Positions 1-49,529 of a stretch of DNA of 49,529 nucleotides are shown piece after piece (position 1 is the stretch's first letter; each line of letters opens with the position of its first letter). The notes under the pieces were generated by a model, which was not told the DNA's origin, did not search any database, and saw nothing but the letters and a program-made list of their open reading frames with translations. This DNA comes from Paramacrobiotus metropolitanus (Eukaryota > Tardigrada > Eutardigrada > Parachela > Macrobiotidae): positions 1 to 49,529 of the forward strand of contig NW_026570547.1 in NCBI RefSeq assembly GCF_019649055.1, in the 5' to 3' direction. The position numbers were made by a program, and so were the translations under genes.

Positions 1-85
1 CTTTTCGAACCACTTCCAGAGGGGTCTCCACCTACGGGGGTAGCTTGTATTTCGGGGGAGCTTATAAGTCGAAAATTACGGTAAG
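1..85 (-). repeat. partial copy of TACCGTAATT-ended repeat
   Basis: The first 85 bases resemble, on the minus strand, the interior and end of the inverted-repeat element at 37296-37574: the same C-rich blocks with GAAATAC/GAAATAT and TTATAAG, ending in an AATTACGGTA terminus at about 76-85. A further copy lies at 27640-27975. The window start cuts the copy, so its other end is unseen. Confidence 0.5.
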
Positions 86-175
86 TTACGCTTAACTTGG
101 GAAGAGGTTTTCGGGCGTCGTGTACTACGGGCTGCGCAGTTATCCGAACGTAGCCCATAAGGAACGTGGGGAAAT

Positions 176-669
176 CTAGAAGTCCCTTATATAAACGTAC
201 CCGTCACCACGAAAGTGGCACTCGTAGAAGACCAACGCCGGGATACGGCTGTCTTGGAGCCGGTGACGAATCGCTGCCGGCAGCTCTCGGCAGTCGCCCA
301 GCTCCAAGCCGGTGATGACCACCATCCAGGTTGTCCTGTTGAGACATTTTAGCAAACCCGAAAACACCCAGTGCAAGCCGGCATAACGTAAAGGCACCTC
401 CCCATAGTCCGCATACCCCGATACACGCACATCAGGGAAGTACGGCGCGGTCGTGAGTTCCACAACGGAGAGACACGGCGACAGCGGAAGCGTTCAATGG
501 AGTCCAGCGTCTGGAAGACCTGCACCAGCAGCTCCACGGGCAACGGCAGACAGGGGGCAACCTTGCGTTTTGTGCTGCATCCGAACCCAACGCTAACCGC
601 CATCATGGGTGGCACTGCCCGTAAAGTGCCGGAATTATCTTTCGGCATGCCCACACGGCTGATGGACCT
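176..669 (-). pseudogene. F-box exon-2 fragment, frame-broken
   Basis: This is a broken copy of the F-box exon of the local family. A splice-acceptor-like TTTCCTTCAG precedes position 669. The F-box core (LPVELLVQVFQTLD followed by RCRRV..LWNS) is read to about position 460. The frame then changes, and the next family block (YFPDVRVSG, then LLKCLNRTT and LVFYECHF) continues in another frame. Compared with sister genes, a few bases are missing between the WNS and TTA codons, where sisters have a Leu-Leu pair. No Tudor-like first exon is visible upstream, and the C-terminal part and tail exon are absent. It is probably a pseudogene; an assembly indel could explain the frame change but not the missing exons. 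Confidence 0.65.
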
Positions 670-689
670 CTGAAGGAAAGACGGCATCG

Positions 690-1515
690 AGTAAGAATTT
701 AATCAGCATTCGTGGTACGTTTCTTAAGCAGCCTCTCAGTCCAGCTGCTGCTACTTTTTTAGGAAATGCCACTTTTTTTAATCACTGACCTTACTTTTCA
801 ACGGAAGAGACGACACACTTTGGTTGTTTTTATAAAGTTTAAAATGAACTGTGACGTGCAGTTCCAGCGCTTGTAGCTATCTTTTACTGTGTAGCTATTG
901 ACGATAAATTTTTGCGTGCTGGGTAACATTTTTTAATTTTTGGCTAAGGTATCTTCATTAATTTATAGAAGCTGGCTAACGTGCAGTTGACGGCTGCATA
1001 AGGTGAACCATTATAAGCGGTTTTAAAGAATCGTGCGGTTGAGCCATTTAACCATTACATACACTACAATCCGTATAATTTTACGTTGCTGCGCGCAATT
1101 CATATGCACTGCGTTATAGCGGTCTAAAATTTTCGGGCAGGGCTTGTTGTTACGTACAACTGGGCTTCGACAATTCTAGGAGTACATAAAATGAAGTTCT
1201 AATGCGCTAAATGAAACCTTGATGTTTGAACGAACTTTGTTTAAATTGTTATTGGTTTGCAACGTGTCTGTGTTTTATGGAATAGAGTGGAATAGCTATC
1301 CATCCAAGAGTATACAGAAAATAGGCTAACAGATGGCGACACTTACCACTAGGTTGGCTTGGTTGCCCCCCCCCCCTGACAAGTCATCCCCATGCTGCAG
1401 GTAATAAAGAGTATCGCTAGAGTTGGAAACGTACAACACGTCGTATTAGTTTATGGTATTCTATGAAGAGGAAGAGCTTTGCAGCAGTTCCCGAGCGCTT
1501 ACGACGCACGATGTT
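690..1515. other. non-coding interval
   Basis: I see no gene here. Around 1110-1150 a short stretch (AGCGGTCTAAAATTTTCGGG, then GGCTTGT) resembles one end of the inverted-repeat element at 7262-7699. A C-run sits near 1367-1377. Confidence 0.4.
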
Positions 1516-2484
1516 CTATTTGTCAAGGATGTTTTCATAGCGAACGAGTGCCGCCGTTAAAAACGCCGCCGTCAGTGTGGTCAGCGTCGTCACGTCCAAA
1601 TCGTCCAAGTCGAACAGCGTCCACTCCCGGCCGCGGTACTGCGTGGTGGGACGAGGGTCGTCACTCTGGTTGTCCTCCAGGGTCTGCAAACAGCGCCGGT
1701 GGCTGGATTAAAGGAGGGAAGAAACGGGAAACTTACTTACCAGTAAAATATCCCGAATGCAATGCTCTTGGTTGGAAGCGACAGCTTTGGCAATCCATCC
1801 CGCCAGCGCCGGCAAGTCCAACGGCCGCGGGAGGACCAGCGTCTGCTCGCACAGATCAAACAGCTGCATCTCCATGTCCTCCCGCGAGCCGACGCGGAAC
1901 ACATGTCGCAGGATCGGGATAACCTCGTTGAAGACGATTTCGCACCGCTTCCACACCATGCGATCGCACGGCCAATGCAGCGTGTCGATCGCCGTGAAGC
2001 TGATGACCTGGTAAGCAGGGTAAATGCCCCCGAAGTGGCAATCGTAGAACACTAGCGTCGGCAGCCGGTGGTGGGCGTCGAAACTGTGATTCAGGGGCTC
2101 GGAGACGTGGTTGGTGTTGTTGCCGTACACGTGCATGATCGCCGCCACCTTAGTGGCCGGGCGCAGGCATTTCAGCAGGGAGGCAACTAACCAGTATAGC
2201 CCGTTGTGACAGAGAGGTACCTCGTCATAATATCCATCTTTGCCGGAGACACGCACATCGGGAAAGCGGGATTCCGTGGTGAGAAGGGTGGTCCACAGCG
2301 GACAGACACGTCGACAGCGGATCCTCTCGATAGAGTCCAGCGCCTGGAAGATCTCCCCTAGCAGCTCCACCGGCAAGGATATCCCGCACACCTTGCGCCG
2401 TATCCACGGAGGGCTTCCCGTCGGCTCACGGAGCCCTAGTTGAGAAGTGCGGGACGCACAGTGGCAATTTTTCTGCGACTCTAC
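1516..2484 (-). CDS. F-box protein lacking a recognisable first exon
   Basis: Two coding exons are visible. The F-box exon runs 2484-1741 (744 nt, phase 0), and after a 57-bp GT-AG intron (1740-1684, donor GTAAGT, acceptor TTTGCAG) the tail exon runs 1683-1516 and ends in TAG. The F-box core is LPVELLGEIFQALDSIERIR with RRVCPLW. LRR-like blocks follow (LVFYDCHFGG; MVWKRCEIVF), then LPALAGWIAKAV, and the tail carries DPRPTTQYRGREW. The frame is open throughout. An acceptor (CTCTTCAG) precedes 2484, implying an upstream exon, but no Tudor-like exon is found before the next family fragment; the pogo-like MITE starts just 33 bp upstream. The likely role is an SCF ubiquitin-ligase adaptor, from the F-box alone. 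This copy may be functional with an unseen 5' exon, or 5'-truncated. Confidence 0.7.
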
Positions 2485-2516
2485 CTGAAGAGAAATCATT
2501 TGCACTGTAGCCAATA

Positions 2517-3112
2517 CAGTGAAACTTCTTTACAACATACACCCTCCGTTCCAGGCCTTCTGAATGTTACGGAGGGATGTATGTTATACAGAAGCACTGC
2601 TCCCAGGGGCACTGTCCTCAGAAAATTTGATAACGGTTTTCAAAAAACATTGACCCTAAAAAGTTACCGCAACTTCGTGACATGTATTCTAGATCTCGAT
2701 AACTACACGGTCAAATCGCTTGAAACTGGGAACTTAACAAAACATTAACAAAATATCGGAGTTTTGACGTTATTCGGTGTATGTAAATGTTGGTTTTGCT
2801 GCCCTTTTGTATGCTTGGAGTTGGAAGATCCGGTACTAAACAGATTAAAAGCAGAAGCCGAAATTTTCTTTTAGAGACACCGAAATGGTTTTTTTCACCA
2901 GCCTAGCCAACCGTATGTAACACAGGGGTTGAACAAGCCGGTAAAACCGTTACCGGTTCCATAAAAGTGTATGTTATAGTTGTAAAGGGGTGAATGTTAC
3001 ACCGAGAACTGCCCCTGTGTTATAGTCTACCGGACAGTTTGGTTCTCAGCCTCATGCATGCAGTAAAGGGGCGAATGTTATAGGAAGGTGAATGTTAAGA
3101 GGAGTTTCACTG
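2517..3112. mobile_element. pogo/Tc1-mariner-like MITE
   Basis: This is a 596-bp non-coding element with inverted ends. The left end begins CAGTGAAACTTCTTTACAAC, and the right end read on the minus strand begins CAGTGAAACTCCTCTTAACA. A TA dinucleotide flanks each side (2515-2516 and 3113-3114), matching the TA target preference of Tc1/mariner. CAGTG-type termini are common in pogo-like elements. Sub-terminal short repeats (GAATGTTA and relatives) recur near 2562, 2993 and 3072-3097, and a hairpin (2531-2548 with 2570-2589) lies inside the left end. No transposase reading frame is present, so it would depend on an autonomous relative. Confidence 0.7.
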
Positions 3113-3205
3113 TAGTTATTGTTAAGTTGACCGCCTGTCAGTTGGCCGTTAACGTGCGTTGATTTTTTTCGTTTTTTATCGCTTGTTTTTTTTTCGCGTT
3201 ATTCG

Positions 3206-3748
3206 TTAGGACACCCTCGTATCAGCCTTTCTAGTAAGTACTGTAATAGTATTCAAGGGCAGTGCGGCAGGCTGCCGGAATTTCAAGAATTTAGAGCCGT
3301 AAAAAACCAGTATCGGAACGCGGCTGCCGTTAAAACGGTGCGCCATTACGGCGGGTAGGTAGTCGTTCGTAGTCGTCCGGCTGCAGGTCCGCAAAGACCG
3401 CCACCCGCGTGGCGCTGCTGAGGCACTTGAGCAGACACGCCACCACCCAGTACATACCGTCGTCGGAGAAATGTAGTTCCCCGTACTCCGCATTACTGCC
3501 GGACACGCGCACGTCGGGAAGTAGCCATCAGTTGTCAGGAGACTGTTCCACACTGAGCAGACTCGCCGACAGCGGACACGCTCGAAGGAATCCAGCGACT
3601 GGAAGAGCTCCAGCAGCAGCTCAACAGGCAACGGCAGAACCACGGCTACCTCGCTGGTACTTGCCAGCGCCATTACGGGCGGCGCAGGCGCTGCCCATAT
3701 CGATAAGCCGGAAATGTCTTCCGATGCCGCCAGATTGCATATCTCTTC
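3206..3748 (-). pseudogene. F-box exon-2 copy with frame changes
   Basis: The exon starts at a good acceptor (ATGCAG before GAAGAG at 3748), as in sister genes. The F-box core LPVELLLELFQSLDSFERVR with RRVCSVWNSLLTT is read in one frame to about 3525. At the FPDVRVSG block one G is missing from what should be a CCCGGACG-type run, and the reading moves to another frame, where YWVVACLLKCLSSATRVAV is seen. It returns to the first frame near 3370 for VPILVFYGSKF. After that the family similarity stops. Neither a Tudor-like exon nor a tail exon is found. A pseudogene is most likely, although single-base assembly errors in runs could account for part of it. Confidence 0.65.
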
Positions 3749-3814
3749 CTGCATGTGCAAATCAGCAATAATTCATATTTTAAGTCAGTGTGTAGCTATG
3801 CTACACATACTGCC

Positions 3815-3975
3815 AGAGCGGCATCCGCTCTCTATAGAATCGTTCGATATAACATTTCAATACAATTTGTATGCTTTGCCGATAGTCTAGTGGTGCCTCT
3901 CTCGGTCTTAGAGTATGGTGGTTGTGGGTTTGATTCCTTCAGTCGGCAGATTTTTTGCGAGTGTCTGTGCGAGTC
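3815..3975 (+). repeat. tRNA-derived SINE, family 1
   Basis: A polymerase III A box (TAGTCTAGTGG, ~3885) and B box (GGGTTTGATTCC, ~3925) lie inside a tRNA-like fold whose ends, GCCGAT and ATCGGC-like, pair. A leader with the small hairpin AGAGCGG..CCGCTCT precedes it. A second copy lies in the opposite orientation at 32468-32610, with the same leader and the same sequence after the tRNA-like part. The shared non-tRNA flanks argue for a SINE rather than a working tRNA gene. Confidence 0.75.
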
Positions 3976-4387
3976 TAGCCCATCCCTGACAACACAATTA
4001 CATGCCGCAAGGCATGTTATAATACCAGTGCTAGTACAATAAGTACAGTATGTTGGAAATGACTGTGTACTTTGCCTTTCCGTTAGCTGCACGGAAAGGA
4101 AGTTAAAGAATTTGTGTTAACTGATGCTCTTGCTTTACAATCTCAATGCACACTGATCACCATTAAAATTTAAAGAAAAGTATGTTGAATGCATGTGCGA
4201 GACATCTCTGGTAGCGAGCTGTGTGACCACTGACCAGTAAGCAAGCGTTATGCAAGCTGTTAGCTTACAGTGTCTAGAACAGCCATGCGTTTTTCGCTTA
4301 TGTTTTCCGATGGTTAAAATTCTGTTTTGTTTGTACATCTGCTGATCTGCTCAATCGTATCCATTCGTACTGTAAAGAGAGAAGCGT

Positions 4388-4495
4388 GCAGTGGTACTGC
4401 CTACGTGGATCTAACGACGTAGCCGGGGTTCGATTCCCCCATCGGTGCATGTTTCGGCCGTTTCTCGGTTTCCAGTGGATAGTGCCTTGGTTTCA
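4388..4495 (+). repeat. tRNA-derived SINE, family 2
   Basis: A tRNA-like head has an A-box-like GCAGTGGTACTGCC and a B box GGGGTTCGATTCC, followed by a conserved tail (GTTTCTCGGTTTCCAGT). The copy at 9131-9245 matches across head and tail. The anticodon region is a CTACG/CGTAG stem with a loop of about 12 nt, too large for a normal anticodon loop, so this is not a functional tRNA. Confidence 0.7.
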
Positions 4496-4559
4496 GTAAA
4501 ATACATGCAGTAATGCACTACAGTTAGCTGCTGCCGAATAAACTGTTTTGAACTTAGTC

Positions 4560-5098
4560 TGTTTGTATATTTGGTGTGCTCGGTGCAAACAAGTACAGAA
4601 GCAAAATCGAAGTCAAAACTGGGCACACAACACACACCATTCTCGCGGCTGACCTCGTTACGGTCCACAAAAGAGGAGGTCTATCACTTGATGGCAGTGT
4701 CGGTTTCAGAATCATGCAGCATCGAATGCTGAACTACCACCAGAAAATCTTCGGCGATCGCGGAAAGTATGGGATGCAGCTATCGTTAAAAGGGAATGCG
4801 TAGACAGGATGAACTTGTATGCTGGTGATACTACACATTGTGCAGGCAGCTTGCTTGCAGTTGCACAGCCGGAATCGCGTACATGGCTTAATGCTCTGCC
4901 AGTGGAACGTTAATGTCCGATAACAACCTCCCTGTAGTCGTTGGGTTACGAATTTGCGCATCAATCTGCAGTCCTCATCTCGGCGGCAACCTGTCGACCA
5001 AATACGGTCAACAGGCACTTTCATGCAAAAAGCGCACCAGAAGCTTCCTTCGCCATTGAGGATTCTCGCCGGGATGGTACCCTGTGGCGGTTGGCAGC
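4560..5098 (+). pseudogene. non-LTR retrotransposon remnant (3' part)
   Basis: A decayed plus-strand coding stretch matches the longer remnant at 17234-18250. Around 4865-4905 the residues PESRTWLNALPV parallel PESRTWLSALPV there. Further on, LRICASI and a degenerate Cys/His segment ending LSCKK parallel LRIAAAR and the CCHC-like segment. Stops and frame changes interrupt it. Its right side is cut exactly at the target duplication of the LTR-bounded element inserted at 5099. Confidence 0.6.
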
Positions 5099-5253
5099 TG
5101 TGAAGTATTGTATAAGTAATACTTTAATAGTTAATTAATACTACATAATTAATGATGTGAACAGGAACTGCGCAGCAGGTAGAATGACAGAAAGTACTGC
5201 AGAAGGAAGTAAGGAGTCAACCAGTAGTTGCTAGGAAAGCAACGTACACGACA
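5099..5253. repeat. left terminal direct repeat (LTR)
   Basis: This is the 155-bp left repeat of the element at 5099-6105. It contains AAGTATT..AATACTT and TAGTTAATTAATACTA partial palindromes near its start. The only difference I see from the right copy is C versus A at 5219. Confidence 0.8.
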
Positions 5254-5950
5254 ACTTACGGTGTAAACCATACGAACCGTAGTAGCAAGGCTATCCAACT
5301 TCAAAGTGTAAGGCGCCATACGAAGGATTTAACCATTGCGTAGTCGGCTCGAATAACGGTGTAACATTGTACGATACTGTGTATTGTACTCCAGGATAGG
5401 ACGTACTGTACATTCGTACATAACGCGTTCAGGTTGCTCTGTGGATTACGGAAGGAGGTAAACAAGGATACGTACTGTACGGAATTCCTGGATTGCAGAG
5501 CAAACGCTGCATAGAACAATGGTGAACGCAGGCCATGACAACAACCAACAGCAACTGAATGGAAATTCCCGAAAATGACGTGTAGTGCGAAACAGCGCTC
5601 TGCAAGGTCATCAGGGCGTTAACGAAGAATTCGCTCCATCCAGATCATCCAGAAGGACGATTGGCATTACGTTGAGCAGTTTGGCAATGCACGTTCAGGC
5701 AACTACACGGAACGAAGATCCGTTGGTAGCGCTATGGTACTGGCAGGGCGGTACCAGCAGTAAATAATATCCACCAGCATCGTGGGGAAAAGGGTGGCAG
5801 ATCATCCGCTGCCGAACAGGTGTGGGGCGGTGGCAGTCTGCCAGCGAGTGCATGCGGAATCGGCATCGGATCCCTCCCATGGCAGATTATGACCATAGAG
5901 TGTAGTCGTAGGAGACATTAGTAAGCATGAATTCGAATTCTTCACGCCAA

Positions 5951-6105
5951 TGTGAAGTATTGTATAAGTAATACTTTAATAGTTAATTAATACTACATAA
6001 TTAATGATGTGAACAGGAACTGCGCAGCAGGTAGAATGACAGAAAGTACTGCAGAAGGAAGTAAGGAGTAAACCAGTAGTTGCTAGGAAAGCAACGTACA
6101 CGACA
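5951..6105. repeat. right terminal direct repeat (LTR)
   Basis: This is the 155-bp right repeat of the element at 5099-6105, followed directly by the GCAGC target duplication. Confidence 0.8.
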
Positions 6106-6399
6106 GCAGCCGTGCGCCTAAGGTGCGCCGGGAAGTCATCGTAGGCCCATAACAACAAGTGCTAATCCCGGCACTTTTTAAACAGCGCGCGTTCACAAAC
6201 TATAGTGTTTATTAATTGGTCAGATACACGAGAATTCACAGAAAACCATCTTCTACCAACGAGAAAAAAAAGTATGATAAAAATATTTACAGTATTCTCA
6301 AATCGTGCGCCAGTGCTATGGCCACGGTATTGCACCACCGCCCGTATGACAGCTCACGAGCAGAAACAGAGCGAATGCGTAGATCTCCTGTTGGCGCAC

Positions 6400-6830
6400 C
6401 ATAAATTCCCTGTTTGTTAGTGACGTCAAAATGACACACTGCCAGTCCGCAGTCTCAGCGAGAATCACGAATTCCTCCTTGAACGAAATCATTCGGAGAA
6501 GCCTAGTTACCGCTAAAATACCGGCTGTACTGGAGCCGAGAGGGACGAACGATGAAAATGATCGCCGGCCTGATGGTTTTCCACAAATGCCTTTGGAAAA
6601 TCGGATTACGACTGGCTTGGATGTGAATTGTGTGAACACATCTGCCTTGACTGACGCCATTAACAGCAGTATCAAAGCCGGCGAAGCTGCCAAGAAAGCG
6701 GAAGAAAAAAATGTGGAAAATACCAATTTCTGGCATCCGATTATTTGTTTGTTCATTCAGCTTTTGAAACTTTCGGTGCTGCCGGACCCGCTTGTAAGAA
6801 ATTTTCAAGCGAACTGGGTGTACGATTGAC
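6400..6830 (+). pseudogene. non-LTR retrotransposon endonuclease remnant
   Basis: Plus-strand residues AKIPAVLEPRG, then RRPDG, then INSSIKAGEAAKKAEE match the C-terminal domain of the retroelement family seen best at 17570-18250 (PSSLEPVG; KRPDGVTGFPW). The expected Asp-Val-Thr strand is degraded (LDVNCVN) and the frame stops at 6829. It may be the continuation of the remnant split by the LTR-bounded insertion, or a separate copy. Confidence 0.6.
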
Positions 6831-6954
6831 TGATTGCACTGGAGAACGACAAATCGTACGAGTTCTTGATGCATCGTCTCAGCATTGCAGTTCAGCGGGA
6901 ATGTGACGGAATCACGATATGCGTCATACCAGCAAGGCCAGGCAGCTGTCGGTG

Positions 6955-7210
6955 ACATCATATGACGTTACCCTTACGTCACTTCCTGTCATACCGTCGT
7001 TATCTGGCACAGTCACCACGGAAGCCCCACCCCGTCCTACCCGGCCATCCTCATATATAAGGAGGCCTTCAGGCCGCGAGTCAGTCAGCCCGTTTCTCAG
7101 CAGCAGCTTAGCTGCTTAGCTATAGAATTGTTGTAGTGGGCAAGCGTTTACGCAGTAAAGGTCATGGTCACACATGTGATGTCCAGTCGTTCATCATAGG
7201 TACACATAGG
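6955..7210 (+). repeat. LTR-like promoter repeat, copy 1
   Basis: This segment matches 13713-13917 over most of its length. The shared core is CCATCCTCATATATAAGGAG, then GCCTTC.GGCCGC and AGTCAGTCAG: a TATA box (TATATAAG) with an initiator-like TCAGTC about 30 bp downstream. CRE-like words (TGACATCA, TGACGTTA, TTACGTCA) lie upstream. Downstream, both copies keep AAAGGTCA (7157-7164 here) and a GTACAC.TAGG end. The layout resembles a solo LTR. I could not identify a target duplication, so the boundaries are approximate. Confidence 0.5.
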
Positions 7211-7261
7211 AACAGATCATCGCTGACCTTTTACATAGGGCTCATAGGGTGCAAAAGTAAA

Positions 7262-7699
7262 GTACAAGCCCGGCTCGAAATTTGTAGACCGCTGTCAGGG
7301 CGGGCTTATGATTCAGCCCTTCTGTCATCGGTTGGTTTTGGGTTTTTTCCTGTCTGGGCATTTTCATGCGTTTTGATGGCTCTGTAAGGCAGCTGCGCTG
7401 CCTACAGAGACCAGTTGGTTTTTGGCTTGCGCGCAAGCGCGGTGTGTGTTCAGATTTCGGCATTAAAGCCTACATCCGGGTTCGTTTTGCTCCTCCGTCA
7501 ATGGACGATGCGCGCTTAACCAGCGCCATCTGATACCGCTGTAAGCGGGATATTTGGGAAACGTGGGCTTGAGCCATACAAGGCGCTCTACGCCAGTGTT
7601 CAGTGAAGAGTAGATAAAAATCATAAAATCTGGACTTACTGTGCGCTGTTCACTGCGTCGCGCTTACAGCGGTCTAAAAATTCCGAGCTGGGCTTGTAC
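7262..7699. mobile_element. inverted-repeat (MITE-like) element
   Basis: The left end GTACAAGCCCGGCTCGAAAT (continuing to GACCGCTGT) is mirrored by the right end, which on the plus strand reads ACAGCGGTCTAAAAATTCCG and finishes GGGCTTGTAC. The ~34-bp arms are imperfect. The 370-bp interior has no coding frame I can support. A degraded relative of one end is near 1110-1150. No clear target duplication was found. Confidence 0.5.
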
Positions 7700-9130
7700 A
7701 TTCTTTTCCTATTGGTATTTCATTATTTATAAGATACTCCTAAATTATTTATATTAATACTTGTTTTTTTCCGGAACCTGCCGCTGTACAATCGCGAGAT
7801 TGGGCCACACAGTGTGTAACAGCCTTACTGAGAGTATCAAATTGTTCTACTTCACATTTGACCAAACGATTGTACTAGATGCGCCAAATACATACAGTTC
7901 TTACTGAAACCAAACTAATCTATGCGGAACATTCTACGGAATTATACGTTCAGAACAAAAAGCAAATGACATTCCAAGTCACAACAAAAACACTTCGGAT
8001 ATGCCTTCGGTGTCCGACAAGGTGCCCATAACGCACAGCGCGTTGAATTGTTTATACGTCCTGAAGATATCCCAGACAACGCATGCCCGCCCTGAGATCC
8101 AAAATAAACTTTTATTTAGCGCGTGTTTTTTCCGCGCGCGCCCATTCCGATTTATGACAAATTCCATAAGCTAACGCAATTGTCGTTAACTCACAGATTG
8201 TTTAGAAAATTTACTGGGACTTACATTCTGTAAGGATAATTCAAAAATATGGAGTATTTATTTTCATATTCTGCATAGCATCGCACAACTGCTGACTGCA
8301 GATATAACTTCGACAGTGAACGCTTAAACAAAGATTTGCACAATGTCAGTGCAAAAGCATGGTTGGATTGCTTCCGTGTACTGTAAATGCAAGCATAACT
8401 TTATTTAGCTGCTGTTATAGATCTTACAGTGGACGCCGCAAATGTTGTTACAAGTTACAACTATAGCTGTCTGCATGCCTAGCGCTATCGGCTATCGCTG
8501 TAACCACATTATTTATGGCGTAAGTTGTAGTAAACGACATTAAACTAAGTTGTTTGATCTGATTCCAAATGGAGTTTGCAAATGCTTCATAATGCTTGTA
8601 AAGAAGTTCCACGTGTCTCGGGCTACTGTGTGTTTCAAAGGACAATGGCTAGGCACTCTACGCCTCGTATACCCTCGGCACGCCTGATTGTATGGTTGTC
8701 TGTTGTCAACTGTCGCACACAATTTTTCCGAATTTTTCATTAAATAGTTCGCAGTTCGCCACAACCTCTCAACATGGACATATTCCTTGCTGATCGACCC
8801 TCTCTTCTCTGTTTGCCCTGATTTATGCATCCATCCCATCCGGGATTTCTGTCTTGTATGAACTTCAATGCCTTCATGGTTTTCCTTCGAAATAAAATAA
8901 GCGATATTCTGCACTTCTAGATCTGTATTTCCTGTGATTTTCCTCCAGATTTCTGTTTCGGTACCAGCACACCACTTTTATTTATATCTCTGAAGTCTGG
9001 TGATTTACCAATTTTTATCCCATTCATCCCGTTTTAGGAATACGTCGCAATATTTCGGGGCACCCCATTGTGAGGAGAGAAGCGGCTCTCACGTACAGCG
9101 ATAAAGTCTTTCAAAGGAATTCAACGTATT
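7700..9130. other. non-coding interval
   Basis: This 1.4-kb stretch has only short unsupported reading frames on either strand. I recognise no gene, repeat or RNA in it. Confidence 0.4.
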
Positions 9131-9245
9131 GCGCCGTGGTGCAGTGGTAGTGCCTACGCGAATCTAACGACGTAGCCGGGGTTCGACTCCCCCATCGGTG
9201 CATTTTTCAGCCGTTTCTCGGTTTCCAGTAGATAGCGCCCTGGTT
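9131..9245 (+). repeat. tRNA-derived SINE, family 2
   Basis: This is the second copy of the SINE at 4388. The A-box-like GTGCAGTGGTAGTGCC and B-box-like GGGGTTCGACTCC lie between imperfectly pairing ends GCGCCG and CGGTGC. The same tail follows. It sits about 140 bp upstream of the start codon of the family gene at 9388. Confidence 0.7.
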
Positions 9246-9387
9246 TTACCATGACTGCCGATAATTCATATTTACAGGATACAGATAGCTCATAGCCCTA
9301 CCTATTACACTGGACGAATCATCTGAGGCGAGTGTGGCGGCCAGTGGTACTCAAAATCTGTACAACTGTCAACTGCAACTGTGTGGA

Positions 9388-11514
9388 ATGGGGGTCTACG
9401 GCGGCCGTGTGTTGGCGTGGAACGCCGTTGACGCCCTCGTCGACGGCCAACTCCAGCACGGCAGGATCGTCAACGTGGCGGGGGGTGGCCTGATCGTGGA
9501 TTTCGGATGTGCCGCGCAGCGTTCGCACTTCGTCGAGTTTGGAGCGCTGTTCCACTGCCCGACCAACGCCTGGGTGCGGCGCGAACGGGACGTGCAGGTC
9601 CTGCTGCGCCAGGATGCGGACGCGGCCTGGATCTGGTATCCCGGCAGGGTCATCCGCCTGCTGGCCTTCTCCTGCAACTATGCGGAGTTCGTGGCAGTGC
9701 AACTGCCGCACGGCACCGTCCACCAGCTGGTCCCCGGGGCGCAGGTGCGCCCAGCGTCCAAGTACCAGATTAATCACGTCAGACCTGATGATTTCGTTAT
9801 ACGCAGTTGTCCGCTGCCCGCCGCCTACGGGGCGGATGACAGCCCCCTAGTCCGCGACATACTCAGATGTCGATTGAACCGACGCTATTCCCTACTCTGC
9901 ACGTCCGTTCTCAGTCACGCATTGCAGTACATCCAATGGCAGAGTGGTATTCCGCTGACCGCTCACCAGCTGGTAAGCAAAACCCTGTCATCAGTCATGT
10001 TTTGTTTTTTTGGCTCCTGTGTTTTCTGGATGGCCCAGTTCAGGGTACCTGTACTTGGCCGAAGAACGTTTTGCTTTCGGGCATTCCCAAAGATTTTTTT
10101 CGCATTGTGTGATGACCTAGTGTAGCCCAACTATTTGTGTACATATAAAAATTGTCCGGAAAACTGTTTGTGGGTGCAACATCCGGTGGAGAGCGTTATG
10201 AGTGGAGTATAAATGTGGCTACGTAAAACATAAAGGTGGCTACGTTACTAGGTTTCTGGATTACGATGTCCACCATAGTTCTACAACCGGATGTTGCTCG
10301 TGCGGATGGTAAAGTGCTTGCATACATAAATGCATAAATTTTAAAAACTGCACCTCCACACAACGCATGGAAATACGATACTTAAAGTATGTCTACATAA
10401 AAAAGCTCTTGAAAGCTGGAAATCGCAAAGATCTTAGCGTATAGAAGTCTAAATGTGGAAGGTTAATGTACAAGTTTGATTGGCCCTGGGTAAGAGGCCT
10501 GATGGATGTCAATTTTTCCAGCAAGTGGAGTACGACCTGGCGAAGGACGAACAGGCGACTGGATGCTCCTTACCGGCACGGCAATGGATAGGTTTCCCAG
10601 CCAATAAGAAGCGGAAAGTGGCCGGCCCCGTGCGCTGGCCGTTGCCGGCGGAGTTGGTGAAGGAGGTCTTCCAGTCGCTCGACTCCATCCACCGCCTGCG
10701 CTGCCGACGTGTCTGTCCAATGTGGAACAGTCTCCTCAACACCGGCGCCTACTTTCCCAATGTGCGCGTCGCCGGCGGCGATGCGGCTTACGGCGACCTG
10801 CCCTTCGCCACCGACGGCGCGTACTGGATGACGGCCTGCTTGCTGCAGTGCCTCGGTAGCGCCACCAAGATGGTGGTGCTCGAGCAGCTCGATCGGTACC
10901 GCTACCGGTACCTGGCCGCGCCGATCAACCGCATATTCAGCGGCGGGCGTCGAATTCCGGCGCTGGTGTTGTGCCAGTGCGATCTGGGGGACCCTAGTGG
11001 ATGCGGCACAGACGTGATCGGCGAGCTGGCTGCCCTGGCCGGGGAGTGGGCGTGTGCGAGGATGGTGTGGATAAAGTGCCGCATCTTATTCGATGGCCGG
11101 AATGTGGGTGTAGCGCAGCACTCGTTCCGCGTGCGCTCGCTGGAGGACGCTGAAGTTCAGCTGCGGGATCTCTTTGAGAACACTCCAGCTGCCGTTGAAT
11201 GTCCCGGCGTTGTCGCAGTGGATCACTGACTGCTGTACTTTTCCCGACTGTCAGAGGAGAACGATTTTATAGGTAAGGAGACTTTTGATGTGAGTGTGTC
11301 AGAGTGTAAATACTGACAGGTGAGTCTTGGGGGCTTGCAGAGTCTGGATAATGGTCGGAGTGTGGATACGCACCCGTCTACTCTGTCCCGCGGCGTGGCG
11401 TGGACGGCGTCCAGCATTCCTGATCCCGATGTCGAGCAGGGAGCGCATGAATCCCGTACATCACAATGGATCCGCGTTTCGGCAGTCCGTGTGTTAATAT
11501 TCCAACTGATGTAG
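9388..11514 (+). pseudogene. Tudor-like/F-box family gene A, frame-broken
   Basis: All three family exons are in order: 9388-9972 (195 codons, starts MGVYGG), 10522-11272 and 11341-11514. Introns are 9973-10521 (GTAAGC..TTCCAG) and 11273-11340 (GTAAGG..TTGCAG). Exon 1 shows WNAVDALVDGQLQHGRIVN, then GGLIVDFGC, VLLRQD, WYPGRVI and VQLPHGTVHQLVPG: two beta-rich Tudor/Agenet-like segments. Exon 2 has the F-box core LPAELVKEVFQSLDSIHRLR and LRR-like blocks. Near 11193 the family segment (L.VPALSQWI) is one base out of frame, so the exon reads to an early stop at 11229. Even in the repaired frame a TAG codon abuts the donor. It probably makes no full-length product. I chose the ATG at 9388 because it aligns with sister starts. 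Confidence 0.65.
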
Positions 11515-11950
11515 CGGCGAATGTCGATGCCTGCTTTTTACAATCCAACCGCTACCCGTAATGTAAACCGAATCGACTGACTATTTCTCTTGTTCTCTCT
11601 CATCGCAATGCGGAAGAAAACGTAGATCACGTAGCCAGACAAAATAAACAGCTTCGTGATTACTATGCCAGAACACCATTGCAGCAAACTGGCAAGAATA
11701 CTAGCGTAAAGTCAGTATAATGCTTAAGGCGATGGACTAGTTTGTAAAATACCAATCTTTATAGCTACTTCGAAAATTGTTTGTGCACCTTGGTTTGAGC
11801 TGTTTTCGGAGTGTATGGGTTCATTAGAAAGCTCATAAATCGCGCTTTTTAATAGACATAGTTTCAAAATCAACACTAATAGCATAAACGCGATAGAAAT
11901 TTTTCTGTTGTGTGAGCATTAAAAAAATCTAAGCCAAGCACCAGATGGAA
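11515..11950. other. non-coding interval
   Basis: Downstream flank of gene A. I see no gene or repeat in these 436 bases. Confidence 0.4.
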
Positions 11951-12624
11951 CATCTTCAGGTCTGATGTTTTCAAATGGAACTTAAAATTATTTCACACAC
12001 TGGGTTTATTCAGAAAAAATCTTGAATAAAAAGCTAGGAAGATACAAGTTTTTGAACATGGAACTAATTCTTCTTACGGAGAAAATCACTGAGCGTTGGA
12101 GTTCGAATGACTATATCCCAAAACCAAGAAAACCCAGTGTGTAGAATAATTTTTTCTTTCCAATGGTACCAAGGACGACCAATTCCATTGCGGCAGTGGA
12201 ATGCAATACGCGTAAAACTCTCCGAACTTTACTTCCAGTAAATCAAGGTTTTCGGGTTTTGCAAATGGTCCGCTGCATCGGTGGACCAGTTTGAGCAGAC
12301 AACCACGCTACCTGCAGGCTGCGCATGGCGTTCATGAAATCGCCGCCTGCGCACGGCTGCAGAGGTACGCAGACACGCAGCCCGCGTGCGGTTGGGTATG
12401 CTTCGATTGAAACTGTGATGGCAGCTACGTGAATCGAACCGTGCTGCTGCACCCCTCCGTCGTTTTGGACCCGCGGTACCTTTTGGTTTTAGACGGATTT
12501 GGGTTTCTGTTCTGTTCTTTGCTTCTCAAAAGACTTCTCATTTTAAAAGCATTTTTTTCTGTTCTAGAAAATGTAGTTACTGTAACTTCTCTGGGGATGA
12601 AGCAAAACCAGTCTATCGCCTTAA
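11951..12624. repeat. 670-bp dispersed repeat, copy 1
   Basis: This segment is almost identical to 25853-26520. In a base-by-base reading past the first few bases I found no substitutions, only single-base length differences in about five homopolymer runs (A, T and G runs). On the minus strand an uninterrupted frame exists in copy 2 (about 121 codons, 26347-25982) but is shortened in copy 1 by one of these run differences. I do not recognise the encoded sequence. No terminal inverted repeats or target duplications are evident, so segmental duplication is as likely as transposition. Confidence 0.8.
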
Positions 12625-13700
12625 CGGTGCACCTACAGAGTAAAGAATTACGCGACACGGATGTGAACTCGAGTGAACCCACGTATAACTCTGTCACAAG
12701 GTGCCAAAAATCCCACCGTATTTTTTATGCTACTCCAGATGTACGTGCTGTTGTAATGAGCGAAATGATTCGTATATACACTGACATGAAAACCGTTTGT
12801 GCGGGCAACATCCATTGCAGGAAGTTATGGCTGTAAAACAATTCCCAGGTATACCAATGGTCCCCTATGGATCGATCTCCTTTTAAAGAAATTTATTTTC
12901 AAATTCGAAAAACATCATGGAAACCTGGTTCCGTGTCAAATCGATCATTATGTTTATATGCCGTCTTAAAAAAATTCTTGCAAAAAATTTGCATCTATTC
13001 GTATACGGAGAGGAAACGCGATATGTGGCATGGGTACAATCCCTGACCAGGATAGCACTGAGGAAGTGTTTTTGTTATGAATTTCGTTTTGGTTTTGGTA
13101 CCAAGTGCGTACTTATGTGGGATCCTTAATTAAATTTATAAGTTTTTTTTCAATGAACTGCATGGTCGGAATGAGGATGCAACCAGTGCATCCACATTCG
13201 TAAGCATTTATACGGTTATACCCAAGAAAAATTATTATGAGTGAATCGGCCTTGCCCAACCATGGAGACCATCATATATATATCAATAATGGCGCTGTTT
13301 GCAAGTGCTAGTAAGATGGCACATTGTGTTCGTAATAAACTGCTATTAGTGCTGTACACGGCCGACTACACAATATCCGAGCCGGGTAATTCGTTCTGGG
13401 AAAGTTTTCTGCTAGTTGGATGAAACTGTGCCGCTTTTTACTCACTGACTGAGCCGTCTAAATTACCGCATAGCTCATAGTGTTACGGAATCCATATATC
13501 CATATCACAATCAAATGATAGCAGCAATGTGGTATGTGGTGATCTTGTAATTTATTGCAAGTAAACGTTAAATCTAACATCTGTCTTATAAAAAATAATA
13601 ACATTGCTGCATGATCTCAGATCTGAACATAAACTAGAACGCAGTAATTATTACAATCACGTGACGGAGTCACCTTCATGCGTCACCGTCAAGGTCAGTC
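12625..13700. other. non-coding interval
   Basis: About 1.1 kb without a supported gene. Small open frames (for example 12917-13129) show no domain or family resemblance. Confidence 0.35.
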
Positions 13701-13712
13701 AGCGGTCGATTA

Positions 13713-13917
13713 CATCATATGACAGTAGCTGTCATCCAGCACAGTCACCACCGAAACCCCACCCAATCCCACCCGGCCATCCTCATATATAAGGAGGCCT
13801 TCCGGCCGCCAGTCAGTCAGTACCCTCTAGCATTAGCGTGTAGGAGTGGGCCAGCGTTTTCACTGATTAAAGGTCACGGTCTACAGGTGTTGTGTTCCGC
13901 TCATATGTACACTTAGG
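13713..13917 (+). repeat. LTR-like promoter repeat, copy 2
   Basis: This is the second copy of the repeat at 6955-7210. It keeps the ACATCATATGAC start, the TATATAAGGAGGCCTTC.GGCCGC block, the AGTCAGTCAG initiator-like word, AAAGGTCA at 13869-13876 and the GTACACTTAGG end. It is followed directly by an (AC)n run. Confidence 0.5.
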
Positions 13918-13918
13918 T

Positions 13919-13946
13919 GTGTGTACACACACACACACACACACAC
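13919..13946. repeat. (AC)n microsatellite
   Basis: A short perfect dinucleotide run of about 12 AC units immediately follows the LTR-like repeat. Confidence 0.9.
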
Positions 13947-14084
13947 AGGGTCCTTTGATGTTGATCAATTAACGATGACCCGCGAAACGCTTTTATTAGC
14001 CGATAGACAGTTATTATAAAAAGTGACAATCGCACTGTCCCGGCCGAAATACTAATAATTTAATGTATTTCGCATCAGAGCACT

Positions 14085-14194
14085 TAGCCCATTTCCGGCT
14101 AGGGCGACGGACCTAACCTAGGAATCAAACAGGAAATACAATCTTGAAGCCAGTCTAGCCAGACACACTATCAGTTTATCTTCTGGCTATATGG
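14085..14194 (-). repeat. tRNA-derived SINE, family 3
   Basis: On the minus strand this reads ATAGCCAGAAGATAAACTG (A-box region) and then TTTGATTCCTAGG (B-box-like). The block AGCCCATTTCCGGCTAGGG recurs in altered form at about 36016-36034, in the last intron of the zinc-finger gene. A related copy lies at 28610-28705. B-box drift marks it as an old insertion. Confidence 0.55.
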
Positions 14195-14199
14195 GGCAG

Positions 14200-15330
14200 T
14201 TGATTATTGTTACAAATGTGCATCTGCTATGTGTGGGAATAACATATCTTGGAAACCCTTCCAGGTTGATTAAAGTGTAATCATGCAGTTGGGGAATAAG
14301 CCTAAAGGTGGCATACAATAAGTGGCAGACGTCATCCAGTGGATGACATTCGCTAAGGTTTGCGGATTTGGAGAAATTCATTGAGGTTGCTGTGTATGAG
14401 AAAAGGTGACATTATCGAACAAAAAGGCGATTATGTTTCATGTCGCATTTGATGCTTTGCTTATCCATTTGCGTTCTCCTTCTGTATGCTCGTGCATCTC
14501 TCTTTACCGATTGCGCTTCCTGAAGGATTAACATGTCCAAGGAATATCCGTTTGGATACGGCACATAAATAATTATTAAGCAATCAGGGTGTTTGACACT
14601 TTGGGCTGCTGCTAAACTTCATTTCGATCGATACGTTTTGCTTCTATATTGTAGCTGGATGGCAAAAAGAATTGGCTATGAAAACCAAAGATACCTAAAT
14701 ACAAAAGAAATTAAGGAAACCGATGAAAAAAATATAGTACCGAATAAACTGAAGGCAAGCTAAGAAACATAAGGAAACGTACTGTAAATGAAAATCCCAA
14801 GAAGCTTTTCAGCTCACATCCGCAGACAGCTACAGAGTAGAGCGGTTTTTTGTCCATTTTTCTTCGACTAGCCGGCACTGAAGGTTTAAGAAATCGTTAC
14901 TTATGGGAAATACGCCCGGTAGAAGAGAGTGACTTCATATTGTATGAAGGAGCGGATACGTGCTGAGTTTCGGTAGATTGTTCTGTTTTTTGGGTGGCAC
15001 TCGTTCCTGGCTGTGAGTCATGGCCAGGCGACACCAGTGGATTCCCCCGACGCAATACCTTACGATAAAAATCCTTTAATGCAGTCCGATACTCAGTTCC
15101 AATCAGAAAGAAGATCACCTAAGTGTAAAACAGAACATTTCTCTTCTACGTCAGAAAAGTGGTATTCAATCTGTTTTGAGATTTGGCATCTTGGAGCAAA
15201 AATTGTCCCACAGTTAGTATATACCGGCAAAAACTGTAGTGCACTTTTTTCGAACCCTAAAAAACTTTGTTTCTCAAGAATAACTGCAGATTCGGTTTTC
15301 CCGCAGCATTCTGCGTCAGAGAAATGGAAT
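14200..15330. other. non-coding interval
   Basis: No gene is supported in these 1.1 kb. Open frames on the plus strand near 15013-15480 overlap the GPCR antisense and look like chance. Confidence 0.4.
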
Positions 15331-15333
15331 TTG

Positions 15334-16233
15334 TCAACTCCGAAGACTTGTTTCAGCCGAGAACGTTCTTACCGGTGTTCCCAGATCGCCACACGAATAC
15401 AACGCCCACATCAGCAAGTTCAACGGCGGATTTTTGAGAAAAACATAAGGATAAGCGGTCGCCACGACAATCTGCGGTAAATAGCAGAATAAATCCCACA
15501 ACTGGGACGCACAAAGCATCTTGCCAATTAAAATACGGCGCTGCAGTGTCGCCTGCATCGCCCGATCGACAGCGACATCGCGGCGGAACTTTATGCGGAG
15601 CTGCGAAACTAAAATCACAGCGTAAGAAAAAATCGTCCCAGATATCGGTACATGCATGCTCAGGATGGTTCGCGTTTGTAGGACTTTCAAGGTGGCCGGT
15701 GTCGTCGGATGAATGGCGCAGATATTCCACGGGGGAACGAGCGTGACGGCCCAGCCGCTGCCCGTAGCGGTGCCCACCGCGATGGGCAGCGAACACGCAA
15801 TTAGAACCACCCAGCCAATCAGCATCGTCGCGACCGTCACGCTGCGTTTGTTTATTTTCGGGTAGTAATGAGGAAAAACAACGGCAATCGTTCGGTTGAT
15901 GGACAGCATAAAGGCGGCCCAGTGTCCGCTGCCGGCGAACAGCGGGTATGCCAGGTAGAAATTGCGGCAGTGGGTTAAGGGCATCCTTGCCATGGGGAAG
16001 TACATGGTCGTCGCTGTCGTTTGGCCCAGGACGGCCGTGACGACCAGATCAATGCACAGTAAGTGGATGATCTGAATATGGGATTCCGATGGTCTCGCGT
16101 GCCGGTAGAGTATGGCAATAATCAGGAGAATTATTAAGAGCGACGTCAAGAAGGCCACCAGGGTCACGGCGATAAACCAGCCTGTCAGCGCATTGGGGCT
16201 GATTTCGACCGTAGAATTTATTGACGCGTTCAT
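15334..16233 (-). CDS. rhodopsin-like GPCR, orphan
   Basis: A 7-TM receptor of about 300 residues. The N-terminus MNASINST carries two N-glycosylation sequons. Hydrophobic segments in order: TM1 (WFIAVTLVAFLTSLLIILLI), TM2 (IDLVVTAVLG region), TM3 ending SINRTIAVVFPHYY, TM4 (MLIGWVVLIACSLPIAVG), TM5 (ISGTIFSYAVILVSQL), TM6 (WDLFCYLPQIVVATAYPYVF) and TM7 (LLMWALYSCGDLGTPV). The DRY motif is NRT and the TM7 NPxxY is not evident, both frequent departures in lineage-expanded invertebrate receptors. I chose the Met at 16233; an upstream in-frame Met at 16284 would add 17 residues without a signal peptide, and a CCGCAG acceptor-like site between them suggests it may lie in an intron. The C-terminal tail is very short, so a final exon may be missing. 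Confidence 0.75.
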   Translation of the reverse strand: MNASINSTVEISPNALTGWFIAVTLVAFLTSLLIILLIIAILYRHARPSESHIQIIHLLCIDLVVTAVLGQTTATTMYFPMARMPLTHCRNFYLAYPLFAGSGHWAAFMLSINRTIAVVFPHYYPKINKRSVTVATMLIGWVVLIACSLPIAVGTATGSGWAVTLVPPWNICAIHPTTPATLKVLQTRTILSMHVPISGTIFSYAVILVSQLRIKFRRDVAVDRAMQATLQRRILIGKMLCASQLWDLFCYLPQIVVATAYPYVFLKNPPLNLLMWALYSCGDLGTPVRTFSAETSLRS

Positions 16234-16284
16234 GCTTGTTTTCAAATTCAAATCACCACGCTGCGGCACGAAAATAAGAAGCAA

Positions 16285-17230
16285 ATAGTCGGCTTCGCTA
16301 ATAATAATTTTGTAGAATCAAAGGCAACGCTCTATGTCCGCAGATCTTCTCTGTGGTATTACAGTGTATGCAGTCGGTTCTATGTTATACCCCGAACGAA
16401 CAGTTTTCTGGTGAACGCAGTCGATCGTACAAAAATGCATTTGTTACACTGCATTCATTTCCAGTAAACAGATTTTAATGTGTTAGTCTAGGATTATATT
16501 TGCGGATTCTATTTGCGGAGGATAATCTCGTTTTTCTGCGGAAAGAAAATCACGTTCTTGCACCGCATCCAGAGCACATTCACCGCATTCGATGATTGAC
16601 GCGTGACCTTGATTACTCTTCGTGCCGGTGTGAATCCCAAGAGAATATGGGTTAAAGCATTGCGGTTTAGCAATGCTTTGCAATACATAAAGAACTGCAA
16701 TAATGTTTACCCTCGTCGTTTACCCTTGAGTCCTCGACCAAACATTGCTAATAGTATCATGCACAATCGTGCCAAACAGCTTGCACGCCATTCGAAAGGT
16801 CAGAATCGCGCAATGTACACCGGAGGAATCCCATGTCCTAGGAGTATTGCCCAGTGCGCAAAAACGCTAACCCAAGAATAGTCGTGGCAGTTGTGCTGCA
16901 TTTTGCAGCGTCTCGCACCCGCTGTGCCTGTTGACGGCGCACCGTCAGGCACACACAAGACAAAGTTAAGATTTGAACTGATTTCCATAATTTATTTTCC
17001 GTTTATTCATGGAATATTATGTCAAAGGCTAAAAGTAACTTGTGTAGTAGTGTATTGGTTCATCTGTAAGCGCTGCGCTCCGGTCTGCCAGTGAACCATC
17101 GGTGCAGTTCCCTACTTATTATCACATAAAGACATAAATGGAAAATAAGGATACAAAAATTATGTTTTGCGATGAAACACTGTTTCAAAACAACAGTCAA
17201 TATTCGGCGTACGTTTTCCAGTAACCGGAA
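16285..17230. other. non-coding interval
   Basis: No gene recognised. One strong small hairpin is present at about 16925-16955 (GTGCCTG and GACGG pair with CCGTC and AGGCAC around a CGCA loop); its role is unknown. Confidence 0.4.
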
Positions 17231-17233
17231 GAA

Positions 17234-18250
17234 TTGAAGAAATTTGATGAAGTCATCCGTTCGAAAACAGAACAGCTGACCAATGTGGCAATGGTCAGCT
17301 CAGTCTGGTCACAAGCCTCGCTACCTACAAAATTTGGATGCCTGGGACTGATCTGTGCAGCGGACGTCGCGCTAGCTGCCTATGCCGCATCGGTTCACGG
17401 AGCGGCCGACATGGTGTGCAGCATTACGGGCAACGTCTGTGTAAAAGAAAGGACCAATCAGCTAACGGAAGTGTGGAGTGGACGTTATTCCCTGGAACCC
17501 CCGCGGATGTAAAGCCGACACCTCCAGTCGGTCTGGACAGCACTGCAACATACCCCGACAGCATCCCGCATGATGGAGAATGCCGACGTATTTACCTCTG
17601 CTCGCTTGTTGGCTGCATTTTCACCGGAATCGCGTACCTGGTTGTCTGCTTTGCCGGTAACAATATTTGGAAATTTACTGGAGGATGCCCACTTACGAAT
17701 TGCCGCAGCGCGCCCGCTGGGAGCTCCAGTATTTCAGAAGCATGTGTGTCGGTGCGGCAGTACCATGGACAGTCTCGGACACCATGGTCTGGTTTGCAAG
17801 CTGGCGAAAGGAAGGCTGGGTGTCCACGCCGTCTTGAATGAAGCAACCAAGCGGACTTTAAGTTCGGCAAAAGTGCCTTCGTCACTCGAGCCGGTGGGCT
17901 TCGACAGAGGCGATGGAAAGCGGCCCGACGGAGTGACAGGTTTCCCATGGAAGAATGGAAAGCCGCTAGTGTGGGATGTTACCGTGGCAGACACATTTGC
18001 CCAAACTTACATCGGTCAGACGTCCCGGGTGCCGGGAAGTGAAGCGGAAATACGGGAAAATCGGAAGTTAGGAAAGTACAGCGGACTGGCAGATCGCTAC
18101 ATTGTTCAACCGCTGGCGTTCGAAACTACGGGAACATTTGGACCGCTGACGAAGAAGTTCTTTAAGGATTTGTCGAGAAAGATCTGCGACTGTACAGGCA
18201 ACCCTCGCTCAGGGGAGTTTTTGTGTCAGAGAATAGGTATCGAGATGTAG
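17234..18250 (+). pseudogene. non-LTR retrotransposon 3' part (CCHC plus endonuclease-like domain)
   Basis: This is the best-preserved of five remnants of one retroelement family. A first frame (17234-17512) covers a post-reverse-transcriptase region; a second (17570-18250, 226 codons) carries the C-terminus. It contains PESRTWLSALPV, a Cys/His segment CRCGSTMDSLGHHGLVC, then LEPVGF, KRPDGVTGFPW, PLVWDVTVAD and a downstream KLGKYSGL. Arg-Pro-Asp, Asp-Val-Thr and Lys..Lys-Tyr spacing resembles the restriction-like endonuclease (PD-D/E-K fold) that follows a CCHC finger in R2-type non-LTR elements. That assignment is inference from motif order. The reverse transcriptase itself is absent, and a frame break separates the two parts, so the copy is dead. 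Confidence 0.7.
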
Positions 18251-18765
18251 CGAGGAAATGCAGTATCTGTTCTCGGTACTTTTAGTGACATGGTGGAGAA
18301 GGAAGATTTGTATTTTGTTCAAATTAGTTAAACGGCATGATGTCAAGGATTGTTGTTGACAGTTGTTCTATGTTACTTGTGTAATACGCGAGTTTCCAGT
18401 AACTGTTTCAGCCTGAGCGCCAGGTAGATTGTAAAGAACTCAAACCGCAAATAGCAGTTGACGGAAAGATTGGTAATGTACAACGATTTTGGAAATTCCA
18501 TCCACAAATAAAGAAGGTGAGCGTCAGACTTTTGCAAAGAATCGCCGAGCTCTCCAGCTGCATAATCTTTAATTTTTTGATCCTGAAACCAACAAAAAAG
18601 ACGAATTTCAGCATGCGGAGGCTTTCAGTCCCGCGTCGGCCTCAGTACTCAATAGATTACTCATAGCGCGCGAGTCGATCCAACACTACCTCGGGATGGC
18701 AGAATACTACGTAGTAACTTTAATCAGTATGTTTGACAAAAGGCAACGCCTAGCGTTCACACGAT

Positions 18766-19261
18766 CTAGATGATGAATCCGTCCCAGTTAACGTGAGATG
18801 AAACAGTTCCCAGCATACTGGAGTAAGCATTACTGCGCTGAATCTCGAGATTTAAACGTTGAAAAAGAAAACAAAAAGCGGCTTTGTCCAATTCAATTAT
18901 CAGTTTCTTGCCGATTTCCTTCAACAGATTAACTGACGCGTTGCACCAAACACCAAAAGTTTCACAAGCCAACGGCACAAAATAACAACTATCACCAAAA
19001 GACTCATTTTTCTTGTTCTTTACTACAGTCTACAAACGCTTGTTCGGCTGCCGCGCCAGCCTTTTTTGAAGTCGTTTCCATAAAAGAATCGCACAAGGCA
19101 TCGCGAGTCGCGACACGTGACATCCCACACCAACGGCAATCGGCGAAACCACTTCCACCGTGTCGCTCCGTCCGATCGCTTACCGCCTCTGCGGTCAAAG
19201 CTAACAGGCTTTGGGTAAGATTCAATGCCGGCGTTGCGTAATGACCGCAAAACAGTATCAT
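18766..19261 (-). pseudogene. non-LTR retrotransposon endonuclease remnant
   Basis: Minus-strand residues show FDRRGGKRSDG, LPLVWDVTCRD and KKAGAAAEQAF. After a frame change come PLACETFGVW and LFQRLNLEIQRSNAYSSMLGT, the typical C-terminal end of this family (the 38540-39205 copy has IQRGDAASVIGT). RPD has become RSD and several frame breaks are present. Confidence 0.7.
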
Positions 19262-19499
19262 TTATACCGTTATATCGTTCGCTGGTGTCAGAATTATGCT
19301 GCTGTTCCTCCTGCTAACCGCGAAGGTGCGGAATGTAGTGCAGTCAGAGTATTGGCTTCCGCCCACAGTGACGGCTATCTTCTGTATTGCTTTCCGGAAA
19401 TGTCAGAAATCCTCATAAGATGAAATCAACTTAGTTTTATGGCAAATTGATAGGCAGTGGCATAGTGCGCTAAAATCTTAAGAAGAAAATTTAATAATA

Positions 19500-19560
19500 A
19501 TGCACGCCGGTGCAGATTAGTGGTAAGACGCACGGCTACAGACGCTCATCGGCAGATTTT
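19500..19560 (+). repeat. tRNA-like fragment (A-box only)
   Basis: GCCGGTGCAGATTAGTGGTA followed by CATCGGCAG resembles the ends and A box of the SINE families here, but the B box is missing. It is probably a decayed SINE. Confidence 0.35.
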
Positions 19561-19788
19561 CTTCAGTATTTTCTGTAATTCAGAAATTCATATTTAAATT
19601 CAATTTGTAAAATCAGCAATGTTCTCCTGTCGCAGGCGTCCGCCCTTCTAAGACAGTGATATAATTATTTCAGTGTTTGGCTGCTCTGGGAGTCTGCGAT
19701 TTTTTTTATTTTTTTTTTATTGCTCTAATTACTTTATTTCCAACAACGCGATAACAATATCAAGAATCAGTTTCGGTTGAAGAAATCA

Positions 19789-19853
19789 ACATTGTCAGAT
19801 TGAGTTAACGTGTTTAGGTCTGCGATTGTCAGATTGAGTTAACGTGTTTAGGT
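19789..19853. repeat. tandem duplication of a ~27-bp word
   Basis: The word TTGTCAGATTGAGTTAACGT, continuing to GTTTAGG, occurs twice about 35 bp apart, immediately upstream of the promoter region of gene B. Confidence 0.8.
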
Positions 19854-20018
19854 TTTCAAGTACTCAATACCTACATCTCTGGAGATCTCTCTCGTACTGA
19901 CTCTACTCTGTACATAGTTGCGCGCGTAGTCTTGCGATCGGAAAGCGCGCATCCCACTAGCGAAGTGATACAGGTACCAAGTCCCCGCCAACGCTAACTG
20001 TGCGTGAAAGCGCAGGCA

Positions 20019-22525
20019 ATGCTGGTGTTGAGAGACTATGTGTTCGAGTGGAACGCCGTGGATGTCCTCGTTGATGGCCGGCTCCAACGCGGCGTCGTGA
20101 TCAACGCGGCCGATGGCGGTCTGGTTATTGACTTTGAGTGCACCACACGGCGCTCGCAGTTCATCGAGTACGGGCGCATCTTCCATTGCTTCTGCGACAC
20201 CTACGACCTGTGGGTCACCAAACCGGGGCAGGGGGCGGGCGGTGCGGAGGTACTGCTGCGGTACCATCCCACCGACTCCTGGACGTGGTATCCCGCACGA
20301 GTTGCGTCTACGGAATCCCGCGGCCATGCCTACGACGCAGCGGAATTCATGGAGGTGCAGCTGCCACACGGCAGCGTGATCGAGCTGGTCCCCTGCTTGC
20401 AAATCCGCGAGGTGGCGACGGCGGAATCACCGCGGCCGAGCGTAACGAAGGGCGACTTCGTCGTGCGTTGTTGCCCGCTGCCGGCCGTCTGCTGGTCCCA
20501 GGCTCCGCACTGGCTCGGGCAGATCTTCCAGCAGGAATTGAGTCGACATCCATCCACCTCGTTGTGCGCCGTGCTCAGCCAGGCAGTCCTCTATCTGCAA
20601 CAGCCAGAAAATACTCCGCTAACGCCTGCAAAACTGGTACGTTTTTGCTAGTTGTTTTTTTTTCAAATCGCACAGGGTCACTAAATTATTGTGGACGCCA
20701 TAAGTGGATTGATGAAATAGGGAAAGAAGATGTTAAGAACATTGCAGATACAATATAATTTAGTTTGTTGTCCTTCGCTACAAGGCAGCGCCTCCTTATA
20801 AGCTAAGACAGAGGAAATATGACAATATGGGATACATTCAAGTTACAACTACACTGAACATTACATTGTAGTAACTACAATTAAACAACGTTAAACAAGT
20901 ACACCCATTCAGGCCATTCTCGCACAAAAATATTAGGTCAATTTTCAGGTCGAAGCATTTTCTCACCATCATCCTTGAATATATTCAAGGAGTACTGCGA
21001 GTAAATATTCAAGGTGGTACCGAGGTAGTAGGTAAATAATAATACTATGTCACAGAGTCAGCCATCCATCAAGTACGGCTGTCCTTGGGGATCTGAGCGA
21101 GGTTTGCCGAAGCTGTAAGTATAATCTAGGGTTGTTGATACCAGGGAGACGGTTCCGTGAGGTATTCGCAAAAATTCTTTCATGGCCCGCTCTGATCATG
21201 GCCCACATAAATGAGGCCAGAAAAGTGCAGGGATCTTACAACGTATTTTGGGGTTCACATTATGCATTCTTGCAGGAGGAGCTGTACAACTGTGGCTGCG
21301 CTCGACCACTGCCACCGTCGCCTATGCTGCGGCAAAGCGAGCCCAGCTCCAGCCCGCCCAGGAAGCAGCGGAAGGTGGGCGGGGAATCTTTGCCCTTGCC
21401 CGCGGAGCTGCTGGTGGAGATCTTCCAGGCGCTGGATTCTATCGAGCGGCTCCGCTGTCGTCGTGTGTGCCACATGTGGAACAGCCTTCTCACCACGGCA
21501 TCGCGCTTTCCCGATGTGCGCGTATCGGGAAAAGATGGGTACTACGGCGACGTGCAACTGGACGATTGCGCCAAGTACTGGGTGCTGGCCTGTTTGCTGA
21601 AATGCCTGATGCCGGCCACCAAAATGGCCGTGGTCATGCAGGTGTGCGCCGATGATAGCCGCGACATTGCCCAGCCGATGAGATACGTCTTCAGCACCGA
21701 CCGCCTGCTGCCGACGCTAGTGTTCTATGATTGTGATTTTGGCGATGAGAATTCGAGCGCCCATATTATCATGCACCACGCAGCATATGTAGCCTTGGAA
21801 TATGCGTGCGGCAGAATAGTGTGGAAGCAGTGCCGTATCTTCTGCAGCAAACCGATCACCATCACGCAGCACGTCTTCAGCGTCTGCTCGCAGGAAGACA
21901 TGGAGATGCAGCTGTTTGATCTCTTTGAGCAGACCGTGGTTCGCGATCGGTCGCCGCTTGACTTACCGACGCTGGCGGGATGGATCGCCAAGGCCGTCGC
22001 GCATAATCGCGATTATTATGTTAGCATCATTTTAAAGGTAAGCTGGCCGTTTCTTTCTCCCTTACCAGGGGACATAAGAAGGCTTTAAATTCAGAAAAAT
22101 CCCATTTTTTTGGAGAAAGTTAAAATACAACCGTAGTATGCTTAAAATTATTTTTATCTGCAAAGGTCACCGGGGCGCTGTCACGTACGGGAACGAGAGA
22201 GTCGTTCCGTCTCTTTTTTAACCTTACTGTGGTAGTATATTAACTTTCTGCATAAGATGAGATCTGTTTACTCTTGAGCCAGCCTATGTGTCCTGGTTAG
22301 TGAATTCAGAATCAGTACGTCGTGCTCTGTTTGCAGACGCTGAACAGCTACCAGAGCGCCGATCCCCGTCCCACCACGGGAGTGGACGGTGTCCCATCTA
22401 GCCAATTTGGATTTGACGACGCTGACCCCACTGACGGCGGCATTTTTGACGGAGGAGCTACGTCCCTACGTGGTTGTCCTTTACAAGTAGTACTTTGGTG
22501 TTACATGCATTCACTCCGCGATTAA
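20019..22525 (+). CDS. Tudor-like/F-box family gene B, altered tail
   Basis: Exons are 20019-20636 (206 codons), 21276-22037 (254 codons) and 22337 onward. Introns are 20637-21275 (GTACGT..TTGCAG) and 22038-22336 (GTAAGC..TTGCAG), all phase 0. Exon 1 begins MLVLRDYVFEWNAVDVLVDG, then GGLVIDFEC, VLLRYHP, WTWYPARV and VQLPHGSVIELVPC. Exon 2 has LPAELLVEIFQALDSIERLR (F-box), then RRVCHMWNSLLTT, LLKCLMPATKMAV, LVFYDCDFG and IVWKQCRIF. The tail exon starts TLNSYQSADPRPTT as in sisters, but about 14 bases are missing right after it. The sister-like end (WTVSHLANLDLTTLTPLTAAFL, to 22490) is therefore out of frame, and the actual frame reads an unrelated end to 22525. The F-box and Tudor-like parts are intact, so a product with a changed tail is possible. 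Confidence 0.7.
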
Positions 22526-22529
22526 CAAG

Positions 22530-23810
22530 TTGGGAAATGCGAAAATGTATTTCGCGCTTATAACTAACATCTTGCGAAGCGGACAATATGTCGATGGTAC
22601 GGTAACGGGTTTATTTTTCTTATGCCTTTATACTCGTCCTGTGGGAATAGAAGGTTTGCGCTATTTTGCTTAGACATGTGAAGAAATCAGTATACCGCTG
22701 TTGAGTTTTGTAATGAGTTTTTGATATGATGTTGACAACGCGGATAAGCATTCATATTTCGCCGGCAGGCGGCAGATACCCTCATTTTAACTATAAGCAT
22801 CGAAAGGTTAAAACAAATAAATAATAACTCCACGAAGCGCTCGCTCAACAACATTCAGTCTGGAACAAACAGCACTTTTTGGCTAAACGCGCTGCAGTCC
22901 GCCCGATCAGCTCATCCACATCCGCCTCGCCAATGGAATTCGGTGCCCACTTCCGCCTGCGGATCGACACCCTTCAAGATTCTTCAAGACCCTGCACAAT
23001 GGAAATTCGTCTTGACAAATTTCTTTCTGATAGGCGATAGCCCTAAAATTCCCGGCGCTAGTTCTGTCCTTTGAATTTCTACTGAAACCTGTGAATCTGT
23101 CCCAAATCTTTCCGTTAGCACCAAATTGCTACTGATTTCCTTATGGGCTGTCCGCTCTTGTTCCGCGATAAAATGGTAACAAAATACACTGGTAGTACCT
23201 CCCTGAGGTGCGCTCACAGGGAGAAATAGGCAGCCTACCTGCACAATAAGGCAGTTTCTTTTTAAAATGATCTTGCTAGGTGTCACGCCGGAAGATTTTT
23301 CTAGTCCAAAAGATCCCGCAGCTGCATTTCGGTGGTATATTTGGACTGGACGTTGAACGAGTATTACGATGTAGGGACATCCATAACAGTACAAGTGCGT
23401 CGGGAGCCGGGCGACGTTTGCTCAACCACACGCATCTGGAATCTGGACCTGTCCTCAATTTTTCTGACCGATTAAAATTATCATGAGAAGTTGAGAACCA
23501 CTCGCATTCAGATTTCAGTGCGATGGAGCCATTCCATCCGTTCGAAGCACCTCTTCCTCGTTGGGACTAGTACTACTTTCCACAAAATTCATAAGCATGC
23601 AAAATTGCTAAGTAACTGCCATTTAAGCAACAGCAGCCATTCAAAATAAACGCAACTATTTGAATGACAAAAAGAAGCTCAAATCCGCATCTTACTACAA
23701 CTCCCAGAAGCGGAAACTGTCGGATATCTAACAACAAGCGCAACACTTTTCAACACTTGCCCAACACTAACCACCACAAGTCAATGCACGCAACAATGAA
23801 GCCCCCCAAG
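22530..23810. other. non-coding interval
   Basis: No supported gene lies in these 1.3 kb. Plus-strand stretches near 22860-22975 and 23320-23470 have a coding-like look but include stops and no motif I can defend. Confidence 0.35.
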
Positions 23811-23813
23811 TTC

Positions 23814-25852
23814 CTATCCAGAAAGAGAACGCATACGCGACGTGAGTGTATCCCTCAAAAGCGTCACTGTCAGTGGGGTCAGCGTCGTGACATCCAAATT
23901 GGCCGAGTGGGACACCGTCCACTTCCGGCCGCGGTACTGCGTGGTGGGACGGGGATCGGGGCTCTGGTAGGTGTTCAGGATCTGCAATCAGCGTTATGCA
24001 CTGACTTGCGGCTCTGTGAAGTCCGTGCTTTCTTAGTAAATAATGTATATTAACTCTTCACTAGTACGACAACTGAATGAATAATTAAGAAAAACACTAG
24101 TAAGTACAGTAATTCTACACTGGCAACGTTGCTAAGACAATACGCAATTATGTACGTACACCACAGGCTCTTAGAGGAGAGACAGAAACTATTGACTCAC
24201 CATTAAAACGTCATCAATACGGTATTCGAAGTGGCCAGCGACGGCTTTGGCGATCCATCCCGCCAGCGCCGGCACATCCAGCGGCTGCGTGGGGACCAGC
24301 GTCTTCTCAAAGTAATCGAACAGCTGCACCACCATGTCACCCGCGAGCGCTCGCTGAAGGCGTTCTGCGCGATGGTGATCGCCGTGCTGGTGATGATGCG
24401 GCACTCCCTCCACACCATTCGCTTGCACACAGACTGCACGGCCTCCTCCGCCACGAAGCCTATAGCATCATGGACAGAGTAATAGTTACCGCCGAGCTCA
24501 CAATCCTGGAACACCAGGGTCGGCAGCCGGCGACTGGTGTTGAACGTGTGATTTAGCGGCTCGGCAAGGTTGTGGGTCGTGTTGCCGTACAGCTGCATGA
24601 TCACCGCCTTCTTGGTGGCCGGGCGCAGGCATTTCTGCAGGCCGGCCATCACCCAGAACAAGCCTTCATCGCAGTCAGGCAGCCGACCATACTGCCCGTC
24701 CTTGCCGGAGACGCGCACATCGGGAAAGTAGGAAGAGGTGAGAAGAGTGTCCCATAGGGGACAGACGCGCCGGCAGCGGACGCGCTCGATGGAATCTAGC
24801 GCCTGGAAGATCTCTGTTAGCAGCTCTAATGGCAAGGACAAAGCTTCACCGTCCTCTTTGCGCCCATTCCAGGGTGGGCTTGGGATGGGTGTGCTTCCAA
24901 CGAGAACGGGCGGCAACGCGTGTCGTACAGCGCAGCCACGCTTGTGCACCTCTTTCTGCAAGAATTAACATTTACAGCTAACCGTTTCTGCACCAGAGGG
25001 GGTGTTTTGATAAAAAAATCATTTCCCGAAAGTCTAAAAAATTGTTACAGAAATGTTCTGCTTGACCAAATCTGAAATTTTGACGGAGCAACTGCTGTCT
25101 CTATATTTTCTGTCTAATGTCGAGCGAATTTTAATCCCAATCCACCGAGAGCCAATACTGCTGTCGACCATATTTCAATACACGTTTTAGTTTGGAGATT
25201 ATGCTTGGTAAAGCTATGAGTCTAGTATTGTGCACGGTCCCTTCCCATGTTAATTGGAACAAATTCTTCATTTGATGATATTTGTTGAGCGAAGCTCGCC
25301 TTGTACATATTGAGAAATAAAATTTGTTTTCAATATAATATATGGTCGCGTTGTAGAGTATATATTTTTAAGACCCATTATGGGCATGGATGGTCTGGAT
25401 AATTGTTATTTCCCTCCAGTCCACTTCACTGCCTGAAATGGCGAAGTCTTACAAGCTGTGCAGGCGACAGCGGAGTGTCATTCTGGCGCTGCAGATAGAG
25501 AATTTCCTGGCTGAGCACAGCGGTACACAGTATCTCGCAATCTAGGTAGCAGCCCATTTCGTCCTTGAACAGGTGCCCGAGCCAGTGTGGATCTTCGGAC
25601 CAGCAGGCGGCCGGCAGCGGGCAACAACGGATAACAAAGTCGTCCCTCGCTACGGGCCGCTGCTGAGGCTCTGCGACACGCATCTGCCCGCTGAGGAGCA
25701 GCTCGGTGACGGTGCCGTGGGGCAGCTGTACTTCCACGAACTCCGAGCGTCGTGTGGTGCAGCCAAAGTCGATAATTAAGCCGCCCTCCGCCCCGTTTAT
25801 AACGTAGCCGTGTTGCATCAGGCCGTCGACGTGCACTTGCACGGCGTTCCAT
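23814..25852 (-). pseudogene. Tudor-like/F-box family gene E, 5'-truncated
   Basis: Order on the minus strand: exon 1 remainder 25852-25453 (donor GTAAGA), intron, exon 2 24955-24201 (acceptor TTGCAG, donor GTGAGT), intron of 219 bp, tail exon 23981-23814. Exon 1 starts abruptly inside the family sequence (NAVQVHVDGL), exactly where the 670-bp repeat at 25853 begins, so the start codon and first ~15 codons are gone. The middle of exon 1 also lacks the VLLR..WTWYP segment. Exon 2 is 755 nt, one short of a whole number of codons. The frame slips at about 24335, after FSERSR, and the expected DMVVQLFDYFEKTLV continues one frame over. The F-box LPLELLTEIFQALDSIERVR is clear. The tail exon is open (ILNTYQSPDPRPTTQYRGRK). 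Confidence 0.7.
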
Positions 25853-26520
25853 CATCAGGTCTGATGTTTTCAAATGGAACTTAAAATTATTTCACACACT
25901 GGGTTTATTCAGAAAAATCTTGAATAAAAGCTAGGAAGATACAAGTTTTGAACATGGAACTAATTCTTCTTACGGAGAAAATCACTGAGCGTTGGAGTTC
26001 GAATGACTATATCCCAAAACCAAGAAAACCCAGTGTGTAGAATAATTTTTTCTTTCCAATGGTACCAAGGACGACCAATTCCATTGCGGCAGTGGAATGC
26101 AATACGCGTAAAACTCTCCGAACTTTACTTCCAGTAAATCAAGGTTTTCGGTTTTGCAAATGGTCCGCTGCATCGGTGGACCAGTTTGAGCAGACAACCA
26201 CGCTACCTGCAGGCTGCGCATGGCGTTCATGAAATCGCCGCCTGCGCACGGCTGCAGAGGTACGCAGACACGCAGCCCGCGTGCGGTTGGGTATGCTTCG
26301 ATTGAAACTGTGATGGCAGCTACGTGAATCGAACCGTGCTGCTGCACCCCTCCGTCGTTTTGGACCCGCGGTACCTTTTGGTTTTAGACGGATTTGGGTT
26401 TCTGTTCTGTTCTTTGCTTCTCAAAAGACTTCTCATTTTAAAAAGCATTTTTTTCTGTTCTAGAAAATGTAGTTACTGTAACTTCTCTGGGGATGAAGCA
26501 AAACCAGTCTATCGCCTTAA
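25853..26520. repeat. 670-bp dispersed repeat, copy 2
   Basis: This is the partner of 11951-12624. Its left end (CATCAGGTCTGATG, itself nearly palindromic) abuts exon 1 of gene E. On the far side (26521 onward) I do not find the missing start of that exon, so this is not a simple insertion. The minus-strand frame 26347-25982 is open for ~121 codons but has no recognised domain. Confidence 0.8.
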
Positions 26521-26978
26521 GTTTTCAGATTACAGTAAGTAGTTGCGTAAATTTGCAGCTGCCGCCTAATAGCCGCGGCTACGTTAATAACTGTCACGGT
26601 GTGTACTGCAACCGCCAGAAATGGCGATTGGCTACAGAAATTCCCCTGCTACTGGATTTTCTACTGGAAAATCAGTGACTGATGGTGTGATCTTGAATTT
26701 GCTCTCATGTATCCCCTTTTACGAATAAACACAACTGTTCTGTTTATTTATTACACACGTTACACATCTGCTTATGAATCGGATAAGATGTTCGTCCCTG
26801 AAAATTGGCCTTCTAATTTTGGGGGTGAGTGAATACCCGTTCGCCCACGAAGGAGGGCCCGCAGTCTGGGTTTGCTAAATAAAAGTTTTATTTATTATAA
26901 AACCCGATATTTGGGGCAGCCGTTGTCGTACACCGTGGGTTGTCGAGGATTTAGTCCTCTGACAGCAGCGACAGCGCA

Positions 26979-29900
26979 ATGCTGGTGTTCGGGGACGATG
27001 AAGCGGATGTGTGGGAGTGGAATGCCGTGGCCGTCCTCGTCGACGGTCGGCTGCAGCGCGGCGAGGTGATCAACGTGGCCGAGGGCGGCCTGATCGTGGA
27101 CTTCGGCTGCCGTGCACGGCGCTCGCAGTTTGTCGAGTACGAACGCATCTTCCGCTTCAGCAACCAGGACCTGTTCGGGTCCCCCGGAATGAAGCTGCTG
27201 GTGTTGCTGCGCTACCACCCGGACGACGCATGGACGTGGTACGCGGGACACAGTCTCCCCCTTCAATCTGACGGCTTTTTGGAGGACTTGGAATTCGTGC
27301 GGGTGGAGCTGCCCCAGGGGAACACCATGGAGCTGGTCCCCTACCCGCAGCTGCGTGAGCCCTTCACGGAGCGGCGCGTCCAGCGGGATGACTTTGTCAT
27401 TCGGTGGTGTCCGCTGCCGGACACCTACTCCTCGGCGGATCCACAACGGCTCAGGGAGCTGTTGGAGGAGAAAACGATCCAGTCCAGGCACTCCTGCAAT
27501 ATGCTGTGCACCGCCGTGCACAGCCAGGTAGTTCTCTATCTCCAACGACAGACTGATACTCCGCTGACAGCTGCACAGCTGGTAAGGGTGTAATGGGATC
27601 AAATCATCAGAGATCGTTTCAAATGTAGGACTGGCGCTATACCCCTCCCCCCAAATACAAGCCATCTCTTCCCCGAAATTAGTGCCCACTCCTAAGGTCA
27701 TTTGAAAATTATAATCCCCCCCCCCATAGACACCCATGGGCCGAATTATATGCTACACAGCCCATATTAGTCAATGCTAAAACAGTTAGTTTGAATAACT
27801 TTTTTTTAATAGGCAACAGCCAATGCTGAATGCACATAATATCGGTATGCTTCCGCAAGTTTACACTAATTAAAATGATTATTTGAGTAACTGAAGGCCC
27901 TGCCCGTAATTACAGCCCATCCCGTGAGGCGTTTGAAATATTTAACCCTGGGGCTCAAATTCGATAATTACGGTATATTGTTACCGTAAAAAGTTACAAA
28001 CATTTATCGAAAAACCGAATTTTATTTATGATAACAATATTTATCGCACAATTGTCGTGTATTGGCTGATTTTTTGATCGCTAACACCGCGCTAATATGT
28101 GCCGCCTGTACCTCTACCGTAGAGGTACAGGCGGCACACGCCCGGTGATTAATTTCCAGCGTAGAGGCTCTACGCTGGAAATTAATCACCGGGCGTGTAC
28201 AAGTGCTAATAAAAATTATGTCATTTTTTTGTTTGCAGGAAGAGCTGCTCAACTGGCGCTCTTCGCGTACTTTAGAGCTTGTGCGGCATCAATCAACGAC
28301 CAGCCCGCCTAGAACACGGCGAAAGGTGTGCGGAATGAATTCAGCGCTTCCGGTGGAACTCCTGGTAGAGGTCTTCCAGGCGTTGGACTCCATCGAGCGT
28401 GTCCGTGGTCGGCGGGTATGTCCACTATGGAACAGTATCCTCACCACGGAATCGCACTTCCCCGACGTGCGCGTCTCAGGCAAACCCGGGTAATATTTTC
28501 TTATTAATATAAAACACTACAGTAGCCAACTAGTTTTAATGTATATATCTCATCAGGCTATTGGCAAATTTTTTGGTTAAGAAAACTTTATACTTTTGTT
28601 GGTTTGAATTATGGGAGAAAGGTTCCCCAGCCTACTCGTAGGAATCGAACCCACGACGTACAATCTTAAAGCCTGGCGTTTTATCACCTGGCTATGAGCA
28701 ATTCAGCAAGTGCACAATAAATCATTTAAAATGTTTGATTATTATTATGATATTATTGTAGACATAGTATTTGCACGAACGATAAGACTACCCAGTTATG
28801 ATTCATCATTCCATCGCGCTTAGAATTCTGTCCACTTTACCGGCTAGTTCTCCTTCTCATGCATTTCTAGAATTCGGTCTTGTACTCAGCTTGCTACAGC
28901 TTGCATGTCCTTGATCAACTTATCCTAAACTCTTGCTTACAGCCTTGCTCCGTTTCTTGAACGCCTTGTCATTAAACATGCCTTGAGTTACGTTGTTGCG
29001 TTTGACCGCTTGGGATGAACCTGTGTCATCCCAATCGGAGCCACTTGTGTAATTATGTTAAGTCAGTTAAGAGCGTCCTCGGCCAGCAACGTTGCCGGCC
29101 GTGCCACCTTTCATCCCAACAGCCGCATAATCGTGGTAAAGACTGATCGTCAACCCACTAGAACAGCAGCCAGATAGGCTGTTGTTACAATACTATCCGA
29201 CTATGATATTATCCAATTATTAATATGATACTATCCAATTCCTTTTAAGGGAGAAATCTTACATGGCTACTGGAAAATTGTTTTGGTTAGGTATCACGGC
29301 AGACTGCCTGTGCGTGAAGAGGGCACGTACTGGGTGCTGGCCTGCCTGCTGAAATGTCTGACCCCCGCCACCCGGGTGGCGGTGGTCATGCACCTGACCG
29401 CGGATAACAACGGCAACGTTGCCGAGCCCATCAATCACACCTTCAACGCCCACCACCGGCTGCCGACGCTGGTGTTCTACGATTGTGAATTCGGGGATGA
29501 CCGCACGTTTGGCCGGGATGTTATCGTCGTCACGGCGCACGACGCCGCGCAATGTGCATGCCAGCGCATTCTGTGGAAGCATTGCCGCGTCTTCCACTCG
29601 TGTAGCGAGCCGATCGCCATCGCTCAGCATACCTTTAGCGTCCGCTGCAGACAAGACATGATGATGCAGATGTTTGAGCTCTTTGAGCAGACGCTGGTCT
29701 GGCCGCGGCCGCTCAACTTGCCGGAGCTGTCGGCATGGATCAGCAAGGCGGTCGCTGCCAACGAAGCACATATTATTGTAGTTATTTTAGGCGTGAGTCT
29801 TCCGTTTGGTTCTTTTTCGGATGATCGGGAAATTAATGCCGGGTACTGCTTGCAGACGCTCAAGTGCTGCCAGAGCGCCGATCCCCGTCCCACCACGCAG

Positions 29901-30023
29901 TACCGCGGGCGGGACTGGCAGGTGTCCCATCTGGCCGGTTTGGACGTCAGGACGCTGACGCCACTGACGGCGGCGTTTCTAACACAGGCACTCATAGAAC
30001 ATGTGCCTGTCCTTTACAAATAG
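26979..30023 (+). CDS. Tudor-like/F-box family gene C, intact (507 aa)
   Basis: Four exons give one open frame: 26979-27581 (201 codons), 28239-28489, 29291-29792 and 29856-30023 (56 codons with stop). Introns are 27582-28238, 28490-29290, 29793-29855, all GT-AG. The protein starts MLVFGDDEADVWEWNAV. Segments: two Tudor/Agenet-like stretches (residues ~12-60 and ~70-130), a conserved FVIRWCPLPDTY block, the F-box LPVELLVEVFQALDSIERVR, LRR-like LVFYDCEFG and ILWKHCRVF, and the tail TLKCCQSADPRPTTQYRGRD. The second intron (801 bp) splits codon Gly in GKPGYHGRLPV and is absent from sister copies; it contains a SINE. Intron 1 contains the paired palindromes. RRVC is kept, although the preceding Cys is Gly (RGRRVC). 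Probable SCF adaptor with a putative methyl-reader-like module. The Tudor assignment is tentative. Confidence 0.8.
27640..27975. repeat. repeat related to the 37.3-kb TIR element
   Basis: Many words match 37296-37574 in order: CATTTGAAA.TTATAA, CCCATGGG, AGCCCAT.TTAGTCAATGC, CCGTGAGGCGTTTGAAATATTT and the end TTCGATAATTACGGTA. The left terminal inverted repeat is lost. The copy lies in intron 1 of gene C and spreads its C-runs (27641-27730). Confidence 0.65.
28098..28198. repeat. two abutting perfect palindromes
   Basis: Palindrome 1 has 20-base arms 28098-28117 and 28119-28138 around a single base. Palindrome 2 has 31-base arms 28136-28166 and 28168-28198 around a single base. The two overlap by three bases, and no mismatch is seen in either. 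They sit in intron 1 of gene C, 40 bp before the exon-2 acceptor. Cruciform or hairpin RNA would be very stable. Confidence 0.95.
28610..28705 (-). repeat. tRNA-derived SINE, family 3
   Basis: On the minus strand this reads TAGCCAGGTGATAAAACGCC (A-box region) then GTGGGTTCGATTCCTACGAG (intact B box). It is related to the copy at 14085-14194 and lies inside the extra intron of gene C. Confidence 0.65.
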
Positions 30024-30029
30024 AACGTC

Positions 30030-30700
30030 GTTGCTGCGCGCAACGAATTTGTGGCATGCACTAAGGAAATACTTCGAGTTTTCTCATATCTCGGTTAACC
30101 CTCGGACTGTGCAAATAATAAAATAAATCAAAAAATAAAATCTGACCTAGCAGAATGCGAGTTCTGTATCGCAACGGAGCCAGGAGAGTTCTTTTTAGAT
30201 ACAGAACACTTTAACTCGGCCGTTCAATCAGCGGTAAGGGGGTGTGATCGAAACGTTACAGAACTTCCGGCTCTGTATCCGGTATCGTCCAGAACGCGTT
30301 TAAAGTGCCCTTCGAGTACAGCTACTGTCGAGTGTTGACTACGGGAAGTGTTTACGGAAATGACAATATGTTGCCGTGCTGCGAAAGGAACTCCTTTCTG
30401 AAATGCTGTACTGAAAGCCAGGATTGTTGTAACGTTTAATGCTATTATAACACCATAGAGCTGGTGACCTGACAACCACAGAAAACATCGTACCGCACTA
30501 GTAAAAAACACCGTACTAGCACTGTACTTAACCGAATTCCCAGTCCACATCGTGGTACAAGTTGTCGTACAACTCCGTGAAACAGGAGAGTGGCGGAACT
30601 GGGATAGAACTGAAGAACGCACAGTCATCACCGCAGTCTCGCCTTAACTGGCATATTACCATTTTGACCAAAGGTATCATATTGGGAGAAGTCTCCCAAA
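30030..30700. other. non-coding interval between genes C and D
   Basis: Genes C and D converge here. An AATAAA-type signal for gene C lies near 30118-30140 (AATAATAAAATAAATC). No further gene is supported; an open minus-strand frame at 30224-30631 shows no recognisable domain. Confidence 0.4.
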
Positions 30701-30701
30701 A

Positions 30702-33296
30702 CTAGTGCAGCCGAGCGATGCCTTCATGCAACACCGCCGCGGTCATCGTGGTCAGCAGGCTAACATCCATTTCCTCGCTGAATTTCGCCAGTCTCTCGCG
30801 GCGCGTGCAACGGACAGCGTCGCCACGCGGGTCTGCACTCTGATAGTTCCACAGTACCTGCAAGCCATAACTAGTAATCCAAATAATCGTTAACCAGTAA
30901 CCGTACTGTATCAGTACGCCAGCGCAGATTTACACGAATTAAAATGATTAAGTTTCCTAAACATGAGGAAATCAAGCGACTGCATTACCTCGAAAATTTC
31001 GTCCAGGAGCGTCCGGTCGTACATGGCGACAGTGTCCACCCATTCCACGAGCGCCTGCAAATCCACCGGTTTCTTCAAAACCAGGTTCTTCTCAAAGAGA
31101 TCCCACAGCTGCATCTCCAGCCCACCGTCCGGCTGGACGTCGATGGCCTGCCTTGCAACAAACGCCTGCAAGTGGTAATCGTATACGTCGCACTTCTTCC
31201 ACACCACGCGTCGACACGTGGCGAACAGCTGCATGTTTAACATGTGCTCGATGGTCACGTTGATATATTCCGGGTTCTCATATTGGCCAAACTCGCACCT
31301 ATAAAACACCAGCGTTTTAAGGCGGTGAAGGCGACGGATCAGTTTGGGGATGCGCCGGCACAGACGGAAGCGCAGACCCGTGATAACCACCGTCTGCGTG
31401 CGGTTGTTCACGCATTTCATCAAGCCGGTGACCAGCCAGTGACTGGGGAGGACAACCCCGAGAGGCAGCCCGTGGGCGCGATAGTCGTCTTCCCGACCAG
31501 AAACGCGAACATCGGGGAAGTAGGCATCGGTGGTGAGAAGGCTGTTCCATAGTGCGCACACGCGGCGACAGCGGACGCGCCCGATGCAGTCCCGTGCGCG
31601 GAAGACCTCCAGTAATAACTCCGCCGGCAACGGCAGACCATCGAGGGGATCGCTTATGCGGTGCAGAACCTGCATCTCAAGAAATGGCAAACGCGGCGAG
31701 TTCATGTAGTCCACGCCCAACTGCGCCGTGGCGCACAGGCGTTCCTGCCAACAAGGAAACGTGCAGTACAGTGCAGTATAATACTCCTGTCACATACGTA
31801 TTCGCGTTTAATTCGAATGTATTCACGGGAACCTTCGGTTGTGCGAAGACTTTTTGTACGTGCATAAAACAAAGTGATTTGTATTCATTGGCGTGAAAAC
31901 CGTTTGAACGTCCAACATCCGGTCGGGAAGCTGGCTGAAGCATTGTGACAAAGAATCGAAATACAAACAGGTTCAGCAAAAGTCTCATTATGGACTGATC
32001 TCCATCAAGTTATGCATGTAGCGCACATAAAAAAATATAGTGCCTTTTTTAGTGGAAAAACGATCTTCGTACTTAACGGGATGTGCCTTTGTCGGTAAAA
32101 ATTGAGGATCCGCTGATAATGAGACTCTTGGGAAACCTGTTGCTTCTCGTAAAAATTTTTTGTAATATAAATTCCGCTAATCCAACCGAACAAGTTTAAA
32201 AATTTTCCAATCAACAAAAAAGATTAATAGCCTGGTGATACATCTCCATTTGAAGACGTTGCCTGTGGCAGTTCAAATAATAATAAAAACGCCGCAAGCG
32301 GATGCTGAGAAAATGGTACCAGACAGTGCAGGCACTACCAGACTACCAGTATATTATTAGCCCTGAATTGTAGAAATTACGCGAGAGTAAAATTTACTGG
32401 TACTGGTAGGTCATTATAAGCCATAGGTTCTAGTGCAAGGGAGGTGCTAGGATCGTATAGAACTTCGGAAAAAATCTGCCGATTGAAGGAATCGAACCCA
32501 CAACCTCCATACTTTAAGGCCGAGAGAGGCACCACTAGGCTATCGGCAAAGCGTACAAATTCTATCGAAATGTTTTATCAAACGATCCTATAGAGAGCGG
32601 ATGCCGCTCTAACACTAGTATTTAATACTAGGAGTCTAGGACCTATGGCTTATAATGACGTACCAGTGTATCAGCGTGAAGCGGATTGCCTGCACCGCGG
32701 TTCATATAGAGAACCGCACCGCTAAACACCGCCGTAATCCGTGCGTGATACTGCATATGCAAGCTGCCCTGGAAGATTTCCAGGAGCGAAGAATTCTTTA
32801 ACCGACAGGCAGTCGGTATTGGGCAGTAGCGGATGACAAACTGCTTCTCCACGATCAGCCGCTGCGCCCAATCCTCCTCCGACAGCGGCACGCGTATTTG
32901 TTGGCAGGGCAGCAGTTCCCTAACCATACCGCTCGGTAACCGCACCTCCACCACCAGCGATTCATCGCAGCCGTAATCGCCAATCTTCCCCGGATACAAG
33001 ATCCAGGGGGCCTCGCGGGAAGCGCGCAGTAGGACCTGCGCGTCCGTGTCGTACACGGGCTCCCGGCCCTCACTGGTCCGGTAGATTTTGGAGCGAAAAT
33101 CAAAAACGACGGCGTGGGAGTCGCGGCACTGGAAGATGCGACCGTATTCGACGAACTGCGCGCGCTGCCCCGCACAGTGGAAATCAATGATCAGACCACC
33201 CTCTGCCACGTTAATAACGCGGCCGTACTGCAGCTGGCCGTCGACGAGGACGTCTACGGAGTTCCATGTGTACACGTCGTCTCCGTACACCAGCAT
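30702..33296 (-). CDS. Tudor-like/F-box family gene D, intact (514 aa)
   Basis: Exons on the minus strand: 33296-32664 (211 codons), 31744-30989 (252 codons) and 30857-30702 (52 codons with TAG). Introns are 32663-31745 (919 bp, GTACGT..TTGGCAG) and 30988-30858 (131 bp, GTAATG..TTGCAG), all phase 0 with no internal stops. The start is MLVYGDDVYTWNSVDVLVDG. Exon 1 carries GGLIIDFHC, VEYGRIFQC, VLLRAS, WILYPGKIGDYG and VRLPSGMVRELLPC, then FVIRYCPIPTAC. Exon 2 has LPAELLLEVFRARDCIGRVR with RRVCALWNSLLTT (F-box), TLVFYRCEFG and VVWKKCDVYD (LRR-like). The tail is VLWNYQSADPRG and ends LHEGIARLH. It is the most diverged copy in exon 2. Intron 1 carries a SINE. Confidence 0.82.
32468..32610 (-). 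repeat. tRNA-derived SINE, family 1
   Basis: On the minus strand: leader hairpin AGAGCGGCATCCGCTCTCTA, then GCCGATAGCCTAGTGGTGCC (A box) and GTGGGTTCGATTCC (B box). It is a reversed copy of 3815-3975, inside intron 1 of gene D. Confidence 0.75.
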
Positions 33297-33299
33297 TTC

Positions 33300-34200
33300 A
33301 TGGACCAGTTGGTTTGCGTCACGCGAGGCTCACAAGTTCACTGAGCTCTTCACAAAAAGGTACCAGGAACCACCAGGAACCTTCTTGTACCTAGAAGCTG
33401 GTATTATTAAAATTCTAGATTGCATAGAACGACCGAGACACCGATTATCTGTAATGTAACAGTAAACACAAGTAGAAGCGGAGAACCCAAGGAAAAATGC
33501 AAAATAATAAAAATTAATAAAAGGCTACTCACAAGTCACAACTAATTACTGTACAAATCCCGAATATTGCAGACGGGAAGGCTTTTAAGGCAGCCGTCAC
33601 CCTGGGCGGCACGTCAGTGAGTTACAGTAATATAGTCGGTTTGCTGCAGACGGCAGTTTCGAAATTTGTATGTGTCGATCAGCAGACAGAGATATACGAT
33701 GTGCGCTGCCACAGATAGAGAGAGAGAGAGACATACTGAGGCTGAGAACAGAGAGAGAGAGACAGACTCTAGTTGAATGCTGTCTAGTCTCTATCGGTTA
33801 ATAGCAAATCGCGTGGTTTCAATCTGTTCAGCGTATGCAGAACATTTTTTGATCGAACGCCAACGCGTGGCAGGAAAGGTTTGAGCAAACCTTCGTTGCA
33901 ACACTGAAACCATACTTTTTATTCGGCTAAGCACGCCACGTGTTTAACGGGTAATTTTTTCAAATATTTTCTGGTTCCCCACTTTTCCTTGCAGTTACTT
34001 TAATTTTCCCGGCCATTCGAATCTGTACAAAACTGCAGCGTTTCTGTTATCTGGAGATTCTACGCCTACGGGTATTCACTGGAAACCCCCGCACCTGTGC
34101 TGACTAGTGACTGGCAAGCGCAGTTGCGTTGACCCATTACAGCTTAAATTTTTTTCCCATTGGTAGTCTGTGTGGATCCAGTCTGCACTGAAAATCCAAT
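33300..34200. other. non-coding interval with GA microsatellites
   Basis: (GA)n runs lie at about 33714-33732 and 33750-33763, and a small palindrome AAGGTTTGAGCAAACCTT near 33878. No gene is seen. The right part should hold the promoter and leader of the gene starting at 34202; I see no clear TATA box. Confidence 0.45.
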
Positions 34201-34201
34201 C

Positions 34202-36680
34202 ATGGCGAACACGCCGACCAGGACCACCTCAAATATCAATGCATACAAAAGTGGCAAAATGCGCCTTGCAGTTAGGCCGCCAGGTGCGTATGTTTTAATT
34301 TACCTGTACTTATATTCTTGACAGTTACATGAAGACGATAAGTTAAACTTAACAACATCCAGTACCCGATTTCGATTTTCGAAACAGTTATATTATTTAG
34401 CAACTTACGCCTGCTTTTTATCTGACAACATGAAGCTAATTGTATGAAATGCAATTGGCTTCAGCTTAACTTGTTAGTCGAACTCCGTGGCATTATAATG
34501 ATGTGATGAATGCTGCCTGTGTTCAGTACGTTACATTTTCAGAGGATGGAGACTTTGGTTGTGTTTTCAATGCTTAAAATTAATTTTGACTGTGAAGCAG
34601 TGTGCCCCCGCTTGAACCTTGTGTTATTTTGATTTGCCTATTAAGTCATGTATATTGATGACTGACGGCCTGTCTTTCTTTTTGATGTCATTTGTTAGGC
34701 AAATTCGAAAGCGGCAGCAAAGAAGCTTTTTTAAAAGTGATGGATGAGGTGAGCTTTCTCAGCCTTCCCATCGTATCTCACGGCTGACATGCAAAATTGC
34801 AAAAATGCCGCTAACTGTTTCCCCTATAGGCTTACGGTTATATGAAGGAGAAGTGGACGGAGGAAAGGGAAAGCGAACGACGTAAGCCCTATGCTGCGAA
34901 AATTTGTTGCGACCAACGATTTTGGATCCTTTTTCGTTTTCTAAGTGCTTTAAAAAATCATTTTAATTATTGGGCGTGCGCTAAACAGTGCTGAGGATTA
35001 AAGAAAAGTGTTTAGAAACTTGTCGCAGAGAAACCTTGAAATCGTTCGACTTTTTAAGAAGGTCTGCTACAAACCGAGTAAAGAAATTCGCGAATTGGCA
35101 GTTTCTTTACTTATACGTTTCTCTTTAATGGTTAGTGATTAAAAACTTTCCCTACAAGGTCGCTTGAAATTAGTAGCGTTCTGAGTCTGAGTTTGGAGTC
35201 GAACTGGTTTTCGAACTGGTCGAATCACTTTCCATTGCAGTGGCTGTCCGGACACTGCAGAAGCAGGTGCTGGAGCGCGACCGCGTTATTTCCCAGCAGA
35301 AGTCGGTGATGGATACCCTGCGGGAGGAGAAGAAGCGGATGATGAACGAGCAGCAGGATGCCTCGGACAGTCAGCGGCGCATCCAGGAGCTGGAGGCGCG
35401 GTTGGCGGAGGAGCAGCGCCGCGTCGCGGAGCTGACGGCGCGCAATACCGCGCTCCTGCAGGTCACCGAGTCCTTCCACGGGGCATTTGCCATGTATGCC
35501 AAAAACCGGGAGGTTGTCGAGAAACTAATGGTGGGTGATTCGGTTCATATTGGCAGATTTTGCCGAGCGATGTAGAGCAGTAATGTCTTCATTTTTCAGA
35601 ATTCCAAGACAGACACGGACAATCAGGTTCGGAAGGAAGACACTGCCATTACTGCTGACAACACGATTCCCGTCCCGGCTGCCGTCGCTGCTGAAGAGTA
35701 AGGATGCCGTGTTGCTGGTTTTCTTGACTTTAAAACACGAATTATCGATGGAAGTAATCATCGAGTTAATGAAGTATAATGTGGAAAGTCATATAAGTAC
35801 TAGAAAACACCGGAATAAATATTTTCCAGTTACAAAAACCGATTTACAGATTTCTTCTGGAGTGTTTTGCCTTGAACACAGAAATGAAATAAATTTGTTT
35901 TTAATTTGTTTCAAAATCAGCCGAACATCGTCACTAGGGTTAACGGAATGTAGGTAACAGGGTGGGACGATCTTTAATTTAATTTGATTGAGTTTAATCT
36001 GAGCCAGAGCTGCTAGCCCATATCCGACTAGGGTGACAATCTACCATCCTACAAATGGAAATTTAAATGGTTTCTTTCTCAGGCATCCCGGGGCGGTTGT
36101 TAAGGACGCCGCCGAATCCCCGCCTGCACCACGCGATCCCGCTTCGCCACCATCGGAACCGAAGCTTCCAGTGGAAGCAGTCGCCGAAAACATGGAAGTC
36201 GACACGGAGCTGGCATCCGTCCCGCCGCTGCCCGTGGCGGACGACACACCGTCCAGCGTCGAGCAAAATGTCGGCGCGGACGTGGCCATGCCGCCCGCGC
36301 TCCCCACCAGTCCCGCCCCGAAATCACCTCGTAAACCCCACTTCATCACCCTCTCCTTCAAACCGTCCCTCATCCACCGCTCCGAATCCGTCAGCCCCGC
36401 CACGCAGCCCAAGAAGCGGGTCAGTTTCTCGCCGCTGCCCGAGCCGGTCATCCGCGGGAAGCGTAAACGCGCGCAATCCCTGCTGGCGTCCAGTACGTGT
36501 AAGGCCTGCAACGTGGAGTACGCGGATGAGGGGGAGCTGCGCCGGCACTCGTGCCCGCTGCAGCACAACCTGCCCTGCCGCGGGATTGGCTGCGGCAAGC
36601 GCTTCGCCAGTGTGTCCGGCCGGCGCCGTCATGAGAAGGCGGCGCACGGTGACCAGCCGAAATTAGAAAGTATTCACTAA
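34202..36680 (+). CDS. coiled-coil, RVxF and C2H2 zinc-finger protein (389 aa)
   Basis: Six exons join in one open frame: 34202-34283, 34699-34748, 34830-34881, 35241-35530, 35600-35697 and 36083-36680. All boundaries are GT-AG and the phases agree (total 1170 nt). The N-terminus is short and basic (MRLAVRPP). Residues ~60-150 are heptad-rich and charged (QVLERDRVISQQKS to RRVAELTARNTALLQ), a coiled coil. An acidic/proline linker follows, then KKRVSFSPLP, which matches the RVxF docking motif for protein phosphatase 1, and a basic GKRKRAQ stretch (possible nuclear signal). Two C2H2-like fingers end it: CKACNVEY..LRRHSC and CRGIGCGKRF..RRRHEKAAH. It is probably nuclear; the target is unknown. 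AATAAA at 37012 is a plausible poly(A) signal. Confidence 0.8.
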
Positions 36681-37290
36681 TTTATTGTCATGGGGTGTAC
36701 GCGTAGGGGATGCCATTGTGGTATGTGATGCGACGCCGTTCCTATTTACAGCAGAACCTTGACTACCTCTGCACAGTTCACTTAATGGTCAATGTAAATC
36801 TTTCTTATTCGGACTAGCTGTTCACCCTCTACAAGATGCGCCGATTCGAAGCCGGACGGGAAGGTCCGACGTTCCCGTTAATATATTTTTCGGCAGTTTG
36901 CCGGGTGTTTGGTATTTTTTTTTGCATTTTGAATTCAGCTGTATTAATTTGATTTTGTTTGTGCTGCCGAGAAAATTCTCCTTGTGGTGCTTTTTAACTT
37001 CTCATGTTGGTAATAAAGGTATGTAATTTGCAAAGCCTACACATCGGCAATTTTGATTAGGCACAACATTACATGAGTATTAGAAGTTAGAACAGTAACG
37101 GTGAACCGATCAGCACACATGAATTCATTGTCAATGTCCAGATCCAGACATTCCTGTTCATATCAGCAGCAAATGTTTGCATTAAGCCCAGCATTTCTTT
37201 ATGTCGGAGATATCTTTTTTTTTATTGGGCAAATAACAAAATCCGCTTCCGCTGGGAAAACATTAGCCAGATTCCTGAACCTTTTAATCT
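36681..37290. other. 3' flank of the zinc-finger gene
   Basis: Contains the candidate poly(A) signal AATAAA (37012-37017) and otherwise no supported gene. Confidence 0.4.
37012..37017 (+). promoter_or_regulatory. candidate polyadenylation signal
   Basis: Canonical AATAAA, 332 bases after the stop codon of the six-exon gene. Confidence 0.45.
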
Positions 37291-37295
37291 ACAGA

Positions 37296-37574
37296 TACCG
37301 TAATTATCGAAATATGAGCTCCCCCCCGAAATAAAAGCTCCCCTCGTAATTAGAGCCCACCCTTAAAGTCATTTGAAAGTTATAAGCTCCCCCCGAAATA
37401 TAAGCCCATGGGCGTAATTAACTGTTATACAGCCCATGTTAGTCAATGCCAGAAAAGTTAGGTGAAAAATTGAAGCCCCCTCCGAAATACAAGCCCATGC
37501 CCGTAGTTGGAGCCCACCCCGTGAGGCGTTTGAAATATTTGTAACCCTGGGGCTCTCATTCGATAATTACGGTA
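37296..37574. mobile_element. short TIR element (TACCGTAATTATCGAA ends)
   Basis: A perfect 16-bp inverted repeat TACCGTAATTATCGAA lies at both ends (37296-37311; complement 37559-37574), with weaker pairing inward (GAG..CTC, CC..GG). The interior is non-coding and holds several GCTCCCCCCGAAATA-like words. Relatives are at 27640-27975 and 1-85. Flanks show no clear target duplication, except that TA could be counted as one. Confidence 0.65.
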
Positions 37575-37579
37575 CATGC

Positions 37580-38530
37580 TTTGAAAACTGATACTGTAGT
37601 AAGAAGAAGTAAGTAGTGAGAAGAATTGGTACTTATAGTAAGAAGTTTAGAGCACAGCTGTTGATCTGTGTACATGAAGGAAAGCAAATAAATTCCGATT
37701 GTTACGTTAAAGACCGGCATTGTTACGTTAAAGGAGATTGGTAAGATGTTGTTTTTAAAGACGGGCGAGAGCCGCTCTACTTGTTTTTTGTTTCAGCGTT
37801 TAAGTTTGGAAATAATGCGTGGGCCGGAATGCCATGAGTGTGTTATGTACGGTCCTTTCTCGTGCCAACGAGACACATTTTTCATTTGAGCGTATTTTTA
37901 TGAGCGCTGCTCCTCTCTGCACATATTGCAAATAAACCAGTAATTACGATACTCTGTCAATCGTGATAAGAAGTGTTCGTGTACATTCAAATACAGCAGG
38001 ATACCCCCAGCACAAGGACAATCATTGATAGGAACGAGTCACAAAGTCATTTTCAGTAGCACGGTAGGATTTTCGTGGTACATGACAGCAATAGCGGCGG
38101 TGCCGCCGGAAGCCTCGGCAGCGTAAAGTTTCATTATTGTAGAAATAACGTAATGTTTCTACTACGCTACTAAATATGTTTCTGTCGGCACTATGCCACA
38201 CATACTTATTGGTACTTAAAATACTTTGTTTGATCTTGTCGTTTGTTCCTACCGGTTAATAGCTAGTGGAAATGGATAGGTGGTCAATTATATGCATCTG
38301 TAGCCTTTACCTATACTTTTACCGATTCCCGAGTTGATAAAGACTTATTTAGAACTGCCAACTGCACACCACGGTCAAATTTCTTCCAAGGTAGGCACGG
38401 ATTTGCAGGTACCTTTACGGAGGCGCTGTGTACGCGTGGAACGCCGTGGCTGTCTGTTAAGCAAAACTCACACAATTTCCCAGCGGGAAGACGGCCTAGA
38501 CACGACTGCATTAACGACATCTTGCGACGG
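37580..38530. other. non-coding interval
   Basis: No gene recognised. Some plus-strand coding-like fragments near the right side may be the start of the retroelement remnant that follows. Confidence 0.35.
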
Positions 38531-38539
38531 GCCGTTGGC

Positions 38540-39205
38540 TCAGCAGGCATACCCGCATGGACCGAACCTAGAGGCATGCACCACGAAAACGAAACACTTT
38601 CTGATGGCATTACCACTTTCCCATGGACAAGGGGACTGTGTTTGGCGGGGGATGTTACCTGTGTTGATACTGTCGCCCGTTCGTATTGGGATCAGACCAG
38701 TGTGAAGGCCGAAGCGGCAGCTGACCACGCCGAAGCCAAGAAAGCAAGGAAGTACGGCTTCCTGTTGGGGCGATACGAGTTTACGGCTGTCGGCTTGGAA
38801 ACTGTGGCGTAGTATAGCAACCATGTTGCTAGCGTATGGTCATCAGTGTGAGACCATCAGTGTGTGTTTGGTCGAGCTGCAGTAAAGTACTAAGTCGTGA
38901 CAGAAATTTTCGGTAGTTTTGGTACATCGGCCAAAAGATTTGTCAATGAGACTGGGAAGAGGATTTCGCTACAAACCGGCGAGATTCGTAGTCTGGAGTT
39001 TTTGAAACAGAACATAACAATTCTCAACAATCTCTTTAACAATTCAACGTGGTGATGCTGCTTCGGTAATAGGTACCTCTAATGCTAGATCCAACTGTGA
39101 TCCAGATACGGAGACAGAAACGGAATCTATCCCGTGGAGTGAGCTATGCGATATGTATAGCGAACTACGCGGAATCGCGAAACGTCGCACCGCTAATAGC
39201 TGACT
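38540..39205 (+). pseudogene. non-LTR retrotransposon endonuclease remnant
   Basis: Plus-strand residues WTEPRG, LSDGITTFPW, AGDVTCVDT and KAEAAADHAEAKKARKYGFL match the family at 17570-18250. After a frame change the end LTIQRGDAASVIGTS is read to a TGA near 39205. RPD has become LSD. This dead copy marks the last unrelated sequence before the four-frame cassette. Confidence 0.65.
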
Positions 39206-39280
39206 TTTAATAATATTGAAAGTCTGGAGACCAGAAAAACAACAAGTGATCGGCACAGCTCGATCGTCAATCGTAGAACC

Positions 39281-39690
39281 AATTCAACAGTGTGTAACAC
39301 TGTGCAGCACGTGCTAAGCCGCGCCCACTAACACAACTCAAGCTAGCCAATCAGAGCGAGACACGTCACAGACCGTAATCCGAAGGCGTAGCGCCTAGCG
39401 CCACGGGCGTGAACGCTAGTGAGCCTCGTCTCACATGCCTCTGGGGGATGCCGAGCTCCGTTGAGGCTGGACACACTCGAATCCACGAAAAGACGGTTGC
39501 CGGTATCTGTGCGTGCTCAAAACATCAAATTCTCTTATTCCATTTATCACATCAATTCCAAATGCACTATGTGAAAATAAAGAGATCTGTATCAAAATAC
39601 TATTCCATATCAATTTTAATACAAAAACAGATCAACAGTTATAAGATCAACAAAAGTATTAATCAAATGTAGACTAGGATCCTCCATTTC
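39281..39690. other. possible terminal region of the four-frame cassette
   Basis: After the retroelement remnant the sequence changes at about 39281 to TGTGTAACACTGTGCAGCAC, which contains the palindromes CAGTGT..ACACTG and AGCACGTGCT and then CCAATCAG. AATAAA occurs near 39580. TG at this edge would fit an LTR end (TG..CA in either orientation). No matching second copy is in the window, because the cassette continues beyond the right edge. This is inference from position and composition. Confidence 0.3.
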
Positions 39691-40195
39691 TGACTCGTAA
39701 AGGTCACAGGTCCTGTCCACCGTTTTCCGCACTTTGGCCCATTCCGCTCTGTTGAGCAATCCCGCGCATGTGTAATGCGACTTTCATCACAATCAGCTTG
39801 AGAATCGGGTGCGTATCAAGTACGACTTAGGAATACTGCTTCAATCTTTGGAATACGGTGCGTATCAATTGTACGACTTTCAAATGAGATCCATTAAAGG
39901 TCATGGAGGGACGTCATGTAGACAAGCGTAGTTCGCTTCCTCCCTGGTTAAGGTCATCCTGTATTGAGATGATCCGTTGAGATGTGCGACACATTTTGGG
40001 TTAATGGTCCCAAAAGGTCATGCGACTTGAATTCCAATACAATGACTCTATTGGGCAATTGATGATCCCAAAGGTCATCTAACTTCTCTTCAACTTCCAT
40101 TAAAGGTCATGGAGGAACCTAGCCAATTTTCTGCGGCCATCAAGCACTTCTTCGCTTGCCTCCCTGGTAGAACTTGCAGGTTGACCTTTCCGTCG
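39691..40195 (-). promoter_or_regulatory. octamer-rich non-coding tail
   Basis: This holds six exact AAAGGTCA/TGACCTTT octamers (39699, 39896, 40013, 40070, 40102, and reversed at 40182) plus a near match at 39949. Two longer words recur: CCATTAAAGGTCATGGAGG (39891 and 40098), each followed by a CTCCCTGG block, and GTGCGTATCAA..GTACGACTT (39810 and 39859) with a CGTA/TACG mini-hairpin. It lies beyond the stop of the 677-residue frame, as a 3' untranslated region would. Confidence 0.6.
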
Positions 40196-40225
40196 CACAT
40201 CCAACTTCAATATGCCTCGAGCGGC

Positions 40226-40680
40226 CAGAGTGCCGGCAGAGTTTACCGTAACATCTCCGATGGGGCCGGCTAACTACCGCATTAAATTTACCCCACGATG
40301 CTTCCACATTAAATCTTTGACTCTTGTTCGCCGCTTGTGGCCCAACTTCGGTACGAGAGATCCGGCTTGATTACCGCTATTTCTCTCGTTGACTTATAAC
40401 ACTAATTCGCTTAGAGAGATTGCCGGCATAGTTTGCCGTAGCAACTCTAATGAGGCCGGCTGACTGCCGCATCAAGTTTACCCCATCAAAATTTCCACCT
40501 GTTGTCTTTCTCTTTTTCGCCGCTTGTGGCCCCCTTTCGTATTCAAGAGATCCGGCTTGATTACCGTAGTTTCTCTTGCAAATTTATAACACTGAATCGC
40601 TTAAAGAGGAGAGCCGGCTAATTGTCGTAATAACTCCCTTGGGGCCGGCTTTATAGACCGAATCAATTTCAACCCCAATC
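40226..40680 (-). repeat. ~190-bp tandem array of nested hairpins
   Basis: Eight nested hairpins follow a repeating order. Type A stems: 40353-40360/40382-40389 and 40544-40550/40572-40578. Type B: 40228-40230/40255-40257 (weak), 40411-40416/40445-40450 with a second stem 40420-40423/40441-40444, and 40604-40611/40634-40640. Type C: 40261-40265/40291-40295, 40450-40455/40481-40486 and 40639-40644/40673-40678. Each encloses an inner CGG(C)..(G)CCG hairpin. Equivalent parts are 189-191 bp apart, giving about 2.4 units. Between C and A each full unit keeps TCGCCGCTTGTGGCC. Stem bases co-vary: a G-C pair in the first A becomes A-T in the second, and the outer pair of C is A-T in copy 2 and T-A in copy 3. 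The array lies 3' of the 677-residue frame. Confidence 0.8.
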
Positions 40681-40864
40681 GATGCTCCCCATGATTTCTT
40701 TATCCTTTCTGATTCTGTGCTATAAATGCTGAAAACAACAAATACACAAATGCAGTTAATGTTAATATGTCACGTCGCCTTTATACAACACCATTTCTCA
40801 TTCTTGTGACGTACCGACAATTGCCGTAGACGCCCTTTTAATAGTGTGATCCTAACGATCAACA

Positions 40865-42898
40865 CTATTCCATTTCATTTAAATCGTCCTCGCCATCTCT
40901 TGGCGGGCGCTTCTTAGAGCTTTCTGGTTGGTTACGGTCAGACAGACGGTCAACTGGTTCCGTGGAATCAACTGCCATGACCTTTTCCGGATCAACTTCT
41001 CGCTGACCGCGACCTTTCCCTTGGCGACTGCGTTTAACCGCCTCTACCCGATGGCGTGCGTCATTTTCTTCCAGTCGCAGTCTTCGATTGTCGGGGTCAT
41101 CTGCTAGTCGACGCTGTACATCGGCGAGATTTTCCCGGAGCTGCTGGTTCCGCAGACCACGTCGTCCAAGCTGGTTAGGGGCGCGTTCTGGGCGCCGATC
41201 GCTTTTCTTCACAAGGAATTCGTCGATATACATTTCAACTCCGTCGAAGGGGTCGACGTAGTCACTTCCCATGGTGTCTTTGATCTTATTAACCCTCTCT
41301 TCTACCTGGGAGGCATGGCGTTGTGTAAGATTGCCCTTTTCCATACGTATCTTGCACTTTTTCAACGCCTTTCTTGCCGTATGGGCTATTCCAACATGTT
41401 CCATGGGTTCGCCCAATTTCGCCACGTGAGGTCGGAAGAGTAGTGGGATGTCGTCCTTCATGGTATTGGACACCAATTGGTTATGGGTCTTATAATGTGC
41501 CAATCTTGCAGCGAAAACCTTTTGCCCCATCCTTCTTGCGGCATGATCTTTAGGATCCACTTGTAACCCGATCGATGCTCTTGCTGCAAGCAACTTGAAG
41601 GCTGGATTCACGTGTCGTAATACAAACTGAGCGACATATTCTTGTCGTTCGGGATAATCTCTGTAACAGAATTGTGTCATCCCGATTGGGTCAGTCGTAT
41701 CCAGTGGCACGTCCAACAAATTCAGATCCAACAGGCTATGTAATCCGTTTCGTCGGATAGGGAGGTAACAATCCCTTGCTGAGTCGCGGGGAATGTATAA
41801 TTGACGGAAACTTCCTTGTTCCACTCCCTCTTTAATTTCTTTCGCATAGCCCGAGTCGAATAAAAATTGACGCAGCTGGTTCAGAATTGTATGGATCTTA
41901 TTCGCATCCGCCGAATCGTCTTCAATCCCCATGTATCGGCAGATTTCCGTCTTTTGTTCATCAGTGTCGCGCATATCATATACCATATCAATTGTATCGG
42001 GGTGTCGGTTATTGAATCGGGAAGTCGTTCGCCGATCGACTTCGCGACGTTCGTCCGGTTCGCGCTGACTTTCTTGTGCGCTTCGTTCTCCTGATTCTGC
42101 CTGCGGCGGTTCATTACTCGCCGGTGTAGGCGGTTGAAGGTCGCTGTCCAGAATAATGTTTCGTCGGTGTGTCACATTTGCTTGGGACGCTTCTGTAATT
42201 GAACTCGGTCCTTCCATCGGGTCGTCATGTTGTGCGGTGCTAAGGGTTGGATCCACCACGTGGACCGTTGATTCCATCCTTTGATATTTCGGGGGCGAAT
42301 CGTCCCGTTCCGCGCTCGATGACCTTTTGCTCGCGCCAGATTCAAAACCCGCGTAATACTTGGCTCTTTCCTGCCATCGTCTATCCTGTGGGTCTGGCGT
42401 TCGATTTCGCGTATGTTCGCGTCTTTTGTCCCATGACCTTTCGGGTGTTGACATCCTGACGTTGCGGTTACGGAATCCAACTTCCAACGGCACCTGATGA
42501 CCTTTCTTTTCAGGCTCTGTACGGTATGACTCCGCACGCCGTTGCTCTTCACGTCCTCTAGTCGCTGCTAGAATCTTTGCCGTGTCGATTTTTCGTTGGA
42601 TGCTTGTCTCCGTTATCTCATTTCCATGGCGTACCCATCCTCTTCCGCCACGGTAGTCTCTGTCGCGAGAACGCTCGCGTGACCTTTCGCTTCGGTAATC
42701 CCGTGTCCTTTCCCGGGAATGTTCACGTGACCTTTCACTTCGTCTTTCAGAAGTCCGCTCATGTTCCCGTGAATGTCCGCGTGACCTTTCTCTCTGCAGA
42801 GGCGAACGGGGTCGAGTAAACACATCGTCTCGTCGAAAGCCTCTGAGCGCCTGTAAAACATTGCTCTCGGTCTGGCGGGATTTACGCAGCTCCTCCAT
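40865..42898 (-). CDS. unknown 677-aa protein, last frame of the cassette
   Basis: I do not recognise this protein. It begins MEELRKSRQTES, 18 bases after the end of the preceding frame. Residues ~35-85 are an Arg/Ser/Glu-rich repeat region (RSRERSRDRD type), probably disordered and nucleic-acid binding. A low-complexity part continues to ~290. Residues ~300-560 look folded (DMVYDMRDTDEQKTE; LHSLLDLNLLDVPLDTTDPI; FVLRHVNPAFKLLAARASIG; MYIDEFLVKK). The end is basic, then acidic. Five of its six exact octamers lie in the disordered half and the sixth near the C-terminus; they are read as KGH, ERS and EKV. A coat- or gag-like structural role is possible from the basic tail and the position in a multi-frame cassette, but no motif proves it. 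No reverse transcriptase, integrase, protease or polymerase signature is seen. Confidence 0.7.
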   Translation of the reverse strand: MEELRKSRQTESNVLQALRGFRRDDVFTRPRSPLQRERSRGHSREHERTSERRSERSREHSRERTRDYRSERSRERSRDRDYRGGRGWVRHGNEITETSIQRKIDTAKILAATRGREEQRRAESYRTEPEKKGHQVPLEVGFRNRNVRMSTPERSWDKRREHTRNRTPDPQDRRWQERAKYYAGFESGASKRSSSAERDDSPPKYQRMESTVHVVDPTLSTAQHDDPMEGPSSITEASQANVTHRRNIILDSDLQPPTPASNEPPQAESGERSAQESQREPDERREVDRRTTSRFNNRHPDTIDMVYDMRDTDEQKTEICRYMGIEDDSADANKIHTILNQLRQFLFDSGYAKEIKEGVEQGSFRQLYIPRDSARDCYLPIRRNGLHSLLDLNLLDVPLDTTDPIGMTQFCYRDYPERQEYVAQFVLRHVNPAFKLLAARASIGLQVDPKDHAARRMGQKVFAARLAHYKTHNQLVSNTMKDDIPLLFRPHVAKLGEPMEHVGIAHTARKALKKCKIRMEKGNLTQRHASQVEERVNKIKDTMGSDYVDPFDGVEMYIDEFLVKKSDRRPERAPNQLGRRGLRNQQLRENLADVQRRLADDPDNRRLRLEENDARHRVEAVKRSRQGKGRGQREVDPEKVMAVDSTEPVDRLSDRNQPESSKKRPPRDGEDDLNEME

Positions 42899-42916
42899 AC
42901 GTTCTTCGACTGCTTT

Positions 42917-43632
42917 CTATATGTATGGTGCCGGAGCAAAACCCTTTTGCAGTCTTAACTTTTCCCGTAACAGCGCATCAAATAGGTCTTGTTGCATGGC
43001 CGCCGGATCGCTCGTCAGCGTATCGATTTGAATAATGAGCGACTGGCGTATCAGCTGTGCTTCGTCGTCATTGAGGCTGGCTGTCGGTACAGTCGAACTC
43101 GACGGATTGGGCTGCGTCTCTCGTGCGGCCTGTTCGCTCGCCTTTTGATTCGCCGCATTGATCTTCGCCCGGAGTTCGTCCTCCAGCTGTTGCCGCCGCA
43201 TCTTCTCTTGTTCTTCCTCAAACTTCTTCCGGTATGCGTCCGTCTGTGGGCATTTCAATGGCTCCAGAGTCTCATCCCAGCCGCTTTTCGTTATTCTGGA
43301 TCGCTTCCCGGTAGCGATCCTCGAGTAGCATCCGCTCCTCAACTGGGATGCTGCCATAGTTCCTCGCGCTGATGAGGTTTCGAAAACGTCCATGTTCCCC
43401 GTTTAGCTTCCGTAATCCCCACGAGTGAAACGATATGTGGGTCGCCCAACTTGTGAATGCATGCATAGCAGGGGAATTTCTTATCGACCTTTTTATTATT
43501 CCGTAAACAGTCCGGACACTTTGGGTTATAGCCCGTAGATCTGTTTATCTCCGATGCCGTTCCTGAGCTTTTAGGAGTGGCTTGACCTTTCTGTGCCATC
43601 TTCTCCGTTTTAAATCTGCAATCAGAAAACAA
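42917..43632 (-). pseudogene. Cys-motif protein broken across three frames
   Basis: A Cys-x2-Cys pair followed by another (CPDC..CYAC, a likely zinc ribbon or knuckle) is read from Met at about 43599 in one frame. Apparent continuation is in a second frame (RNLISARNYGSIPVEERM, ~43390-43280), then in a third (LEPLKCPQTDAYRKKFEEEQ, helical, Gln/Glu-rich, to 42917). Each alternative frame is open, and the composition stays coding-like through both shifts. Two indels, true decay, programmed frameshifts or small unrecognised introns could explain it; TTCTGATTGCAG just after 43632 looks like a splice acceptor. One octamer lies near the start (read as QKGQ). Function unknown. Confidence 0.55.
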
Positions 43633-43960
43633 TCCGTCATAATAACCTTTCCACGTTAATCGTTTCCATCTTATCCATTATCAAGGCTTCTCTAGCATTT
43701 TTACGCCTATTCCACTACTGAGCTGAGACTTTCCTAGCTCCTGCTGCCCTTTCTATCACTGTAACGTGGTGACCTTTCTCAACGTTATCAGCACTTTCTG
43801 ACTACTGTGACCTTTTCTATTAGTCTTATCGCTGCTAATTCTCGCGTTAACCTCTTCACTTTCAATTTTCCATAAAGTTTTTCCCATTCGTTTTTAACTA
43901 TTTTATGCTTTTCTGTAATATGCAGGGTTCATTACTCGCTGCATATTACACTCGTTCCAT
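43633..43960 (-). other. intergenic spacer with two octamers
   Basis: This 328-base gap between the 1637-residue frame and the Cys-motif frame contains TGACCTTT at 43770 and 43808. It has no reading frame of note. On the minus strand both octamers lie roughly 170-215 bases upstream of the next start. Confidence 0.5.
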
Positions 43961-46900
43961 TCACTCAGGCTCCTTCGCCGACGGTTTATACGGCTTGAAG
44001 TCAATTCGGCCGTCCTGGTTAATATGAAGCACTTCATCTGCAATCAATGCTTCAACGGCATTCTTGATCCATTCTTTATCATCTTCAATGTTCAATTCTC
44101 CCAATTCGTAATGGACGGCCATGAAGTTCGAAAGGTCATTCCATAACACTCCATTGGTACCGCCAATGGCGTCTAAAGCCACATCTGTGATGGCTATCTT
44201 CCATGCCTCCAATTCCATTTTCAGTCTGGGCGTGCGGTCCTGTCCCTGTTTCGGAAGGTAGTAAATAATCTTGTTGTCTTTGTCGTATTTACATCCCAGT
44301 CTTCCTTCCTTGTATGCTCGTTTGAGGACTCGCTCGGTCATACTGAGTGATGACCTCCCGTTCGAGTTTTCCGCGACCCGTCTCTTCAAGTCTGGGCCAA
44401 GCATTTCGCCATCTCCACTGTTCTGAAGCGCCGCTTGGACTTCGCTCCATGTCCGGTTAGTAACATCCAACGGTGCGCCTAACGTATAATCTGTCGGCTC
44501 TTTCGTTTTTGTACCGCTAGTCGCCGTTTTCTGGGGGGATATTGCCGAGTCCGTCGGGTCTGTTGTCTCCGTTTCGTCAATCTTCAGTTTTGCCATTGAG
44601 CCAGATGATAACTGCGCGGATTTCGGTTCGTCAGCTTTATCTTTCTGTGGTAAAGTCTCATGACCTCCCACTTCACCTGCCGACTTCGACCGCTCTTTCT
44701 CAAAAGCCTCTTTCAATGGTGCGAACAATGATTTCTGATACACCTGTCGCGCAGAGGCCGCCTCTGCTTCTGCAGCTGCCTTGTCCATCGGGGGCATGGC
44801 CTTTTCTTTCTCCCGTTTTTCAGAAGTCCCATGACCTTTCGGTTGAGTTTCTTCCGTCACAGTTCCAGTTCCCGGTGTCTCTTGACCTTTAGACTGTTTA
44901 TCTTGCGCTGTCGATGGTTCGAGAAGCGTTTGTGTCGTAATGTCATCTTCATTTTCTTCCGAGTCCGAGTCCATTGGTCCTTTCTTTTTCGTCACTTTCT
45001 TAGAAGAAGCCTGGGTAGCTTCTTCTTCAGCTGTTAACTGTGCGATCCGATTTAGTATGGGAGTTGTCGGGTCTCCACTCAATGGCACCTTATCCGTCTC
45101 CTGGCTGTCGGACATATGACAGTGGACTTGTTTTTCCGGCGGTATTAGTCCTACTCTCGTATATCGAATCGGATATCCTTTATGTGCGTTCGTTGTCGAA
45201 AGGATATTCTGTTTTATCAGCCTTGGTAATACGCGTTCAGTGGCCGTATCAATTTCTTTGATCATCCCTTTCCCGTCATTCCAAACGGCATTGATGTATT
45301 GGCTAATCCGGTGACTCGTTGACCCCAACGGGCTTGTCATTCCCGCGATTGCCCTTTCTACTCGCATAGAGGTATCTTCGTTTGGAGTCGTCAACGACTT
45401 ATCCGAACTGGACGGTCTGAATAACTTGGCCTTATACGCGAAATTCGGATGTTTCTGGAGGAGTTTTCCCGCATTCCGAGCATATTCCAACACCACATCA
45501 AACTTCTGTTTGGTAAAACTACGGTGCTTTTCCTTCCTCAGATATTTCTTTAAGCCCGTTCTAAATCTAGACGTTACTGATGTGGTTCTGATTCGTGTAA
45601 AGTTCTTCTCAGCTCCGTTGAACGCGTCAATAATTTCGTCGATCGTGGTCAAGTTATCGCTATCGGGGTCTTCAAATTCCGCTTCATCTCCCGAGTAATC
45701 AAGTTCACTGTCACCGTCCGGTTCAATGTAAGTGGTCATTACCAGTTCGTCGATTTTCATGGCCTCCTTTCCTTTCTTTTTCAGCTTTGCGGGTTCGCTC
45801 TTTGCTTTTTTCCCTTTTTCAAGAGCCTCCGCTAGGCTTCCTGGTTCTGCAGTTCTTGATCTAGTCGTTTTCGGGTCCGTATGTGATCTCGTGCTAACCG
45901 TCGAAGTACTTGGAAGGCTTACTCCCGATGCTTCCGATTCACGAGACGTTTCTCGTTTTGCCTTCTCTCGCATCCCTTTCTCCTTGCGCTCTTTCGTAGT
46001 AGATGCCGAGATAACCACTGGGACAATCTGTTTCACAGCTATGACCTTTCCTTTAGATGTTGACGGCTCGGGCTCGGTGACCTTTAACTTTGATGTTGCC
46101 GATTCGATAACGAATCTCTTTGGAATAATAGGTGCGGATGACCCTTCTTCCACTTCACCGACCGATTCGTCCAATATTTCAACATCATGAGACGACGGTT
46201 CGTCTTTCTTCTTTCTCTCCTCCTTCTTTTTCCTTCGGCTTTCACTTTCATCGCCGCTCCTTTTCTTCTTATCTTCGTCTTCCTTACGTTTCGTTAGACC
46301 ATCACCTTTCTTGACCTTCTCGCGGTTCATGGCTTCTTCTAGTTTAGCCGCTTTCCTGGGTTTAACGACCACTTTAGGGGGCTGATTATCTTCCTCATCC
46401 AGTTCCTGATCTTCGTTGGCCGGTTCTTCTGCCGAGTCGTCACCAGCTTCCTCCTCGTCTGAATCATCCTGTTTCGGTGGTCGCCGGGTACTCCCCGTTG
46501 ATGCCGCTTCGGCTACAGGAGCCTCTGCCACCTCTCCGGCTCCACTTTCTTGTGCCGGGTGTTGGACTTGACTTTCCAAGTGCGGTGTTTCGACCGTCTG
46601 TCCCTGTGTGACGATCTCCCACAAAGGGTTTTTCTTCGCGTCATAAAACACCGTTTTATACGCTCCATTTTCCATTCTTCTTGTTAGTCGGAAATGGGCT
46701 TCATCTATTTCCGCTCGATGTCGCATCATACTGATCAATGTGTTCGCTTGGACTAGGGGATCTTGACGTTCACTTACTGGTATCAAGTTCCACAGCTGTT
46801 CCAGTGCTGCCCGATTAGCGTGCTCGGCGCTCTCTTCCGACACATCCCATGGAGCGTATGGAATCGGATCTCCTGTGATCGGGTCGACGATTACTGCGGT

Positions 46901-48874
46901 TACACATTCTGTTGTTCCATCGCCGAAGTGGAGTGTCAGCGTCACTTTTCTGCACGTCCCCTCGGTATATTTCAGGGTTGACTCGTAATCGTCTAGTGTT
47001 CGTTTATTCGGGTCTGAGTCTGCTGTCGGTTTCGGCCGAATTCTCTCCTTCGTCAGCAACTTCCCTTCCACTGTGTATGTATATGCCAGGTGGTCCTCAT
47101 TTGTGCCCACTTTAATGCGGATGTATGCGTTTTCTTCGGTCGCGACTTTGGACACTACATGTTTCATCATCTGAATGAGGACTCTCGGGTTATGACGTTC
47201 TTCCGGGGGAATGAACTGTAATGCCTCATTGACTTCTGTCTTTGACCTTTCCCCAATCTCAGTTTTAACTGATTTATCCGCTAAAGGGTTGTACGAGTCG
47301 ATCTCTTTATTCGTTGCTTTATCGACTATCCGAGCGGTGACCTTTCGTTCGTTATGGTCAGTACCAGTATATTTAACTGTAAAGGTCCGGCACTTCGGAA
47401 ATCGAACTGAAGCAGCTTCCGGATCCAACGGTGTGGGTGGTGCACTCTTTCTACCCACTGAAGTCGGGGCTTTACTCGTCGTGACCTTTTTCGTCCGCTG
47501 CTCCTTCTTGTCGCTTTCTTTTGGACTTGTTGTCGGTGACCTTACTCTTTTTCCGCTTTTTACGGTCCCGCTAGACGGCTCTGTGACCGAACTGGTACGT
47601 CCACGTATTGATCCTGCGGTGGAACTAGCCCGTGACCTTTCCGCTCGTTCGGTTAATTCTATCTCAATCTTTCTCTTTGTTTCCATGAGAGCACTATCCG
47701 ACATCTCCTCTACCGGTGCTTCGACTGATGCTCGTGATGGCCCTGCCGCACTGCTTACTGAGGGTCCCCTTTCTTTGGGGATCGTCTTAAGGAATATCTG
47801 TAACTTCTCGATCATCGGCGGCCATTTTCTGTTGGTTAGAGCCGGATGGTACTGTTTCATCGAGGCGATTCTGATCGCCAACTCTTTACGTTTCACTTCG
47901 ATGCTTTTAGTCTTTTCCTTCATCGCGGTGTGGACTGCTTCGATGATTGCATCCAGGCTCATTAATCTTCCATAGAATGCATGTTCGTCCTCAACTCGCA
48001 TATGGATTCTATAAAGATCCCGGCACATACGGTTGAAGTCCTGGATGGCTGCTGTATCAGCCGCTGTCAATCCTTCTTCAGTGCTCACTATCACGTTTAA
48101 TCGCGCATCATCGTCTTTCATATCTAGCGGGAGTTTCGGTGAATAATCATGCACCGTTGGTTCACCCGGGGGCGTTGCCCGTAGACCCTCTGGCCCGACC
48201 TGCTCCAAATTTGGGCCCAGCGACGGCAGTACGCCTCGCGGTCGTGGTGAATCGAACCGGTTTCCTCCTCGCCTCCCTCCTTTTTGTGGCGAGTTCCGAT
48301 GAGGTCTTTGCGCTCCCAATTGCTGTGGCGTCCTCAAACGCGGTGCTCCAATGTCCGATAGTGACAAACCTCCTGTTTCTGGGAAGGGTGGCAAGATCGG
48401 CGACGCCCTTTGTGACTGCACCGGAGTCGCTAACATTCCGCCAAATCCTCCATATCCCATAAACCGACTCGGTGTAGTCTGTTGCGGTGGCGGCATCAAC
48501 ATTCTTGCCGGTCCCATCGCTTGCGGCGGTCCCATCGGTGGGGTATACGCTCCTGGATGCGGTTGATAAGGGGCGCTCATTATTTGTCCCGAATACTGGG
48601 TTCCGGCAGGTAAGCCGTGGTGCACCCAGTTTACCGTGTCCTGATAAGTCGTCTGCTGTCCCGGATCGTGATACACATAAAACTCCGGGCCGCCATAATA
48701 ACCTCCCTGGCCTGGCTCGTTCTGTGCCGTTCCTGCTGACGACGTCGACCCTTCGCCATATGAAGTGTCGTATCCGTATTCACCTTCCATTCTTTTCGGG
48801 GTCGATGCCTTTAATGGATTTCCGATACTTTCCGAATCCGAATTCTCTGAATTCTGTCGTTCCAATCTATCCAT
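43961..48874 (-). CDS. unknown 1637-aa low-complexity protein with duplicated domain
   Basis: This giant frame is open for 4.9 kb. Residues 1-230 are Gly/Pro/Tyr-rich; ~250-390 helical (IQDFNRMCRDLYRIHMRVED). A ~120-residue module occurs twice: residues ~490-613 (CRTFTVKYTG; LQFIPPEERHNPRVLIQMMK) and ~640-756 (CRKVTLTLHFG; WNLIPVSERQDPLVQANTLI). Acidic (~800-830) and Lys/Glu-rich (~860-895) tracts follow, then a helical block (~1065-1250) and a C-terminal region (~1515-1633, GRLGCKYDKDNKIIYYLPKQG) that could be a winged helix. No enzymatic motif is visible. At least nine octamers lie inside, in different reading phases. Just before the start, TTACAG and AGGTAAGC resemble splice signals. It may be structural or nucleoprotein; the function is unknown. 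Confidence 0.7.
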   Translation of the reverse strand: MDRLERQNSENSDSESIGNPLKASTPKRMEGEYGYDTSYGEGSTSSAGTAQNEPGQGGYYGGPEFYVYHDPGQQTTYQDTVNWVHHGLPAGTQYSGQIMSAPYQPHPGAYTPPMGPPQAMGPARMLMPPPQQTTPSRFMGYGGFGGMLATPVQSQRASPILPPFPETGGLSLSDIGAPRLRTPQQLGAQRPHRNSPQKGGRRGGNRFDSPRPRGVLPSLGPNLEQVGPEGLRATPPGEPTVHDYSPKLPLDMKDDDARLNVIVSTEEGLTAADTAAIQDFNRMCRDLYRIHMRVEDEHAFYGRLMSLDAIIEAVHTAMKEKTKSIEVKRKELAIRIASMKQYHPALTNRKWPPMIEKLQIFLKTIPKERGPSVSSAAGPSRASVEAPVEEMSDSALMETKRKIEIELTERAERSRASSTAGSIRGRTSSVTEPSSGTVKSGKRVRSPTTSPKESDKKEQRTKKVTTSKAPTSVGRKSAPPTPLDPEAASVRFPKCRTFTVKYTGTDHNERKVTARIVDKATNKEIDSYNPLADKSVKTEIGERSKTEVNEALQFIPPEERHNPRVLIQMMKHVVSKVATEENAYIRIKVGTNEDHLAYTYTVEGKLLTKERIRPKPTADSDPNKRTLDDYESTLKYTEGTCRKVTLTLHFGDGTTECVTAVIVDPITGDPIPYAPWDVSEESAEHANRAALEQLWNLIPVSERQDPLVQANTLISMMRHRAEIDEAHFRLTRRMENGAYKTVFYDAKKNPLWEIVTQGQTVETPHLESQVQHPAQESGAGEVAEAPVAEAASTGSTRRPPKQDDSDEEEAGDDSAEEPANEDQELDEEDNQPPKVVVKPRKAAKLEEAMNREKVKKGDGLTKRKEDEDKKKRSGDESESRRKKKEERKKKDEPSSHDVEILDESVGEVEEGSSAPIIPKRFVIESATSKLKVTEPEPSTSKGKVIAVKQIVPVVISASTTKERKEKGMREKAKRETSRESEASGVSLPSTSTVSTRSHTDPKTTRSRTAEPGSLAEALEKGKKAKSEPAKLKKKGKEAMKIDELVMTTYIEPDGDSELDYSGDEAEFEDPDSDNLTTIDEIIDAFNGAEKNFTRIRTTSVTSRFRTGLKKYLRKEKHRSFTKQKFDVVLEYARNAGKLLQKHPNFAYKAKLFRPSSSDKSLTTPNEDTSMRVERAIAGMTSPLGSTSHRISQYINAVWNDGKGMIKEIDTATERVLPRLIKQNILSTTNAHKGYPIRYTRVGLIPPEKQVHCHMSDSQETDKVPLSGDPTTPILNRIAQLTAEEEATQASSKKVTKKKGPMDSDSEENEDDITTQTLLEPSTAQDKQSKGQETPGTGTVTEETQPKGHGTSEKREKEKAMPPMDKAAAEAEAASARQVYQKSLFAPLKEAFEKERSKSAGEVGGHETLPQKDKADEPKSAQLSSGSMAKLKIDETETTDPTDSAISPQKTATSGTKTKEPTDYTLGAPLDVTNRTWSEVQAALQNSGDGEMLGPDLKRRVAENSNGRSSLSMTERVLKRAYKEGRLGCKYDKDNKIIYYLPKQGQDRTPRLKMELEAWKIAITDVALDAIGGTNGVLWNDLSNFMAVHYELGELNIEDDKEWIKNAVEALIADEVLHINQDGRIDFKPYKPSAKEPE

Positions 48875-48997
48875 TAACTGAGCTTACCTTCTGTAACAAT
48901 GAAACAATAATGGTTAGCTGTCGTACGATGATGACCTTTTTACAGCTTCCCAACTCCTATTTTTAATGAAGTGAACCCTTATTCATGTTTATGTGGG

Positions 48998-49519
48998 TTA
49001 TTTGTCTTTGCGTCCATTAGTTATCCGATCAAGAAGTTCTTTATCGGCCGCATCTTCCACTTCGCCTTGCTGGGTCAGTAATTCCGTAGGAGTTATTCTC
49101 TTTTTCTTCTGTTTGACTTTTCGCTCGTCAATTGCTTTCGCTATATCACGGCCCAATTGTTCAGCTTTTGATTTGACCGCTTCTATCTCCTCTTTTCTCT
49201 TTCTTATGAGGTCATTTTCATTGCGTGGTTCGAAAAAATTCGGATCGCGCTCTGATATCTCAGCGACAGTCTGCTGTTTCAAAAGGTCATCTTTGTCTCC
49301 GGTAGCAGTGCGTGGTTCGAAAAAAGGATCTTGGTTCGCTTCAAGTTCTTTTTGCGAAGCGCGTTCGGCTACTTCATCTTCAGTTCCTGGTGACCTTTCT
49401 GCCAAATTTCCGGCTTCTGTATTCAATTTTATTGTGACTGCTGTTTCGAAATCCTTATCCTCTTTCCTTTTTCTTCCTTTTTTCTTTGTTGGTTTATCTT
49501 CGCTTTCACTCTTGTTCAT
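48998..49519 (-). CDS. unknown 173-aa charged protein, first visible frame of the cassette
   Basis: The start codon is at 49519, ten bases from the window edge, so upstream exons may exist. The N-terminus is very basic (KKKGRKRKEDKD), suggesting nucleic-acid binding or nuclear import. An internal repeat is visible (DPFFEPR and DPNFFEPR, each followed by a charged helix). The rest is a charged helical region ending LDRITNGRKDK. Two octamers lie inside, in opposite orientations (49282 and 49391). The stop is followed by a 123-bp spacer with an octamer at 48932, then the 1637-residue frame. No family recognised. Confidence 0.6.
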   Translation of the reverse strand: MNKSESEDKPTKKKGRKRKEDKDFETAVTIKLNTEAGNLAERSPGTEDEVAERASQKELEANQDPFFEPRTATGDKDDLLKQQTVAEISERDPNFFEPRNENDLIRKRKEEIEAVKSKAEQLGRDIAKAIDERKVKQKKKRITPTELLTQQGEVEDAADKELLDRITNGRKDK

Positions 49520-49529
49520 CCGAGTTTCA

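Follow-up and report, generated by a model that had tools for sequence, protein, structure and literature searches.

A short DNA word present about ninety times in a giant Ty3/Gypsy retrotransposon of a tardigrade is a predicted site of a sequence-specific protein

Introduction

VANDALs are DNA transposons of plants, and the gypsy element of Drosophila carries in its 5' UTR an insulator consisting of an array of su(Hw) sites. In Arabidopsis VANDAL transposons, the VANC21/VANC6 motifs (YAGTATTAY; AGTTGTCC/AGTTGTAC) are dense and lie mainly in non-coding DNA and in the same orientation, with a known protein of the element as their reader (PMC5735166). The NBRE, the site bound by NR4A nuclear receptors as monomers, is AAAGGTCA, and NBREs are described as the response elements that regulated genes carry, in many cases within distal enhancers (PMC4777543). 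Burro and Ogre are giant Gypsy-like LTR retrotransposons, and the internal region of Burro reaches up to 25 kb (PMC6431247).

Here we analysed a stretch of 49,529 nucleotides (hereafter the window), which is contig C327 in the 169.8-Mb assembly of the tardigrade Paramacrobiotus metropolitanus. An initial annotation of the window had pointed to an octamer, AAAGGTCA, recurring through coding and non-coding DNA. We determined the element that carries this octamer, its abundance and conservation among copies and relatives of the element, and its candidate readers.

Results

The octamer lies in a giant Ty3/Gypsy element

The window carries, on its minus strand, the 3' end of a Ty3/Gypsy LTR retrotransposon of about 24.5 kb, the 5' part of which is missing because the contig ends there. 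The window contains less than half of the element, and in other copies the gag-pol half shows an even higher density of octamers. A complete copy was found at C32:880361-904877 (24,517 bp), with LTRs of 357 bp that are 100% identical to each other. All four copies compared (C32, C9, C87, and C7) had paired LTRs of 337-358 bp with 99.2-100% identity. The pairs of C9, C87, and C7 were 99.2-99.7% identical. The insertions are therefore recent. The pol domains appeared in the order Asp protease, RVT_1, RT_RNaseH, Integrase_H2C2, and rve (Pfam, two overlapping frames from different copies). By this domain order and the paired LTRs, the element is a Ty3/Gypsy LTR retrotransposon.

The genes are arranged as gag, pol, ORF3, and ORF4. 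The gag gene, in the upstream half, was assigned by position and showed no Pfam family above the cut-off. The same was true of ORF3 and ORF4, which together extend the coding capacity by about 2,500 residues over gag-pol. A protein search with ORF3 returned 11 matches, every one from P. metropolitanus. Pfam hits below the cut-offs were set aside, namely those of the middle of ORF3 to FYDLN_acid (E 0.002) and of a 158-aa frame to Minor_tail_Z and CotH (E about 0.05).

All parts of the window copy lie on the minus strand. The 3' LTR (357-358 bp; 39078-39435) is 98.9% identical to the LTR of the C32 copy and contains no octamer. It is adjoined by a non-coding 3' tail (39436-40864) with tandem repeats of about 190 bp, and by the ORF4 region (40865-43599), which has an N-terminal CxxC...CxxC stretch and an RS-rich stretch. 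ORF4 is a single open frame of 923 residues in the C32 copy (L011:306-3074). In the window copy, it starts near 43,599 and has frame breaks, and the 158-aa frame and a 677-aa frame are therefore pieces of one protein. ORF3 (43961-48874) encodes 1637 aa. The C-terminal end of pol (48998-49528), cut at the contig end, is 63% identical to residues 1330-1478 of the 1479-residue C32 pol frame.

Abundance and exactness of the octamer

The window contains 33 exact octamers on both strands, whereas dinucleotide shuffles gave a mean of 1.6 and at most 5 (0 of 100 shuffles reached 33). About 26 had been claimed for positions 39,699 to 49,398, and 28 of the 33 were found there. On the coding (minus) strand of the element, 21 of these read AAAGGTCA and seven are reversed. 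The 3' tail holds five of the seven reversed octamers (plus strand: 39699-39706, 39896-39903, 40013-40020, 40070-40077, and 40102-40109) and one of the 21 sense octamers (minus strand: 40182-40189), in agreement with the six mostly reversed copies annotated there. The other two on the plus strand are antisense within ORF3 (44131-44138) and pol (49282-49289). On the minus strand, octamers were located in the ORF4 region at 40978-40985, 42320-42327, 42434-42441, 42498-42505, 42680-42687, 42728-42735, 42782-42789, and, in the start of ORF4, 43583-43590; in ORF3 at 44832-44839, 44883-44890, 46042-46049, 46078-46085, 47243-47250, 47338-47345, 47482-47489, and 47633-47640; and in pol at 49391-49398. 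The octamer had also been placed in both intergenic gaps. The ORF3-ORF4 spacer (43770-43777 and 43808-43815) and the pol-ORF3 spacer (48932-48939) do carry it on the minus strand, but the supposed gap at 43,394-43,960 is partly coding, as ORF4 starts near 43,599. All 28 are exact matches.

Between the outer LTR ends, 90 octamers were counted in each of C32, C9, C87, and C167, and none of them was in an LTR. The stretches fetched for these four copies also include DNA outside the element, with 2, 0, 1, and 2 octamers, which brings their totals to 92, 90, 91, and 92. That all four elements give the same number is probably fortuitous. C7, a fifth copy, was incompletely covered and left out of the totals. 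In the C32 pieces (23,159 bases), 89 octamers were found against 2.0 expected under an order-2 Markov model. Among the 24 words with one mismatch, the most frequent in the same pieces were GAAGGTCA (7; 1.7 expected) and TAAGGTCA (4; 0.7 expected). At least 67 of the 90 octamers of the C32 copy fall in open frames. The gaps between octamers in the C32 pieces were irregular (mean 228, range 23-1,339 bases, CV 1.16), and an array in the leader has a spacing of about 29 bases. In all four copies, the outermost octamers were about 1.2 kb inside one outer LTR end and about 0.6 kb inside the other.

The word has sharp boundaries: column identity is 0.92-0.97 across its eight positions and drops to 0.76-0.90 in the flanking columns. 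The base that follows is restricted. In the C32 pieces (n = 89), it was C in 56 cases, T in 18, A in 15, and never G, and G followed only 1% of 453 octamers pooled from related copies. After other NNNGGTCA words, G was found in 13 of 62 cases. Genome-wide, AAAGGTCAC occurred 19,414 times against 3,461 for its reversed-letter control, and AAAGGTCAG 4,042 times against 2,427.

The nucleotide word, not the peptide, is kept

The octamer is used in all three reading frames, as annotated, being translated as E/K-R-S, K-V-x, or K-G-H/Q. The codon-preserving shuffle that had been proposed as a check did not reproduce the octamer counts, either in the window frames or in other copies. The four window frames contained 16 sense octamers, against a mean of 1.14 and a maximum of 6 in 2,000 synonymous codon shuffles, and two antisense octamers (mean 0.07, maximum 2). 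For the other copies, 1,000 shuffles each were made with protein and codon usage kept. Sense octamers numbered 10 in C32 gag (shuffle mean 0.86, maximum 4), 26 in C87 pol (2.68, 9), 10 in the 3' part of C32 pol (0.57, 5), the content of which overlaps with that of C87 pol, nine in C32 ORF3 (0.65, 4), and eight in C32 ORF4 (0.41, 4). Antisense octamers in the same five frames numbered 5, 4, 2, 1, and 0, with shuffle means of at most 0.19. Peptide repeats were thus ruled out as the cause of the octamer, since three frames are used and the counts exceed those of codon shuffles.

The conservation of octamer positions between copies was the other proposed check. Positions were held while synonymous sites outside the octamers drifted. 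In a codon alignment of ORF3 from 20 copies, which form three clades with 72-78% nucleotide identity between them (about 76%), the octamer was kept in 1,348 of 2,073 comparisons between clades (65%), compared with 14% for other 8-mers (12-18%, depending on the frame). At sites with identical amino acids, octamers were kept at 0.97, 0.96, and 0.80 by frame, and other 8-mers at 0.37, 0.25, and 0.25. The same codons of ORF3 were better kept inside octamers than outside: 0.98 versus 0.57 for Arg AGG, 0.96 versus 0.46 for Gly GGT, 0.98 versus 0.70 for TCA, 0.81 versus 0.46 for GTC, 0.97 versus 0.70 for AAA, and 0.80 versus 0.61 for AAG. Words with one mismatch were kept at 0.17, 0.48, and 0.03 by frame, and the value of frame 1 (0.48) also exceeds that of other words. 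The octamer ranked only 64th of 152 ORF3 words compared 200 times or more at identical amino acids, because a word present at a single conserved spot can be kept at 100%. When the threshold was raised to 400 comparisons, 31 words were left; the octamer was fourth among them, and the three higher words share letters with it.

Of 19 octamer columns in ORF3, seven carry the octamer in 13-19 of the 20 copies and in all three clades, and others were gained or lost. Thirteen of the 19 are free of gaps, so that absences are base changes, and six are gapped in some copies. When leader and gag were compared among five copies, the octamer was kept in 370 of 442 comparisons, and other 8-mers in 26%. Given this retention in ORF3 and in leader and gag, together with gain and loss, the copies preserve the density and the places of the octamer alike. 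The codon shuffles and the conservation between copies both back the earlier proposal of selection for the nucleotide word rather than for the peptides. Copying of the word, the alternative offered with it, fits the leader array with its spacing of about 29 bases but not most of the coding copies, given the 13 gap-free columns of ORF3.

Orientation of the octamer

The annotated bias in orientation is present in the window (21 sense and seven reversed, the tail being mostly reversed). Within genes, amino-acid composition alone would give a sense excess of that direction and size (codon null, 1.14 sense to 0.07 antisense). Retention of sense and antisense octamers was 0.79 and 0.87 in the leader and gag (other 8-mers, 0.26), 0.87 and 0.90 in one part of pol and 0.94 and 0.87 in the other (0.45 and 0.41), and 0.80 and 0.80 in the tail (0.58). 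In ORF3, antisense retention (0.59) was lower than sense retention (0.71; other 8-mers, 0.26). The ORF4 copies aligned contain no antisense octamer. Octamers in the leader and the tail are nearly all reversed, and this is at least partly a result of local duplication, given that leader octamers recur at intervals of about 29 bases and that tail octamers have repeated flanks. The similar retention of both orientations in most regions suggests that the octamer is most likely read in double-stranded DNA. Against such strand-indifference stand the lower antisense retention in ORF3 and the uniform orientation in leader and tail, for which local duplication can account.

Deeper relatives of the element

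A leader pattern with two reversed words had 786 occurrences in the genome (control, 3), in several leader types. Three loci with this pattern were fetched (L040, L041, and L042). The gag of L042 (family 2) was 36% and 32% identical in amino acids to that of the element described above (family 1), and 21 octamers were found in 3 kb. Between the gag genes of families 1 and 2 (50-55% nucleotide identity), 10 of 24 two-way octamer comparisons were kept, against 32 of 2,103 for all 8-mers, and five gag octamers are in place in both families.

The gag of L040 (family 3) was 51% identical in amino acids to that of family 1, and family 3 is therefore closer to family 1 than family 2 is. It contained only five octamers in 3 kb, all of them on columns with an octamer in some family-1 copy in the nucleotide alignment. 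Its two sense octamers were out of register in the coding alignment, partly because of piece boundaries. The 3 kb contained 47 GATC against 23.6 expected. Most of this excess came from the leader (20 against 5.2), to which one short tandem run of GATCA contributed. The excess in the two frames was marginal (p = 0.045 and 0.08). GATC was found at five of 18 positions that have an octamer in family 1 or 2 but not in family 3 (background 8.3%, p about 0.014). This pattern, in 3 kb of one copy, suggests that the word may have changed in the family-3 lineage.

L041 showed no blastn match to pieces of the C32 element and had two octamers in 2.5 kb. It was treated as a chance occurrence of the pattern. 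In a distant Gypsy element adjoining the C7 copy (L017:5000-9901), raw counts showed no AAAGGTCA and no 8-mer above four copies.

Candidate readers

Nuclear-receptor sites are usually more degenerate than this octamer, and the motifs of related monomeric receptors often show C or T after AGGTCA. Such a preference would fit the base pattern at position 9. The octamer matches the NBRE in all eight bases. A typed NR4A query gave 38 matches in the host genome. Three of them are exon-like and adjoin one another on C45, with identities of 83%, 76%, and 67%, and the 83% and 76% matches rank highest among the 38. Capture of a host receptor had been suggested earlier. As a captured receptor gene this was rejected, because the element frames scanned contained no such Pfam domain, but the element may use the binding site of a host receptor, given the exact NR4A site and the NR4A-like exons of the host. 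No DNA-binding family was found above the Pfam cut-off in ORF3 or ORF4. In a structure model too poor to be interpreted (mean pLDDT 45), the C-terminus of ORF3 looked, by eye, as if its helices and strands followed a winged-helix-like order. As putative reader, we give an NR4A-type host receptor a small lead over a protein encoded by the element. The host receptor would have to be reconciled with an octamer stricter than usual receptor motifs and with a family 3 that may have changed the word.

Discussion

Taken together, AAAGGTCA with A, C, or T as the next base is probably a site in duplex DNA for a sequence-specific protein, kept by selection about 90 times inside the giant Ty3/Gypsy element and serving to open its 24-kb body or to mark it as self. 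The putative reader would be a DNA-binding protein, either a host NR4A-type monomeric receptor or a protein encoded by the element. It would be bound on average once per 230-270 bp across the interior of the element, at sites that are absent from the LTRs. Once bound, it might hold the 24-kb body open and transcribable, or mark it as self against silencing, in the manner of VANC proteins on VANDAL transposons. Such an open or anti-silencing state would let the 24-kb transcript be made. The spread of the word over the body and its absence from the LTRs would suit local action along the element and suit a promoter switch less. More tentatively, the lineage may have a dispersed DNA address, written into its coding sequence in all frames and in either orientation, through which a nuclear protein would spare the whole 24-kb element from silencing, with a sister family changing the word.

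Several observations speak against a DNA-bound reader. The match to the NBRE is one coincidence of eight letters, within reach of chance; VANC motifs are mainly non-coding, whereas at least 67 of 90 octamers in C32 are in open frames; ORF3 and ORF4 show no Pfam DNA-binding family; the spacing is irregular (23-1,339 bases, CV 1.16); and in ORF3 the one-mismatch words of frame 1 are also well kept (0.48), with the octamer 64th among 152 words. A function of the word in RNA is unlikely. AAAGGUCA in genomic RNA would be bound for packaging, nuclear export, or the suppression of splicing or premature polyadenylation, and the mostly sense orientation in open frames and the limitation of the word to the interior between the LTRs are as such a signal predicts. 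However, amino-acid composition predicts the sense bias of coding octamers, the leader and tail hold almost only reversed copies, and the antisense octamer, a different word in RNA, is kept about as well as the sense one in leader and gag, pol, and tail. This retention also weakens two suggestions of the initial annotation, a packaging or encapsidation word and a transcript-marking signal. Rfam gave no family at the gathering score in the window from 38,900 to 49,529. Pairing within the RNA, in which sense words of the body and reversed words of the leader and tail would fold or circularise the genome, fits the conservation of both words and the concentration of reversed copies at both ends, but it is very improbable. 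Pairing needs no rule about the ninth base, and G is excluded there in both orientations; wobble variants show no general enrichment, GAAGGTCA (7) and AAAGGTCG (3) being above expectation and AGAGGTCA (2), AAGGGTCA (2), and AAAGGTTA (1) hardly so. A double-stranded, orientation-independent word could also serve the cDNA in nuclear import, plus-strand priming, or integration, and a cDNA of 24 kb might need extra help. We know of no precedent for such a word, integration and the first priming take place at the ends while the nearest octamers are about 1.2 and 0.6 kb inward in four of four copies, and we regard this role as improbable. That the word has no function and is written again and again by a mutational or copying process is hardly credible. 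The leader array shows tandem duplication and six of 19 ORF3 columns are gapped in some copies, but the other 13 differ by base changes only, and a given codon is held within octamers while it drifts elsewhere.

For the predicted duplex-DNA site, the element itself possibly supplies the reader. ORF3, ORF4, or Gag would then bind the word as a self tag, and word and reader would coevolve, as in VANC and VANDAL. The roughly 2,500 residues of ORF3 and ORF4 without a Pfam family above cut-off, the restriction of all 11 ORF3 matches to this species, and the octamer-poor, GATC-rich family 3, which looks like a shift of word within the lineage, are consistent with this possibility. On the other side, no DNA-binding domain is recognisable, the evidence for a shift is 3 kb of one copy, and the word is identical to a known receptor site. 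With an exact known receptor site, recent copies, and the ninth base as a specificity control, the idea of a protein reader is directly testable.

Whatever reads it, the coding DNA of this element repeats, dozens of times in each copy, a second message that does not depend on the reading frame and is held while the proteins change. Like the Drosophila gypsy insulator, the element has an array of a word in a Gypsy leader that is bound by a protein, putatively so here, but unlike that insulator, which is confined to the leader, its octamers run through all genes. The approximately 90 NBRE-like sites in one mobile element, with none in its LTRs, differ from the NBREs described for regulated genes (PMC4777543). 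Burro and Ogre are likewise Gypsy-like elements of more than 20 kb with extra coding capacity. In contrast to them, the present element has LTRs of only about 357 bp, ORF3 and ORF4 without a Pfam family above cut-off, and a dispersed word, for which the available text on Burro and Ogre has no mention (PMC6431247).

The octamer also resembles the motifs of VANC and VANDAL, in which a short DNA word is dense in one family, copies differ by gains and losses of it that are due in part to tandem repeats, and related families use different words (PMC5735166). A dense short motif in a transposon family was found here as well, the octamer being common to families 1 and 2. The motif is not mainly non-coding, with at least 67 of 90 octamers of C32 in open frames, and we therefore do not class the element as a VANC-type member. 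In titles and abstract openings, from a search that mostly left out subscription journals, we found no published report of the octamer in a transposon. DNA-word arrays in transposon families are known from plants; ninety copies, largely coding, in an animal retrotransposon are a new form of such arrays. Unlike VANC and VANDAL, the octamer belongs to an animal LTR retrotransposon, is placed mostly in coding DNA, and occurs in three frames and both orientations. If a protein reads it, the octamer would be an animal counterpart, in a retrotransposon, to VANC self-recognition in plants.

Three octamers lie inside the RS-rich stretch (ERSRERSR) of ORF4, a downstream frame of the element, at window positions 42613-42898. 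All three are read as E-R-S-R, and the word therefore spells part of an SR-like stretch. The 3′ tail, the non-coding part before the 3′ LTR, carries ~190-bp tandem repeats in 2.1 to 3 copies (window 40227-40618, extending to about 40650), which include GGCCGGC and GGGCCACAAGCGGCGAA stretches and no octamers. In the copy of the element on contig C32, stretches of this kind were recognized by eye in both the tail and the leader (the 5′ non-coding part).

Outside the element, window 7157-7231 holds two octamers that point in opposite directions and are separated by 67 bp. Open frames in window 1-33300 recur with the motif LPLPxELLxExFQxLDSIERxRCRRVC, judged by eye to be F-box-like, and another recurring frame reads VDVLVDGxLQxGxVINxAEGGLIIDF. 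These two recurring frame types suggest an array of a host gene family.

A distant Gypsy-like element adjoining the copy on contig C7 (L017:5000-9901), whose protease region was ~32% identical, contained zero octamers. The sister family, family 3 (L040; G000:C1:4007700-4010700), showed few octamers and a leader rich in GATC, and the word has possibly changed in this family.
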